From positions 2,294,001 through 2,358,000 of the forward strand of contig NC_089461.1 in assembly GCF_029203305.1 (NCBI RefSeq): 64,000 bases of DNA. Direction: 5' to 3'. Below, piece by piece: positions 1 to 64,000 of this stretch (position 1 is its first letter; the number at the start of each line of letters is the position of its first letter). Both the position numbers and the translations under genes were made by a program. Under the pieces are notes generated by a model. That model saw only the letters and a program-made list of their open reading frames with translations. It was not told the DNA's origin and did no database searches. The DNA is from Yamadazyma tenuis. Lineage: Eukaryota > Ascomycota > Pichiomycetes > Serinales > Debaryomycetaceae.

Positions 1-165
1 GCCTACTAAGACATGTTACATTATTTAAATCTTTTTAGGTGGAATTTAGAAGCAATAAATTTTCTCTATTGAGTATATATCTCTTATATCAATTTGCAAA
101 ATTTGCAATTCTCATGGCTGCGAAATCATTTTATTCACAACTGTACAAGAAACTAAATACATGTT

Positions 166-1647
166 TTAAACAAGCTTCTGAAATCCCAATGGAACTTCAC
201 TTCCCTTCGGCAACAACCCAAAAAATTTGTAAATTTTGCCCATTGACTTGCTGTCCTTGTCTGTTAACCTTTTGTAGGCATTGTAGACCTTTTCTTGGGT
301 TTCTTGGCTGTCATTGTTCTTGATCAACAACTGTTGAATCCTATGACCTATACCCAACTCATGCAAGAAGTCCCCTTGATCAACCGGATCCAAGACCATA
401 ACCATGTCTTTAGAAAGAAGCTTCAAGTTATCAAAGTCGACGTTTATAGACAAATCGACTTCTCCAGGCTTGAAGAATGGAGACACAAACCCATGCTTGT
501 AAATACCTCTCAAGGTGTTATCAGGGATCTGATCAACCACACCGTAGTCAATAACCAACACGGATCCCAATCTTTTTTCATTGTTTATCAAGCTGGCCAT
601 TTTTCTTATGAAGAACTCGGCATCTGGACATATTTCGATTCTGGTGCCAACCGGCAAACCTTCAAATCTTTTACTTAAAGTGGGGATGGCAGAAGAAGGG
701 GTTTCTTTCGGAGTCATCGTAAGGTGAAACTCATTGTCAAAGCCTTCAGAGTTGGCTTCACTGCTAGGTTCAGCTTCTGGCAATGCGATGGTGTTGTTAC
801 TAACACTGGGAGAGTGTTCCACAAGCAACTCTCTCCAGCCATTATTTGTGAATTGAAACGACTTAATCGGCAAGGCATCGAAGAACTCATGGGCTAAAAC
901 GTAGTTAGAAATTTCAGGGTTGTTGGTAATTTCACTCTCGTTTTCTACCCATCTTATCTTATTTCCCCAGATGGTGGTAGAGTGGTCACCAGTATCAGTG
1001 GACTCGTACGGATTTGCACCGCACAAAGTTTTATGCTGTTCCTTTCTTAAAACTCTAGAAGTTTCAATAAGCTCGATTTCGATGTTGACAGCGAACTTCT
1101 TGGTCAATTTGTTGAAGCTGGTTAAAACATCGCACATTAATGTTCCTTTTCCTGGACCAAACTCTATGAGTTTGATGGCATTAGGCCTGTTTTGAGTTGC
1201 CCATATCTGAAAAAGGTACAAGCCAATAACTTCACCAAAAACAGAAGAAATTTCGGGAGAGGTGATGAAATCACCGGTGTTTGCATCCAATGGATCTCTA
1301 GTGGTATAGTAGCCAAACTGCGGGTGCGTCAAACACTGTCTCATATAAGCCGATAACGAGAGAGGGCCAGTGGTTTTGATAGTTTCTTCTAGAAGTGTGC
1401 TCAAGTTATCTACTCGGGGCTTTGTCTTTGTGGCCATAGGAAAACTGGGCATTTTTCCAAGGTTTTCCCTGATGTTGGTATTTCCTTTGATAGATGATTC
1501 CAATTCGTCAAGCTGTTGTCTGAGGTAGTGCGAAGCCTTTTCATACTCCTCCTGGGAGAATTTACCATGGTACAATCCATCAGCATCTTTCACGGGCTTC
1601 TTGAAGCGCCGGAATGAATTAGAAAACCTCCTAGTAAACCGAAGCAT
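166..1647 (-). CDS. NDUFAF7/MidA-family methyltransferase (complex I assembly)
   Basis: The 493-residue protein looks mitochondrial. Its first 20 residues are Arg/Ser/Phe-rich with no acidic residue (MLRFTRRFSNSFRRFKKP), as in a matrix-targeting leader. The family core follows: GPLSLSAYMRQCLTHPQFGYY near residue 95, GDFITSPEISSVFGE near 125, and the SAM-binding IEFGPGKGTLMCDVL near 165. In animals NDUFAF7 dimethylates an arginine of complex I subunit NDUFS2 early in assembly. A homologue here implies the yeast has a proton-pumping complex I, which Saccharomyces lacks. Length is slightly above the roughly 440 residues of the human protein, from a longer N-terminus and insertions. The ATG at the 5' end of the ORF fits the leader, so I kept it. 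Family assignment is firm; the substrate is inferred. Confidence 0.88.
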   Translation of the reverse strand: MLRFTRRFSNSFRRFKKPVKDADGLYHGKFSQEEYEKASHYLRQQLDELESSIKGNTNIRENLGKMPSFPMATKTKPRVDNLSTLLEETIKTTGPLSLSAYMRQCLTHPQFGYYTTRDPLDANTGDFITSPEISSVFGEVIGLYLFQIWATQNRPNAIKLIEFGPGKGTLMCDVLTSFNKLTKKFAVNIEIELIETSRVLRKEQHKTLCGANPYESTDTGDHSTTIWGNKIRWVENESEITNNPEISNYVLAHEFFDALPIKSFQFTNNGWRELLVEHSPSVSNNTIALPEAEPSSEANSEGFDNEFHLTMTPKETPSSAIPTLSKRFEGLPVGTRIEICPDAEFFIRKMASLINNEKRLGSVLVIDYGVVDQIPDNTLRGIYKHGFVSPFFKPGEVDLSINVDFDNLKLLSKDMVMVLDPVDQGDFLHELGIGHRIQQLLIKNNDSQETQEKVYNAYKRLTDKDSKSMGKIYKFFGLLPKGSEVPLGFQKLV

Positions 1648-2183
1648 GGAGTACGTAGAAATTTAGAGGAAGTGCGACTTTAATCATCGCGGTTAAGAGA
1701 TGAGGTTTTGAACAGGTCGAGAAGCGGCCCCAGAACCCCTGACAAATAGCAGGAAATTCAATTAACAGAAAACAGTAGAAAGTTATATAGAACAAGGCTC
1801 GGAGACATCACATTAATCTTTCAGTGGAATCCCTATGCAACTGACATTGTATAATAATCACAAATAATCAACTATTTGCAAATGATGATATAATGCCAAT
1901 TGCCTAAAAATCCAACTGAAAGATTAAAGCAATAAAATATAAATCCAGCTGAACACTACAAGAAATAAATTAAACCCAGGACAATAGGTTTAATAATTAC
2001 GCAAGCGGTCACGGCCCAAAGTTGAATTTGAACTCAAGACAATACTTGATAACTACCACCTTAAAATTACAACAGCAATTGAAGTAACTCTTAAAGTGAT
2101 ATTATTTCAAAGTAGAAACTAAGTGAACTTAGTATCTTATTTGATACCTGAATTTATCAATTCAGCTTCTCTACCGTGTGATG
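1648..2183. other. Intergenic, AT-rich, with a 13-bp inverted repeat
   Basis: No gene is visible. The stretch holds the promoter of the methyltransferase gene and the 3' end of the acetyltransferase gene, both on the minus strand. TTAATCTTTCAGT at 1813-1825 is matched perfectly by its inverse complement at 1915-1927, about 90 bp apart. I know no function for it. Confidence 0.5.
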
Positions 2184-3317
2184 CTACCCATGACTGGCCA
2201 CCAACGGAGCAGTGGCCAGAGGCATAGTAACGCTAGTAAAGACAACCGGGGTACTTCTAGGAGCACCTCCAGCTGCTGTTACAACACTGGTAGAATTTGA
2301 AACCGTTTCAGACGAAATTTCTTTCTCCTCAACCTCGATATCGGCAACCTTATAGTTGATCTTTTCGATATTGATGTTCTTTGGAGGTCTAAACATTGCA
2401 TCCATAAGAATGAAATCATCTAAACTGTTCAACACACCAAGATCCTCTTTGTTGTTGATGTCGATGTTGTTTACGATTTCATCCTGATTGACAGCAAAGG
2501 TATTGGCGATCTTGAATCCCAATTTGGTGTAAAAATTTCTGTTGATGATATTCGAACTTTCCAAATAACACCAGGAATCCAACACAAAATTATCAAGACA
2601 ATAGTTGATCAAAATCTTACCCAAAGACTTACCAGCCATGGAGGGTGATACACCAATGTCACTCAAGTACCAAACTGAATTAAACTTATTCTTAAAATTT
2701 AAGTTCAAGTTCAAGTTGATTAATACTGAGTCTCTAATATTGTTCAAAAAAGGTAACTTTTCCTTTAATGTTTTCTGGCGACAGTTATTCATGTACGCCA
2801 AGTAGCTGAACTTCAAAAACGACGAAAACAAAAACAACTTATTATCCGATCCCGAATGATTGTGGGAAGTGGAGTTGAAGTTATAATAGTTTAGGGTCAA
2901 ACTGTTATCAAACTTCAAGTTGTTCCAGCAAGCAGCCGCCAAGAATGGATAGTTGGTGCCACTGGAGTTGGCCAACTCAAACTGCACATCTTTGATAGCG
3001 ACAATAACACCACCAAAAGAAAAGTATTCCAAAACAGAAAACTCGAAAAATGCCTGAAACAAATCGTTCTTCTGCTTTATCAATTTCTTCTCCTCAACTT
3101 CGTCATAGTTGATTTTTGTGTTCAAAATGTAGTTGACAAACGGATCCTTGTTGAAGGCTAACTGCAAGGTTTTGGCTACCCGCTTATAGTCTTTCTTGTA
3201 GACCCGCTCAATACTAATTTCAAGGTTACCTATCATACGTCTCAGAGGATTTAACTGAGACAAAGACAGTCGTGGTTCTTTCTTTTTGTTGGAATCAAAA
3301 TCTTCTGTAAACGACAT
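2184..3317 (-). CDS. GNAT-family N-acetyltransferase, substrate unknown
   Basis: This 377-residue protein shows the GNAT acetyl-CoA-binding pattern. A strand and turn reading VWYLSDIGVSPSMAGKSLGKILINYCLD (given here in parts: SDIGVSP then AGKSLGKILI) lies near residue 220-240, followed by CYLESSNIINRNFYTKLGF, the usual motif B where the Tyr and the KLGF turn sit. The N-terminal 150 residues contain a family-like helix with FNKDPFVNYIL. The C-terminal 60 residues are Ser/Thr/Val-rich and probably disordered. Family members acetylate small amines or protein N-termini, and nothing here distinguishes these. The middle contains low-complexity LNLNLNF. Gene-specific orthology was not recognised. 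Confidence 0.7.
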   Translation of the reverse strand: MSFTEDFDSNKKKEPRLSLSQLNPLRRMIGNLEISIERVYKKDYKRVAKTLQLAFNKDPFVNYILNTKINYDEVEEKKLIKQKNDLFQAFFEFSVLEYFSFGGVIVAIKDVQFELANSSGTNYPFLAAACWNNLKFDNSLTLNYYNFNSTSHNHSGSDNKLFLFSSFLKFSYLAYMNNCRQKTLKEKLPFLNNIRDSVLINLNLNLNFKNKFNSVWYLSDIGVSPSMAGKSLGKILINYCLDNFVLDSWCYLESSNIINRNFYTKLGFKIANTFAVNQDEIVNNIDINNKEDLGVLNSLDDFILMDAMFRPPKNINIEKINYKVADIEVEEKEISSETVSNSTSVVTAAGGAPRSTPVVFTSVTMPLATAPLVASHG

Positions 3318-3875
3318 ATTGCATAGGAAAAATAAACTAAGGGAGAATCTAAACTATAAACAAAAATCGCGAGAGCGAGGAAATCGGGGCCGCTATTTAT
3401 AATTTTGCCAACGGGAAGATAAGCGGTCGTGCAAACCGTCAGATGGGAACCGAAGTCCATTGGGAAAAGATGTCGCATTAGCGTCATAGGCCCACGGCGT
3501 GTGCGCGGTGAAAGTGCAAGTTAGCCAATAATCGGGCCACTGAAGGCTTTCTGAGCCAACCTGCAAAGTAGGGGCCAAAGCCACTTATGAGGTTCTAGAA
3601 GCCCCTTCCATAATCAGTAGACAGGGCATTTACCAATCTTCACTATTTGGTCCTCAACCCTTGGTGTTTATAAAAGCTAGGAGAGAGGTGGCTTGTGCAT
3701 CCACCAGTTCTCACCCCTCTGCCGATCATTAAAACTCCCCATTTAAACCTCTCCTATCTCCAATGACCCATACATCCATACACCCATACATTACAAAATC
3801 CGGAGGGACAAGGCGCGCGAAAAACTAAAACCCACCTTCAAAAAGAATTCAACCTCACCCAAACTATATATCATC
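3318..3875. promoter_or_regulatory. Divergent promoter region of acetyltransferase and PPZ1 genes
   Basis: There is no gene. A TATA-like TTTATAAAAG lies near 3668, about 200 bp before the PPZ1 start. The leader holds several CCATACA words at about 3768-3793, and GCGCGCG at 3813-3819, about 60 bp before the ATG. The CGCGCG element recurs upstream of other genes in this window (see findings). Confidence 0.45.
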
Positions 3876-5504
3876 ATGGGAAACTCACCTTCTAAAGATG
3901 GAGCTCCCCTTTCCAGAACCACGTCATCCGCATCGTTAAGGTCGAATAAACTGTCACGATCCATCCGGTCAGTTCGCAGTAAAAAGAATGATTCACTGAC
4001 CAGCTTATCAAAAATGGCCAGCACGCCTCGCCTGCTGTCTCGCAGGAGCAGTGATTACCAAGAGGAGCAAAAAGTAAATCCCGTCTTCGACGACCAATCC
4101 ATAAACTCGGATATACCGACACAGTTCCTGGCGTTAAATCTCCTGGCAAACGCCACCATTCCGGCGCTGTTGGCACAAGTAGAGCCCAAACAGCCTATCT
4201 TGGTACGCCGAAATACTGGAGGGTCGATACTGGCTGGCGGGTCCGGCTTGGCCGACGGGGGCGGCGACTCCACCGCCAATAGAAATGGTACCCCGACGCT
4301 GTACGAGAATGAACCGGTACTTACGCCTCTGTATGCCATTAGCAATACCCCTACGTCCGGATATTTTTCGGGCAACCTCAGCAGAACCTCCACCAACCAC
4401 TCCATTTCGTCAGGCGCTGTGTCGGACGCTGGCGATGGCGATCGTCTGCTCTCCAAGTCGCGGTCCAACTCGTCGTTTTCGTCAGGACGACTTTTGAAGA
4501 CAAACTCCAACGTGTTGAGCAGAAATGTCACCAACACCAGCCAGTCGAGCTCGTTCGATATCGAAAACCTTATCCAGCGGCTCTTGGACGCCGGGTACAG
4601 TGGAAAGCGCACGAAGAACGTGTGCCTTAAAAACAATGAAATTCAAATGGTATGCCTGAGGGCTCGGGAAATTTTGTTATCGCAGCCATCACTCTTGGAG
4701 CTCAATCCACCCGTCAAGGTGGTGGGAGATGTCCATGGGCAGTTTGGCGACTTGATTCGGATCTTCACCAAGTGCGGGTTCCCGCCGCTGACCAACTACT
4801 TGTTTCTCGGTGATTACGTCGACAGAGGCAAACAGAGTCTTGAAACCATCTTGTTGTTGCTCTGCTACAAGATCAAGTACCCTGAAAACTTCTTTTTGTT
4901 GCGAGGCAACCATGAGTGTGCCAATGTCACCCGAGTGTATGGGTTCTATGACGAGTGTAAGAGACGGTGTAATATCAAAACGTGGAAGTTGTTCATCGAT
5001 ACCTTCAACACTCTCCCCATCGCGGCCATTGTGGCGGGAAAAATATTCTGTGTGCATGGAGGGCTTCTGCCGGTGTTGACCCTGTTGGACGAGATTCGTA
5101 ACATTGCCAGGCCTACCGATGTGCCAGACTTTGGTCTTTTGAACGATCTACTCTGGTCCGATCCAGCGGATACATTGAACGAGTGGGAAGACAACGAGCG
5201 TGGGGTGTCGTATGTGTTTTCCAAGGTGGCCATCAATAAGTTTCTCCAGAAGTTTGGCTTTGACTTGGTGTGCCGGGCCCATATGGTGGTGGAGGATGGG
5301 TACGAGTTTTTCAATGATCAGACGTTGGTGACGGTATTTCTGGCCCCCAACTATTGTGGAGAGTTTGATAACTGGGGAGCGGTGATGAGCGTGAGTGACG
5401 AGCTCTTGTGTTCGTTTGAGTTGTTGGATCCGCTTGACAGCGTTGCCTTAAAGCAGGTGATGAAGAAGGGCCGAAACGAGAGAAAGGTCGCATTGGTTCA
5501 GTGA
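3876..5504 (+). CDS. PPZ1: Ser/Thr protein phosphatase Z (PPZ1)
   Basis: This 542-residue protein is a PP1-like phosphatase that in yeasts controls K+/Na+ homeostasis, cell-wall integrity and pH, and is inhibited by Hal3. It begins MGNSPSKD, a clear N-myristoylation signal. A Ser/Thr-rich disordered tail of about 225 residues follows. The catalytic domain (about 228-525) shows GDVHGQ, GDYVDRG, RGNHE, the HGG motif and [10 protein letters not shown], so the metal ligands are present. [21 protein letters not shown] and the C-terminal [11 protein letters not shown] are typical of PPZ rather than PP1. CTG codons occupy residues 305, 398, 403 and 489. At 398 (HGGL-x-P) and 489 (F-x-APNYC) the family has Ser, so CTG is Ser here. 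The N-terminal extension is shorter than in S. cerevisiae Ppz1 (692 aa in all). Confidence 0.93.
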
Positions 5505-5698
5505 TGAAACGATGGCTTAATGTAGCGACGATTAGCATGTATAGTAAACGAAAATACTAGATACCTGTAGTCGCGATGGTTTAATAGAGAAGTTCACAGT
5601 TGATATATAAGTTATAATATAATGGATATAAAATTTGACCCATACACCCGTATAAGGTAATACCGCGAAATCGCAAAGTCAAAAGTAAATCGGCCCTC

Positions 5699-6322
5699 AT
5701 GAGCCAGTACTTTCTTCTCCAGACCGAAAACTACGACCCACTAGTGTCACTAGTCGAGAGTCTCGCGGCGAGATTGAGCGATAATGACGAGGTAATTGCG
5801 CGGTTGCTCAAAGTCACGGACTCGCTACGTCTACCACGAACTGTCGGCGACGTTTCTACCGACTCGCACCCCCAGGACGAGCTCCGATATCACTTAGACA
5901 CAAAATACAAGCTCAGTGATATCCAGGCACCCGATTACGACGACGTAGCCAACGTACAAATCCGCCAGTTGCTTCGGGACAACTATAGGCTCCTCAAAAT
6001 CAAAAAACAAAATGATACTGTTAATGAGTACATTTTCAAGACGCTCCTCCAATACCAACGGTTTGTCACCACCGAGTTGATACCAATGCTCCGTCTTGAC
6101 TTCGAACACAGCGTGCAACAGAGCCACCGCGATCTCCGGCGAGTGCTCCACGCGAAGCTCCAAGTAGATGCGAGCCTCTGGGCCAAATACCAGGAGTATT
6201 TACAGTTTTTGCAACGGCTTTTCGACATGTTTGAAGAGCTCACGCAAATGCTCACCCAGCTCGACGACGAGAGGGTACTACTAGTGGAAGCCAAACTTGA
6301 AGCCATTCGGCAGCTCATGTAG
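5699..6322 (+). CDS. Small coiled-coil protein, unidentified
   Basis: A 207-residue ORF with a clean ATG about 195 bp after PPZ1. The sequence is mostly predicted helix with regular Leu/Ile spacing. It includes QIRQLLRDNYRLLKIKKQND around 95 and a C-terminal amphipathic stretch FLQRLFDMFEELTQML, then QLDDERVLLVEAKLEAIRQLM to the end. There is no signal peptide, membrane segment or catalytic motif. Size and helical character resemble small yeast coiled-coil subunits of kinetochore or FAR-type complexes, but I do not recognise it and assign no function. The reading frame is free of long repeats and its codon use matches the neighbours, which favours a real gene. Confidence 0.6.
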   Translation: MSQYFLLQTENYDPLVSLVESLAARLSDNDEVIARLLKVTDSLRLPRTVGDVSTDSHPQDELRYHLDTKYKLSDIQAPDYDDVANVQIRQLLRDNYRLLKIKKQNDTVNEYIFKTLLQYQRFVTTELIPMLRLDFEHSVQQSHRDLRRVLHAKLQVDASLWAKYQEYLQFLQRLFDMFEELTQMLTQLDDERVLLVEAKLEAIRQLM

Positions 6323-6382
6323 GTCATAGCTATGGTACATAAATTAATTAGGGGTGGATAAAGTTCAAATGATTATTAATGC

Positions 6383-7939
6383 TCAGTTATCTTCTTCTTT
6401 TACTTGAGTGGTAACTTTCGTCTTCTCAACCTCTCCATTCTGAAACTTGTCGTTGTCGGGTGACAATAGGCTGGTGATGGTGGGCTTTTTTGACGTATCG
6501 TCGTCGTTGAGCACGCCCCTAAGCCAGCTTTTGGTTGAATCTTTTATGGGTGCAATGTCAAGGCCCCTGGTGGGCGTAGTTCCCGCCGTGGAAACATCAT
6601 CCTGAGGAATGCTGTTCATAGAGTGAGCACTACGATGAAGCAGCGGGTGAGGTATATGCTGCACCGGAGGTAGTACGAGGGAGCCAGTACCATTGGTGGG
6701 GGGGTTGCCCGGTGGGAACAGAAATGTCTGGGGCCGATGGGCCTGGAGAGGCTGCAGCCGCAGCGGGTGGCCAGGCTGGTGGTGGTAGAGGGGCGATAGC
6801 GGCAGCACGAGCGACGCCAGGCGCGGCCCACTATACTGCAACATTGTCTTTGAGGGAAACAGCCGTTGTTGCAGGGGAGGAGCATTCATGTGCTGGCTAA
6901 ACGAGTACATTGGCACCGGGGGCGCCGACTTCATCAGTCCGCCACCCAAGTAGCTGCGGTCATACACGGGTGTATTTAACGTCAGGGATCCGCTCGATGA
7001 CAACGACAGCATGGAGGAGAGTTTATCCGAGTTTAGCACAAACGAGTGCTGTAAGGAAAGCGGTCGAGGTCTGCGTTTGGGTTTAAACTGATGCGACGGG
7101 AGCCTAAGACCACCACCACTGTTACCACTGGCATTGGACGGAGGCTCTTCCTCGTTGGAGCTGATGGTGTTGACGTCGGGGCCCAGGGCCGGGGGCCGCG
7201 AGTGCGACTGCGCGTGGAACGGCGGCGGGGCGCCTGCTCCCTGGTACTGGAAATGGGGGTAGTTGTGGTGTGGCGAGTTGGAGTTGGGCGGCGACGCGAG
7301 TGACGGGTGGTTGGGGGTACCGGGGCTGTAGTAGTGGACGGGTTGGTGGTGTGGGTACAGCGTCGGGTGCTGGACCGGGAGATGATGTTGGACGTGCTGC
7401 TGCACGTGGTGTGACGGGTGGTGCTGGACGTGGTGCTGGACGTGGTGTTGGATGTGGTGCTGGACATGGTGCTGAGGGTGCTGCACGTGATGCGGCGGTG
7501 GTTGCAGCGCCTGCTGCCCTGGTGGCGGCGCCGCTTCATCTTTGTCCTCTGGTTTCTTGGTGGCAAGGTAGTTTTCGTACGCGTGTACCGTTTGCTTGTG
7601 CTGGCGGAGATTTTCCAACCGAGAAAAGTTCTTCAGGCAGTAGGGACAGGTGAATGGACGTTCACCGGTATGTTTCCGTTTATGACGGGCCAAATGCTCG
7701 GACCGAGTGAATGACATATTACAGCCAGGGAACCCGGTGCACTGGAAAACCCGTCCTTTTACAGTCCGTTTTTTCTTCTTGTCGTCAGCGTCAGCTTCGT
7801 CAGCTTCAGCATCGGCGTCCGGTGAGTCGGGTACGGGGGACTCGGTGGCGCTGGAAGGGCTGGACTCGCCCAGCGAGTCTTGTACAGGTTCCTCGAGCTT
7901 ATCTTTAGTTTGGGTCTTGACAGACATATCGCATGCCAC
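6383..7939 (-). CDS. C2H2 zinc-finger transcription factor (USV1/RGM1/BCR1-like)
   Basis: A 518-residue regulator. Two tandem fingers lie at about 66-120. The first has the unusual C-x5-C spacing (CTGFPGC) followed by [17 protein letters not shown]. The linker is TGERPF. The second is [22 protein letters not shown]. This C-x5-C first finger with SEHLARH is typical of the yeast Usv1/Rgm1 group, whose CTG-clade member Bcr1 controls biofilm and cell-wall genes. Before the fingers is an acidic Asp/Ala stretch and a KKKKR cluster. After them comes a His/Gln/Val tandem array (about 7380-7500), then a long Pro/His/Ser-rich tail. A start four codons in (MSVKTQ) is equally possible. Assignment to this finger group is fairly sure; orthology to BCR1 is only a suggestion. 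Confidence 0.75.
7380..7500 (-). repeat. In-gene His/Val/Gln tandem array
   Basis: About ten imperfect HHVQ units within the zinc-finger regulator. In DNA they are 12-bp units of the type GTGCTGGACGTG on the plus strand. The near identity of neighbouring units at the DNA level suggests recent expansion by slippage, so the array is probably length-variable between strains. Confidence 0.8.
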
Positions 7940-9821
7940 TAGGGATGATTAAAACGCAGGCAAATGTGATCAGTTGATGTTTGCCCAAAAAAGCTGGCAC
8001 AAAAAAGCTGATTTATGGAAGGAAGTAAACACAGCGAATTTGGAGTCAGTAGTTATGTGAATACACACAGATAGGAATGACAAGAAGTTCTGGGGTGTGA
8101 CCGACTGGGTATGGCTGGAGATGTATACCTGCTAATGCAAAGGGAGTATGTTTTTTTGTTATGTGTATATCCACGTGAATATGACTCCAAAATGTCTGAG
8201 ACAAATGGGAGATGGAAAAGCAGTAGACAACAACCTTTGACGCGAGGGGGTCGGGATTCTTGGACCAACGCACGGGAAATGAACAAATAAGTCTGGATTC
8301 CAGGAAGAAGGGAAATGTTTATAATTGTAAAAAACTAGTGTCGAAAGCTGGAGTGGTGGTTTAAAGTTTCATACAAAAAATTTTTTCCCCTGAAATATTA
8401 TGAGATAGTTTACACGACTAGAGGAAGTGCAGCCCATAGGTCTTTTTTTTTTGTTTTTTTTTTTAAAAATTTTTGTCAACTGCGGTTATTTTTCTTATTT
8501 TAAATTGTGATGCGCCAGCAGGCACCCGTTTTTTTGGGATGACATCACCACCAATTTTCTAGTTTACCTGAAACGAATCTTACTCAAATATAAGGTGCCG
8601 CCATCAGTCCAGAACGTCAACTTGACAGCATTATAAACTTCATGACATGGTCTGATTATCCTTCTAAGAGGGTTCTGCGACGTGAAATTTTTAAACGAAG
8701 GTGCGCCTGATCATGTGGTTTGTCCTGTTTCGAAAGCTATTCCCCTCGAACTTTTGCGCCTAACCGTTTTGTTCACGTCCCCCTAGTCACAAATAGTGCT
8801 AGAAAATACTTGTAAGTTGTAAGGTAAAAATTCATGTACATGATTATATTTTTTACTACTCGGGCGATGGATGTATGCACCCAACTGAGACCAATTATGT
8901 TGCGCGACTGGGGTTAAATAACCTTAGACGGCTCTTCGATGAAACCTTTCTAATGTGGATTTGTCCACTATTTCCTAGACAGAATAGCTGACCGGCAGGC
9001 GACATGTAGATTAAACGCAAAGAAGCAAAAGACGCCTTGAATTCCGCGTAACAATAGAGGAGGGGACCCCCACTTGCATCCATTAATGCTGAGTAGAGCT
9101 TGTTCGCTTAGATACGATAGAACCGCTTGTTAAAGTTTCAGTTGACGGGGGATTATTGCAGGATTTTTTAAGTGGATAGCGTGCTGTAGATCTCTTGAAA
9201 TGTCCAACTTAAAAGGGGCGGGAAACTATTTTTGGCGACGAACACTTGCCACACTAATACCCCTTGTTGATCGGAGGTTCCTAGTAAGTTCCTGCCGTAG
9301 CCAAAGTATCTGGACCCCCACTTAGGGAGGGGGTCCTTGACGTGCATCTACCTGCACTAGCTACCGTCGCGATTTTTTTGGACAGATAAGGACTGGGGAC
9401 GAGGTCGGGTATAATGCAATGATACGCTGAAACTACGATATAAATTTGTAATTATAAATTTGGCGACTACAAATATGCCTTCCATAAGCAGCTGAGTACT
9501 CGGTCAAAAAAGTAGGTGGATGGCGCACCTAATACGCGAGGTAGAGATCAGGGCCTGGATTTGGGAAAGGGGTTCTTGGTACGGGCCTGGATTCCGGCCC
9601 ACTTAAGAGGGTGGCGCCGCAACCAGGTGGCTACAGTCTACCTGTAGCCTAACGCGCTCGCCACCGCCCCATTACGCGGACGAAGGCTTCTGATATGCCG
9701 ATGGGCGCCGCGAACGCGCTACAAGCTACCACCAGCGTTTCATGCGGTTGGAACGAATCACCCTCACTCTCGTCCTACGACTCGCGGTGCTCGTATTCGC
9801 TTCTCAGTTCATATATTTGTG
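7940..9821. other. Long gene-free region upstream of the zinc-finger regulator
   Basis: About 1.9 kb without a credible ORF or tRNA. The left part is presumably the long promoter and leader of the regulator. At about 8440-8477 there are long T runs ending in AAAAATTTTTG. The right half (from about 9050) is GC-richer and contains two perfect 8-bp hairpins: GGACCCCC/GGGGGTCC at about 9313-9338 and GGCTACAG/CTGTAGCC at 9629-9649. It also has two copies of GGGCCTGGATT (near 9551 and 9583) and two of GGACCCCCACTT (near 9064 and 9313). A structured non-coding RNA is possible but I recognise none. Confidence 0.4.
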
Positions 9822-10451
9822 CTAACAGCATGAATAACTATTTTCGCCACCCGTAGTGGTCTCAATGGTGATATCTATAGTCTCTGGCTTATTCTGTGCC
9901 CCCGAATCCAGGTTAAACTCTGGTAAGCTTTTTGCAATTTTCTTGAACAATAACTTAATATTATGATTGGCTTTGGTGGAAGTCTCCAAATAAATGCTAC
10001 AGTTTTCAATCGACTTGCCCAACGTCTCCAACTCCTCGGCACTCACCTGCCTCTTGTTATTTAAGTCCGATTTATTACCCACAATAACAATTATAACGTC
10101 CTCCCCTCGTTCCAATTTGACTTCACTGATCCACTTGTCCAAATTGTCAAACGACTTTTTGTTGGTGATGTCGTAGCAGATGATCGCCACGTTAGAGTCA
10201 CGGATATAGGAAGGAATCAACGACCGGAACCGCTCCTGTCCCGCCGTATCCCATAGTTGTAACCGGATGGTTTTGTTGTCTTCTAGGTACATGGTTTTAC
10301 TCAAAAAGTCGATGCCGATGGTGGCGGCATATTGTTCATCAAAGGTGTCATACATGAATCGGGTGATGAGCGACGTTTTCCCTACTCCCTGGTCCCCCAA
10401 GAAGACGATCTTGTACTTCCTTAGAATGTTGGATTTATCATTTGTGCTCAT
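9822..10451 (-). CDS. YPT6: Rab6-family GTPase Ypt6
   Basis: A Rab GTPase for endosome-to-Golgi and intra-Golgi traffic. From the chosen start ([16 protein letters not shown]) it is 209 residues. It shows the P-loop GDQGVGKTS, the effector loop [16 protein letters not shown] (the Rab6-type switch I), [20 protein letters not shown], the base-binding NKSD, and ETSTKA. It ends in CC for geranylgeranylation. The ORF stays open 62 codons further upstream, but that extension is Pro/Ala-rich and unlike any Rab N-terminus, so the internal ATG at 10451 is preferred. Confidence 0.93.
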
Positions 10452-10890
10452 GCTGGGAGGAAAAGATGAATATTTTAGATTTGGAAGAATGCGACTTTTG
10501 AGCGGCGAGGGGCTGAGAGCTGGTGCAGCGCCAGCTGGGTTAGCGAGACTTGGCACCCACCTCGCGAGAAACGCACCGCAAGTCCTCGCCGGTGGAGCCA
10601 CCATAAACATATATATCACACCATCCATAAGCGTCATGGACTAAGCATCCAGTAAGACGTATAGCCAGACACTCATACATAGCAACGGCGTTTTCTCTGT
10701 CTAATTAGCACCGCAATAACATCTTCAACAGTTACTTGCTCCGGGTGTCTATTTCTCATTACCCTTCCTAAATCGGCAGTTAATGAGAATTCAAAAACAG
10801 TTTCTATAGTTTTGGAAAGCAGGCAATAAACAGAAGTTTGATTAGAAATCCTCCTCCTCCAACCGGTTTGCACAAGTTACATACATTTTC
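10452..10890. promoter_or_regulatory. Divergent intergenic region, YPT6 and UIM-like repeat protein
   Basis: There is no gene, and no element I can name with confidence. Part of the region stays open in the YPT6 frame by chance. Confidence 0.4.
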
Positions 10891-12585
10891 ATGCCCTCTA
10901 CACCCAGTATGTGGATTAAATCGGCTATCGTGAGTTTTGTGACACCCACCATCACTAATCCTAATCCCAAGAGCTTTTCCAACCCTGAAGAAATAGACCG
11001 GTTTTTGTCGAATTTTGGCGACGAGCTGGTGATTGTCAACACGCGAGTCAAAGGCCGTAGCGGGGATATCGTTCAGCAGCGGCGGCAGGTTCGGGAGTTC
11101 AACCGAGCTGAGATTCAGGATGTGGATGAAGAGAGAGAAAGACGAACAGTCAAGGCTAATCAGAGAGAGAGGGAGAGGGAAGAAAGGGAAGAGAGGGAAA
11201 GTCAAAAAAGAGAGAGACAAGAAAGAGAGAGACAAGAGAGAGAAAGTCAAAAAAGAGAGAGACAAGAAAGAGAAAGACAAGAAAGAGAAAGACAAGAGAG
11301 AGAAAGACAAGAGAGAGAAAGACAAGAGAGAGAAAGACAACAAAGAGAAAGACAAGAAAGAGAAAGACAAGAAAGAGAAAGACAAGAAAGAGAAAGAGAA
11401 CAGCGGAGATTCGAACTGCGAAGGCTACAAAGAGAACAGCGGAGACTCGAACAAGCGAGACAAAAGAGAGAACAGCAGCGACTCGAACAAGCGAGACAAA
11501 AGAGAGAACAGCAGCGACTCCAAAAACTCGAAGAACAACGACTCCAACAACTCGAAGAACAACGACTCCACCTCGAAGAACAACGACTCCAACGTGAAAG
11601 AGAAGAAAGGCGCTTACACAGATGCAGACTCAAGCAGCAACACCAACAGCAACTTCTCCAAAGACGAGAACGCAGACGTGAACGAAGACGTGAGAGAGAA
11701 GCTCTCGAAAGACAACAGGAAATTCAACAGCAACTCGAATACCAGGAGAGAACCCGTCAAGACAGGGAAACCAGACGACAAAGGAGACATCTTGAAGAAT
11801 CAACTTCTCCACCGATGACGACCCAACGAAGGCTTCAACACGACGAACCCCGTGAGCACCACCAAGAAAGGTCGAGACAAAGAAGAGAGCGTGAACGGGA
11901 ACTCCTCACACTTCAAGAAAGGCATGAGGCCCAACAAAGACAACAGCACCAAGAACGAAACGACAGGAGCCAACGAAACAATGACACCCACAGCATTCTC
12001 ACGGCTCTTCTGGAATACGAAGAAGTTCCTCCGTACAGAGAACAGTTCCACAAGTACCTCGATCTTCTTTCTTTCGACTCCCGGTTTTCACCGGTGTTGA
12101 GAATCAACAAGGCTCTTGTTAGAGACGAAGGACAGCTTCACAATCTCATCAGTGAGTTTAGAGACTTCAACGTGTTTCCCAGCTCGGTGGATCCGTTTAA
12201 ATTGACATATGTTGATGACCGGCAATTTGACCATATGATTCCTGAGTTGCTTGCACAAGAGGTGAACCATGTTGGCGGTTCCAGCACAGATGACATTCAA
12301 TTGGCCATCGAGTTATCGTTGAATGAACTAGAAAGAGCACAAACAGCTCATACACAGAGAGTACAAACAGCTCATACACAGAGAGTACAAACAGCGCATA
12401 CACAAAGAGCACAAACAGCGCATACACAAAGAGCTCACACACCAGAACAGAGATACCGACACAACCAAGAACCAGCACTGTCGCAATCACAGTTGCGACA
12501 ATCTCCGGTACAAACAGAATCACCTTCGTACTCTCCTAGGATCCAGATTCCACGATTCGCCAACGAAGATGCCATCGAAGCTTAG
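10891..12585 (+). CDS. Arg/Glu/Gln-repeat protein with UIM-like motif, unknown
   Basis: A 564-residue protein I do not recognise. Residues 1-75 are ordinary sequence (SNPEEIDRFLSNFGDELVIVNTRVKGR). About 85-175 is an almost pure RERQE-type array, and 175-345 is Gln/Arg/Leu-rich, together a very long charged helix. A second ordinary region (about 370-460, with LLEYEEVPPYREQFHKYLDLL) follows. Residues 467-479 read DDIQLAIELSLNE, matching the ubiquitin-interacting pattern: hydrophobic-x-x-Ala-x-x-x-Ser-x-x-Glu preceded by acids. Right after it are four 8-residue (V/A)QTAHTQR repeats. A second frame across the array also stays open (Lys/Asp/Glu repeats), but only this frame continues through the non-repetitive parts. 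A ubiquitin-binding role is inference only. Confidence 0.65.
   Translation: MPSTPSMWIKSAIVSFVTPTITNPNPKSFSNPEEIDRFLSNFGDELVIVNTRVKGRSGDIVQQRRQVREFNRAEIQDVDEERERRTVKANQREREREEREERESQKRERQERERQERESQKRERQERERQERERQERERQERERQERERQQRERQERERQERERQEREREQRRFELRRLQREQRRLEQARQKREQQRLEQARQKREQQRLQKLEEQRLQQLEEQRLHLEEQRLQREREERRLHRCRLKQQHQQQLLQRRERRRERRREREALERQQEIQQQLEYQERTRQDRETRRQRRHLEESTSPPMTTQRRLQHDEPREHHQERSRQRRERERELLTLQERHEAQQRQQHQERNDRSQRNNDTHSILTALLEYEEVPPYREQFHKYLDLLSFDSRFSPVLRINKALVRDEGQLHNLISEFRDFNVFPSSVDPFKLTYVDDRQFDHMIPELLAQEVNHVGGSSTDDIQLAIELSLNELERAQTAHTQRVQTAHTQRVQTAHTQRAQTAHTQRAHTPEQRYRHNQEPALSQSQLRQSPVQTESPSYSPRIQIPRFANEDAIEA
11161..11403 (+). repeat. GA-rich tandem array coding for RERQE units
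   Basis: Runs of imperfect 15-bp units of the form AGAGAGAAAGACAAG make an almost strand-asymmetric purine tract within the coding region. All six frames remain largely open here, which produces false overlapping ORFs on both strands. Such a tract is prone to slippage and to short-read assembly error. Confidence 0.8.
12338..12433 (+). repeat. Four 24-bp direct repeats coding (V/A)QTAHTQR
   Basis: Four consecutive 24-bp units differ at only a few positions. They lie just after the UIM-like motif of the repeat protein and keep its reading frame. Confidence 0.85.
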
Positions 12586-12634
12586 AAAGCAATCTACACT
12601 ACAAGGACAAGTCATACACTAGTACATAGATATA

Positions 12635-14289
<1,655 letters not shown>

Positions 14290-15600
14290 ATGGCCGAACC
14301 AGAAGGATTCACCAAAGTGAGCGAAGAAACACACAAGCCCGACGCCAAGTTAGGTGCCAACCCATATGGACCCAATCCGTCCGATTTCTTGTCCAACGTG
14401 TCTAGTTTCCAATTGATCGAGTCCACCTTGAGAGAAGGTGAACAGTTTGCTAATGCGTTTTTTTCCACCGAAAAGAAGATCGAAATCGCCAAGGCTTTGG
14501 ACGATTTTGGTGTCGACTACATCGAGTTAACCTCCCCCGTTGCGTCGGAGCAGAGCAGAAGCGACTGTGAAGCTATCTGCAAATTGGGCTTGAAGGCCAA
14601 GATCTTGACCCATATCAGATGTCATATGGATGATGCCAAAGTGGCGGTTGAAACTGGTGTAGACGGGGTGGATGTGGTGATCGGAACCTCTCTGTTCTTG
14701 AGGCAATATTCCCATGGTAAGGATATGAACTACATCGCCCAGAGTGCGGTGGAGGTGATTGAATTTGTCAAGTCCAAAGGCATTGAAATCAGATTCTCCT
14801 CCGAAGACTCGTTCAGAAGTGACTTGGTTGACTTATTGAACATCTACAGAACCGTCGACAAGATCGGAGTCAACAGAGTAGGTATTGCTGATACGGTGGG
14901 ATGTGCCAACCCCAGACAGGTTTATGAGTTGGTGAGAACTTTGAAGTCTGTGGTCAACTGTGACATCGAGTGTCATTTCCACAATGACACCGGGTGTGCC
15001 ATTGCCAACGCATACACGGCCTTGGAAGGAGGAGCCAAGTTGATCGATGTTTCAGTCTTGGGAATTGGTGAAAGAAATGGAATCACTCCGTTGGGTGGGT
15101 TAATGGCTAGAATGATTGCTGCCGACAGAGACTACGTGTTGTCCAAATATAAATTGCATAAGTTGAGAGACTTGGAGAACTTGGTGGCCGAAGCTGTGCA
15201 AGTCAATATTCCCTTCAACAACCCAATCACCGGTTTCTGTGCTTTCACCCACAAAGCCGGTATTCATGCCAAGGCCATCTTAGCCAACCCTTCGACCTAC
15301 GAGATCTTGAATCCTTCCGACTTCGGCTTGACGAGATACATCCACTTTGCTAACAGATTGACCGGTTGGAATGCCATCAAGGCCAGAGTCGATCAGTTGA
15401 ACTTGCACTTGTCTGACGAACAGTGTAAAGAGGTTACCAACAAGATCAAGAAGTTGGGAGATGTGAGACAATTGAACATCGATGATGTGGACTCCATTAT
15501 CAAGGACTTTCACGCCGATATATCCACTCCGCTCATCAAGCCTTCAGCCGATGGTCAAGAACCAGATGAACTTCCAATCAAGAAAGCCAAACTCCAATAG
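14290..15600 (+). CDS. LYS21: Homocitrate synthase (LYS20/LYS21 type)
   Basis: First committed step of lysine synthesis: acetyl-CoA plus 2-oxoglutarate gives homocitrate. The 436-residue protein is very close to S. cerevisiae Lys20/Lys21. It has [16 protein letters not shown] with the catalytic/metal region, [43 protein letters not shown], the metal-binding [16 protein letters not shown], and the CoA/regulatory region [14 protein letters not shown]. Feedback inhibition by lysine is typical of the family. The C-terminus is KKAKLQ, with a basic patch as in the nuclear yeast enzymes. One CTG codon (residue 137, [11 protein letters not shown]) should be read as Ser. The choice between LYS20, LYS21 and LYS22 names cannot be made from this window. 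Confidence 0.94.
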
Positions 15601-15743
15601 TCGAAGAAGGAGAGTAGACTACCAAAAGGGGATAGTAGATTTGTATTTATTGTATATGCTGAATAGTTTAACACTTAGTCTGTAAGGTATCGTGCAGCGA
15701 CACCCAGCTAGTTGATAATTACACAATTATAGGGTAAAGGTCT

Positions 15744-18515
15744 CTACTCCCTATGCAGCAGATCCAGGATAATGCTGGCATCATCATCATCATCATCGTC
15801 AGTATCGACGTCAATTGTAACGTGTTTCCGTCTTTGAAAGTCCTTGATATGTGCTTTGTTCAAAGCATCACTGAACACCGCAAACGTTGATTTACGACGG
15901 GTGAGCTGAGGCAACTCAACATGGACATCGGAAGTTTCAATATTGGCCTCAGAGTCAAACGAAACATTTGCTGATGTTCTAACCGACGACGAAACTCCAA
16001 TTACATCTTCGATATCGTAAGTATTTCCTTCGGAGTATCTCAACGACACCAACTTTTTAATAGCCCTTTCTACCTTTGCGGAAATAGCATAAGGCAACGG
16101 CGAATCCCTCGAAGCCCGGAATAAGATCACGTTGGTGACATGTTCGTTCTCCATTCTGAAGAACACCCATATGATTCTTCTCACCAACTCGGCCACTGCT
16201 ATCAAGAAACTGGTTGCAGCCAGCTGTTGGATTTGATTACTAAAAAATGCATAGAATATCCACTGAAATCGCAACAAAACATCAGCAACCATGGCAAAGT
16301 AATAGTAGACTGGCTTCTCATAGAACAAGTTGTCACGAAGAAGCCAGTTCTTGGATTCAAACTGCAATAGCGACCAGTCCATCACAATGTCCCAAGTTGC
16401 CGTGTAGATGGAGTTGATCGAGGCCATTACAATAAATACGATTCGATTGGTATTGCTCTTGTTCAACCGGTAGACGCTCAACAACGCATAGTACACGGCT
16501 CCCACCGCATACTTGAGCATGTTTGCTAAATGGGGAAACCAGTCCCCTGTATCGGTATAACGTCTTACACATTGGAGAAACCTGAAAATACTGGGCAAGG
16601 CAGCAAAGAACCCCATTGATCTTGACTTAGATGACCCACAAACGTCATGAATGGCTCCCGAGTCATTGAGCATACCGTTCCAGTGATGGGAGTAAAGGCA
16701 GAAGAAAAATGAAATATTTCCCATCGTGTAGGTCAATGAGCACAAAAGATCACCTAGAAAAAAGTCTCTGAATTCAACAGGGTAAAATCCAGAGAACAAG
16801 ATTCTAAAAAGGGCCACCTGGAGCCACCGTCTAGCAGAAAGATAGAACTGGTTGAAAGGCCAGAAAAACACAACCAAACCAGTACCAAAGTATATCCAGG
16901 GCCAGTCTCGTCCAGGAAACTCGGCTCTCCAATAATCGTGCATGCTAAACCACATCAAAAGCGACATAAACCCGAAAAATGCTGCTGGAATCACCAAGTA
17001 CTGCTTGTAGTCCAAGGCAGTAGCAATATGAAACTCAAAAATGAACTTGTAGTTTATTTTGAACCGGTCAAATATGAGCATGTTTAAACCAAATAAGAGA
17101 AACATCATCGTTAGCAAGAAAAACCCACCCCATATCTGCAACATGAACCTTCCTTCAGGTAAAGTATCATCAAGGACCTTGCGTAGGCCAGTGTACAAAG
17201 CGAGAACAAACAACGGCAAACCAACTCCTAGAAACACCCCAGTAAAGAACGATTCTGGGTAGTACGACGACATTCTCACCTGGTTGTTGTTCAAGGCATA
17301 TGCTATGCTTTTGAACTTTTCCAAAGAGTGCTTTCTATCTGATGACTCAAGATGAAAGAACGAAATGTACAACTCTTCTGACTGATTTACCAATTTTTCC
17401 AAAAGATCACTTGTCATGAAATACGATTCTGTATCAATTTTTTTCACATATTCCACTGAAATCGACGACCCAGTCAGCTTGTCAAACTTCTTGGTGATCT
17501 TTCTGAACGCGGTACGGTTCATTTCCTTGTACGACTTCAATAAAACCAAAGACCTATAATGCTCTAACATGGCTTCTTTCAACTGCTTTCTTGCAACTTG
17601 GAAGGGCACAGAAAACTGTCTCTTAGTAGACTCGTAATCTCTTCTCTTCCTCTTGCGGGCCATCTCGGGGGTCTGCTGGACCTGAACTCCCGACAGGCGA
17701 GAGCCATCAGCCGAAAGAGAAAACTCATTCAAACTGTCTGAGTCCAAAGATGACACCTCCGACCGATCACCAGCTAATCCATTTCTGATTCGGTTTTCGA
17801 AGTAGTTGGCATCGACCTCGTGTGGTGTGGTATCAGTCATGGAGATATCTGAGCTGTTGGTAGATTTTTTGATTCTCTCCATAAACACTTTGGAAGGTAA
17901 GGAAGGCAAGTCAAACCGGTTTAAGTATGAAAAGGCACTCTTGGTGTGGTACGCCAATTCGTTCACTCTTTTATACACTGCTATCTCCCCCACATGCGTG
18001 GTTTGTAAGTTTTTCAACTGGGTTTGCTTCTGTCTGTTCATGATCATACGATGCTCCTTCAACTGATATAACTGGTCTTCCAAAATCAAGAACCGTTCGT
18101 ATACTTCTTGTTCTCTTTCCCGATAAAATGACTCTACTTTGTGATACTGACCAGAAAGCCATTCCTGGAATTCCCTCTTCGTGTCGTCTTTTTTCTGTTG
18201 ATTTATGGATGACTTTCCAGTAAATATCGTTGTCTTGAAGGAAACGGTACTGTTTTTATTAGGATCTTCGGGTGGTAGAGTTTGTTCTCGAAAAAATGAA
18301 GAGCTTTCATTGTGCCCATATCCACGTTTCTTTGAAGGGTCCAATGGTTGCAAAAGTGGTGTACGGTCATTTGTGTTTTTGCTCTTGTTGTTTTGCGGAG
18401 TATCGTCTTCTACATCTTTGACTTTTTTGATGATCTTTTTCCCCTTTTTGTAGTCTAAGTACTGGGGTTCCCACTCAGGGACTACTCCATTACTCAAAGA
18501 CTCGGCAAACTTCAT
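15744..18515 (-). CDS. SYG1: SPX-EXS membrane protein, SYG1/XPR1 family
   Basis: A 923-residue member of the Syg1/XPR1 family. XPR1 exports phosphate and binds inositol pyrophosphates through its SPX domain. The SPX domain spans about 1-370: MKFAESLSNGVVPEWEPQYLDYKKGKK at the start (shown in part: PEWEPQYLDYKK), then TKKFDKLTGSS near its end. Several membrane segments follow between about 425 and 740, with the EXS core carrying WDIVMDWSLL and NLFYEKPVYYYFA. The C-terminal 130 residues are cytosolic and end with a run of aspartates (DTDDDDDDDAS). Size is close to S. cerevisiae Syg1 (902). The gene is convergent with homocitrate synthase. Family assignment is secure; phosphate export is inferred from XPR1. 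Confidence 0.9.
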   Translation of the reverse strand: MKFAESLSNGVVPEWEPQYLDYKKGKKIIKKVKDVEDDTPQNNKSKNTNDRTPLLQPLDPSKKRGYGHNESSSFFREQTLPPEDPNKNSTVSFKTTIFTGKSSINQQKKDDTKREFQEWLSGQYHKVESFYREREQEVYERFLILEDQLYQLKEHRMIMNRQKQTQLKNLQTTHVGEIAVYKRVNELAYHTKSAFSYLNRFDLPSLPSKVFMERIKKSTNSSDISMTDTTPHEVDANYFENRIRNGLAGDRSEVSSLDSDSLNEFSLSADGSRLSGVQVQQTPEMARKRKRRDYESTKRQFSVPFQVARKQLKEAMLEHYRSLVLLKSYKEMNRTAFRKITKKFDKLTGSSISVEYVKKIDTESYFMTSDLLEKLVNQSEELYISFFHLESSDRKHSLEKFKSIAYALNNNQVRMSSYYPESFFTGVFLGVGLPLFVLALYTGLRKVLDDTLPEGRFMLQIWGGFFLLTMMFLLFGLNMLIFDRFKINYKFIFEFHIATALDYKQYLVIPAAFFGFMSLLMWFSMHDYWRAEFPGRDWPWIYFGTGLVVFFWPFNQFYLSARRWLQVALFRILFSGFYPVEFRDFFLGDLLCSLTYTMGNISFFFCLYSHHWNGMLNDSGAIHDVCGSSKSRSMGFFAALPSIFRFLQCVRRYTDTGDWFPHLANMLKYAVGAVYYALLSVYRLNKSNTNRIVFIVMASINSIYTATWDIVMDWSLLQFESKNWLLRDNLFYEKPVYYYFAMVADVLLRFQWIFYAFFSNQIQQLAATSFLIAVAELVRRIIWVFFRMENEHVTNVILFRASRDSPLPYAISAKVERAIKKLVSLRYSEGNTYDIEDVIGVSSSVRTSANVSFDSEANIETSDVHVELPQLTRRKSTFAVFSDALNKAHIKDFQRRKHVTIDVDTDDDDDDDASIILDLLHRE

Positions 18516-18641
18516 GCTCCTGGCATACCAAATATACTAAATTTCAGGTTGTGAAGAATCGTAAATGAGAAATGTCACCGTGGGCTTTTCGCACCGAGAT
18601 CCAAACAAGGATCAATTACTGCAAAATTATATATTAATAAA

Positions 18642-20768
18642 CTAACTCTCGTATCTAACATAAAGGGCATCGATAAAATGGCGGTGTTTGATTCCTGGAG
18701 GTTTAGCATCTCTAAATCCACCAATGGCTTCTTCAACAGACCACCCCAACCGTTCAATTAGGAAGCAACAGATTAGAAAACCGGTTCTATTAAATCCATA
18801 ATGACAATGCACCGCTATCAAAGGATCCTCTATTGTCTTCAGCTCCAAGATCTTATCGATAAGTTGAATGAACTTTCTGATGGAGCCAGGGTCGGGAACC
18901 ACCTTGGAAACGGTTGCACATTTGTAATAGGTGATGATTTTAAACGTCTCAGGATCATATGGTGGAATATCGGCAGAGATATCGACAATTGCAATAAGAT
19001 GGCCAGTAGGAAGCTTATATTGGGATGGAATCATGGACCTATCACCATAAAAAGCGTTTTCTAAGATGATAGGCGAGTGGTTTGCATCCCCCTCTCTGAG
19101 GGTTTTCATACCCAACAATGGAGAAATGTCTTTACCATGGTTTCTAGAAATATTAAGAGAGATTGGGTCAAGTCTCAGCCATTTCAACTCGTTCTTCAAT
19201 CCCCATTTGTCACCACTGATATCTGCTTTGACTCTTAACACCCAAGCGGGTGAGAGATGCAATCGTTCGGGAAACTTGTTCTCAATATGATCCAAGATTT
19301 TACCACTAATAAACTCTGGTTTCGACAATAACAAGCCATGGCCAGCATTCTTGATTTCTATCAAAGTACTAACCTTTCTCTGAAACACGTGCGACAACAT
19401 GTTGTCTATCTCAGTGATTTTCTGAGGTGGTGTCACTTTGTCATCAGTTCCGGCCACCAATACCGTTTTCTCATACACCCGGGTGTCAAACGGATTGTTA
19501 TTAAACCTCTTAATAGCTGCTACCAAGTCACTATATTTACACCTTTCAAACCCCTTTATGTACTTTAATATCACCTTGGTATCGACGTCTAAGTTCCACC
19601 TAAACTGACGTAATTTAATGTACAACGAGGTATGTGGAGGATAGAGTGAAGTATCTCCAATCTGTCTGAAAACACTTGAGCTTTCAAGCCCTTCAAGCCT
19701 GTCCCAGACTCTCATGAGATTAACAACGGACGGGAACTTAGTCATCCAGTTGGCAAATATCGATGTTTTGTGACTATTCTTCACTTGTTCATTGGTGTAA
19801 ATATCATCCTGAAACCCGGGACTCGTTAACAAAATCAACCCTTCAACCTTGCTCGAAGGCAATTTCTTTGCAACTCGTACTGATAAGTGGCAACCCATGG
19901 AGTGAGCTATTAAAACCACTTTTTTATTAGGAGGTATGGTTTGATTGATAAACTCAGTTATAATAACACTGATGTTGTTACTGGTGAAATCTCCATCTGC
20001 CATGGATGCCACAGACGTCGAAATTCTTTCTTGATCTTCTGGAGATATTTTCGTCAACCTGGCGCTTGCGGTGCTGAAGTCTGCCCTGGAATCACCAAAC
20101 CCTGGCAAGTCAAGTGACACAATCTCCAGACACTGCGACAACAACGCCATCAATGGCTCAAACTGTGACATCTGGCCGCCCATTCCATGGACAAACACCA
20201 ATATGGGCGACTCTTTCAACTCCTGCAGTATATCGACTGATTGGTTGTTTTCATTCTTCATGAAATTCGTCAACGGGTGGTCAATGTGCAACGTTTTTAA
20301 GTATACTTCATCAACAGATAAGCCCTGTTGCCGCGACAAGTCCACTCTTGTGACCCCGCTATACTTGGCCACCAACGCTGAGTCGTTGGGCTCTGCTTCC
20401 AAAACGTATTCTTCAAAGGGATTTGCCTTTTTTAGCAACACAATCCTTAGGTACTGCCAGAGCTTTTTGAAAACTGTGTTTGTTTGGGTGAATTGAGCGG
20501 TCGACAAATCCTGGAGCTTGCGGAATGACACCTGGACGTTTGTGGACAGAGACGCCTTGGGGCTTGAAAAGTTCAGTATTTCGACATGTTCACTGTCCTC
20601 ATTGTTCATATTAGTACTAATTAACTGAAGGTACTTGAAGTTTCGGAGTGCGAAAGTGGTGAGATAAGATGCGACGGCTGAAAATGACACCGGGTGAACA
20701 AAATAGGATGAAACGGTGCCAGTTGAAAAATACGGAAGAAATGAGGTCAGTAGGCAATTGGGAGGCAA
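18642..20768 (-). CDS. Fused alpha/beta-hydrolase and RNA-triphosphatase-like cysteine phosphatase
   Basis: Two enzymes in one 708-codon frame. The first half is an alpha/beta-hydrolase: oxyanion loop VFVHGMGGQ (about 193), SLDLPGFGDS, nucleophile elbow LIAHSMGCH (about 288), a late Asp in AGTDDKVTPP and the catalytic His in NAGHGLLLS. The C-terminal 170 residues form a cysteine phosphatase with P-loop VHCHYGFNRTG (Cys near 653). The flanks NRTGFLICCFLIERLGWS and DAKPPGI are those of metazoan mRNA-capping RNA triphosphatase and DUSP11, rather than ordinary tyrosine phosphatases. Yeasts cap RNA with an unrelated metal-dependent triphosphatase, so the role here is open. A second start at codon 54 (20609, MNNEDSEHVE) avoids a hydrophobic leader of uncertain reality. 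There is no stop or frame change between the domains. Confidence 0.85.
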   Translation of the reverse strand: MPPNCLLTSFLPYFSTGTVSSYFVHPVSFSAVASYLTTFALRNFKYLQLISTNMNNEDSEHVEILNFSSPKASLSTNVQVSFRKLQDLSTAQFTQTNTVFKKLWQYLRIVLLKKANPFEEYVLEAEPNDSALVAKYSGVTRVDLSRQQGLSVDEVYLKTLHIDHPLTNFMKNENNQSVDILQELKESPILVFVHGMGGQMSQFEPLMALLSQCLEIVSLDLPGFGDSRADFSTASARLTKISPEDQERISTSVASMADGDFTSNNISVIITEFINQTIPPNKKVVLIAHSMGCHLSVRVAKKLPSSKVEGLILLTSPGFQDDIYTNEQVKNSHKTSIFANWMTKFPSVVNLMRVWDRLEGLESSSVFRQIGDTSLYPPHTSLYIKLRQFRWNLDVDTKVILKYIKGFERCKYSDLVAAIKRFNNNPFDTRVYEKTVLVAGTDDKVTPPQKITEIDNMLSHVFQRKVSTLIEIKNAGHGLLLSKPEFISGKILDHIENKFPERLHLSPAWVLRVKADISGDKWGLKNELKWLRLDPISLNISRNHGKDISPLLGMKTLREGDANHSPIILENAFYGDRSMIPSQYKLPTGHLIAIVDISADIPPYDPETFKIITYYKCATVSKVVPDPGSIRKFIQLIDKILELKTIEDPLIAVHCHYGFNRTGFLICCFLIERLGWSVEEAIGGFRDAKPPGIKHRHFIDALYVRYES

Positions 20769-21149
20769 TATGAGTCATGGAGTTAACACACTCCTGTGAC
20801 TTTGAAAGTTTTTCTGGTTTCAAATGGGCTTTTATTCCTGACAATACCCCAAATCTGTCAAAAATGAGAGAAAAAGTCAATACCTTCTCTTTCATATCAC
20901 CCAAAAAACCTCCAAGATTCATCCTGACAGTCTTCAAACCCCAATTTACAACATCTAACCTATATACCACTCCAGTATTACTATTACTACCAGTCCTCTT
21001 TCACACACTACCCCGTTTACCAGTTTTTGCAGCTTTTGTCGCGGGCATGCATGAGCAAATCACAGAAAAAAAGCGAGTGAAAAGACAACCATAACATAAA
21101 CATTCATACTCTGTGTACAAATAAAGGACTGCAGGAATTCACACATACC
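20769..21149. promoter_or_regulatory. Divergent promoter region, fusion enzyme and NEO1
   Basis: There is no gene. If the fusion enzyme starts at its internal ATG the region extends from 20610. I see no named element; pyrimidine-rich tracts occur near 20990. Confidence 0.4.
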
Positions 21150-24100
21150 ATGTCACGTTATTCAAATGATAACGACTCGCTTGATGATTTGGATTCCACC
21201 TTGGACAAAGCGTTGAACAACGCTTCAAATAGTTTATTCAACAGTTCTCGTCACAGCTCTCAAGGGTCTATCGGAGGTATTCCTTTGACAAGTTTTGGTA
21301 ACAGTTCCAACGGACTCCACGAGAATCGTGTGGCCAGTGGCGGAGCTGGCAACTCCAACGGTACTCGATACGAAGAGTTTCACCATGACGATAGCTCTCC
21401 ACTAATAGGAAACCGATTCCAACAAACTAATAGGTCATTTGATTCGACGTCAAGCTTGGATATCAATCTCAACCGAGGATTCAGCCTCAAGAAGGTGATA
21501 CGGCAGGTGGTGAACTTCTTCAAGCTAGCCAAATTCGAGTTGAACCAAGAGAGAAATAAATTCAATAGCGAAGATGACAGCGAAGAACGGTTTATAACTC
21601 CTCGTAACAACAAGGTGAAAAATCAGTATCCCACTAATGCCATTTCCAACGCTAAGTATAACCCCATCACATTCATACCCATCATTTTGTACGAACAGTT
21701 CAAGTTTTTCTTCAACTTGTACTTCTTATTAGTGGCATTATCGCAGATTGTTCCTCAATTAAGAATTGGGTTTTTGAGTTCGTATATTGTGCCTTTGGCC
21801 TTCGTGTTGATGGTCACAATGATGAAGGAGGCAACTGATGACATATCCAGACGTAGAAGAGATATCGAGCAGAATAACGAATTATACGAAGTTTTGAACA
21901 GGTCCGGCTCAACTGCATTGACAAACGAAACCAAACTGATACCCTCGAAGAACTTACGAGTTGGCGACTTAGTGAAGATTTACAAGAATAAGCGGATTCC
22001 TGCCGATATAATACTTTTACAGTCGAGTGATCAAGAAGGAAACGGAGAAGCATTTATAAAAACTGATCAATTAGACGGGGAGACCGACTGGAAGTTGAGA
22101 ATAGCTCCAAACTTGACACAGCACACTAACAGTATCTCAGACTTGATAGACGACTTCTCCCTTATTATCAGTAAGCCTACCAAATCAATTCACCATTTCA
22201 ATGGGAAGCTTGTGTACCATCCCAACGGGTACAACAATTCTAACTCTGAACAACTTCCCTTGACAATAGATCAAACAATGTGGGCTAACACAGTGTTAGC
22301 AACAGGGTCTGCTATTGGGATTGTGGTTTATACCGGCATTGAGACCAGACAGCTGTTGAACACCACCAAGACAGGGGTTAAAACTGGTTTACTTGAACTT
22401 GAAATCAACAAATTGGCTAAAATTTTGTGTGTTACAGTATTTTTGTTATCAGCCTCCTTGGTGTTTGCCAAAGGATGGCCCTTGAAAAAAACCTGGTACA
22501 TCGATATATTAAGATATTTGATTTTGTTTTCGACGATTATTCCCGTTTCTTTGAGAGTCAACTTGGACTTGGCCAAGTCTGTTTATGCTTCTCAGATTCA
22601 TAAGGACAAGGAAATCAACAACACCATTGTCAGAACATCTACCATTCCAGAAGACCTTGGTAGAATAGAATATTTATTGAGTGACAAGACAGGAACTTTA
22701 ACTCAGAACGATATGGAGTTGAAGAAACTCCACTTGGGAACTGTTAGTTACGCAGGTGATACATTGGATATGGTCAGTGAGTATATCAACAACAGCTTGA
22801 ATAACATGAGGGCCTCAAACAATCTAATCACTTCTAGCAACATGAAGAAAAGAGACTTGAGTAACAAAGTCTACGACTTGGTGTTGACATTAGCACTTTG
22901 TCACAATGTTACCCCCACGCATGACGAGGAATCGAATATCGATGCCGATGAAGTAACATACCAAGCTGCTTCTCCTGACGAAATTGCCATTATCAAATTC
23001 ACCGAAAGTGTAGGCTTGAAGTTGATACAAAGAGATAGAACGTCGATGACATTGTTGCATTTGAAGCTGAACCAAACATTCAAGTTTGACATCTTGTACA
23101 TTTTTCCATTCAGCAGTGAGACTAAGAGAATGGGGATTGTTGTAAAGGACTTAACCAAGGATGAAGTATTTTTCATGGAAAAGGGTGCTGATTCTGTTAT
23201 GATGAGCATCGTTAGTCACAGCGATTGGCTTGAAGAAGAAACTAGCAACATGGCAAGAGAAGGCTTGAGAACGTTGGTTATTGGAAAAAAGAAGATGAGT
23301 GAAAAGCTTTTGAAGGATTTCGAGTCCAATTACAAAGATGCCAGTTTGGCTATGCATGACAGAGAGTCATCGATGCAACAGGTGGTAGTGAACTACTTGG
23401 AGCAGGAGTTGGAGTTATTGGGGTTGACCGGTGTTGAAGATAAGTTACAGAAGAATGTCAAATCGTCGATCGAGCTATTGAGAAACGCCGGAATTAAAAT
23501 CTGGATGTTGACCGGTGATAAAGTAGAAACCGCCAAATGTGTTTCTATTAGTTGTAGGTTGATTACAAGAGGTCAATACATTCATCAGATCACCAAAATT
23601 AACCACCCGGACCTCGCATTGAACCATTTGGAGATGTTAAAGATCAATTTGAATTCGGTGTTGCTAATCGATGGGGAGAGTTTGTTGACATACATGAAAC
23701 ATTTCCCGGAAGAATTCTTCAGACTTGCTATTCAATTGCCTACTGTAATTGCCTGTAGATGTTCTCCACAACAGAAGGCTGATGTCGCCAAAATCATCAA
23801 AGAAATTACTGGAAAGAGAATCTGCTGTATCGGGGATGGGGGGAATGACGTCAGTATGATCCAGGTAGCCGATGTGGGGGTGGGAATTGTTGGAAAAGAA
23901 GGAAAACAGGCGTCGTTGGCGGCAGACTTTAGTATCGACCAGTTCTATTATCTTTGCAAATTGTTATTATGGCATGGCAGAAACTCGTACAAAAGATCAT
24001 CCAAGCTCGGCCAGTTTATCATGCATAGAGGTCTCATTATATCGGTATGCCAGGCGGTGTACTCGATCTGCTCCGACTTTGAGCCATTGGCCTTGTACCA

Positions 24101-24638
24101 AGGATTTTTGATGGTCGGGTATGCCACCATCTATACGATGATGCCGGTGTTCTCGTTGACACTTGACTGTGATGTCGATGAAAACCTCACCAAGTTGTAT
24201 CCTGAACTCTACAAGGAATTGACCCTCGGCCGGTCTTTGAGCTACAAAAACTTCATTATCTGGTGCATAATCTCACTTTACCAGGGATGTGTAATCCAGC
24301 TCTTGGGTCAGAAATTCCAAGGAGTAGAGCTAGATACCTTCACCACCATGGTGTCGCTTTCATTCACAGCACTCATCTTCAACGAATTGATCATGGTGGG
24401 TCTCCAAATTAATCGGTGGAACATGATTATGATCATCACCGTGACGGTAACAGTTGTTATCTACGTGACCCTGGTGCCATTCTTACCCGACTACTTTAAC
24501 CTCGACTATATGTCGTCATTCTCCTTTATATGGCAGTGTGTGGTGATTTTGGTGATAAGTTTGTTCCCGGTATTTTTGTTCCAAACCATCAACCGGAGAT
24601 TGAGACCCCCTAGTTACGCCAAAGTGCAACAGGACTAA
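21150..24638 (+). CDS. NEO1: P4-type ATPase Neo1 (phospholipid flippase)
   Basis: A 1162-residue P4-ATPase that keeps phosphatidylethanolamine and phosphatidylserine on the cytosolic leaflet in Golgi and endosomes. It has a disordered Ser/Asn-rich N-terminus of about 110 residues, PNGL-type entry into the first helices (FKFFFNLYFLLVALSQIVPQLRIGF), the actuator loop LDGETDWKLR, the phosphorylation site SDKTGTLTQND (Asp512), the nucleotide-domain FSSETKRMGIVV, the hinge MLTGDKVETA and the P-domain GDGGNDVSMIQ. The last membrane segments end at about 1145. VPQLRIGFLSSYIVPLAFVL and the lack of a Cdc50-type long tail point to the Neo1/ATP9 branch rather than Drs2 or Dnf. S. cerevisiae Neo1 has 1151 residues. 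Confidence 0.94.
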   Translation: MSRYSNDNDSLDDLDSTLDKALNNASNSLFNSSRHSSQGSIGGIPLTSFGNSSNGLHENRVASGGAGNSNGTRYEEFHHDDSSPLIGNRFQQTNRSFDSTSSLDINLNRGFSLKKVIRQVVNFFKLAKFELNQERNKFNSEDDSEERFITPRNNKVKNQYPTNAISNAKYNPITFIPIILYEQFKFFFNLYFLLVALSQIVPQLRIGFLSSYIVPLAFVLMVTMMKEATDDISRRRRDIEQNNELYEVLNRSGSTALTNETKLIPSKNLRVGDLVKIYKNKRIPADIILLQSSDQEGNGEAFIKTDQLDGETDWKLRIAPNLTQHTNSISDLIDDFSLIISKPTKSIHHFNGKLVYHPNGYNNSNSEQLPLTIDQTMWANTVLATGSAIGIVVYTGIETRQLLNTTKTGVKTGLLELEINKLAKILCVTVFLLSASLVFAKGWPLKKTWYIDILRYLILFSTIIPVSLRVNLDLAKSVYASQIHKDKEINNTIVRTSTIPEDLGRIEYLLSDKTGTLTQNDMELKKLHLGTVSYAGDTLDMVSEYINNSLNNMRASNNLITSSNMKKRDLSNKVYDLVLTLALCHNVTPTHDEESNIDADEVTYQAASPDEIAIIKFTESVGLKLIQRDRTSMTLLHLKLNQTFKFDILYIFPFSSETKRMGIVVKDLTKDEVFFMEKGADSVMMSIVSHSDWLEEETSNMAREGLRTLVIGKKKMSEKLLKDFESNYKDASLAMHDRESSMQQVVVNYLEQELELLGLTGVEDKLQKNVKSSIELLRNAGIKIWMLTGDKVETAKCVSISCRLITRGQYIHQITKINHPDLALNHLEMLKINLNSVLLIDGESLLTYMKHFPEEFFRLAIQLPTVIACRCSPQQKADVAKIIKEITGKRICCIGDGGNDVSMIQVADVGVGIVGKEGKQASLAADFSIDQFYYLCKLLLWHGRNSYKRSSKLGQFIMHRGLIISVCQAVYSICSDFEPLALYQGFLMVGYATIYTMMPVFSLTLDCDVDENLTKLYPELYKELTLGRSLSYKNFIIWCIISLYQGCVIQLLGQKFQGVELDTFTTMVSLSFTALIFNELIMVGLQINRWNMIMIITVTVTVVIYVTLVPFLPDYFNLDYMSSFSFIWQCVVILVISLFPVFLFQTINRRLRPPSYAKVQQD

Positions 24639-25237
24639 GAAGAATGATAACGTGAAACATATTTACCTTGCCCGTTATCAGCTGTTAAAGGTAAAATGCA
24701 ACCTGAATGCCCCTGCATGCCCCTATCTTACGGTAGCCAATGACCTCTACCCGGGGGGGGGGGGGGGGGGGGCAGGGGCCTTTGCAGCCTATTGTCGCAA
24801 ATCATAATTTGCATCTGCACAAAGGACAAGAAACGGTTGGGAGGACAGCATCAGCGGTGCCGCCACGCCCATCGGTAATGGGGCTAGGTAGCCGGTAAGG
24901 GGCCCTACCGTTCACCCCCACAGCCCTCACCAGCGTCTCGGCTTTATTCGTTGCTAGTTACCCAATAACAATCAATTAGTGCCAGCACCAAAATGCAATA
25001 AACAAACAAAGCAGTCGATATCGTATAGCCGGAACGATGGCACAAAATTGCTTCGCAACATCAGCAGCCCAAAACTCAAACTGTGGTTAGAGTTTTGGGG
25101 AGCGAGATCCTGCACATAGCCATTGTGGTACATCCTTGATGATCTGATTTCAAATGGGCCAACCATCCCCAAAAAACATATATAAGCAGCCCATCCCCAG
25201 TCGCAAACCCAAAAAACTACTACTTTCTTGTCTGACA
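24639..25237. other. Intergenic region with G20 run and a 10-bp hairpin
   Basis: There is no gene. A run of 20 consecutive G lies at 24753-24772. CCCAAAACTC at 25068-25077 pairs with GAGTTTTGGG at 25090-25099 around a 12-nt loop. A TATA-like CATATATAAG at about 25176-25185 precedes the small ORF that starts at 25238. Confidence 0.6.
24753..24772 (+). repeat. Uninterrupted G20 homopolymer
   Basis: Twenty G in a row, preceded by CC and followed by CAGGGGCC. Long G runs are rare in yeast genomes and are prone to length change and to sequencing error. Confidence 0.9.
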
Positions 25238-25399
25238 ATGTATCACGCTAGAACCGTTTACTCCCGCACTTCCACCTTATTATTGGGCTATTTGGCCCTT
25301 TCTACCACGCTACCATTTGCTTTAAGCTATAAGGAGTCTTTAGAGAAACTGCAATTTAAGGGTGTGGTTCACCCCAGAGCCTTGTTCAACAAGATTTAA
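25238..25399 (+). CDS. Small 53-residue ORF, possible gene
   Basis: Begins MYHARTVYSRTSTLLLGYLA, with a basic start followed by a hydrophobic stretch of about 18 residues (LLLGYLALSTTLPFALS), and ends RALFNKI. The ATG lies about 50-60 bp after a TATA-like box (about 25176-25185) in a pyrimidine-rich leader. Codons are the common yeast ones (AGA, TTG, ACC, GTT), and one CTG codon would read Ser. The start pattern could be a mitochondrial or membrane anchor. No homologue is recognised. The promoter and codon bias are the only support, so the gene is probable rather than certain. Confidence 0.45.
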   Translation: MYHARTVYSRTSTLLLGYLALSTTLPFALSYKESLEKLQFKGVVHPRALFNKI

Positions 25400-26417
25400 A
25401 TACACGTTACGCAAGACCTTACGTTACGCCAGACATCACTTTAAGACACTCAGATGTCAATTGGTGTTCCACCATTAATGGGTTGGGGATTGTGGCTGCA
25501 GCGCAGCTTCCCCTTTAGAGTTAGTTCAATGATTACGATAGAAATATAATTCCAATTTTTGGATCCAGCAAGCCTGGTTAGCCAGCAATGCTGTCGATGA
25601 AGTACAAGTAGCCGTTGTTTTTGGAGGTCTGAGTTGTTAGTGCTGCTTTGCAGTTTCCACCGGCGCATAGTGTGTCCATCGGCCGACCATCGCGGACTCC
25701 GACTCGCGGGCGCCGACCGGCGGCATGTGGTATCGCGTGAGACGTGAACGTGTAAGTCATGAGACGTGGACGTGGACGTGGTGTAGACGTGTAATACATG
25801 ACGTGTAGCAATATCGGATATCTTCTTCATTGGCGCAGATCAAAAGCTTCGATACAAATAAACAAACATGAAACGACCGTTTTGGCTTTGTTGCAAATAA
25901 ACAAACAAATATAAACAGATGCTTTGGGCTGAGCAAAATAAATAATAAACTCTCGGTTTACCATCCTAGTGGCTGTTCTTGCTCGTATAGCTTCCGTGAT
26001 ATTTATGCTCGTGCTTGCATATCTGTAACTTGCGTATTTCATGATGAAGCCCTTTGGCTTGGCTGCGGTCGATTGCCTGTAGGCTCGGACACCCAATTGG
26101 TGTTTGGTTGGTAAAAATATTTTTGCAATCAGTAGATCATTTGCAGAGACAACATTGCTTATCCCTGAGATTCGATAGGTTGTTGCCCGACTGGGCTAGT
26201 GTACGTTTCAAAGAGGGTAGTCCTGGCTGCCGAGATCAGGTAATTTTCTAGTTTCCCGTAATGTTGGTAAACGTTTTGTGATATCTCTCAAGGGTCACGT
26301 GACCATTCAGACCTAGAAGCCTGACATCCCGAGATACAGTGTATGTGTATGGGTCTATGGGTATAGGCTCAAAGTCGCACTTCCTACTTGTTGCAGCCAC
26401 AGACAGTAGATTACGTG
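25400..26417. other. Gene-free accessory region with ACGTG array and CACGTG palindrome
   Basis: No convincing ORF. It contains seven ACGTG words between 25742 and 25805, AT-rich stretches near 25860-25960, and the perfect 12-bp palindrome GGTCACGTGACC at 26293-26304 (a Cbf1/Pho4-type E-box). Confidence 0.5.
25742..25805 (+). repeat. Cluster of seven ACGTG words
   Basis: ACGTG starts at 25742, 25748, 25764, 25770, 25776, 25787 and 25801. Several are in GGACGTGGACGTGG-type 6-bp tandem, and the last is within TGACGTG (CRE-like). All point the same way. It could be a simple repeat or a bHLH/bZIP site array. Confidence 0.7.
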
Positions 26418-26479
26418 ATACAGTGTTTTCAGAATGAATAGGGCACCTTCGTGATTAGGATGTCGCATTTATATACTTT
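26418..26479 (+). repeat. 62-bp inverted repeat, left copy
   Basis: Identical over 62 bp, in inverse orientation, to 27613-27674. The copy begins ATACAGTGTTTTCAGAATGA and ends in a TATA-bearing TTTATATACTTT pointing inward. No target-site duplication is visible outside the pair. Confidence 0.95.
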
Positions 26480-26679
26480 AAGTATACTTCCCTCGTTAAA
26501 AAAAAGATACCAGACTTAGAGTTATAGACAATCACTTCTTGAACAAAAACTATATTTCAATCGCCAACTTAGGCACTGTGCTTGAGTCTCAAGGAAAGTA
26601 GTTTCGTACTTTCGTTATATTGTCAGTTTCTGAGAGGTACCACCACAAACCCATTAGTGAGTCAAATTTTGCAACTAAG

Positions 26680-27406
26680 TTACTTTTTGCAGTTGGTATG
26701 ACCATTACCGTATTTTTTGTCGCAAGCCATAACACAGGCAACTTTTACGATGTTATAAGAAATGTTGATACCATTCTTTTGACAGTCACTCATAAGATTG
26801 TCAGCAGCGGAGCAGGCATACATGCACTTCTTTTTTCGAGAATCTGATCTTTTTATCGAATATGAATCATCATCTGTGTCCCATTCATCACCATGAGAGG
26901 TCAGATTAGTTACAAGTTCCACAAATTGTTCCAAATCATCGATTACTTCCACTGCTTCTGGTAACGTTGCATTGTCAGATTGTAACAGGTAAGACCAACT
27001 ATAGTTCTCCAACGAGCCCAACAAACTAAGGTGGAAGGTTCCCGGAGAGTCACGCTTCTTGTACGGGTTGCACCACCACTTCTTGTAAGAGCCAGAACAT
27101 GCCCACACTCACTCTTTTCGGGAACCACAGAAGACAGACTCACAACTGACTTCTTCACACTGCTCGACCGCCTTTTTGTTGGTCAACTCATAGCACTCAC
27201 CGGCGGCCCTTACCACCGCTAGAGTCAGAATTATCAAAATGACCAAAATGTTCAAAGATGACCTTGAAAGATTCATTTTGCTTTTCACAATATTTTTCGT
27301 AAGTTTCTTTATCTACAGCTAGTTTGATGGAGTAAGCGTAAAGTCCAGACACTATAGCATGGAATGGAGTCAAGGCTAAAGCTGGTAAAATTTTCCAAAA
27401 GGACAT
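26680..27406 (-). pseudogene. Broken secreted Cys-rich protein gene between inverted repeats
   Basis: The frame opens at the ATG at 27406, 27 bp after a TATAAATA box (27433-27440). It has a hydrophobic N-terminus (about residues 5-27) resembling a signal or anchor segment, and stops at 27197. A second frame, offset by one base, overlaps it and continues Cys-rich, is interrupted by TGA at 27109-27111, and then stays open to 26680. The distal part has about eight cysteines and basic pairs (KKR, KR) that look like Kex2 sites, as in secreted yeast preproteins. No canonical GTATGT...TACTAAC intron spans the breaks. I read it as one gene with a frameshift and a nonsense codon; a sequencing error or unusual splicing is possible. 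The composition recalls secreted yeast killer-type precursors, but I recognise no specific family. Confidence 0.5.
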
Positions 27407-27612
27407 TGGGGATCAGGTTGTAGAAATATCTCTATTTATAATATTACGTGCAAAATTTACTGTTTCTAACCAGCAACGTAACTTCAATTTTGTTAGCCAA
27501 TAATAAAACAGTTGTTGCTTGATCCCTGGGGTTACGGTGACATCTCTCAACCCGACACTCCGGCATTCATATCTGTTCCAGGCGATATTAAATTCATGCT
27601 AGAACGAAATTG

Positions 27613-27674
27613 AAAGTATATAAATGCGACATCCTAATCACGAAGGTGCCCTATTCATTCTGAAAACACTGTAT
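27613..27674 (-). repeat. 62-bp inverted repeat, right copy
   Basis: Perfect inverse complement of 26418-26479. Together the copies bound a 1257-bp segment. The TATA-like end points inward, toward the pseudogene. Confidence 0.95.
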
Positions 27675-28042
27675 TCGCAACAACTGATAAGGGTCTGAAA
27701 GGTACATAGAGTAGAATGAATGTTGACTGTTCAAACGAGAAGAACAGTGGGTATATGGGTCAGATGATAGAACCGTAAATTGGGCATTTCTCACCCTCTT
27801 TCAGCTGTCAAGAGAACCGGACAGGTAAACTCCAGTTGGTACTGTTTCCTGAAATGGTAAACGCCTTCCGAGATTCAGAAAGGTTTGTCGGTAGGCTTAT
27901 CGTGAGGTGACAGTTGCAAAATTTCACTCCTTCTATTCGCAAACAACATAGAAAGTCCACAGATACCCAACACTGAACGCTTCCCTTCATTACCAACAGA
28001 AAGTCCAAGAAAGCCCGAATGTTAGACAATGGCATTCATGAG

Positions 28043-28275
28043 CACGTTTTGGGGCTTAAATTATTGCCCATCGCAGGCCTCTAACTAATGCACTTTCAAC
28101 AACCTGAGCATACTTCAATGTTGGAGAGACCAGCATGATTGAAACACCCCATACTCAATCACTGACACCAAGGAACCCAAAGTAAATTACTTCTTTGTAG
28201 CACGAAAAATAGTCCATGTACCATCTTGCAACCGATCGGTTTCGCAGACGAACTCCGACATTCGAAACCCACGTT
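28043..28275 (+). promoter_or_regulatory. Two Pho4-like CACGTTTT boxes
   Basis: GCACGTTTT (core 28043-28048) and CCACGTTTT (core 28270-28275) lie 320 and 95 bp before the acid phosphatase ATG. GCACGTTTT is the form of the Pho4-bound UASp1 of S. cerevisiae PHO5. A TATAAATA at 28319-28326 completes a phosphate-regulated promoter architecture. Regulation by Pho4 is inferred. Confidence 0.6.
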
Positions 28276-28365
28276 TTCTCTTGAACATATAGGGGAAACC
28301 GATTGGACCGTATAGCCGTATAAATAGAACCCCCCAAACTACTCTATGGTCTCCATCAAGCGAAA

Positions 28366-29748
28366 ATGGTTTCACTCTCCAAACTTTTTAGCAATTCGTT
28401 AATATACTCATCAAGCTTTCACCAGGCTGCGAGTCCTGCTTTAGATAACACTGAACAGTATAATATCGCTAAGTTCTTGGTCAGTGCCGGTCCATACTTC
28501 GAGTACCAAGGTTTCGGTATCTCCACCGACTTACCTGTAAATTGCACTTTGGAACAGGTGCAATTGTTCATGAGACACGGTGAAAGATACCCAACCACCG
28601 GCAGTGGAACCAGTTACAACACAACGGTACAAAAAATTAAGTCTTCCGGAACCCTAGTCGGTCCCTTGTCATTTATCAACGACTATGAATTTTACATCAA
28701 GTCGTCTGACTACCTCGAGATGTTGACCACCCCAGAAAACAGTAACAGTCCATACCTTGGATCTAAAACTGCGATGGAAGCTGGTATCGCTTTCAGGTCC
28801 AAGTATGGAATATTGTACAACGACAATATTCCATTGCCAGTGTTCTCCACAAATTCCCAAAGAGTCTATGATACTGCCCATAACTTTATAAACGGGTTCA
28901 TGGGAGAACAGTTCAGCTCTGACCAAGTCAAGTTTAACGTCATCAGCACCAATATCACCCAAGGTTTCAACTCGTTGACTCCAACCAGTGCTTGTGCCAA
29001 GTTCAATACATCTTACAACTCCGAGTATATTAATGCTTTTCCTAAAGATTTCTTATCCAACATTCTTGCCAGGTTGGAGGTGGGAAACCCAACCTTGAAC
29101 ATCACCACTAGTGACATTGGAACTTTATTCAACATCTGTGCATTTGAGTTGAGTAACACCGGCGGATCTCAATTCTGTGGATTGTTCACTGATGAGGAGC
29201 TCATCACCAACAACTATTTGACCGACTTGAACAAATATTTTACCCAAGGTCCAGGTAATCCTTTGGCTAATGCAATTGGGTATGTACATTTCAATGCCTC
29301 GATGGCTTTACTTAAAGATGAAGACAGCACCAACAAGATGTGGTTGAGTTTCTTTCACGATTCAGATCTCTGTCATTTATTCAACGGTATTGGTTTGTTC
29401 GATACTGACTCGTCTATGTCAAACGATAGAGTGAAGTTCCACGACGACTACCAATTTACCCAAACGGTCACTATGGCTGGCAGAGTTATTATTGAAAAGT
29501 TTAAGTATGCCGATGAAAGCTACGTGAGATTCTTGGTCAACAATGCCGTCATACCTTTGAAGACTTGTTCAGACGGGCCAGGCTTTTCTTGTAAGCTTAG
29601 CGATTTGGAAGATTTGTTTGAATCCAAGTACCAAAACTACAACTTGACTGAGGTCTGTGGTGCTAACACCACGTACCAACAAGACTTGACTTTCTTCTGG
29701 GATTGGAGTAGTGTATCTTATAATGCTACTACTCTGCCGACAGCCTGA
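28366..29748 (+). CDS. Secreted histidine acid phosphatase (PHO5 family)
   Basis: A 460-residue histidine acid phosphatase that releases phosphate from extracellular esters. The phosphate-binding RHGERYP is at residues 70-76, and the proton-donor His-Asp pair is in FFHDSDL (331-332). There are about ten N-x-S/T glycosylation sites and paired cysteines (for example CTLEQV, CAKF, CSDGPGFSC). The fungal family pattern GPYFEYQGFGISTDLP after the N-terminus is clear. The first 20 residues (MVSLSKLFSNSLIYSSSF) are only weakly hydrophobic for a signal peptide, so the exact start deserves a check. The promoter carries Pho4-like boxes. It belongs with S. cerevisiae PHO5/PHO11 and C. albicans PHO-type enzymes; which paralogue cannot be said. 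Confidence 0.9.
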   Translation: MVSLSKLFSNSLIYSSSFHQAASPALDNTEQYNIAKFLVSAGPYFEYQGFGISTDLPVNCTLEQVQLFMRHGERYPTTGSGTSYNTTVQKIKSSGTLVGPLSFINDYEFYIKSSDYLEMLTTPENSNSPYLGSKTAMEAGIAFRSKYGILYNDNIPLPVFSTNSQRVYDTAHNFINGFMGEQFSSDQVKFNVISTNITQGFNSLTPTSACAKFNTSYNSEYINAFPKDFLSNILARLEVGNPTLNITTSDIGTLFNICAFELSNTGGSQFCGLFTDEELITNNYLTDLNKYFTQGPGNPLANAIGYVHFNASMALLKDEDSTNKMWLSFFHDSDLCHLFNGIGLFDTDSSMSNDRVKFHDDYQFTQTVTMAGRVIIEKFKYADESYVRFLVNNAVIPLKTCSDGPGFSCKLSDLEDLFESKYQNYNLTEVCGANTTYQQDLTFFWDWSSVSYNATTLPTA

Positions 29749-29834
29749 GAGTGTGTCCTTGTGAATTCCTAAGATGTTTTAGCAACTGTTAAATATATTT
29801 TGCAACTCAATATATGTTGTAACTCTATATATCA

Positions 29835-31562
29835 CTATAACCCGTCAAACCTTCGTATTCCGTGTTCATGTTGTTGCATATTTCGCAACTGTTTGGTGGT
29901 CAATTGCTTGGTCTTGGGTTTTTTAACTGACAGAGTTTCTTCCAAGTCCTTAGCATGAGATTCGAAGTTGATTAGTCTCTTTTTTGGCTTCAAGTTATCG
30001 AATCTTCTCTTACGCTGGAGCTTTGGGAGTCCCGATTGGTCCTTTTCAGAGTCCAGATCTGATGGATCTATTTTATCTGAATCTTCATTATCTGATTCTC
30101 CATTATCTGAATCTTCATTATTTGATTCTTCAGCACTTTCAGCATCTGAATCTTTTTCATTTGAGTTTTCAGAACCTTTTGCATCCAAATTTTTATCATC
30201 TGGGTCGCCAGCACTTTTAGCCTCCAAATCTTCACCATCTGAATCTCCAGTGTCATCACTAAAACTGGCCGAGTCACTTCCGCTATCATCGTCACTATCA
30301 CTATCACTGTCACTGTCACTTCCGCTATCACTTCCATTAACTTCGTCTGATTTCTGACTTTCGTCGGACCAAATCTTCAAAGTGTCCATTCCTGCACTTA
30401 TTAATCTGTAGCTATAGTCGATATCCAAGTTTCCAACCTCATCTACAGCGCCGTATTTCCCAAATGAACTGGAATGTACTCTTGTTTCTTGTACTTTCCC
30501 CATCTTGTAGTTGATTCTGTGCAAAAGCCCGTCAGCATCTCCACACCAAACTGAGTTGGTCATCTCATCTGTATCACAATTCATACTAGGAACAATAGTA
30601 TCTAGGCTCACTCCCTTGTTGACTTTGATTCGAGAAAGCTGATCACGCCAGTGGTTCTTGGAGTTCTTCCAAATGGTGATAATTCCTTCTCCATGGGATA
30701 CCAATACTGTATCGTTTTTATTATCGTTAACATGATCGGAAGCATAGCACATAGCAAGTAATTCGTCTTCTTGATCATCTGACTGAGTGACGATCCCTTT
30801 TCGAATGTCGATATGGGAAAGGGTCGTAGATCCTAAAGTCAAGTAGTGGTAAGCAGATACAGCAGGCATAGGAAGTATGTGGTTGATACAATCATCATGT
30901 GCCTTATCGACCTTGAACATGAGTTTATTCTTCGATAAGTTGGAACTGTCGTAAACTAAAACATGTCCATTCTCAGTACCAGCCAAGATGAAAGGATTGG
31001 TAGCAGAGTGACACATTTTGGTCATCTTATCGTCTTCTTCCAAAAAGTGTTGGGAAACTTCCACTTTACCTGAAACTTTTCCCGTTTCTGTGTTTGCCTT
31101 TTTGATTATATGATCTGTACCAGCAGTATAGATATTTTCACCAATAGAGTTTGGAAGAGGATCAAACAAAATCGACCGACACGACCCTTTATGTCTCTTT
31201 GTCTTCCATAATGTTTTCACCATCGAGTTGTTGATGTCTGTGGCATCGTCCACCACAGTCCACCATTTTTGTTTCAGTTGTGATACGGAACTGATGATTG
31301 CTGACGTCTTCCCAGTCTTAAAGGCCTCAGTTTGCTGTTTTGTATGTGTGGCCCTGTTGGCAGTTTGATACTCTTCAAGCTGTTCTGCATCATACGAAGT
31401 GCAAAATACATGGCCTGTAGCAAGACCTTGTGCAATAATCGGTCTGGTTGGATGTGCTGCTACCGAAAAAAGTGGATCAGGGTAGTTGATCTCAAGGATA
31501 GGAGAAACCTTTGATTCCAAAACTCGAGCGGCATTGGCAGCATTCGACTTTTTCTTCCCCAT
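29835..31562 (-). CDS. JIP5: WD-repeat ribosome biogenesis protein Jip5
   Basis: A 575-residue homologue of yeast Jip5 / human WDR55, needed for large-subunit rRNA processing. The family start [30 protein letters not shown] is recognisable (in part: [13 protein letters not shown]). WD-like blades follow to about residue 400: [64 protein letters not shown]. The C-terminal third is an acidic Ser/Asp/Glu low-complexity tract (repeats such as [10 protein letters not shown] and [10 protein letters not shown]), then a basic tail with [17 protein letters not shown] element (GCGATGAG, 31605-31612) lies 43 bp before the start, as expected for ribosome-biogenesis regulons. Confidence 0.9.
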
Positions 31563-31604
31563 ACTTCTTTTGGTATTGATTGAATTTAATCGAGTATTTA
31601 CGCG

Positions 31605-31612
31605 GCGATGAG
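31605..31612 (+). promoter_or_regulatory. PAC element GCGATGAG upstream of JIP5
   Basis: An exact match to the PAC box (GCGATGAG) recognised by Dot6/Tod6 in ribosome-biogenesis promoters. It lies 43 bp upstream of the JIP5 start, and a repeat of ATGAG follows. The role is inferred from position and the known motif. Confidence 0.6.
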
Positions 31613-31733
31613 ATGAGATGGATGCGAAATTACACTAATATATTTTTATTATACCAGAATAACAAACATGGTATGCATACACATATAATACTAAGCAAGA
31701 ATAAAAAAATGAACAGTTAAACAACAAACATGA

Positions 31734-34700
31734 CTAGAAAATGTCTGGGCAATTTTCCATCTTATGCTCTTTTCTTGATTGCCAGTAATTACCTTTGAAT
31801 TCCCAAAAGGCGTCTCCAGTGACTGGGTGCTTTCGCTTTACGAACCAGAGTGGCTTGTAGTTCTCTCTCTTGAGCTCTCTTTCCTTTCTTGCAGCTCTCT
31901 GCTTCTCTTCAACCCGATGCTTTTCCAGAGATGCCTTGTCATATTGGCCATCTTCCATGGCTCTTTGATCTGGTCTTAATCTGGTATCGGTTGGTGCAAC
32001 GAACTTCTTCAAGTTCTCATCAAGACCGTTCAAAGTAACCGCAAAGGCTGTCAAATTGAATGGGATTTTAGGCCTTGGAGCAGCTTGCCAAATGAGGAAT
32101 GCACCACCCAGAAATGGGTCTTTGCTGAAATTATTATTGGTAGAATCAGACTTGCTAACCAAAGAAGCACGTCTTTGTTCCTCATTAGGATTCGTTTGCA
32201 GTAACCTTTTACCAAAAATCTTAGAATTCCAGTGTCCACCAATAGCCCATTTAGGGTTTCCATCCTTGTCAACGACAGTTCCACTCAACTGGTAAGCTGA
32301 TGATGCCCTCCAACCTCTTTGTTTCAAGTCAACAATGATCTTGTCTCCAGTAGTATGGTTGGTAACCTCCATCTCACCAAAGTTATCGACAGTTGGATTA
32401 CCAACAATAATACCCACAACAGAAGTGTTGACCTTTTTCCAACTGTATAACTCTTCCGCTACTTTGTTGCCATTGACATCAATTACACCTGCATCTGGCC
32501 TTATGACACAGAACATCTTACCCAAATGCTTGAAGTCAAAAGATCTTCCTCTAAACTTGGAATCAACAGCATTTTCACCGTAGTAATCCCACTTGATAGA
32601 TTCAGCTTTACATGCACTGATTGGAGGATGGTGACTGACCTGCTCAGTCATAACTCTGTAGTTCTTGTCAGGACGGGCATATTCAAAAGTTTCACCAAGC
32701 AATGGATTGAAAGGTTTGGCAATTCTGTTGATGGTAGACGCATATTCTGAGGCACCAAACGCAGCAACATAAATGGTACGTAAGGAAGAGTCTTCAAAAG
32801 TTGCAGCATGGTCCAACAAATCTGAATACTCAACATCCTCAATCAATCTTTGCAATAATGAGGTGCACTCGTTGAAAGATACAGGTAAAGTCATTCTTGT
32901 CATATCTTTACCAATCATGGACTTTAAGATACCCCAGAGACCAACCTTGGGTCTATCATCTTCGTCCAATTTCAATTTAGTTCTTGGTGGATTTTCGTAT
33001 CCCAAGAATGAACCTTCAGTTTCCACCATCTGTTTGTGCTTTTGCTGCACTCCATTGAGTTGTTCCTTGGGTACTTCATTTTCTTCAAAGGTCTTAGGAT
33101 CAACGGATAATGTTTTGGTGTCAGACTCAATTGAAACTGCATCTTGAGATTCAGAGACAACAGCAGTTTCAGCTCTTACGCTTTCTGGCTGCTTTTGACC
33201 TTCAGTTAACTCTTCGTCAAAAGATTCGGATAACTCATCTGCATCGAAGAATTCGTCATCTGAGTCGTTAAGAAGGTTTTCAATAACTTGTTCAGAAACA
33301 CCAGTATTCAAACTGGCATTGATCATACTAATTCTAGACTCGGAGCTACCTTCGGAAGCAAGCGTACCTGCTCCCAAAGCCGAAGTTACAGGAGGACTTC
33401 CCGGGGTTGAAGGACCAGCAGACGATTTGGAGGTTAGATACTTCTTCAATTGTTTCTTCTTACCTTCAAACTCAGCCAATTTCTCTTCTCTGCTGGCAAT
33501 TTCCTTTTCTAATTGTCGAATAGAGTTTTCCCATAACTTGTTGACTTCTAGTTGTCTATCAAACCTTTTTGCGTTCTTGGCATCTTTGTTTGAAATCAAG
33601 CCATTGTACTTGGAGAACAAGTCTTGGATAACACCCAAGGTATTAGAACCCACTTTACAAATCTCCAAGTCTAAACTTTCTGGAGATTTCAATACGTTTG
33701 AGAATAAATCCAAAAGACTCCTAATCTCAACCTCCAATGACCCTTTTACGGTAGAAATTTCGTCACTCAAATTCTTGTTACCGGGAGTTTTGATCATTGA
33801 ACCGTCCTCGCTGTAGTAGTCATCGTCATCGTCTTCATCATCTTCTTCATCTCCGTCAAAGTCAAAGTTTTCGTTGTCAGTCTCAACATAACTTAATTGA
33901 TCGAATTGCCCTCCTGGAGCCTTCAATGTAGACTTTTCGTAGATCTTACCAAGGTTTGGACTATCCATGCTCTTCTTGTAAGTACTTGACCTGGAAAGTG
34001 AGTTGGAATCCTCGTCTTTGCTGTCCAATGAATTCAAAGAAACATGGCTACCGGTTCTCTTGTGTTTCCGTCTCAAACTAAGCAAATGACGCTTACCTTC
34101 AGTTGGCTCAATTTCAGTGCTAATTCTGTTAGTGGTAGGACTCGAAGGTGTCTTAGAATCATCTCCTTCAGGACTTGGGCTCAAAGGAGCAGAACCATTC
34201 AGGCTGCTCACTTGTCTGCCTCCTCTCTTTTTGAGATTATCTTTAGCATACGTTATAGCATTCTGCAAGTTCCAAACCCATCTGTTGGTCTCAATTGGGT
34301 GGTTTGCTCTTAAGTGCCATCTGATTCCATTCTTGCCAATGATTTCGAACTTCAACTTTTCCGACGAATCCAAGTGCAAAGAAGCAAATCCCAAATTGAG
34401 AGAACCCCTACAAGCATTGTTGGTATCGTCTTGATTGGTATAATACGACAAGATGCCCCTTTCATCCAACACAAAGTATCTCAACTTGTAACCCGAGGCA
34501 AAGTTTGTCCATTTCTTCAAGTAGCCCTTATAGGTGGGAGCACTGACAGTTTTGGAACTGGTGGGGTTCATGGCTGGGTCCATGATGGTCTGGTCTCTAG
34601 AAGCTGCTTTGAGCAACTTTCTAATTGGATCGCTCTTATTGTGGATCAAGTCAATAGGTAACTTACCTCGCTTGTCTCTCTTGAACGGATCACCACCGTG

Positions 34701-35324
34701 GGTCAAAATCCAGTCACACATTTGCAAATCACCCTTGGCGATGAACTCGTGCAACACCGTATTCCCAGTTTCGGGATCGGCACCGTTTATATCCAACAAT
34801 TCAGCAGCTCTGGGGTTGCCGACCAACAACCTCTCCAAGTTCTTGAAGTCTCTCTTGGTGAAGTACTCTCTCAATTGGCTGGCCAGTTTTTCAACAAACT
34901 TTGCTCGTTCATATTGCATCAACTGGACAATTGTCAAGTCTTTACACAATTCCACCGGCTGTTTTTTGTCCAAGTTGGTGGTGGTGTCGTTGATGTTGGG
35001 CAATGACAACAAGTATTTCACCACTTCTCCTCTGGAGGTCATAGCTGCCAAGTGTAAAGGGGTATTTCCATCTTGATCTTGGGAGTTGATATCCACAGTG
35101 AATTGTTGGGCATTGTTGACCAAGTACTGGATTGTAGATAATGGGGCCACTTGTACCGAGTAGTGCAAAATGGTGTGCTTTATCTGGATAATATCTTTGG
35201 TTTGAGTGGTCAGTTTTGTGGATAGTAAGGTTTCATTGACGGAATCAACTTTGGCGGTGTCTCCACTTCTTAAGGCATCCAAAAGTTTGAGTCGAAGCAA
35301 CGACGCATTTAACGGAGATCCCAT
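31734..35324 (-). CDS. OSH2: Oxysterol-binding protein, long OSH (OSH2/SWH1 type)
   Basis: A 1196-residue sterol/PI4P exchange protein working at ER contact sites. Ankyrin repeats lie at about 50-240 (DGNTPLHLAAMTSRGEVVKYLLSL in part: NTPLHLAAM; GNTVLHEFIAKGD). The PH domain is at about 262-360 (YKGYLKKWTNFASGYKLRYFVL in part: GYLKKWTNF). A Ser-rich linker has acidic runs, and a FFAT motif for VAP/Scs2 binding, EFFDADE, is near 695. The C-terminal ORD domain (from about 810) carries the family signature EQVSHHPPISA near 895 and PFNPLLGETFE. The domain order is that of S. cerevisiae Osh1/Swh1 and Osh2; which of the two it is cannot be decided here. Confidence 0.93.
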   Translation of the reverse strand: MGSPLNASLLRLKLLDALRSGDTAKVDSVNETLLSTKLTTQTKDIIQIKHTILHYSVQVAPLSTIQYLVNNAQQFTVDINSQDQDGNTPLHLAAMTSRGEVVKYLLSLPNINDTTTNLDKKQPVELCKDLTIVQLMQYERAKFVEKLASQLREYFTKRDFKNLERLLVGNPRAAELLDINGADPETGNTVLHEFIAKGDLQMCDWILTHGGDPFKRDKRGKLPIDLIHNKSDPIRKLLKAASRDQTIMDPAMNPTSSKTVSAPTYKGYLKKWTNFASGYKLRYFVLDERGILSYYTNQDDTNNACRGSLNLGFASLHLDSSEKLKFEIIGKNGIRWHLRANHPIETNRWVWNLQNAITYAKDNLKKRGGRQVSSLNGSAPLSPSPEGDDSKTPSSPTTNRISTEIEPTEGKRHLLSLRRKHKRTGSHVSLNSLDSKDEDSNSLSRSSTYKKSMDSPNLGKIYEKSTLKAPGGQFDQLSYVETDNENFDFDGDEEDDEDDDDDYYSEDGSMIKTPGNKNLSDEISTVKGSLEVEIRSLLDLFSNVLKSPESLDLEICKVGSNTLGVIQDLFSKYNGLISNKDAKNAKRFDRQLEVNKLWENSIRQLEKEIASREEKLAEFEGKKKQLKKYLTSKSSAGPSTPGSPPVTSALGAGTLASEGSSESRISMINASLNTGVSEQVIENLLNDSDDEFFDADELSESFDEELTEGQKQPESVRAETAVVSESQDAVSIESDTKTLSVDPKTFEENEVPKEQLNGVQQKHKQMVETEGSFLGYENPPRTKLKLDEDDRPKVGLWGILKSMIGKDMTRMTLPVSFNECTSLLQRLIEDVEYSDLLDHAATFEDSSLRTIYVAAFGASEYASTINRIAKPFNPLLGETFEYARPDKNYRVMTEQVSHHPPISACKAESIKWDYYGENAVDSKFRGRSFDFKHLGKMFCVIRPDAGVIDVNGNKVAEELYSWKKVNTSVVGIIVGNPTVDNFGEMEVTNHTTGDKIIVDLKQRGWRASSAYQLSGTVVDKDGNPKWAIGGHWNSKIFGKRLLQTNPNEEQRRASLVSKSDSTNNNFSKDPFLGGAFLIWQAAPRPKIPFNLTAFAVTLNGLDENLKKFVAPTDTRLRPDQRAMEDGQYDKASLEKHRVEEKQRAARKERELKRENYKPLWFVKRKHPVTGDAFWEFKGNYWQSRKEHKMENCPDIF

Positions 35325-35593
35325 GGTATGTATCTATCGGGATCTATCACTGGAAATGTGTACAATATACGCTCAGACGAAAAAATAGGGGGTGATGTGA
35401 TGACTAAAGAATAGCAAGGTATTTGAGGTGTAACTTTCGAGTGTCGCTCTCATCAAAATTAGCCAACAACAGGGGGCTGTGTGCAGGCGAGAGAGCAATG
35501 CGCTGTTGGCCCCGCGCTGGAACCAATCTGCCGCTGCGCGTGGGCCGGGCATTTGAGTTTCGCGATGCCATCAAGTGATTTTCATCCGCAACC

Positions 35594-35974
35594 ATGGACA
35601 AGAAACGAAGTCGTGAAGACTCTGACACTCACTATAGTACCAAGGAAAAGAAAGTACGTCTTGACCCCAGAATAAGTCAAACATTGTACATACAAAACCT
35701 TAATGACAAAATCAGCCCCGAAACGACCCGGGCAAATCTCTATTTGTTGTGCACCAGCTTTGGGGATGTAATTGACATAATTATCAAACCAAAGAGCAAG
35801 CGAATGAGGGGACAAGCTCACGTGGTATTCAGCAATATCACAGAAGCCCAAGTGGCTCTCACCCGACTTCAGGAACAAAAGTTCTTTGGAAAGTCCATAA
35901 AAGCAGCTTTTGCTCATAAGAAGTCCAAGTTGATCAAGCGTATCGAGCTACATGACCAACAAGAGGAAGTCTGA
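35594..35974 (+). CDS. MSL1: U2 snRNP B''-like protein Msl1
   Basis: A 126-residue single-RRM protein. RNP2 is TLYIQNLNDKI and RNP1 is RGQAHVVFSN, in the U1A/U2B'' style, with no second RRM. S. cerevisiae Msl1 (111 residues) is the U2B'' homologue that binds U2 snRNA stem-loop IV with Lea1. The 30-residue charged start (MDKKRSREDSD) precedes the RRM. The gene is convergent with HEM14. Confidence 0.88.
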   Translation: MDKKRSREDSDTHYSTKEKKVRLDPRISQTLYIQNLNDKISPETTRANLYLLCTSFGDVIDIIIKPKSKRMRGQAHVVFSNITEAQVALTRLQEQKFFGKSIKAAFAHKKSKLIKRIELHDQQEEV

Positions 35975-36030
35975 TACTACTGTACCATATAATCTATATA
36001 CATGTATTTTAGCAGCACTGTAAGGTGACT

Positions 36031-36063
36031 GCATCATCAACGAGTTTAATACACAATCGGGAA
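36031..36063 (-). repeat. Degenerate copy of the HEM14 3' end
   Basis: The 33 bp at 36031-36063 match the HEM14 tail at 36152-36186 except for about three substitutions and a one-base gap. TACATGT-(A)TTTTAG/TTTTGG words near 35998, 36074 and 36122 accompany the copies. This looks like an old tandem duplication of the last codons of HEM14 plus downstream sequence. Confidence 0.7.
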
Positions 36064-36139
36064 ATATCTATATACATGTTTTAGTAGCACCACTGCATTA
36101 GTACTCAATTGGAGAAAGTATGTACATGTTTTGGTAACC

Positions 36140-37765
36140 CTATAATAGGAGTGCATCATCCAACGAGTTCATCACACAATCGGGAACGCCCACTCCTCTT
36201 CCAAAGCACATTCCACCAACGGAAAGCCGATTGGATTCCAGGTTCAAGAGATCATGGACCTTGGTTTTGGTGTTCTCGTACCCGACATTATACTGGGGTA
36301 TGCAGTTTCGGTGCATATTATATGAAATGACAATATCTTTGTCTGTGAGAGCTACCCTTTTATCATCGGTACGTTGTTCATCACGGAGAATGATATTGAA
36401 GTCGTTCAAGTCCACATCAAACACTTTTTCCAACGTTGTTTTAACTGCCTTCAACGAGAGTTCCGTGGATGGTATCCCCAGTTGGTACCAGTGACCTCCT
36501 AACATCATGGTCATATTTGTGGATTTAACACTGTTAGAAGAAGGCTCATCGCTCAATGGATAGACATGACCTGCGATGTCAGAATCAAATATCGTTCCCA
36601 ACAAATACTCTTTGTTTCTAGCCGATTTGGGGACCAAAAAGCCAAACCCACTAATGTCTTTGTGTTTTATGTTGGGGTTGGGAGAGTATATGTTGGCCAT
36701 GAACACACTCACATATTCGATGCTCTTCAACTGATCTGCAAGCGAGGTAGAATCCACAAGCTTAGCTAGACTATTGACATTAATGGTTGACCTTATATGG
36801 TCAAATTGCAAAGAGGTTCCGTCTGCTATTTTCACAACTCCAGAGTCCGTACACACCTCGGTGATTTTGGTGTTGAACATGAACTTGACCTTGGGATTGT
36901 GCTGCAAAACGCTTGTGATCATCCGGGGGTACACTGCCAATGTATCTTTCATAGCAACAATTGGGTGTCCTTTGAGAGCAACCCGTAGATTGGTCAAGTT
37001 TGAAGATGATGCCACCTTCTGTTCGTACGATTTCAACGACTCAGGTAAACTTGTCTGTGTTCTTCGAGCTCGCTCTTCCCGGCTGAAAATATACTTCATT
37101 CCAGACTTTAGCATGGGCTTTATGATGGAGCCATCGTTTTGTTCGTACTTCTGAAGGCTCGGAAAGAGTGACTTTACGCTAAGCTTGGAAATATCCCCGG
37201 CATAGATGCCGTGCAAAATAGCACTAAGAATTCGATCAGTTAGCAAAGTACTTCCAAACCTTCTTTTAAAGAACTGTTCGACACTTTCATCTTTCGAGTC
37301 TCCTTTTCTGTTCCAAAAGTCTCTCACAATGCTCCCAGAAAGCCCATGAGAAAGTTCAGATCCACTGAACTTCACAAACGAGCCAAATGAATGAGGAACA
37401 GGGACGATGTTATAGTTGGAGTCCAAGAGATACTTTCTATTCGCAACCGAACTAGACTTCATCACCATGATCTGATTGGAATAGCCGTTTTGTACAAGCA
37501 TATCCAAGATCAACAAGGTTCCATCACTGACTCCACGTAGCGTTCTTGGGCCTTTTTCAAGTGTTATTTGGCTGTTTGTGTTTTGTAATTCTGTGGTTTG
37601 AATCCAGCCACCAGTCTTCGAGCCTGACTCCAAAATAGTCACAGACAAGTCTGGTCGAAGCTTGGTCAAGAAGTACGCAAATGAGAGACCAGAGACTCCG
37701 GCTCCTATAATCCCAACCGATCCATTTGGTGGAGGTTTGCGTAGTATTCTCTGTGCGATAGACAT
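36140..37765 (-). CDS. HEM14: Protoporphyrinogen IX oxidase Hem14
   Basis: The penultimate step of heme synthesis, on the mitochondrial inner membrane: protoporphyrinogen IX to protoporphyrin IX with FAD. The 541-residue protein opens with the FAD dinucleotide fold VGIIGAGVSGLSFAYF (about 17-32) and the ESGSKTGGWIQT motif. It has LEKGPRTLRG, then the family regions DRILSAILHGIYAGD and KDISGFGFLVPKSA, and a C-terminal FAD contact GVGYENTKTKVHDLL...GGMCFGRGVGVPDCV (parts shown). It matches S. cerevisiae Hem14 in size (539). A 33-bp degenerate copy of its 3' end lies downstream. Confidence 0.93.
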   Translation of the reverse strand: MSIAQRILRKPPPNGSVGIIGAGVSGLSFAYFLTKLRPDLSVTILESGSKTGGWIQTTELQNTNSQITLEKGPRTLRGVSDGTLLILDMLVQNGYSNQIMVMKSSSVANRKYLLDSNYNIVPVPHSFGSFVKFSGSELSHGLSGSIVRDFWNRKGDSKDESVEQFFKRRFGSTLLTDRILSAILHGIYAGDISKLSVKSLFPSLQKYEQNDGSIIKPMLKSGMKYIFSREERARRTQTSLPESLKSYEQKVASSSNLTNLRVALKGHPIVAMKDTLAVYPRMITSVLQHNPKVKFMFNTKITEVCTDSGVVKIADGTSLQFDHIRSTINVNSLAKLVDSTSLADQLKSIEYVSVFMANIYSPNPNIKHKDISGFGFLVPKSARNKEYLLGTIFDSDIAGHVYPLSDEPSSNSVKSTNMTMMLGGHWYQLGIPSTELSLKAVKTTLEKVFDVDLNDFNIILRDEQRTDDKRVALTDKDIVISYNMHRNCIPQYNVGYENTKTKVHDLLNLESNRLSVGGMCFGRGVGVPDCVMNSLDDALLL

Positions 37766-37891
37766 GCAGTTGATTATTTTTCACTTGTTGTGTGATAAAT
37801 GGTTCGCGACAAAACAGGTTGCAAATTTGGTCGTTTAGATAGTATATCTATTAACTAAGTACTTACCTAGTTTCAAGACACCTTAACCCTT

Positions 37892-40800
37892 TTAATATGT
37901 GTGGTAGATATCTTGAAACTGCTTTCCTTCTGTTATGACCAGAAGGTTATCGGTAGAAAGCTTGTTGTGTGTTGTGACGGTATTTTGCTTTGCTAAAGGC
38001 AAGTTGGACTCGGTACTGGTGTTTCTGAGGAGTGGAAGTCTTTGGTCAAACGTGGATGAGTGGGACATAATACTCAAGTTGGTCTCACTATCATTGGGTA
38101 GTCTATTGTAGCCTTGATCCAATGATATTTCACTATCGTTGACTGCTTGGTACATCTTCTGCGAGGGAGACAGCTTTTTCTTTACAAGACCATCAGGACC
38201 TTCCGCAATATGTATGCCAGTGGAATAATCCCCGACAGGTTCGCTGGGTGTCGTAGGAAAAGGATCGGGATCACTGTCTTTTTCAATTCTACGATCGACA
38301 ACTTTATTGGTTTCCTCACTGATACCAACTCCCTCATTGGCATCCACACTGGTTTCAGCCCCGATTCTCTCAACAAAAAGAGGCCCACTTGAACTTGCAT
38401 TACTCTCAGCACTAAGAGACTCCATAACACTGCTCTTATCCTCCGTATTACGAGAGGAGCTATTGCTTGTAACTGCAGTGCTCGAGGTGTCTGCAGCAAC
38501 TCCAGAGGCCACACTAGAGATATCTTGAATAGAATCCAAAGATACCGATTCCACTGGATCAGCCCCCACAGACTCAAACGACAGCAACGAATTAGAGTTA
38601 GACAACTTTTGTGGATTCAAACTTCCAGTAATCGACAACTTGGAGTCACTATGCACCATAGGAATCGACGAGGTGTTTGTGGGCGACACACTCAATGCAT
38701 TATCAGAAGTGCCAGTAATGCTGTTGGTGAAGCTGATAGTGGGAGGAGCAAATGAGCTAACCAAAGATGTTCTTAAACGTGACGATCGCAGATAAGCTAG
38801 GGCCTCCGACGTAGATCGATTATTAACCACCGCATCGATATTCAAGGGTCCAGAAAATTCATCCAAGTTGGTCAACTCACTTCCAGGTTCGTAGGCAGGA
38901 GGCTCAGCACTGGGAAAGTCATTATCAATGGAAATGGAGGGGACTCTACTCAAAGCATCCTCCGAAACCAGAAAAGATCTTGTAATTGGCGAAGATACGG
39001 GGGAAGTGGCTTCTTCAAAAGTCGGTAAAGTGTCATCAACGTTTGCATTGTTCCAAGGTTTGATGGAGAAACCATTCCCCTTTATTTCACCGTTCTCGTT
39101 TCTGGTATACGCCGATGTATCGCTTTCAAAGTTAGGAGTTCTGAAGGATATGTTGGATTTGGTTACATGCGTTGTGTCTTCCGGAATCACATCAATCTCC
39201 TGGTACCTGGGTAACTGGATGGAATCATCATTACACTTGGAGCTCAACAAAATCAATGGGGTATCAACAACAACTTCATAATGGTGCATTCTGAAATTAT
39301 CCTTAGGATCTGGTTTCGATATTCTGAAACACACTTGTAACCTGTGATAAATTTGAATGTGACGGAAGTTCGAGTCGGGGTATAACGCTCTACCAACAGT
39401 GGTGAAGCCATGTTGAATATTCTCCTTATAATTGTTGTGACTTATTTCATGCATCAAAGCGGTTGAATCGGGAGTCAAGAATTCAATATCGTCTTCTGCA
39501 TGAGCAAATACCTCGTTGTGGCTGTGAGTCAAGTTTGTGGATAGAGCTCCAATAATCGGTGATGATGGAGGGAACGGAGCCGAACTAAGATTCTCACTGG
39601 ACACAATAGAAGCCTTTCTTGAAGTGGGATCTGAGTAGTTCGGAAGATGTTTCAACTCTTCTTCATTGTTCAAAGCTTGAATGATTTTATCGTTACGAGT
39701 GGTCAAAAATGGTAAACCAACATTGATATCCAAAGGACACGCAATCATGGTGTTCTCGGGCTCGGGGGCAATATCGACCCTTTTCTTAGGTTGTTTGCTT
39801 TGCGAATGGGAACTTGAACGATGCTTGCTCAACGGATCATCCAACCGCAAGTTCTCAAAATCGTTGTCTTGAATAGCTGTATTTGAATCAGGCTCGTAGC
39901 AGCTGAACAACAAGTTATTATCGGGACATTTAATGATCTCTTCCTTATAAGGCTCAGTATAGCCCGAGTGTTGTTTGTTTTTGGTCTTCAATTCGCACAC
40001 AGACACCACTCTTTCTCTAGGTTTATTGTCAGCCAACAGAGGTCTCAAATAGTAAGGGTCTTCCCCATCGAAATCATATTCTTTGGACATGTCATGGGAT
40101 GTGTACGTGATTCTTTCCAACACGTTGAACTTTATCCGCTTGATAATGACGTCCTTGACCAAGGGGACTATTTTAACGTTAATGGAATGCTCGGAACCCA
40201 AAGCAACATACTTTCTTGGAAAGGTGATGATATAGTGCAAAGCATCGTTCCAAACTCGGTTGACATAGATGGGTTTGTCGGCAATTGAGTTAGCAAGAGA
40301 AGGAGGAGTCCTAACCATTGGGAGACCAAAACTTCCTTGGACGTTTAACTTCCGATTCAACTTTTCCGAGTTTTTGTGGATGGAAACCGTCAATAAATGG
40401 TTCAAAGACCCGTTGATAGAAGTGATGGTCGGGGGTATATGCTCAGGTAACAAGATTGGCAACACAAACACATAGGTACCAGCCCTAAACATTTGTGGTC
40501 CATCTTCCAGAAAAGAGTCGTTATTCGAAGCACTCGACAGGTCTGTGATTGAGTCAGAGTCCAAAGATTGAGACTGTTTTCTCTTTGTCGACCCCTTGAT
40601 GTCTTTGAGCTTGTAATAACGCGTCCGGCGGGCCAAGTCATCAGGGTCGATTTTCTTCGACTTGAAGTCGCTCGAGTTCAGACTATTGACGTAGAAATCA
40701 GCATTATTCAAATTTCTCATCCACGACAACTTGCCGATTTTGAAGCGTTCCTTGTTATATGTTTTGTTGTAAGGGTCTCCTGTGGGCCAAAGAATATTAC

Positions 40801-41533
40801 AAAGACTTGCAAATTCAAATTCCACAGCGTTGATGGCCGCATCTTTATGTAGTTCTATCACCACCCCAAAAGTATGTGGAATCGGCGTATCGCTATCGAT
40901 CTTGGTACACAAGTAGTTCGACGAGTGGCGCATGTCGATCTTATCTTTCAACTCAGCAGGAAGGTTGCGGCTGTTGCGTTCTGGGGTTATTTCATCGTTG
41001 TGCACCAGCACCGACAAGTTCTCGGGAACGTCCCCAGCGATGTCGTCACGTCCAGACGCGTTCTGTGGCATCCCTCCGTTTTCCACGTCCTCGTACGTGA
41101 AGCTGACGGAGCTGGCAGGTGCCAAATAGATGCAATTATTAGAGTTGGCCACATAAACGCTCACGGTTTTAGAGAAACTGGAGCTATTGGTGTGGTTGAT
41201 TTTCACGGGAATCGGTTTCTGGAGGCCCAAGTCCGTCAAGATTGTGGAGAGTTTTTTCAGTACCACCTGTTTGGTCTCCTTTTTAATTAACTCCTTGGTG
41301 TGCTTCTTGCTGACAGACTTGGCCCTAGTTCGGACATCGTTGGACGCGTTGGGTGAGAGACTCAAGTTGGACGCCGAGCTGTTGGAGATCATAGAGAGCG
41401 ACCGGGCGCGGTTGCGGATGTGGATGGGGGTGGATTCGCCGGTTCTAACACTTGACGGGTGATTGAACGGATCCAGGTACGGATCACTGGATCGCCGGTT
41501 GACCTTGTTGAGGAACTTTTCTAGCGTGCTCAT
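37892..41533 (-). CDS. ECM21: Arrestin-related trafficking adaptor (ECM21/CSR2 type)
   Basis: A 1213-residue alpha-arrestin that in yeast links nutrient transporters to the Rsp5 ubiquitin ligase. The N-terminal 90 residues are Ser/Arg-rich. The arrestin N-half includes VSVYVANSNNCIYLAPASSVSFTYEDV (in part: CIYLAPASSVSF). The arrestin C-half is around 440-510 (IKRIKFNVLERITYTS). Further beta-rich segments occur near 745 (HYEVVVDTPLILLSSKC). PY motifs for Rsp5 are LPRYQEI near 775 and PPAYEPG near 880. The long Ser-rich C-terminal tail is probably disordered and phosphorylated. The ECM21/CSR2 (Art2/Art8) pair is the best fit; they cannot be told apart here. Confidence 0.8.
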   Translation of the reverse strand: MSTLEKFLNKVNRRSSDPYLDPFNHPSSVRTGESTPIHIRNRARSLSMISNSSASNLSLSPNASNDVRTRAKSVSKKHTKELIKKETKQVVLKKLSTILTDLGLQKPIPVKINHTNSSSFSKTVSVYVANSNNCIYLAPASSVSFTYEDVENGGMPQNASGRDDIAGDVPENLSVLVHNDEITPERNSRNLPAELKDKIDMRHSSNYLCTKIDSDTPIPHTFGVVIELHKDAAINAVEFEFASLCNILWPTGDPYNKTYNKERFKIGKLSWMRNLNNADFYVNSLNSSDFKSKKIDPDDLARRTRYYKLKDIKGSTKRKQSQSLDSDSITDLSSASNNDSFLEDGPQMFRAGTYVFVLPILLPEHIPPTITSINGSLNHLLTVSIHKNSEKLNRKLNVQGSFGLPMVRTPPSLANSIADKPIYVNRVWNDALHYIITFPRKYVALGSEHSINVKIVPLVKDVIIKRIKFNVLERITYTSHDMSKEYDFDGEDPYYLRPLLADNKPRERVVSVCELKTKNKQHSGYTEPYKEEIIKCPDNNLLFSCYEPDSNTAIQDNDFENLRLDDPLSKHRSSSHSQSKQPKKRVDIAPEPENTMIACPLDINVGLPFLTTRNDKIIQALNNEEELKHLPNYSDPTSRKASIVSSENLSSAPFPPSSPIIGALSTNLTHSHNEVFAHAEDDIEFLTPDSTALMHEISHNNYKENIQHGFTTVGRALYPDSNFRHIQIYHRLQVCFRISKPDPKDNFRMHHYEVVVDTPLILLSSKCNDDSIQLPRYQEIDVIPEDTTHVTKSNISFRTPNFESDTSAYTRNENGEIKGNGFSIKPWNNANVDDTLPTFEEATSPVSSPITRSFLVSEDALSRVPSISIDNDFPSAEPPAYEPGSELTNLDEFSGPLNIDAVVNNRSTSEALAYLRSSRLRTSLVSSFAPPTISFTNSITGTSDNALSVSPTNTSSIPMVHSDSKLSITGSLNPQKLSNSNSLLSFESVGADPVESVSLDSIQDISSVASGVAADTSSTAVTSNSSSRNTEDKSSVMESLSAESNASSSGPLFVERIGAETSVDANEGVGISEETNKVVDRRIEKDSDPDPFPTTPSEPVGDYSTGIHIAEGPDGLVKKKLSPSQKMYQAVNDSEISLDQGYNRLPNDSETNLSIMSHSSTFDQRLPLLRNTSTESNLPLAKQNTVTTHNKLSTDNLLVITEGKQFQDIYHTY

Positions 41534-42092
41534 GGGATATGTGGGTCGGAGCTGACGAAACGATCACGGTATCACAGGATGCTGACAACGCATAAATGGG
41601 ACGGGTACAAACTGGTTGTGAGTTGTAGCAGTAGTTTCTCTCCTTTTGCCTCGAAAAAAACTGTAGCAGCGAGCTGGTGAGTGAGACAAAGAAAAAGTTG
41701 GGCTGGGGCTCACACACACCAGGGCTGATTGCAAAAATGTAAATAATGGGAGCAACTGCTAAGGGATATTAAAGTTATACGGGGTTTACATTGAAACGGT
41801 AGGGAGGATGGTGGTATGATGGCGACCATCGGGTGACACGGGTGACACGGCAGAAGTACGGCACAAGTACGGCAGAAGAACCACAGGGCATGAACGTCAC
41901 CGGGCCATCGTCGGGCCATCACCATCACTGTGGTACCACCATGACTTTACCACTATGTCGGCGTTAGGGGATTGGAATTTGTATATTAAAACGTAAATCG
42001 TCATGGTTGCTGCTATCGGCTGCAATATTCAGCGGCGCATGCAGGGCGCAGGGCCCAGAGCGGCTGGAGCCGGGGTGCGATTTGTGGGGTAC
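41534..42092. other. Intergenic region, ECM21-type promoter side
   Basis: No gene. The left part is the promoter of the arrestin gene; the right part is 3' of the NSA1-like gene. Short direct repeats of the form AAGTACGGCA/GAA occur near 41854-41882, and GGTGACACGG twice near 41831-41848. Confidence 0.4.
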
Positions 42093-43232
42093 TCACCCCA
42101 GGCGATGCCACCGGAGCACGAGAAATGCCTGCACCGGCTGCGGCATGGCCATATCGTGCACAACCTCGTACGAGTCGTCGGGACGAAGTCGGAGAGCTAC
42201 TAGGCGGCCCGCAGCCGTCGCTGCCACCACCACCACGTCCCGTGCCGTCCTGCGGTGCACGAGAATCTTGCTTTGCTCAATGATCCCAAAGTTGTAGGTA
42301 TAACTATTTACCTCCTCAAACGTAGGAAGCCGAATCACGTTGATCTTAGACATCATGTCACATGCCACCAAGTGGTTGCCCACATCCTTCAAGTTGATGA
42401 TGGGCAGTCCTGAATTCTTAATCACCTTGATGGGCGTATCACTGACAGTGGTCAGATCGTACACCACGATAAACCCAAACTGGGTACCGCAGATAACATA
42501 GTGGCGCCAGAACTCTAACGAAACCACCCAGTAGGTCTCGAAGAACGCCGGGGTCTGCCACTGAGGTACTAATTTTTCTTTGGAGGCCAGTTCTGACCGT
42601 CTTCTGAGGAGATACCGTACCCGGTTCATCGACACCACGTTCAGGTTCTGGTGAAGGTTGTACATCTTGGATGCAATGGTGTCATCCACGAGGTAGTCCT
42701 TGTCGAACAGAATCTGGTAGAGGCGAACGCCCATGTCTTTACTGCCCACCGCCACTCGAAAGTTCTCTTTGGCCTCCAGGACCTTAATACTTGTTACCGG
42801 GCCCAGGAGCTTACACTCCTTGCAGCGGTGGTCGTCGTCATCGTTAACCAAGTCGCGGATGACAAACACGCCTTCGCCAGAACAGGTATACAAATAGGTC
42901 TGGCGGATGATGCCCATATCGACGATTTTATCATTGGCATGCATCACGCCGTTGCGCCACTCCTTGATAATCTGGTACTGGTTATGCGCCGGGTAGAACT
43001 TGTGTAGTTGGACGGCACCCGAGACACGAAGAACCACCAAATGATCTTGGTGTTCAAGTTGCACTCTTTTGACGTTGGTGATATCTCCGGTTCCCAGACA
43101 GATGGGTGAACCGTACTGGACCGGGGGACCGAGCACCGCCACTAGAGCCGGTTAGTACCACTATACTGGGGGTGGGTGTATGGGGCTTGACATACCTTGG
43201 AGGCTTCCGTTGTTGGATACTAGTAAACTCAT
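42093..43232 (-). CDS. NSA1: NSA1-like WD-repeat ribosome biogenesis protein, two exons
   Basis: The gene is spliced. Exon 1 is 43232-43196 (ATG plus 36 nt, MSLLVSNNGSLQ), the intron 43195-43142, and exon 2 43141-42093. The 54-bp intron has GTATGT at its start, TACTAAC at 43157-43151 and CTAG at its end, and the frame is kept. Without it the main frame has only a GTG start. The product is about 361 residues. The exon 1 product resembles the S. cerevisiae Nsa1 start (RLLVS-x-x-GSI). Exon 2 carries a WDR74/Nsa1-like block: QWQTPAFFETYW, VICGTQFGFIVVYDL and HLVACDMMSKINVI. Nsa1 assembles on pre-60S particles with Rix7 substrates. It is shorter than S. cerevisiae Nsa1 (463). Family confidence is moderate; splicing is near certain. 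Confidence 0.75.
43142..43195 (-). other. Spliceosomal intron of the NSA1-like gene
   Basis: 54 bp with perfect yeast consensus: 5' GTATGT, branch TACTAAC (43151-43157) and 3' AG, with 8 nt between branch and acceptor. Splicing joins exon 1 to exon 2 in frame. Confidence 0.93.
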
Positions 43233-43719
43233 GGTATGGTCGCGATATGTGGAGAAGGAGAATGGGATTGCGCGACAATTACGAGAAGTGGAGGGATTCC
43301 AGTTGAGGATTCCAGTAGAGGATGTCGGGTAGAGGAGTTCTATGTCTTGCGCCAACTAGAGGATTGTGCGTATGCCTTGCATCAGGTAGATAGATTGTGC
43401 ATATGCCTTACAGCAGGTGGGAGTCTCAGTACATAGCTAGAGTCTCAGTACCCAGGTTACAGTACACATCTAGAGTCTCAGTTCCCTGGTTACAGTCAAT
43501 ACAAGGCTTACAGTTTACGAGTCACCGGTTCTTATAGAATTACCAGATCTCCAGATCAAGTGCCACCACAAACCCCATGCTATATATCGCAACTGATTAT
43601 CCTACGGTACATTTCTTTCTCCTTACTCGCAACTCCACCCTAACTTTTCGCAACCTCTCCACCTATTTTTCCCGCACTTAAAATTCTCATTTCTCGTTTC
43701 TCAGCTGCAAATCTCCTCG
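43233..43719. promoter_or_regulatory. Divergent promoter with degenerate 31-33-bp tandem repeats
   Basis: No gene. The left half contains two pairs of imperfect direct repeats. GATTGTGC-x-TATGCCTT units start at 43362 and 43393, and CTAGAGTCTCAGT units start at 43437 and 43470, with a partial one at about 43421. The right part is the leader of the peroxisomal SDR gene. Confidence 0.6.
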
Positions 43720-44523
43720 ATGGTCCAATTCAACGTCAACGGAAAAATTGCCCTCGTCACCGGCGGCACAAGAGGCATCGGCTACGATATCGCCGAGTAC
43801 TTTGTCCTCAATGGCATCGACACCATCATCATCACTTCCAGAAAGCCCGACGCCTGCAAAGACGCAAAAGCATCATTAGAAGCATGTGCCGCATCCCACG
43901 GAAAGTCTGTCAAGGTGATTTCAGAACCGTGTGATATGGCCAACGACGACGATTTGAGACGTTTCCACGCAATAATATCTAGCCAGATCACCAAGTTGGA
44001 CATTCTCATTGCCAATGCCGGGGCCAGCTACGGGACTCCCTTTGACAAGCATCCAGTTGCTCAGGTTCGCAAGATCTTAGACATCAACATCACTGGTGTA
44101 TTCCATTCAGTCCAGCTTTTCGCCCTGTTGTTAGAAAACGCCGGACTGGCACAAGACCCTTCCAGAGTGATTATTGTCAGTTCCATTGTGGCATTTGCAT
44201 CGGACTTCAAAGATGCTTACGGGTACGTTGCCAGTAAAGCTGGGGTTGCACATTTGGGGAGAAACTTGGCCCTTACGCTAGCTCCCAGAAACATCAATGT
44301 TAACTCAATTGCTCCAGGATTCTTTCCCACAAAGATGACCAAGTATCTTTACGCAAATAAGAGACAGGAGACAAACTATGGTAATCCCAGAAAAAGATGG
44401 GGACAAAAGGAAGACATTCAGAATGCAGTTTTATGGTTGTGCTCCAGAGAGTCCAATTATGTCAACGGTATAAACTTGAACATCGACGGGGGGTTACACT
44501 TGGTGGGAACCTCAAAGTTATAG
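43720..44523 (+). CDS. Peroxisomal short-chain dehydrogenase/reductase (ends SKL)
   Basis: A 267-residue classical SDR. It has the cofactor motif TGGTRGIGYD (15-24), NAGASYG in the NAG position, the serine in IIVSSIVAF and the catalytic YGYVASK (Tyr-x-x-x-Lys). IDGGLHLVG closes the fold. The last three residues are SKL, the strongest peroxisomal targeting signal. SRKPDA after the second strand and the basic residue in TGGTRG suggest NADP(H). The fold resembles 3-oxoacyl reductases and enoyl/dienoyl reductases; the substrate is not identifiable. A role in fatty-acid or lipid side-chain metabolism in peroxisomes is inferred from the signal. Confidence 0.88.
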   Translation: MVQFNVNGKIALVTGGTRGIGYDIAEYFVLNGIDTIIITSRKPDACKDAKASLEACAASHGKSVKVISEPCDMANDDDLRRFHAIISSQITKLDILIANAGASYGTPFDKHPVAQVRKILDINITGVFHSVQLFALLLENAGLAQDPSRVIIVSSIVAFASDFKDAYGYVASKAGVAHLGRNLALTLAPRNINVNSIAPGFFPTKMTKYLYANKRQETNYGNPRKRWGQKEDIQNAVLWLCSRESNYVNGINLNIDGGLHLVGTSKL

Positions 44524-44585
44524 TTGTACATTGATGCTGTCTAATGGGTATTGTACGTAACAAATAATATGATACTCTTGGTTTC

Positions 44586-46433
44586 TCAAGTAGGAATATT
44601 CTCCTTCTCCTGGTCCTCATCCTCATCCTCACTGTCACTTGCATCGGTTCCACCCACAATCGGCTTAATGATCTTGAGGTTCAACCCCGTGAAAGGAGAT
44701 CGGGGAGTCGACGGTGAGGTCGGAGACCCGGGTGATTTGTTGACATTGATACTCTGGATTCGTTGCTCATTGATTCTATGTTTCAACAAACTCAACCGGT
44801 TCTCGAAGTGGCTGGTTTGGTTGGTCAAGCTCATCTGCTGTTCATTCAATAATTTATTCAAATACTGAACCGACTCGTCTCTTTGCTCGATGATCTTTTC
44901 GCTCAACATCAAGTGCTTGCGCAAGTTGATGTTGATGATCTCTACTTCACTCATCTTCTCGTTCAATTTATAGAGAGATTTCTCCAACTTGTTCAACTTA
45001 ATTTCCTCTTCATTCAGAATCTTAAGGTTGTTGATCTTATAGCTCAAGATCTCATCCTCTAATTGCTTGATTTTCTGGTCCTTTTCAGCGTTCAAATTAG
45101 GCGACTTGGGTGATTTGGTGAGAGTAGGTATTCTGCTCTCAAAGTCTTTAGAAGGCGTTACTGGGCCTGTGAATGCTCTACCTCCATTCTTCAACTGATT
45201 CTCCAACTTCTCAATATAGAGCTTGTTCTGCTCATTCTCTCTTTGGAGCTGGCTCAACCGGAACTTCAACTCGGCTGGACTTAACTCCTTGTTGATATAA
45301 GCTCTGTTCTTGATGTGTTTGGCTCTCGAACCAAATCTGAGCGTAGATATAGTTTCAAGCTCATTAACGGAACTGGGTGACACGTTCAAGATCAATGTGG
45401 TTCTAGAGTTCCCACCCAATGACTCTTGCAAGATTCGAGTCAACTTCGAGTCTCGATAAGGAATATGAGTCGATTTGTGGTCGGTCAAAGCATTGATGAC
45501 ATTCCCCAACGCTGACAACGAGCTGTTGATATTCTGAGCTTCCTTCAACGTTTGGCCAACTGCACCAGTCTTGTCGACCTTTTCACTGCCAGCCAAGTCA
45601 ATCAAAAACAAGTTCGACTTTTTGATGGACTCGTCCTTCAAGTTCTTCTGGTCAATTTTGATTTGAAATATGGCATGGCTTCTGGAGCTCTCCATATTCA
45701 TGTTGGTGACATGAGAGGCTCTGTGCTTGATCCCGAGTTGCAAAAGCTTATATAACTCCTCGGTATTGGAAATGAATGCGTGAGATAACCCCTTGACGTA
45801 GATACCATGGTCTCTGTCTTCATGAATCGACAACTTGACATTGTCTGCCACCAAAAAATCATTGATCTGCTCCAAATATATTTCCATGATCGACAAACTG
45901 ACGGTATATTCGATGTCATTAGACCCGTTAGTCTTAATCTGATGGAAGATCTCGTCACTGATTCGAGGAATCAACCCTTTTTCTAAATCTCCACTAATGG
46001 ATGGCCCCAACATCGTGTATGACTTACCAGCACCTGTCTGTCCATACGCCAATATGGTTCCATTATACCCATTTAGCACATCGTTCACCGTGTCTTTGAT
46101 GGAATAATCATAAATGTCCGACTGGCTGGCACTCACATCAAACACCTTATCAAACGTAAAGTTCTGTGGCGATTCTCGCCCCAAAACCGCAACCGTATTG
46201 TTGCCTGCCGAGGTCATTTCCTGGAAGGCATTTTCATCGGCAGTCAACGGTCTAACTCTGCAAATCACTTTGATTCGGTTTGTACCGTCCTCAACCTCTG
46301 AGTGTTTTCTTGATTCAGGAGTACTGGAGCGATGCAACTTTGGTTCGGCACCACTTCCACTGAAGAGCCCTGACACCATGCTTTGCCTATGAGGAGTTCT
46401 AGGCCCCAGAGGACTAGAAACACTCGACATCAA
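44586..46433 (-). CDS. Kinesin-1-like motor protein, short form
   Basis: A 615-residue N-terminal kinesin motor. The motor domain (about 52-390) has the P-loop AYGQTGAGKSYTM, switch I NMNMESSRSHAIF, switch II LIDLAGSEKVDKTGA, and the kinesin-1 signatures SALGNVINALTDHKSTHIPYRDSKLT (in part: NVINALTDHKSTHIPYRDS) and SLGGNSRTTLI. The neck region NKELSPAELKFRLSQL is also kinesin-1 type. A coiled coil covers about 395-580, and the acidic tail ends KENIPT. In S. cerevisiae the kinesin-1 descendant is Smy1 (656 residues), which acts with myosin V and lacks clear ATPase function. Here the motifs are intact. Fungal conventional kinesins are longer (about 930). Met1 or Met2 may be the start. Confidence 0.87.
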   Translation of the reverse strand: MMSSVSSPLGPRTPHRQSMVSGLFSGSGAEPKLHRSSTPESRKHSEVEDGTNRIKVICRVRPLTADENAFQEMTSAGNNTVAVLGRESPQNFTFDKVFDVSASQSDIYDYSIKDTVNDVLNGYNGTILAYGQTGAGKSYTMLGPSISGDLEKGLIPRISDEIFHQIKTNGSNDIEYTVSLSIMEIYLEQINDFLVADNVKLSIHEDRDHGIYVKGLSHAFISNTEELYKLLQLGIKHRASHVTNMNMESSRSHAIFQIKIDQKNLKDESIKKSNLFLIDLAGSEKVDKTGAVGQTLKEAQNINSSLSALGNVINALTDHKSTHIPYRDSKLTRILQESLGGNSRTTLILNVSPSSVNELETISTLRFGSRAKHIKNRAYINKELSPAELKFRLSQLQRENEQNKLYIEKLENQLKNGGRAFTGPVTPSKDFESRIPTLTKSPKSPNLNAEKDQKIKQLEDEILSYKINNLKILNEEEIKLNKLEKSLYKLNEKMSEVEIININLRKHLMLSEKIIEQRDESVQYLNKLLNEQQMSLTNQTSHFENRLSLLKHRINEQRIQSINVNKSPGSPTSPSTPRSPFTGLNLKIIKPIVGGTDASDSEDEDEDQEKENIPT

Positions 46434-46895
46434 TCAATGTGTACAATTGTACAAAGATCACAGATCAGTTTGTTTTTCGTTTGATCTCAATTTGAGGCTC
46501 GTCTCGATCGAGGAATGGATTTGTTTTGGAAGAGAACTTCGTAACCAGAAATTTGGCAAGGCCCCGATTGGGCCTGTAAATGCTTGTATTTCATGCATGG
46601 TCAGTATCTGTTGCACTTGGATGATCAGAATTTGTTTGGGGCTTTTGGGGTCAAAAAAGATGTATTTTTCATGATAGATTAATGGCTGCAATCGCATTGG
46701 TAGACCATATATCAAGTAGCTCTAAAAAGGCTCTATCTCCCTAGAAAAAACACGAAATGGTCCTTGTGTACATCCATGGAATGTGTGTTTCCTCTTCCCA
46801 ACGTCAATCGCCCCAGAAGCGCTTAAACCACTAATGCTTATTGTGGCTACACTCTCACCTGGCCGCGCGCGAAAGATGCCTGCGACAATCTACTC
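46434..46895. promoter_or_regulatory. Divergent promoter region of kinesin and HRT3 genes
   Basis: No gene. CGCGCGCG at 46864-46871 lies about 25-30 bp before the HRT3 start, as at PPZ1 and NCS6. Nothing else is recognised. Confidence 0.45.
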
Positions 46896-48230
46896 TTGAC
46901 TATCATGTCTGACATAGCAGTGGCGTCGGACCACAGCAACGTCATGGGCCGTTCTTCGTACGAGACTGACGTGAATCTAAGTGATATAGACCAACAGGCC
47001 ATCAAATGTTTTGAGCAGGCCATAGAAAAAGAGAGTCATGGGAAGATGTCTGATGCCATAGAGTTCTACAGAAAGGCATTCAAGTATAATGAAAAAGTTG
47101 ATTTGTTGTACCGAAAGACCGAACTTCCCAGTAAAATAGAGCAGATGCGGCAAGACTATGGGGTCAATTCCACTATTCGAGTCGATGAGGAGGTGGTCAA
47201 TGCTATTGATGTGGAAAAGTTGTTGAAGTCGTTTGAGCATGAAGAAGCTCGACCCCCCGATCCGAATGATCCTAATAATGATAGTATCACCATCAAGTTC
47301 GCCAATTTGGGGATCGACAACCACCCAAACATTGAGGTCAAGCCTGTTTCGCCTTTGGTACATCTTCCCAATGATATCTGGATATGCATCATGGAGTTGT
47401 TGCTTATCACGGAGCCTGAAGCATGGATAAACCTCTCCATCTCCTGCAAAAAATTTGCATTTTTGGGCCTTAGTTCCAACGATATATGGCGAAAGCTCTG
47501 CTACTTGGTGTACCCGTATCAAAATTATGAAGAGAACCAGACGTTTCTCCAATCGAACCAAACTCCTGGCGCCCTCATAGATAGTTCAAGCTTGCCCATA
47601 CCCGAAGATCAACTTTTAATTCTACCAGCGTACGGTCACTCCTGGAAGAGAATGATGGACGAAAGACCATTCTTGAAGTTCAAGGGATGCTACATTAGTG
47701 TCATAAATTACTACAGTGAAGGTGGTAAGGCCGAGTTTTCCAATAGTTGGTCCAACCCGGTTAAAACCATCACCTACTATCGGTATCTTCGGTTCTATCC
47801 CGATGGAACATGTGTCAAGGTGTTGAGCGTCTTGGAGCCTTTCCGTGTGGTCCCCCAACTTCTGAAATACAATCTACTGAGAAACATCACCAGTGCTTTG
47901 GACCAAGTCAAAGTCGCAGGCCACCAGAGTTCGGTGAAAGAGGCCCATAGAATATACCATGGTAAGTGGACCATCTCCACCACCGGGGAAGTGCACATCA
48001 ATATAGACCCAGGGTCTGTGCCGTATTACACGTTCCACTACCATTTTCAAGTGAAATCTTTGAGTAGAGCCTTCAGGTACAATAAGTTGAATTGGATCAA
48101 GTACTATACGGTGAGAAAGCAGATGAGTGAAGATGACGACCGAGTGGGAGAAGTGTCGTATTTAACGATCAAGAATGAGAAGCCATTCAAATTCCTGCGA
48201 GTTAAGAGTTACGACGTTGATACGTGGTAG
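46896..48230 (+). CDS. HRT3: F-box protein Hrt3 (FBXO9-like)
   Basis: A 444-residue F-box protein, a substrate adaptor of SCF ubiquitin ligases. A TPR-like helix pair lies near 30-70 (FEQAIEKESHGKMSDAIEFYRKAFKYN in part: MSDAIEFYRKAFKYN). The F-box is at about 150-195 (LPNDIWICIMELLLITEPEAW in part: LPNDIWICIMELL), followed by NDIWRKLCYLVYP. The family-specific C-terminal part carries RPFLKFKGCYISVINYYSEG (in part: FKGCYISVINYY), RYLRFYPDGTCVKVLS and HGKWTI. This arrangement is Hrt3 / human FBXO9. The start may be Met1 (46896) or Met4 (46905). Confidence 0.9.
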   Translation: MTIMSDIAVASDHSNVMGRSSYETDVNLSDIDQQAIKCFEQAIEKESHGKMSDAIEFYRKAFKYNEKVDLLYRKTELPSKIEQMRQDYGVNSTIRVDEEVVNAIDVEKLLKSFEHEEARPPDPNDPNNDSITIKFANLGIDNHPNIEVKPVSPLVHLPNDIWICIMELLLITEPEAWINLSISCKKFAFLGLSSNDIWRKLCYLVYPYQNYEENQTFLQSNQTPGALIDSSSLPIPEDQLLILPAYGHSWKRMMDERPFLKFKGCYISVINYYSEGGKAEFSNSWSNPVKTITYYRYLRFYPDGTCVKVLSVLEPFRVVPQLLKYNLLRNITSALDQVKVAGHQSSVKEAHRIYHGKWTISTTGEVHINIDPGSVPYYTFHYHFQVKSLSRAFRYNKLNWIKYYTVRKQMSEDDDRVGEVSYLTIKNEKPFKFLRVKSYDVDTW

Positions 48231-48452
48231 TCAGAAACCATTATTTATTTATTAGAGTATATGCCATTATGATATGCAACGCGTCTGTAGCAGCCGCCGG
48301 CAGGTGGCCGGTGCCTCTGCCAGGAAGCGCGGCAGCCCTCATCCCGCTCGTGCGTACATCTCAAACCATTTTTCTCATTTTTTTTAAGTAGTCCATCGTC
48401 CGTGAAAATTTGATTTAACAATCACCTAAAAGAAGCACACCCCTGATATAGT

Positions 48453-51011
48453 ATGTCACGTTTCTTTGTTAAGTATGACTCTGATTCATCTTCAGAAGAA
48501 GAAGACTTGTTGAGTTCCGATGAGGAAGAAGCATTGGTCGTTTCTTCTTCTCCTGAACAAGAAGATGATGACAGTGACTTTTTCAAAGACTCCGACAGCG
48601 AAAGTGACAGCGATAGTGATAGTGATGCCCCTAAGGGTCCATCTTACTTCTTAAAGAGATCTTTCCTCAAAGGTGGTAACGATTCAGACTCCGATAGTGA
48701 CGGGGAAGATAGAAGAGTGGTCAAATCAGCTAAAGAAAAGCTATTTGATGATATCAAAGAAACTATTGACAAGTTGGAAATTGCCAAATTAATCAACAAT
48801 TGGATAAATGCATTGAACGAGTTTGACAAGTTGGGTAAATTGTTGACCAGATCCCACCAGCAAAACTTTGGTACACCAAACTTTTATATTATTGCCTTGG
48901 CTGATTTGGAGGATTTTGTCAACGAAGCCAATACCAATAACGAAGATAAAGATAAAAAGAAGATTCCGGCTGACCAGTCCAGAGCGTTCAACACTTTGAG
49001 GCAAAGAGTCAAGAGACACGCCAAGGAGTTCCAAGCTTTGGTTGATTTGCGTAGAGAATCCCCTGAGTTGTTTGAATCTGAGGACCCAGTTGAAGTTCCA
49101 TTGGCTTCTGGTGTTAGTAAGACAGGTGAAGAATCTGGTTTTGCTCCTTCTAGTGCCAGCAGAAACTTGAGTCCTGTGTTCACGACTTTGAAGCAAATCA
49201 GTGAAAGCAGAGGTAAAAGAAACATTGACAAGTTTGAACAAATCCAAATTTTAGAAACCTTATTACAAGAAACCATCTCAGGCAAAACGTTCGAGTTGAT
49301 TTCCATCTACCAAATGTTGATTTCGGTGAGATTTGATGCTTCTGCTAACCAAACATTCATGCCTTTAGACCAGTGGCAAAAGAACTTGAATGATATAAAT
49401 TTATTTTTGGACTTGTTGAAAAAATCCAGCACGTCTTATCAGGTCAGTGAATTAGGAAAAACCACTGATGATATTGATATTGAGCCAGAAGCAAACGCCG
49501 ACGGTGTCAAGATAATTTTTGGTTCTATCAGTTCTTTAATCGAAAGATTGGATGATGAACTAACCAGATCTTTACAAAGCACCGATCCTCACTCGATTGA
49601 ATATGTTGAAAGATTGAAGGATGAAAGCAGCATCTACAAATTGATCTTAAAGGGACAATTATACGTTGAATTCACTACTCCTCAAGATAAGATTACCGAA
49701 GTCAACGACCAATTATCCAGAATAATTTCAAGAAGGTTGGACCATATTTATTACAAGCCAGACCAGTTGATAAAATCCAACGAAAGAGATGCCTGGGAAT
49801 CTGTCGATGCTTCTACCAAGTCCGTTATTGCGTCAAGAGGTGCTTCTCCTAAAGAATTGGTGGAAGGATTGGTTGATTTCTTATCTGAAAACTCGACCGA
49901 AATCTATTCTAAAAAGGCCTTGTTGAGCAAGATCTACTATTTTGCCGTCAATAATGACCACAAGACCGCCAACGAATTGTTTGTTTCGTCTAGAATCTAT
50001 TCCACCATTCATAATGCTGATTCTTCGTTACAAATTATGTACAATAGAGCCTTGGTTCAATTAGGGTTAAGTGCTTTCAGAGTTGGTTTAATTGAAGAAA
50101 GTCAGCTTGCATTGAATGAGATTGCTTACTCTCAAAGATCTAAAGAGTTGTTAGGTCAAGGTTTCAATACTAAGTACCCAAGTCAGGCAACAGTTTCTGA
50201 AAGACAAAAGTTGTTACCATTCCACATGCATATTAATTTAGAATTATTGGAATGTGTTAACATGACAAGTTCTTTGTTAATTGAAATTCCAGCCTTGGCA
50301 CAATCTTCCAGTTCAACCAAGGACTCCAAACGTAAGGCATCTGCCAGATCCTTCAAGAACAAATTGGAATTCCATGATAGACAATACCTTACTGGACCTC
50401 CAGAGAGTATTAAAGATCACATTATCCATGCTTCCAAAGCATTGCAAAAAGGTGACTGGTCTAAGGCTTACAACTTGTTAGCATCCATCAAAGTGTGGAA
50501 GTTGTTCCCTAATAATGCCGAATTGTTAGAGATGATGAAGCATCAATTGCAAGTGGAAGGTTTAAGAACTTACATCTTCACCTATAAATCGGTTTACACC
50601 AAATTATCGGTGGATTTATTATCCACCAACTTCAAACTTGAAGACGACAAGGTTGTGTCCATTTTGAATAAGATGATTGAATCTGGTGACATAAATGCTT
50701 CTTTAAGCGAGGATAAGAAGTTCATAAACTTTTCAAGTAACGAGACTCAAAGAACCAGATTACAAGAATTGGCCATCATATTGAATGAAAAGGTTGGTTT
50801 GTTGACCGAAAAGAATGAAAAGACTGCTTACCACGGACGTGGTAGAAAGAGTCATCAACAGAACCAAGACGGTCAACAAAGAGATCAAAACAAGGAACAA
50901 ACTCCTCAACAACAGTCCAAAGACCAAAGAGAACCCCAAGAGGAATACGTTAACAGATTCAGATTGGCTAATGTTAACTCCAATAACGATGAATTTCAAG
51001 CTACTGCTTAA
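48453..51011 (+). CDS. NIP1: Translation initiation factor eIF3 subunit c (Nip1)
   Basis: An 852-residue core eIF3 subunit that joins eIF1, eIF5 and the 40S ribosome. It has the conserved start MSRFFVKYDSDSSSEEEDLL, with acidic Ser/Asp repeats to about 80. A helical body follows (about 95-600), including the family region RNIDKFEQIQILETLL near 250. The PCI domain is at about 600-780 (WKLFPNNAELLEMMKHQLQVEGLRTYIFTY in part: QVEGLRTYIFTY). The Gln/Asn/Arg-rich tail ends before 852. S. cerevisiae Nip1 has 812 residues. Codon use is strongly biased to TTG/TTA, AGA and GTT, as expected for an abundant protein. Confidence 0.95.
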   Translation: MSRFFVKYDSDSSSEEEDLLSSDEEEALVVSSSPEQEDDDSDFFKDSDSESDSDSDSDAPKGPSYFLKRSFLKGGNDSDSDSDGEDRRVVKSAKEKLFDDIKETIDKLEIAKLINNWINALNEFDKLGKLLTRSHQQNFGTPNFYIIALADLEDFVNEANTNNEDKDKKKIPADQSRAFNTLRQRVKRHAKEFQALVDLRRESPELFESEDPVEVPLASGVSKTGEESGFAPSSASRNLSPVFTTLKQISESRGKRNIDKFEQIQILETLLQETISGKTFELISIYQMLISVRFDASANQTFMPLDQWQKNLNDINLFLDLLKKSSTSYQVSELGKTTDDIDIEPEANADGVKIIFGSISSLIERLDDELTRSLQSTDPHSIEYVERLKDESSIYKLILKGQLYVEFTTPQDKITEVNDQLSRIISRRLDHIYYKPDQLIKSNERDAWESVDASTKSVIASRGASPKELVEGLVDFLSENSTEIYSKKALLSKIYYFAVNNDHKTANELFVSSRIYSTIHNADSSLQIMYNRALVQLGLSAFRVGLIEESQLALNEIAYSQRSKELLGQGFNTKYPSQATVSERQKLLPFHMHINLELLECVNMTSSLLIEIPALAQSSSSTKDSKRKASARSFKNKLEFHDRQYLTGPPESIKDHIIHASKALQKGDWSKAYNLLASIKVWKLFPNNAELLEMMKHQLQVEGLRTYIFTYKSVYTKLSVDLLSTNFKLEDDKVVSILNKMIESGDINASLSEDKKFINFSSNETQRTRLQELAIILNEKVGLLTEKNEKTAYHGRGRKSHQQNQDGQQRDQNKEQTPQQQSKDQREPQEEYVNRFRLANVNSNNDEFQATA

Positions 51012-51154
51012 GATTCGTTCTGTAGATTAGCATTGATATTTTAATCCTAATTTCTATCTTTCATAGTAAATTTATACAATTACATGGGACTTTGATACAA
51101 AGTTACTGTCGCGCGCGAGATGAGCAAAAAACTTGATATCTTATTAACACCACC

Positions 51155-52282
51155 ATGACCGTTGAACAGAAAAAGGATAAGAAGTTGAAAGTAACACAGT
51201 TATGTGAGTTATGTCATGGGCGTAAGGCGGTGATGAAGAGACCTAAAAACCTCCAGAAGCTATGTAAAGAGTGTTTTTTCCTTGTGTTTGAAACCGAAAT
51301 CCACAACACCATAACGGATGCAAAACTTTTCTACAAGGGTGAAACAGTGGCTCTTGGAGCTTCTGGTGGCAAGGATTCCACTGTTCTAGCCAGTGTAATG
51401 AAGACATTGAATGAGCGTTATGACTATGGGCTTCATTTGGTGCTATTGTCTATTGATGAAGGTATCAAAGGCTACAGGGATGACTCTTTGGCTACAGTGA
51501 AAAGAAACCAGGCACAATACGAGATGCCGCTAGAGATTGTATCGTATAAAGAGCTTTATGACTGGACTATGGACGAGATTGTTGCATGCTCAGGAATGAG
51601 AAACTCGTGTACTTATTGTGGAGTTTTAAGACGTCAAGCCTTGGATAGAGGTGCTGCGAAGTTGGGTATAAATCATGTATTAACAGGACATAATGCTGAT
51701 GATATGGCAGAAACAGTGTTAATGAACGTGCTCAGAGGAGACTCCAAAAGACTAGACAAGTCTTGTACTATCAAGACCGAATCTGCCGATTCTCCTATCA
51801 AAAGATCCAAACCTTTCAAGTACACCTACCAGAAGGAAATTGTTTTGTATGCCCATTACAAGAAATTGGATTATTTTTCTACCGAGTGTACGTATGCCCC
51901 CGAATCATTCCGAGGCACCACCAGAGAACTTTTAAAGGCATTGGAATCAATCAGACCTTCTTGTATTATGGACCTCATTTACAGTGGAGAGCATTTTGAG
52001 TTGAGAAAGAAACAGGTGACCACCACATACAAAAATAATAAGAAGAAGTTGCCCGAGCAAGAAGTCAACCCTGACGGGTCCGTGCTGTTAAAGAAGACGC
52101 CCGCTCCAGGGGAAGCACGGAAATGTGATAAGTGTGGATATCTTTCTTCCAACAAAATCTGCAAAGCATGCTTCTTATTGGGGGGATTGGAGGCCAACCG
52201 GGCAAAAGTCACCCTCGACAATAATACATACATTGATGGTGCTGCCAAGCTAACCAAGACGCTTGAACACCTATCATTCTAA
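51155..52282 (+). CDS. NCS6: Cytosolic tRNA 2-thiolation protein Ncs6 (Ctu1)
   Basis: A 375-residue adenylating enzyme that, with Ncs2 and Urm1, thiolates wobble U34 of tRNA-Lys, -Glu and -Gln. An N-terminal zinc pair has [10 protein letters not shown] and CKECF. The PP-loop SGGKDST is near residue 70, with catalytic-region cysteines in [17 protein letters not shown] and a C-terminal zinc motif [34 protein letters not shown] is the family hallmark. A CGCGCGCGA element at 51110-51118 lies about 40 bp before the start. It is tail-to-tail with the next gene, 43 bp apart. Confidence 0.95.
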
Positions 52283-52325
52283 CTTATTTTATGCATTTCA
52301 TGACCATATCTAATATTTATAACTA

Positions 52326-54182
52326 TTAATTCAACGGTGCGATATCCTTTTGGGCGTCTGTATACTTAATACAGCTCATTTCATGTTTGATTGAGTAGGT
52401 TTTGCCATCATAATCGAAGAAATCAGTATTACCTTGGATTCCCCATCCGAAGGGTCCAGGACCCCAAGTTGGAGTATAACATGTTTCATCAAAGGCACAC
52501 GTTTGAGAGCATTGGTAGCTGATGGACCAGTTGAAAAGTTCCAACATGTCTGATAATCTTTTCTGTATGCGTTTTAGCTCTTCATCGTGGCTCGTGTACT
52601 CACCCTTAATGTAGATGTCGTGAGCAAGATCTTTGGAAAAGTCGAAGATATCAAAAATGAAATTAACGATTTCTGATTGCACTTTGTAGATGGAAGCATA
52701 AATTAGGAAATCCGTATTCCTTAAATGGAAGGTATGGAACACATAGTCATCAATGGAAATTTTGATGGCAGCTTCTCTTTGTGTCGCCGACCCATGGGTG
52801 GCATCGTTAGTATAGCGTCTGACGAAGTTGAAGGTGAGTAGTTGGATCCTGTCCGACACTTCCTTTAGGTTCTCGTGGTACAATGAAGAGTTCAAGTTCA
52901 CAAGCATTGGACCGAACTTCTGAGTGATTGCACCAGTGATAGATTGCCAGTTGGTCTTGTAAAAAGGAACTGTGGGCTCCTTGTAGATCTGTTCAAACAG
53001 GTGGATGATGTCGTCCTTCAAGTCTTGGGAAATATAACTAATGTTTCGTCTATAGGCATTAGGATCGATATACGTCTTGTTGATGGGAGTGACCATATTG
53101 GAGAAATCAAGAAGAATTCGGTCTTCACCAAAATCATGGGTGTTTCCTGCCTGGCCCCATTCAAACCCAGTCTCTAATCTGAGGTGGCTAAGCAATAACG
53201 ATCTATTGTAAGAAAGAGATTCGTAGTCAGGAATGTCGTCAACTTCATCACCTCTCTTGCCATAGTCATAGTACTTGTAAAACTCTCCACCTGGAGGTCC
53301 CTTGGGGTCGGACAGGCCCTTGGGGTGTGGATGGTCCCCAGCTTTTCTATGAGGTTTGTACGGATGCTGGTGGACGTATTTGTGCTCATCAGGAGGAAAT
53401 CCTATGAGGTCATTTACCACACCCAACGTGACGTTGGAAACGAGTTCAATATCCTTGTGGAAATCACACAAGATCATCTCGTATCCCACTTCCAACCGCA
53501 CAATTCCTTGCAACCCGAATTTTTCACCCCATTTGCAAATTTTGTCAGCAGCAACTCTCTCGTCCACGTACTCAGTGGTGTTAGTCTGGTTTGACAAGAT
53601 CATCTGCTGGTCCATTTCGGAGCCAGATTTGGCAGCAGATGCTCCGTCCAAGAAAATCAACTTATCTAAGGATTTGGTGTTCTTGAAGGTAAACAAGGTA
53701 TGTTCACGGCCCCGCCAGTTGTGTTCGATGACTCCCGACGAGTTGGTACTGCGTTGAAACCCAGCAAACGCGTAGCTGAACTCGTAGTCGAAAGCGACCC
53801 ATTCGAACAGATGTGGTACATTTCCATCGCTTCGCGAGTGATAAAGCCGAGTATTTGGAGGTATATAAGCAGGAATGAAGGAAATACCAACCGGATGGGT
53901 GTTTGCATCCTTCTGCTTCAAGGCACCTTCCACCGTGTTGAACACGGCCGATGCGTTGGCCAAGTCAATGGGGAGGCGGTTATATATGGTGTATGGGTCA
54001 GAGTTTTGTGGGAGCGAGGCCTCAAATTTTTCTGATAACGAGGTGGACTTGAAAACATTAGGAATGGAGAGCGGGGATTCGTGGAGGTATTTATATACAA
54101 ATGCCACGTTGATGACGAGCAACACGACCGTTATATACTTGTGGAATACCGATAGCTTCATCCTTGGTGATAGTTTGTACAA
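52326..54182 (-). CDS. Type II membrane protein, unidentified
   Basis: A 618-residue protein. A short cytosolic start (MYKLSPRMKLSVFHK) is followed by one membrane segment at about 16-30 (YITVVLLVINVAFVY), so the rest is expected in the secretory lumen. There are at least eight N-x-S/T sites. A cysteine-rich patch near the C-terminus reads CSQTCAFDETCYTPTWGPGPFGWG (in part: CYTPTWGPGPFGWG) and is probably the most conserved part. EWVAFDYEFSYAFAGF near 125 and RGREHTLFTFKNTKSL are further ordinary-looking blocks. The His/Pro/Gly stretch at about 270-300 (HQHPYKPHRKAGDHPHPKG) is low complexity. I see no glycosyltransferase DxD motif in context and assign no function. Starts at Met1 or Met8 are both possible. 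Confidence 0.72.
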   Translation of the reverse strand: MYKLSPRMKLSVFHKYITVVLLVINVAFVYKYLHESPLSIPNVFKSTSLSEKFEASLPQNSDPYTIYNRLPIDLANASAVFNTVEGALKQKDANTHPVGISFIPAYIPPNTRLYHSRSDGNVPHLFEWVAFDYEFSYAFAGFQRSTNSSGVIEHNWRGREHTLFTFKNTKSLDKLIFLDGASAAKSGSEMDQQMILSNQTNTTEYVDERVAADKICKWGEKFGLQGIVRLEVGYEMILCDFHKDIELVSNVTLGVVNDLIGFPPDEHKYVHQHPYKPHRKAGDHPHPKGLSDPKGPPGGEFYKYYDYGKRGDEVDDIPDYESLSYNRSLLLSHLRLETGFEWGQAGNTHDFGEDRILLDFSNMVTPINKTYIDPNAYRRNISYISQDLKDDIIHLFEQIYKEPTVPFYKTNWQSITGAITQKFGPMLVNLNSSLYHENLKEVSDRIQLLTFNFVRRYTNDATHGSATQREAAIKISIDDYVFHTFHLRNTDFLIYASIYKVQSEIVNFIFDIFDFSKDLAHDIYIKGEYTSHDEELKRIQKRLSDMLELFNWSISYQCSQTCAFDETCYTPTWGPGPFGWGIQGNTDFFDYDGKTYSIKHEMSCIKYTDAQKDIAPLN

Positions 54183-54555
54183 CTTGGGAGGTGTTGCTAG
54201 GGGGGTTTAAAGTGCGAGCGCGGGCCGTGCGTCCATGGCACTTGTGATTAGCCTGTTTGCACCTTGTGCACCTTAATGGTTACAAAACGATAAGCAATAC
54301 ACAACTGAACATGTGCATTTGCTGGTGATATCTACTACGGCCCGGACCATCGATTCCTTGATGTTGTACCCGTCTGGGTGCAAAAGCACATAGACGGTTC
54401 GAGGTGTTTATTGACTATATTGACGTTTAGAGATGTTTATCGACTAGACAATCAACACCACAATATTTGGACCACATGCTTGGCCACACACATACTCGAG
54501 TCCCAGGGACCTATGGAAGAAGTTGTCATAAAATAATTCATATGTGTATGTCCAC
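54183..54555. other. Intergenic region, nothing recognised
   Basis: Promoter side of the type II membrane protein gene and 3' side of the first tandem SDR gene. A B-box-like GGTTCGAGG at about 54396-54404 was examined for a tRNA and rejected. Nothing else stands out. Confidence 0.4.
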
Positions 54556-55371
54556 CTATTGCCCCAACGAACCCCGGTGCAAAACACCAGCTCCGGCCTG
54601 GTGGGTGGGAAAAATAAGGGTTTCGGCTATCACCACCTTCAAGTTTCTCGTCACCCCAAACACAATCGCCTCGGCAATGTCCTCGGGTCCCAACGGCTCT
54701 GTGTCTTCGTACACCTTATCGGCAGCAGCTTTATCGCCGTAATTTCTCACCACTGAAAACTCCGTCAAAACCGCCCCTGGGTCCACTTCCAACACCCTGA
54801 TTCTGCTATTGATGGTTTCCTTTCTTAAGGCACCGGTGAAGGCCCTGATAGCTGCCTTTGACGCACAATAAATGCTTCCTCCGGGGTACGCTTCTCTTCC
54901 CGCGATCGAGCCTACATTGACAATATCACCTCTATTTTTGGCCCGAAAATGGGGCAAAAGAGCGTTGGTCAAGGTGATGAGACCCAAGACGTTTGTGTCG
55001 AGCATCTCCGACACGTCTTCGGCCTTGAGTTGTCCAACTTCACTGCGGCCCAACGCTTTGCCAGCATTGTTCACCAAAACGGAAACGTCGGCAAAGTCTT
55101 CGGGAAGGCCCTTGACAAAGCTGAGGATTGACGAGGTTTTTGAAACGTCCAACACGCGGGAAAGAACCTTGATTTCAGGGTACTGTTGGATCAAATCAGC
55201 TTTGAGGGTGGTGAGCTTATCTTCTCTTCTGGCGGCCAAGATCAAGCTGATGTTACCATTGGCAGCAGAAGCGAATTCTCTGGCGGTGGCCTCACCAATA
55301 CCTGACGAGGCGCCGGTGATGAGGACGACCTTATTGGCCAATCTCTGAGCAGCTTTTGGACCAAATGACAT
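54556..55371 (-). CDS. NADP-dependent SDR, YMR226C type, copy 1
   Basis: From the chosen start [20 protein letters not shown] it is 271 residues. Classical SDR motifs are TGASSGIGEA, LVNNAGKALG, VGSIAGREAYPGG and the catalytic YCASK. It is close to S. cerevisiae Ymr226c, an NADP+-dependent dehydrogenase of serine, L-allo-threonine and other 3-hydroxy acids. RREDK after the second strand fits NADP binding. The ORF extends 34 codons upstream, but that part is unlike the family and the MSFG start matches its neighbour. It forms a same-strand tandem pair with the gene at 55630-56436. Confidence 0.9.
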   Translation of the reverse strand: MSFGPKAAQRLANKVVLITGASSGIGEATAREFASAANGNISLILAARREDKLTTLKADLIQQYPEIKVLSRVLDVSKTSSILSFVKGLPEDFADVSVLVNNAGKALGRSEVGQLKAEDVSEMLDTNVLGLITLTNALLPHFRAKNRGDIVNVGSIAGREAYPGGSIYCASKAAIRAFTGALRKETINSRIRVLEVDPGAVLTEFSVVRNYGDKAAADKVYEDTEPLGPEDIAEAIVFGVTRNLKVVIAETLIFPTHQAGAGVLHRGSLGQ

Positions 55372-55552
55372 TTGAGGGCCACAGGAGGATTTCGCAGTCC
55401 TTAAATACTGCGCGTGAATCACATATGCAACACTGCGAATCACAATGATGCAACCTTGCGAACCACAGTACAATCTTACGCTTTTCTACGGTTGAGAGTC
55501 CTGGAATTGACTTTCACCTCTCACGCTGTCGGTGTCTATCAACCTCTCGTCA

Positions 55553-55600
55553 ACTCAAACTCTCATGTATTCAAACTCTTGTCTACTCAAACTCTCATCT
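55553..55600 (+). repeat. Three 16-bp tandem repeats upstream of SDR copy 1
   Basis: Three imperfect units of ACTCAAACTCTCATGT type lie between the two SDR genes, just after the stop of copy 2 and about 180 bp upstream of copy 1. Confidence 0.8.
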
Positions 55601-55629
55601 ATTTCTCCAATCATCTTCCATCCCCATTC

Positions 55630-56436
55630 CTACTCTTCTCTGTATAAATGAGTGGCACTAGCCTGGTTGGTTGAAAACACCAACGTCTCGGCCATCACCG
55701 TCTTCTGCTTTCTGGTGATGGCAAACACAATAAACTCAGCAATGTCCTCCGCGTACAATGGCTCGGTACCAGCATAAACAGCCTTGGCCTTCTCTAAATC
55801 ACCCTTGAATCTCACATTGGAAAACTCCGTTTCAACATTACCGGGATCAATCTCAATGATACGGATCTTGGTCGAAATCAACTCCTTTCTCAACACGTGA
55901 GAGAACGACTTGACACTAGCCTTGGTGGGACAGTAAATTCCTCCACCGGGGTAAGGGTCTCTGCCAGCAATGGATCCAAGATTGATGATATCACCTGAAT
56001 CCTTTGCCTTCATGATGGGTAACACCGCTTGGGTCAAGGTGATCAACCCCAACACGTTGGTTTGAAACATGGTGGTGATATCCTCGTCTAAAATACTGCC
56101 AACAGGGTCTCTTCCCAAAGCAAGTCCAGCGTTATTGACCAACACATCGATATCAGCAAACTCTTGGGGCAATGCCTCGACAAACGGGCGGATTGTTTCC
56201 AACTTCGATACGTCCAAGGCTACTGTCAACACCTTGATGTCGGGGAACTGTTGGGTCAACTCATCAGCGAGATCTTGTAACTTATCTTTTCTTCTGGCGG
56301 TCAAAATTAACTTGATATTCCCGTTGGCAGTAACAGCAATTTCTTTGGCGGTGGCAGCACCAATACCAGCGGAGGCACCGGTGATCAACACCACTTTGTT
56401 GGAGATTCTTTCTGCGGCCTTGGATCCGAATGACAT
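55630..56436 (-). CDS. NADP-dependent SDR, YMR226C type, copy 2
   Basis: A 268-residue paralogue of the preceding SDR, starting [20 protein letters not shown]. Motifs are [35 protein letters not shown] and the catalytic Tyr/Lys in YCPTK. It ends [13 protein letters not shown], close to the S. cerevisiae Ymr226c end, and overall it is the more Ymr226c-like of the pair. Much of the divergence is in the C-terminal substrate loop. As with copy 1 the longer ORF start (56493) is not family-like. The pair arose by tandem duplication; different substrates are possible but unproven. Confidence 0.9.
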
Positions 56437-56573
56437 ATTGAAGGGTGTTAACAGAAAAAGATAAATTCGGGAATCGACCAGCGGAGGTCGCAAAATCCAA
56501 TTTCTTTATCTGTTCATTATTTATACAAAAATATATTTATTCATCTTTTGCTATAAATTATTAGATAACTTGA

Positions 56574-57092
56574 TTAGTAGTAGGTAGATGGAGCACGAGC
56601 TGCAAATAACTTGGTGGATTTTGGAATTCTGTGAGGCAATGGGAATTTCAAGTCTTTGGTCAAGAATTGCTTAACGTATTGTCTCTTGACATCGTCGACC
56701 TTTTCTAACTCAACAACCTTCAAGATGTGGATACTTCTAAATCTAGCTCTGTGTCTGGCAGCCAAGTCAGCGTACATGGTTTCGACGGCAGCGACTCTGG
56801 TAACGTCTCTGTATTCCTTGTACATGTTGTGGATACCGGATCTGGAGTCGTATCTAATCCAGATACCAAAGGTCTTGACCTTGGTTGGGTGAGCTTCGGC
56901 AATGACATTGACGGAGACAATTTCACCGGAAGCCTTCTTGACCTTGTGCAATTTTTGTAAAAAGTACCAGTATCTGGACTTAGCAACAACCACGTTAGGG
57001 GCAAAAATTCTCATACGGTACAACTTTGGCTCTGGGACAGAGTCAGTTGGTAAACGTCTACCGATGACTTGATATTCGTTAAACTTGGACAT
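56574..57092 (-). CDS. RPL20: 60S ribosomal protein L20 (eL20)
   Basis: A 172-residue eL20, same length as S. cerevisiae Rpl20. It matches throughout: [26 protein letters not shown] (in part: [12 protein letters not shown]), [52 protein letters not shown] and PSTYY at the end. The start MSKFNEYQ lies directly after a splice acceptor (CCTTTTAG followed by ATG), so a leader intron is likely. The S. cerevisiae genes also have an intron at the very 5' end. Confidence 0.96.
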
Positions 57093-57377
57093 CTAAAAGG
57101 CTGTTAGTATTGGCGTTGCACACGAGACGATGGAAAACTGGTTCTTTGCTGGATGTGAGTTATGCCTCTTTGAAGATAAACCAACAGCGATGACTGCTGT
57201 TGGTTTGTTTATTGGGGATTCAGGCTTCGGGCTCACGCTCGGGACCTCATCTAATCAAATATGAACAACAGGTCGGGACACAAGGGGGTGACGCAGAAGG
57301 CAAACAAGAGGGATCCAGCCAACAGGCCAGCATATTTCTATCATCGGTTGGTATATGATTCATTTGGTTAAACATAC
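57093..57377 (-). other. Probable 5' UTR intron of RPL20
   Basis: The acceptor AG (57094-57093) abuts the ATG, and the branch TACTAAC is at 57103-57109. The only canonical donor upstream, GTATGT, is at 57377-57372, giving a 285-bp intron. No ATG lies close to the donor, so the intron would be entirely in the leader. Donor choice is the uncertain part. Confidence 0.72.
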
Positions 57378-57686
57378 TTCTTTAATATATTACAAGCTGT
57401 AGTGAAAATTAAGATGAATTTTTTTCACCTCACTTTTGAGAAGCTCTGGCGAACATGTCCTGCAGATGCCAGGGAAAAATGAGGCCTACTTAAGACAGTC
57501 ACGGGTGCGTGTGATGGTCAGTTAGGGCGCGCGCCCCAGATGCCGTTCATGGTTGCAAACATTCCAAACTTCATTCAGCATTGTACACGTCAAAATCCTG
57601 AAGCGATAGTTTCTAAAACCGTCATTTCTTATTCGTTTAATGCATATACCTAGCTATATGGATACTTACTTGATGCCGTAGGTTGA
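57378..57686. promoter_or_regulatory. RPL20 promoter and ERG25 3' region
   Basis: It holds TTAGGG at 57522-57527 (the Tbf1/telomere-type box used in ribosomal protein promoters of CTG-clade yeasts), directly followed by the 12-bp palindrome GGGCGCGCGCCC at 57525-57536. The box is about 145 bp upstream of the likely donor site. No gene is visible. Confidence 0.55.
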
Positions 57687-58619
57687 CTAATCTCTCTTTC
57701 TGTACTTACTTTCGGCCTTTCTCTGCAGCATCATCTCTCTCCTCTGCTTGGCCAACATCCCACATTCTGTCTTCATGATTGCATCACACCACCTAAAACT
57801 ACTGGCATAGTTTCCAATAAAAAAATGGTGGTGCTCATCATGATGCTCAGCGCCTGCCCAGAACGGAACAAACTTGTTCAACGACCATGGGAAGTCGTAG
57901 CCCGAGTGCGAGTCGACTGCCTGGAATAACCGCAACGTGATCCAAATGCAGATGGTAAATAGGTGTAAAGGTGGAAGTTGTTTGTGGCTCAAGGCGGTAT
58001 AGGCGTATACAATTGGAAATCCAACAGTACCAAACCCCAATGCCATCACCTCGATTGGATGAGCGTACTCGGCAGCAAACCCAAAGGGGGCTGCGTATCT
58101 ATGATGCTGTTTGTGAACATACTTGTAGAAAATCCCGTAGTGGAAAATTCGGTGGAAAGTGTAGTGCCATATATCCTCCACGAAGAAGAAAAAGCTGATT
58201 TGGGCCAACATGATCTTCCAAGAAGGGAAAGGTACTGATATGGAGATGCTGAGTTGGGAACAAAGTGGATGGAATAACCAGATAGGTAATGCTTCCACAA
58301 GAAGATGTTGCTTGAACACCAACTTGCAGCATTCCCATTGTTCTTTGTTGGAAGGGATTTTGGTGGGCTGGATTTTCCATTGATTGAAGTATGGGATCCT
58401 ATCGATAATAAACCACGGGATGCACCGTCCAAAGTACATCAACTCGTGGGTCAAAAAGAACAACAATCCCGTGGCAAATATGTCATTTCCAAAGTAGATA
58501 TACCAACTAGCCCATAATGACTCCATGTAGTTCAAGTCTGTCGATTTCAAGTCTTGTAAGATTTGGGGGAACGTGTAAGCCAGGGACAAATATGCCAAAG
58601 AAGATGTCTCGTTGAACAT
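57687..58619 (-). CDS. ERG25: C-4 methylsterol oxidase Erg25
   Basis: A 310-residue ER membrane di-iron oxidase of ergosterol synthesis that removes the C-4 methyl groups with Erg26 and Erg27. The three histidine boxes are present: HYTFHR (about 154), HKQHHRY (about 167) and HDEHHHF (about 260). HSGYDFPWS and [12 protein letters not shown] are family signatures. Hydrophobic segments surround the boxes. The C-terminus is basic ([10 protein letters not shown]). S. cerevisiae Erg25 has 309 residues. The promoter contains three sterol regulatory elements. Confidence 0.95.
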
Positions 58620-59188
58620 GTTGGGTTGGGTGTCAAAAAAACTTTATGGGTTTGTTTTATTTATATTTCAGTAAACGATGCATTCTGTAGTGGCCTAATT
58701 GAAACGAGATTTTGCAATCATCCGATTTTTTTTTGCTTGCGTGGTGCAGGAGAACCTTATACGATGTTATACGACGTGTACATCCTGCTGGGGCGGTCAT
58801 ATACGATGGTGCGATCCAGCTCGACCCGACCTTTACGGCTCGTACGACCATACGACCACCGGGTCTTGGGATTTATTTCCGTTCGGATTGGGTCCTAATT
58901 TTTATAACTGGCAACATTTTGTGCCTTAAACAGAGCACAGCATTGGATGGTCTTTGAAATGCTCTTCATGTGGACCCTGCCTTTTCTGCTTTTCTTTGTG
59001 GCCCCACCCCTCCTGTGAGTTATTCATATCTCTTACAAATCATTCCTCACACACCATATTTGTAGTTTGGGACATTGAAGCCAACTTCAAACATGATTGG
59101 CTGCAAACGGATCATAGGTCAACAAGACCTCCTAATACATCTTAGTTTTTTTATTAGGGCACTATATGCTATACGAATTCATCCACCC
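58620..59188. promoter_or_regulatory. ERG25 promoter and CPA1 3' region
   Basis: No gene. Contains the sterol element cluster (58758-58806) with a related CATACGA at 58849-58855. Confidence 0.55.
58758..58806 (-). promoter_or_regulatory. Three sterol regulatory elements (TCGTATA) upstream of ERG25
   Basis: TATACGA (TCGTATA on the gene strand) occurs exactly at 58758-58764, 58768-58774 and 58800-58806, that is 140-190 bp before the ERG25 start. TCGTATA is the core bound by Upc2/Ecm22 in yeast ERG promoters. Upc2 control is inferred from motif and position. Confidence 0.75.
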
Positions 59189-60475
59189 TCATACAACTCT
59201 CTCTTTGGGCAAAATATCCACCAACAAACTGTCATCAATGTTCGATAAGTTCAATCCATTCTTGTTCTTGAAGGTGACAATGTTCTCAAAAAACTTGTCA
59301 AACAAAAACGCGGTATCCAAGGGACCACCCTTAGCTTCAGGATGGAACTGTGTGGAGAAGATGGGCTTGAACTTATGGATCATTCCTTCGTTAGATAAGT
59401 CGTTCAAGTTGGTGAAATATGGTTCCCATTCGTTATTCAAAGTACTTGGGTCCACTGCATACCCATGGTTTTGCGAAGTGATGTGACAGCTGCCAGTGGT
59501 CAAATCAAGAGCTGGAATGTTATGGGCTCTATTTCCATACTTCAATTTGATAGTCTTGGCTCCCGATGCCAATGCTAAGAGCTGGTGGCCCAAACAGATT
59601 CCGAAAATAGGAATATCATCGTGGGTTTTCATGGTAATTCTCAAGTTCTCGATGGTGGAAGAGCAGTGGGTTGGGTCACCTGGGCCGTTGGAAATGAAGA
59701 TCCCGTCAAACTTATTAGCAACCTTCTGGATAGGATAATCGTAGGGGAAAACCGTCAAAGAAGCACCTCTTTCGACCAAACAACGCAAGATATTCTCTTT
59801 GGCACCGCAGTCGAGCACTGCCAAGTGTATGTTCTTGCTGTATTTCTTGGGACAAGCAATGTGAAATGGGGCTTTGGTGGTGACTTTGTGCACCAAGTTC
59901 ACGGTTTCCGGGTTTTCAAAAGCAGCATCTTCGTCAGCATCGTATTCCTCACCTATGGTGATTTTTCCCAACGATGAACCTCTTTCTCTCAAATATGACA
60001 CCAATTGCCTGGTGTCGACACCGGTTATGGCTGCCACTCCACTTCTTTGACACCACTGTTGTAAGGACTCGACGGCGGTCCAGTGCGAGTATTCCAACGC
60101 GACGTCTGCGACAACAATCCCAATACACTGCACGGTTGGCGACTCAACGTATTTCAACAAGTTAAATTCGTCCTTTTGAGAGGTCGATGGAACTCCATAA
60201 TTACCAATCAAAGGCTGAGTGAAACATAATATCTGGCCCTTGTACGAAGGGTCGGTCATGGACTCTGGGTACCCGACCAATGACGTGGTGAAGACGGTTT
60301 CTCCGCTGACGTTCTTGTTGGATCCAAAGGAGTAACCACTGAAAACTGGCCCATCCTTGATGGTCAAGGTGGCTCTGTCTAATTGGGAAGTTTTGTTGAA
60401 CTTACTGGCAGTTGCCATAGATCTATGCGCAAACCGGAATGCCGTCCGGGCATTGGATATGGTAATGGCCAACAT
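59189..60475 (-). CDS. CPA1: Carbamoyl-phosphate synthase, arginine-specific small chain
   Basis: The glutaminase subunit of the arginine-pathway carbamoyl-phosphate synthase, working with Cpa2. From [13 protein letters not shown] it is 428 residues. The N-terminal domain carries [11 protein letters not shown] and [18 protein letters not shown]. The class I amidotransferase domain has the nucleophile Cys in [15 protein letters not shown] (about 290) and the His in [12 protein letters not shown] (about 377). The first 27 residues are Arg/Ser/Ala-rich with no acids, so a mitochondrial leader is possible, unlike the cytosolic S. cerevisiae enzyme. The ORF continues 37 codons upstream into the promoter (through the TATA box), so the internal ATG is right. 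A perfect Gcn4 site lies upstream. Confidence 0.95.
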
Positions 60476-60564
60476 GTTGTTTGTAGGACTGGAAAAACAA
60501 TGTAGTTGAAGGTGAAAAATTTGAGTGTTGAAATCTGACTGATTACGAATCGCGGTTAATGAAA

Positions 60565-60602
60565 ATTTTATACCTGAGTTACCCAATTGGGTAATGACTC
60601 AT
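60565..60602 (-). promoter_or_regulatory. CPA1 promoter: Gcn4 site and TATA box
   Basis: ATGACTCAT at 60594-60602 is the exact 9-bp palindromic Gcn4 site. TATAAAAT (60572-60565) follows 22 bp later, 90 bp before the CPA1 ATG. Between TATA and ATG there is no other ATG on the gene strand. Control by general amino-acid control is inferred. Confidence 0.8.
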
Positions 60603-60688
60603 CGAGCTGCAAATGCGTTGATGCAATACCCTCATAATCATTATTCATTTGTGTACGTACACCTCTATGCTAGCCTATAAACTCCACT

Positions 60689-61798
60689 CTAACCCAAGAG
60701 CTTGTCAAGGAAGTCTTGATCAACAGGACCTGACTGGGGCGTCTGTATGCGCTGTACTGTTTCAGACTTCTTACCGGGTTTGGTGTCAAGAGTGCTGATA
60801 AAGTCGTCTATACTCTCTGGAACTTCATAAGCTTCGTCGTCTGATTCTATATGTACCTTCCCCAATCGTGTCCCAAGCAATTCGTCTAAATCTGCGTCTA
60901 GTGACACCACGGGTTTGTCTTGTTGAACGATTTTCCTGTTGATATAATTGGTGTGGCTCTGGTTGTCGGTAGTATAATTGTTCAACTCAAGAACCTTCTT
61001 TGAAGAAGTCGAGGAACCATTGAACTTCTGCTTGATCTGGTTGTAGAATCCTTGTTGTTGGCTCCTGGTCTTCCTGTGTATATCCTGTTGGATTTCCTCG
61101 TCTGTCAAGTACCTTAGCTCTACCTTAGGTTTGGATCTCATTTGTATATCCACCAACGAGTCCTTCCCCACTTCAAAGCCAACCAAGTCCTCAGCTGCAA
61201 TATCTGAAACGTGGCTCTCTGCAAGCTTCTTCTTGTGCAATGCGTCATAGTCGTCCTTTTGTCTCAAAAGCTCATTGTAGTTGTCGATACCATATTCAGA
61301 TAGAAGGTCTTCTGAATCGTCGTTGATGGGCAACTTACGGTTCTTGCGCTTCGTGATGGGAATCAGTGGCACAAACTCAGAAAGTTTCACCTCCGGCTGC
61401 AGTGGCTGCTCAGTTCCCAAGTATATTCCATCAGTCGACAGTTCTGGTTGCGAGGGTTGATTGAAGAGCTCATCTCGTTGTAACTTGAGGTCTTCGATCA
61501 CCTGGCGCTTGATCTTCTTCTTCTGCTCTTCGGGCATCACTGGGAGCTCTTCGCCAATTTGTGGATAGAAGTAGTTCACAATGTCTTCATCCACATCCGA
61601 ATCCCAGTCACTGGTCATCTCATCTATATCTAGCTTAAGGTACTGCTGGCTCTCAGTCTTCTTCTTGGACGTCCACTTGGGCCTCATGGGCTTGTTCTTG
61701 GGATCATTCTGCGGGATCAACCCGTGTTTGGCCATGTAATTGCGCTTGGCCTGTTTATCATACTTGGTGTTCTTCAAGACCATTTGTGTTGGACTCAA
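60689..61798 (-). CDS. Acidic/basic disordered protein, unidentified
   Basis: A 369-residue protein with a basic start ([22 protein letters not shown] from the second Met), then acidic [33 protein letters not shown]. The middle is charged and helical ([23 protein letters not shown]). Later blocks [31 protein letters not shown] and [19 protein letters not shown] look conserved, and the end [11 protein letters not shown] could be a short interaction helix. It has no enzyme or membrane motif. Composition suggests a nuclear or nucleolar adaptor. I do not recognise it. It is divergent from NMT1 across only 57-72 bp. The preferred start is Met6 (61783). Confidence 0.72.
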
Positions 61799-61855
61799 AA
61801 TCTGACGCGAGCCTCAACAAAAAAAACTCAACCTCAGCCCTCACATCTGTTTAAC

Positions 61856-63223
61856 ATGTCTGATGGAAAGAAACCACTTAATAACAAATCCGTCGAGGAG
61901 TTGTTGAGCTTGCTCTCGATGGGGGTCGAGTTGAACGAAGCTCAAAAGAAACAAATGAAAGACCACAAGTTTTGGAAGACTCAGCCAGTTCCTGATTACG
62001 ACGAACAGATCGTTAAAGAAGGTCCTATTGACCAACACAAAACCCCTGCTGATATTCCAAATGATCCGTACCCCTTACTCGGTGACTTTGAATGGTATGA
62101 TGTCAATTTGGATGATGACGTTGAGCTCGACGAGTTGTACCAGTTGTTGTATGAGAATTACGTTGAGGACGAGGATGCCACATTTAGGTTCAAATATAGC
62201 AGAGAGTTTTTCAAATGGGCATTGAAGCCGCCAGGATGGAGAAAGGAGTGGCACGTTGGTGTTAGAGTCAAGACCAGTGGTAGGTTGGTCGCGTTTATTG
62301 CTGGAACTCCGTGTACATTGAAGTTGACCAAGAGTAACAGTACCATCAAATCGGTTGAGATTAACTTCCTCAACATCCACAAGAAGTTGAGATCCAAGAG
62401 ATTGGCTCCAGTCTTGATCAAAGAAGTCACCCGGAGAATCAATAAACAGGATATTTGGCAAGCTTTGTACACTGGTGGACAAGTGTTACCTAGCCCTGTT
62501 TCAACTTGTCGTTACACCCATAGACCCATTAACTGGTCCAAATTGCATGATGTAGGATTTTCTCATTTACCTGAGAATCTGACTAAGGCTAAGATGGTTG
62601 CTCATTATACGTTACCTAATGCCACCAACACTGCTGGTTTTAGAGAGATGTCTGGTAAAGACTTGGACCAAGTATTCGACTTGTTGACCAAATTCCAAGA
62701 ACGTTACGAGTTGATCCAGGTGTTCACCAAGGACGAAATGAACCACTGGTTATTGGGTGGAGAGTCTGTTGGAGACTCAGGTAAGTCGAATGTCATCAAA
62801 ACTTTTGTGGTGGAGAATCAAGATGGTAAAATCACCGACTTCTTCTCGTACTACTTGTTGCCTTTCACTGTGTTGAACAACCCCGACCATAATGAGCTAG
62901 GAATTGCTTATTTATACTATTATGCTTCCGACTCGGTATGGGACTCGAATAACGGCGAAGATGAGAGTATTTACAAAAAGAGATTGAATTCGTTGATGCA
63001 AGACGTTTTGATTACGTCCAAGCAATTCGACGTCGATGTTTTCAACTGTTTGACTTCCCAAGATAATCCTTACTTCATCAAGCCTTGTAAATTTGGAAAT
63101 GGAGACGGATTCTTGAACTTTTACTTGTTCAATTACAAGACCTTCCCTATACATGGTGGTATCGATCCCAAGACCAAGGAAGTCACGGTTAAGAAAGGAG
63201 GAATTGGAACCGTGTTACTTTAA
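61856..63223 (+). CDS. NMT1: Glycylpeptide N-tetradecanoyltransferase Nmt1
   Basis: Transfers myristate to N-terminal glycine of proteins, here probably including the PPZ1-type phosphatase (MGNS). From [12 protein letters not shown] it is 455 residues, the length of S. cerevisiae Nmt1. Signatures are [19 protein letters not shown]-like [19 protein letters not shown] (in part: [14 protein letters not shown]), [27 protein letters not shown] (in part: [15 protein letters not shown]), and the C-terminal GIGTVLL, where the terminal carboxylate acts as catalytic base. The ORF runs 44 codons upstream through the neighbouring gene's promoter; that part is not family-like. Confidence 0.96.
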
Positions 63224-63382
63224 TTTCTTTATGCCACTTCAAGTGGACCGTACATATATTAGGTACTAGTTTAATAATACCCTACTAATCTGATCGTGGT
63301 CGCAGTGTTCTAATTCTGGCGAAGCTCATCTCACATCGCATTTGAAAAAAAAAATTGGTACAGCATCAACCTTTGAATCACA

Positions 63383-64000
63383 ATGTTATCTGCGTCTACG
63401 TGGGTACCAAGAGGCTACGCTGCTGAGTTTCCAGAGAAATACGAATTGGATGATGAGGAAATGGAGAGAATTACCGCCATGGCTAAACTCCAGCTTGGAG
63501 ATAATGCACATGAAGAAGATGAAGACCAAGAAGACACTCATAAGGCTCAAGCATTAAAAGAAGATATCGAGATTGATGACGACTTGAAAGCATATGACTT
63601 AGAAAACTACGATAACGATGAAGAGAGCGAAGGCGAAGATGTTACTATGTTACCAGGATTATCAGGGACCTCTGCTAAATATCATGAAGGTGAAGATGGA
63701 CAAGATCCATACTTGAGTCTTCCAACCCAAGAAGAAACCGAAGAAGACAAAAAAGAATTGCAAGTATTCCCATCTGATAACTTGGTGTTAGCCACCAGAA
63801 CTGAAGATGAAGTCTCTTACTTGGATGTCTATGTTTATGACGATGGTGCTGGTAATATTGGACCCGACGACATTGTAGATGATCCAGAATTACAAAAAGG
63901 TTACATGAGAGAATCCTCTTTGTATGTGCACCACGACTTGATGTTGCCAGCATTCCCGTTGACAGTTGAATGGATCAACTATAGGCCTGGCTCGGACTCT
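63383..64000 (+). CDS. PWP1: Periodic tryptophan protein Pwp1, 5' part only
   Basis: The frame is open from ATG at 63383 to the window end, 206 codons, so the gene is cut off. The start MLSASTWVPRGYAAEFPEKY closely follows S. cerevisiae Pwp1. Then come the acidic region, DIEIDDDLKAYDLENYD, PGLSGTSAKYHEGEDGQDPY (in part: KYHEGEDGQDPY), ELQVFPSDNLVLATRTEDEVSYLDVYVYD (in part: PSDNLVLATRTED) and YVHHDLMLPAFPL, leading into the first WD blade. Pwp1 is a WD-repeat factor in 60S subunit processing. The missing part should hold the WD propeller. Confidence 0.94.
   Translation, partial: MLSASTWVPRGYAAEFPEKYELDDEEMERITAMAKLQLGDNAHEEDEDQEDTHKAQALKEDIEIDDDLKAYDLENYDNDEESEGEDVTMLPGLSGTSAKYHEGEDGQDPYLSLPTQEETEEDKKELQVFPSDNLVLATRTEDEVSYLDVYVYDDGAGNIGPDDIVDDPELQKGYMRESSLYVHHDLMLPAFPLTVEWINYRPGSDS

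What the first reader, a model, noticed from the sequence alone, without database searches (positions are those of the whole stretch)
18642..20768. Alpha/beta-hydrolase fused to a metazoan-type RNA 5'-triphosphatase-like domain in a yeast
One uninterrupted frame joins a complete hydrolase (HGMGG, AHSMG, late Asp and His) to a cysteine phosphatase whose P-loop HCHYGFNRTG and flank NRTGFLICCFLIERL resemble the capping-enzyme triphosphatase and DUSP11. Budding yeasts cap RNA with an unrelated metal-dependent triphosphatase, so a DUSP11-like domain here, tied to a lipase/esterase-like hydrolase, suggests RNA 5'-end or phosphoinositide/lipid chemistry not described for these yeasts as far as I know. 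Similar fusions may be annotated elsewhere in fungi.
Basis: partly seen in the sequence, partly recalled or inferred. Interest (0 to 1): 0.78.

Follow-up and report, generated by a model that had tools for sequence, protein, structure and literature searches.

The report
Fungal lipase–RNA-phosphatase-like fusion enzyme
This yeast gene makes one protein that joins a lipase-like enzyme to a relative of the animal enzymes that trim phosphates from RNA ends; the same join turns up in many groups of fungi, and what the phosphatase half acts on is not known.

Summary
Window 18642-20609 (-) is one intron-less 655-aa frame: an alpha/beta-hydrolase with Ser-Asp-His in place, then a cysteine phosphatase. 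By profile and fold the phosphatase half belongs with the RNA 5'-phosphatases (capping-enzyme RNA triphosphatase 121-132 bits, baculovirus BVP 106, DUSP11 103), not with ordinary dual-specificity phosphatases (DUSP23 57, CDC14 45, PTEN 41). The genome has a Cet1-type triphosphatase and a separate guanylyltransferase, so the domain looks extra to capping.

Two corrections. It is no yeast oddity: 272 of 296 collected proteins carry at least half of the hydrolase as well as the phosphatase, from Ascomycota to chytrids. The fusion is also in print: PMC10158824 notes a DSPc domain on LDH1 orthologues of Yarrowia and Arthrobotrys. My searches found no report of the RNA-phosphatase kinship.

The family has its own active site: HCHYGxN in 295 of 295 P-loops (HCTHG in the references) and Lys where those have His or Gln. 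Best guess: a phosphatase without general acid acting on phosphoanhydrides, most likely RNA 5'-tri/diphosphates, tied to an Ldh1-type esterase. The substrate is unproven.

The parts
18642..20609 (-). Whole fusion gene, 655 aa from the first ATG to TAG, one open frame, single copy
19260..20360 (-). Alpha/beta-hydrolase domain, residues about 84-450 (Ldh1-like by source names and literature)
19899..19901 (-). Codon of the presumed nucleophile S237 (TCC) in AHSMG
   Evidence: S in 258 of 284 aligned, 16 of them gapped there
19440..19442 (-). Codon of D390, presumed triad acid
   Evidence: D in 274 of 284
19338..19340 (-). Codon of H424, presumed triad base
   Evidence: H in 278 of 284
19179..19208 (-). 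Junction motif KWGLKNELKW (468-477), family hallmark; W477 is shared with the RNA 5'-phosphatases
   Evidence: K476 295 of 296, W477 293 of 296
18651..19172 (-). Cysteine phosphatase domain of the RNA 5'-phosphatase group, residues about 480-653
18981..18983 (-). Codon of D543, aligned with Mce1 Asp66
   Evidence: D in 296 of 296; numbering
18894..18908 (-). WPD-loop equivalent SKVVP (568-572); no conserved acid at 573; K569 where the capping enzyme and DUSP11 have His and BVP has Gln
18780..18809 (-). P-loop HCHYGFNRTG (601-610), nucleophile C602, R608

Best explanation
A two-headed enzyme conserved widely in Fungi. The N-terminal half is a Ser-Asp-His esterase/lipase of the Ldh1 kind. The C-terminal half is a cysteine phosphatase of the same stock as the capping-enzyme RNA triphosphatase, DUSP11/PIR-1 and BVP. 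C602 attacks the terminal phosphate held by the P-loop and R608, forms a phosphocysteine, and water releases phosphate. With no conserved Asp/Glu general acid in the WPD-loop equivalent, the leaving group must be a good one, so the substrate is probably a phosphoanhydride; by kinship the likeliest is the 5'-tri- or diphosphate of uncapped RNA in the cytosol, as with DUSP11. Shown here: the fused frame, its homology, the conserved catalytic residues, its presence in many fungi, a confident compact model. Inferred: enzymatic activity, absence of a general acid as a functional fact, RNA as substrate, cytosolic or droplet-surface location, and that the two halves act together.
Confidence: 0.45

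Rival explanations
1. The phosphatase half is a small-molecule phosphoanhydride phosphatase, for example for inositol pyrophosphates (as Siw14/PFA-DSP1) or nucleotides, using a remodelled RNA-phosphatase pocket.
For: Siw14/PFA-DSP enzymes also lack the WPD acid and cleave PP-InsPs (PMC9038691, passages). K569 (296 of 296) and HCHYG give the pocket its own chemistry. 8 of 20 A3 members match PTPlike_phytase at E<=0.01, best 1.1e-8.
Against: Sequence and fold place it with RNA 5'-phosphatases.
Confidence: 0.25
2. It is a lipid-phosphate or phosphoinositide phosphatase coupled to the esterase, so that one protein removes acyl chains and phosphate from the same lipid at droplets or the ER.
For: [quoted passage not shown] 33 of 246 relatives with a testable N-terminal stretch show a TM-like segment there. 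PTEN does match, weakly (41 bits).
Against: About 60 bits lie between PTEN and the lowest RNA 5'-phosphatase. The window protein has no TM-like N-terminus and no unusual amphipathic segment there (380 of 2000 shuffles as high).
Confidence: 0.15
3. It is an ordinary protein dual-specificity phosphatase fused by accident, or a chimeric gene model.
For: Pfam calls the domain only DSPc.
Against: One uninterrupted frame; 272 of 296 proteins with the phosphatase and at least half of the hydrolase profile, hydrolase first in each of the 284 with any hydrolase match. None of the 8 other DSP/PTP frames of the genome has N before the P-loop Arg.
Confidence: 0.04

Closest known systems
Metazoan/plant mRNA-capping enzyme, RNA triphosphatase domain (Mce1/RNGTT; PDB 1i9s, 2c46)
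   Same: Best sequence match (121-132 bits); W, K, D66-equivalent, Y, YxK, P and NRTG shared; PPGI and RY near the end
   Different: HCTHG against HCHYG; His94 against K569; joined to a guanylyltransferase rather than to a hydrolase
DUSP11/PIR-1 (4jmj) and baculovirus RNA 5'-phosphatase (1yn9)
   Different: No PPGI in the aligned segments; THG after the nucleophile; not fused to a hydrolase (recalled)
S. cerevisiae Ldh1 (YBR204C) and its fungal orthologues with an added DSPc domain
   Same: Orthologues in Yarrowia (Q6CEG0) and Arthrobotrys (G1XEC8) have this architecture (PMC10158824, section 3.9); some sources name relatives 'Lipid droplet hydrolase 1'
   Different: S. cerevisiae Ldh1 has no DSPc half in that paper, which calls the domain DSPc only. 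I did not align Ldh1, Q6CEG0 or G1XEC8 myself
DUSP23, CDC14, PTEN, PRL
   Same: PTP fold and an HCxxGxxR loop
   Different: 57 bits or less against 103-132 for the RNA 5'-phosphatases

Membership tests
RNA 5'-phosphatases of the cysteine type (capping RTPase, DUSP11, BVP) | Sequence nearest this group and not other DSPs | tested here: met
   103-132 bits against 57 or less for any other PDB chain
RNA 5'-phosphatases of the cysteine type (capping RTPase, DUSP11, BVP) | HCxxGxNRTG loop with Asn before Arg | tested here: met
   N607 in 295 of 295 loops; 0 of 8 other DSP/PTP frames of the genome
RNA 5'-phosphatases of the cysteine type (capping RTPase, DUSP11, BVP) | Thr-His after the Cys (HCTHG), as in the three references | tested here: not met
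   His-Tyr in 295 of 295 loops; whether this feature is needed for the activity is unknown, so I call it a divergent relative and not a proven RNA phosphatase
RNA 5'-phosphatases of the cysteine type (capping RTPase, DUSP11, BVP) | No conserved Asp/Glu general acid in the WPD-loop equivalent | tested here: met
   D or E at 573 in 127 of 296; class statement PMC9038691; judged by alignment only
RNA 5'-phosphatases of the cysteine type (capping RTPase, DUSP11, BVP) | Hydrolyses RNA 5'-triphosphate | not testable with these tools
   Needs purified protein
mRNA-capping enzyme (bifunctional) | Guanylyltransferase domain in the same chain | tested here: not met
   The one GTase match lies on another contig; none in this frame
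Ldh1 orthologues | Alpha/beta-hydrolase with GxSxG-type motif and Ser-Asp-His | tested here: met
   triad in 249 of the 260 proteins with letters at all three places. The window reads AHSMG
Ldh1 orthologues | Orthology with YBR204C and droplet location | not tested
   Rests on source names and PMC10158824

The most novel reading that the evidence does not exclude
Fungi, thought to have only metal-dependent RNA triphosphatases for capping, kept an ancient cysteine-type RNA 5'-phosphatase as a fusion with a lipid-droplet esterase: a fungal counterpart of DUSP11/PIR-1 that processes uncapped 5'-ppp RNAs (Pol III or viral) at lipid surfaces, lost in the S. cerevisiae lineage.
Probability: 0.25. 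Interest if true: 0.8.

Novelty: new variant of a known kind. Interest (0 to 1): 0.55.

Why it matters
Fungi are described as capping RNA with metal-dependent triphosphatases while animals and plants use the cysteine type (PMC2904801, passages). A widespread fungal protein with a cysteine-type domain of that stock, with its own active-site signature and more strongly conserved than its lipase partner, is a clear and easily tested gap: either fungi have an overlooked RNA 5'-end enzyme, or this phosphatase group has a second, unknown substrate class linked to lipid metabolism. It would also change how 'Lipid droplet hydrolase 1' entries in fungi are annotated.

Tried and rejected
Yeast-only curiosity: rejected. 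Ordinary DSP: disfavoured. Viral source: a scan of viral contigs with the phosphatase half matched 2 stretches by pattern, none confirmed; in the viral structure library the nearest row is an iridovirus capping enzyme. Prokaryote source: a scan of genome contigs matched 27 stretches by pattern, none confirmed. Both scans rest on short peptide patterns, so absence is not proved. NCBIfam gave matches far under the curated cut-offs. N-terminal amphipathic anchor in the window protein: not supported. The VIA search with the whole model was filled by hydrolases, so the phosphatase was refolded alone. The relation of the active sites in space was not measured; no coordinate file was in the box.

Trees. 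With 8 other phosphatase frames of the genome as outgroup, family plus capping enzyme plus DUSP11 fall on one side (97/91), but the two references nest inside the family beside P0171, and the tool warns of long branches. Without that outgroup, the three references form one side of a 100/99 branch; that tree is unrooted in substance, so it cannot say whether the known enzymes are sisters of the family or arose within it.

Literature: ten searches of an open-licence library; six returned no paper at all because all or most terms were required, so they are weak evidence of absence. Of the others, 19 gave PMC10158824; for 31 I saw passages of three papers and otherwise the listing; for 32 passages of two and otherwise the listing; for 77 the listing only. 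Seen as passages: PMC9038691, PMC2904801, PMC12058148, PMC11878206, PMC4882453; PMC10158824 as passages plus section 3.9 whole. Changela 2001 and Sankhala 2014 are not held; that Mce1 Asp66 matters is recalled.

Full report
What is there. The reverse-strand frame at 18642-20768 is real; the first ATG gives 655 aa ending at 18642. Six CTG codons occur; the nearest named relatives are Scheffersomyces, Spathaspora and Candida yeasts, so I read CTG as Ser (inference); S237 is TCC and C602 TGT, so those two do not depend on it. Pfam finds Abhydrolase_6 and DSPc, both above cut-off. The gene is single-copy in its 10.9-Mb genome.

The fusion is conserved and old within Fungi. One search gave 126 proteins with the window's own (120 listed); search 2, whose length limits exclude most full-length yeast fusions, gave 71; search 3, with a profile of 11 divergent proteins, gave 1598, of which the best 120 were listed. 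Two searches scored only the roughly 8000 candidates that share most words. I examined the 296 distinct proteins listed, the window's own included. All 296 match the phosphatase profile and 284 the hydrolase profile; 272 cover at least half of the hydrolase profile and 255 at least 80%, so some of the rest are fragments or truncated gene models; 12 have no hydrolase match. Hydrolase precedes phosphatase in each of the 284 when best domains are compared; a first pass with weak secondary hits had flagged four. Named sources run from Candida, Pichia, Lipomyces and many filamentous ascomycetes to Mortierella, Rhizophagus, Lichtheimia, Powellomyces (Chytridiomycota) and Anaeromyces (Neocallimastigomycota). 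Non-fungal names are Plasmodiophora brassicae (Rhizaria; two stand-alone copies) and one beetle record, Zophobas morio. Other phyla are assigned from my own knowledge. Many of the 296 have no source name.

A shared and a private signature. W477, K502, D543, Y551, K563, P572 and the NRTG of the P-loop are the same in capping enzyme, DUSP11 and BVP. D543 aligns with Mce1 residue 66, C602 with 126 and R608 with 132 (numbering). Two features are private: His-Tyr after the Cys in 295 of 295 loops (Thr-His in the references; the DUSP11 chain is a Cys-to-Ser form), and K569 in 296 of 296 where the references have His, His and Gln. R608 is Arg in 294 of 295 loops, Ser in P0054. Position 573 is D or E in only 127 of 296, so I see no conserved acid in the WPD-loop equivalent. 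PMC9038691 lists MCE1, BVP, PIR1, Siw14, PTEN and CDC25 as enzymes without that motif. I infer a substrate with a good leaving group, that is a phosphoanhydride; PTEN and CDC25 show that the inference is not strict.

Capping in this genome. A Cet1-type triphosphatase (PF02940, 210 bits) and a separate guanylyltransferase (PF01331, 181 bits) are present, and of the nine DSPc-matching frames listed only this one has Asn before the P-loop Arg. That the domain is not needed for ordinary capping is inference from gene content.

Geometry. The whole-chain model has pLDDT 90.2 and pTM 0.89, which suggests a fixed packing of the two domains. I had no coordinates and cannot say whether the active sites face each other.

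Verdict. Kinship with the RNA 5'-phosphatases: about 0.95. RNA as the substrate: about 0.45. The architecture is known in print as LDH1 plus DSPc; the RNA-phosphatase kinship, the private signature and the breadth in fungi I did not find described in the searches named in Tried and rejected, several of which were narrow.

Noticed in passing
P0171 (Zophobas morio LOC135120411): The only animal name among the 71 hits; it carries both halves and, with the references as root, branches first in the family (support 90/76 for the rest). Contamination by an early-diverging fungus or protist, or transfer, is not resolved.
   Followed up: partly
P0175, P0185 (Plasmodiophora brassicae), P0184, P0186 (unnamed): Phosphatase without hydrolase match; P0184 and P0186 carry a hydrophobic stretch after the phosphatase that could be a membrane anchor (by eye). 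The subfamily may predate Fungi.
   Followed up: partly
P0051, P0090, P0094, P0106, P0107: Leu at the hydrolase nucleophile (GHLMG); probably CTG codons translated by the standard code, in which case the catalytic Ser itself is encoded by the reassigned codon. DNA not checked.
   Followed up: no
P0054: P-loop Arg replaced by Ser (HCHYGFNSTG) in an otherwise ordinary relative; error or lost activity not examined.
   Followed up: no
window 15744-18515 (-) and 21150-24638 (+): Neighbours: an SPX-EXS protein (Syg1/Xpr1-like) and a phospholipid-translocating P-type ATPase (Neo1-like) (gene names recalled). SPX domains bind inositol pyrophosphates (recalled); this may be coincidence.
   Followed up: partly
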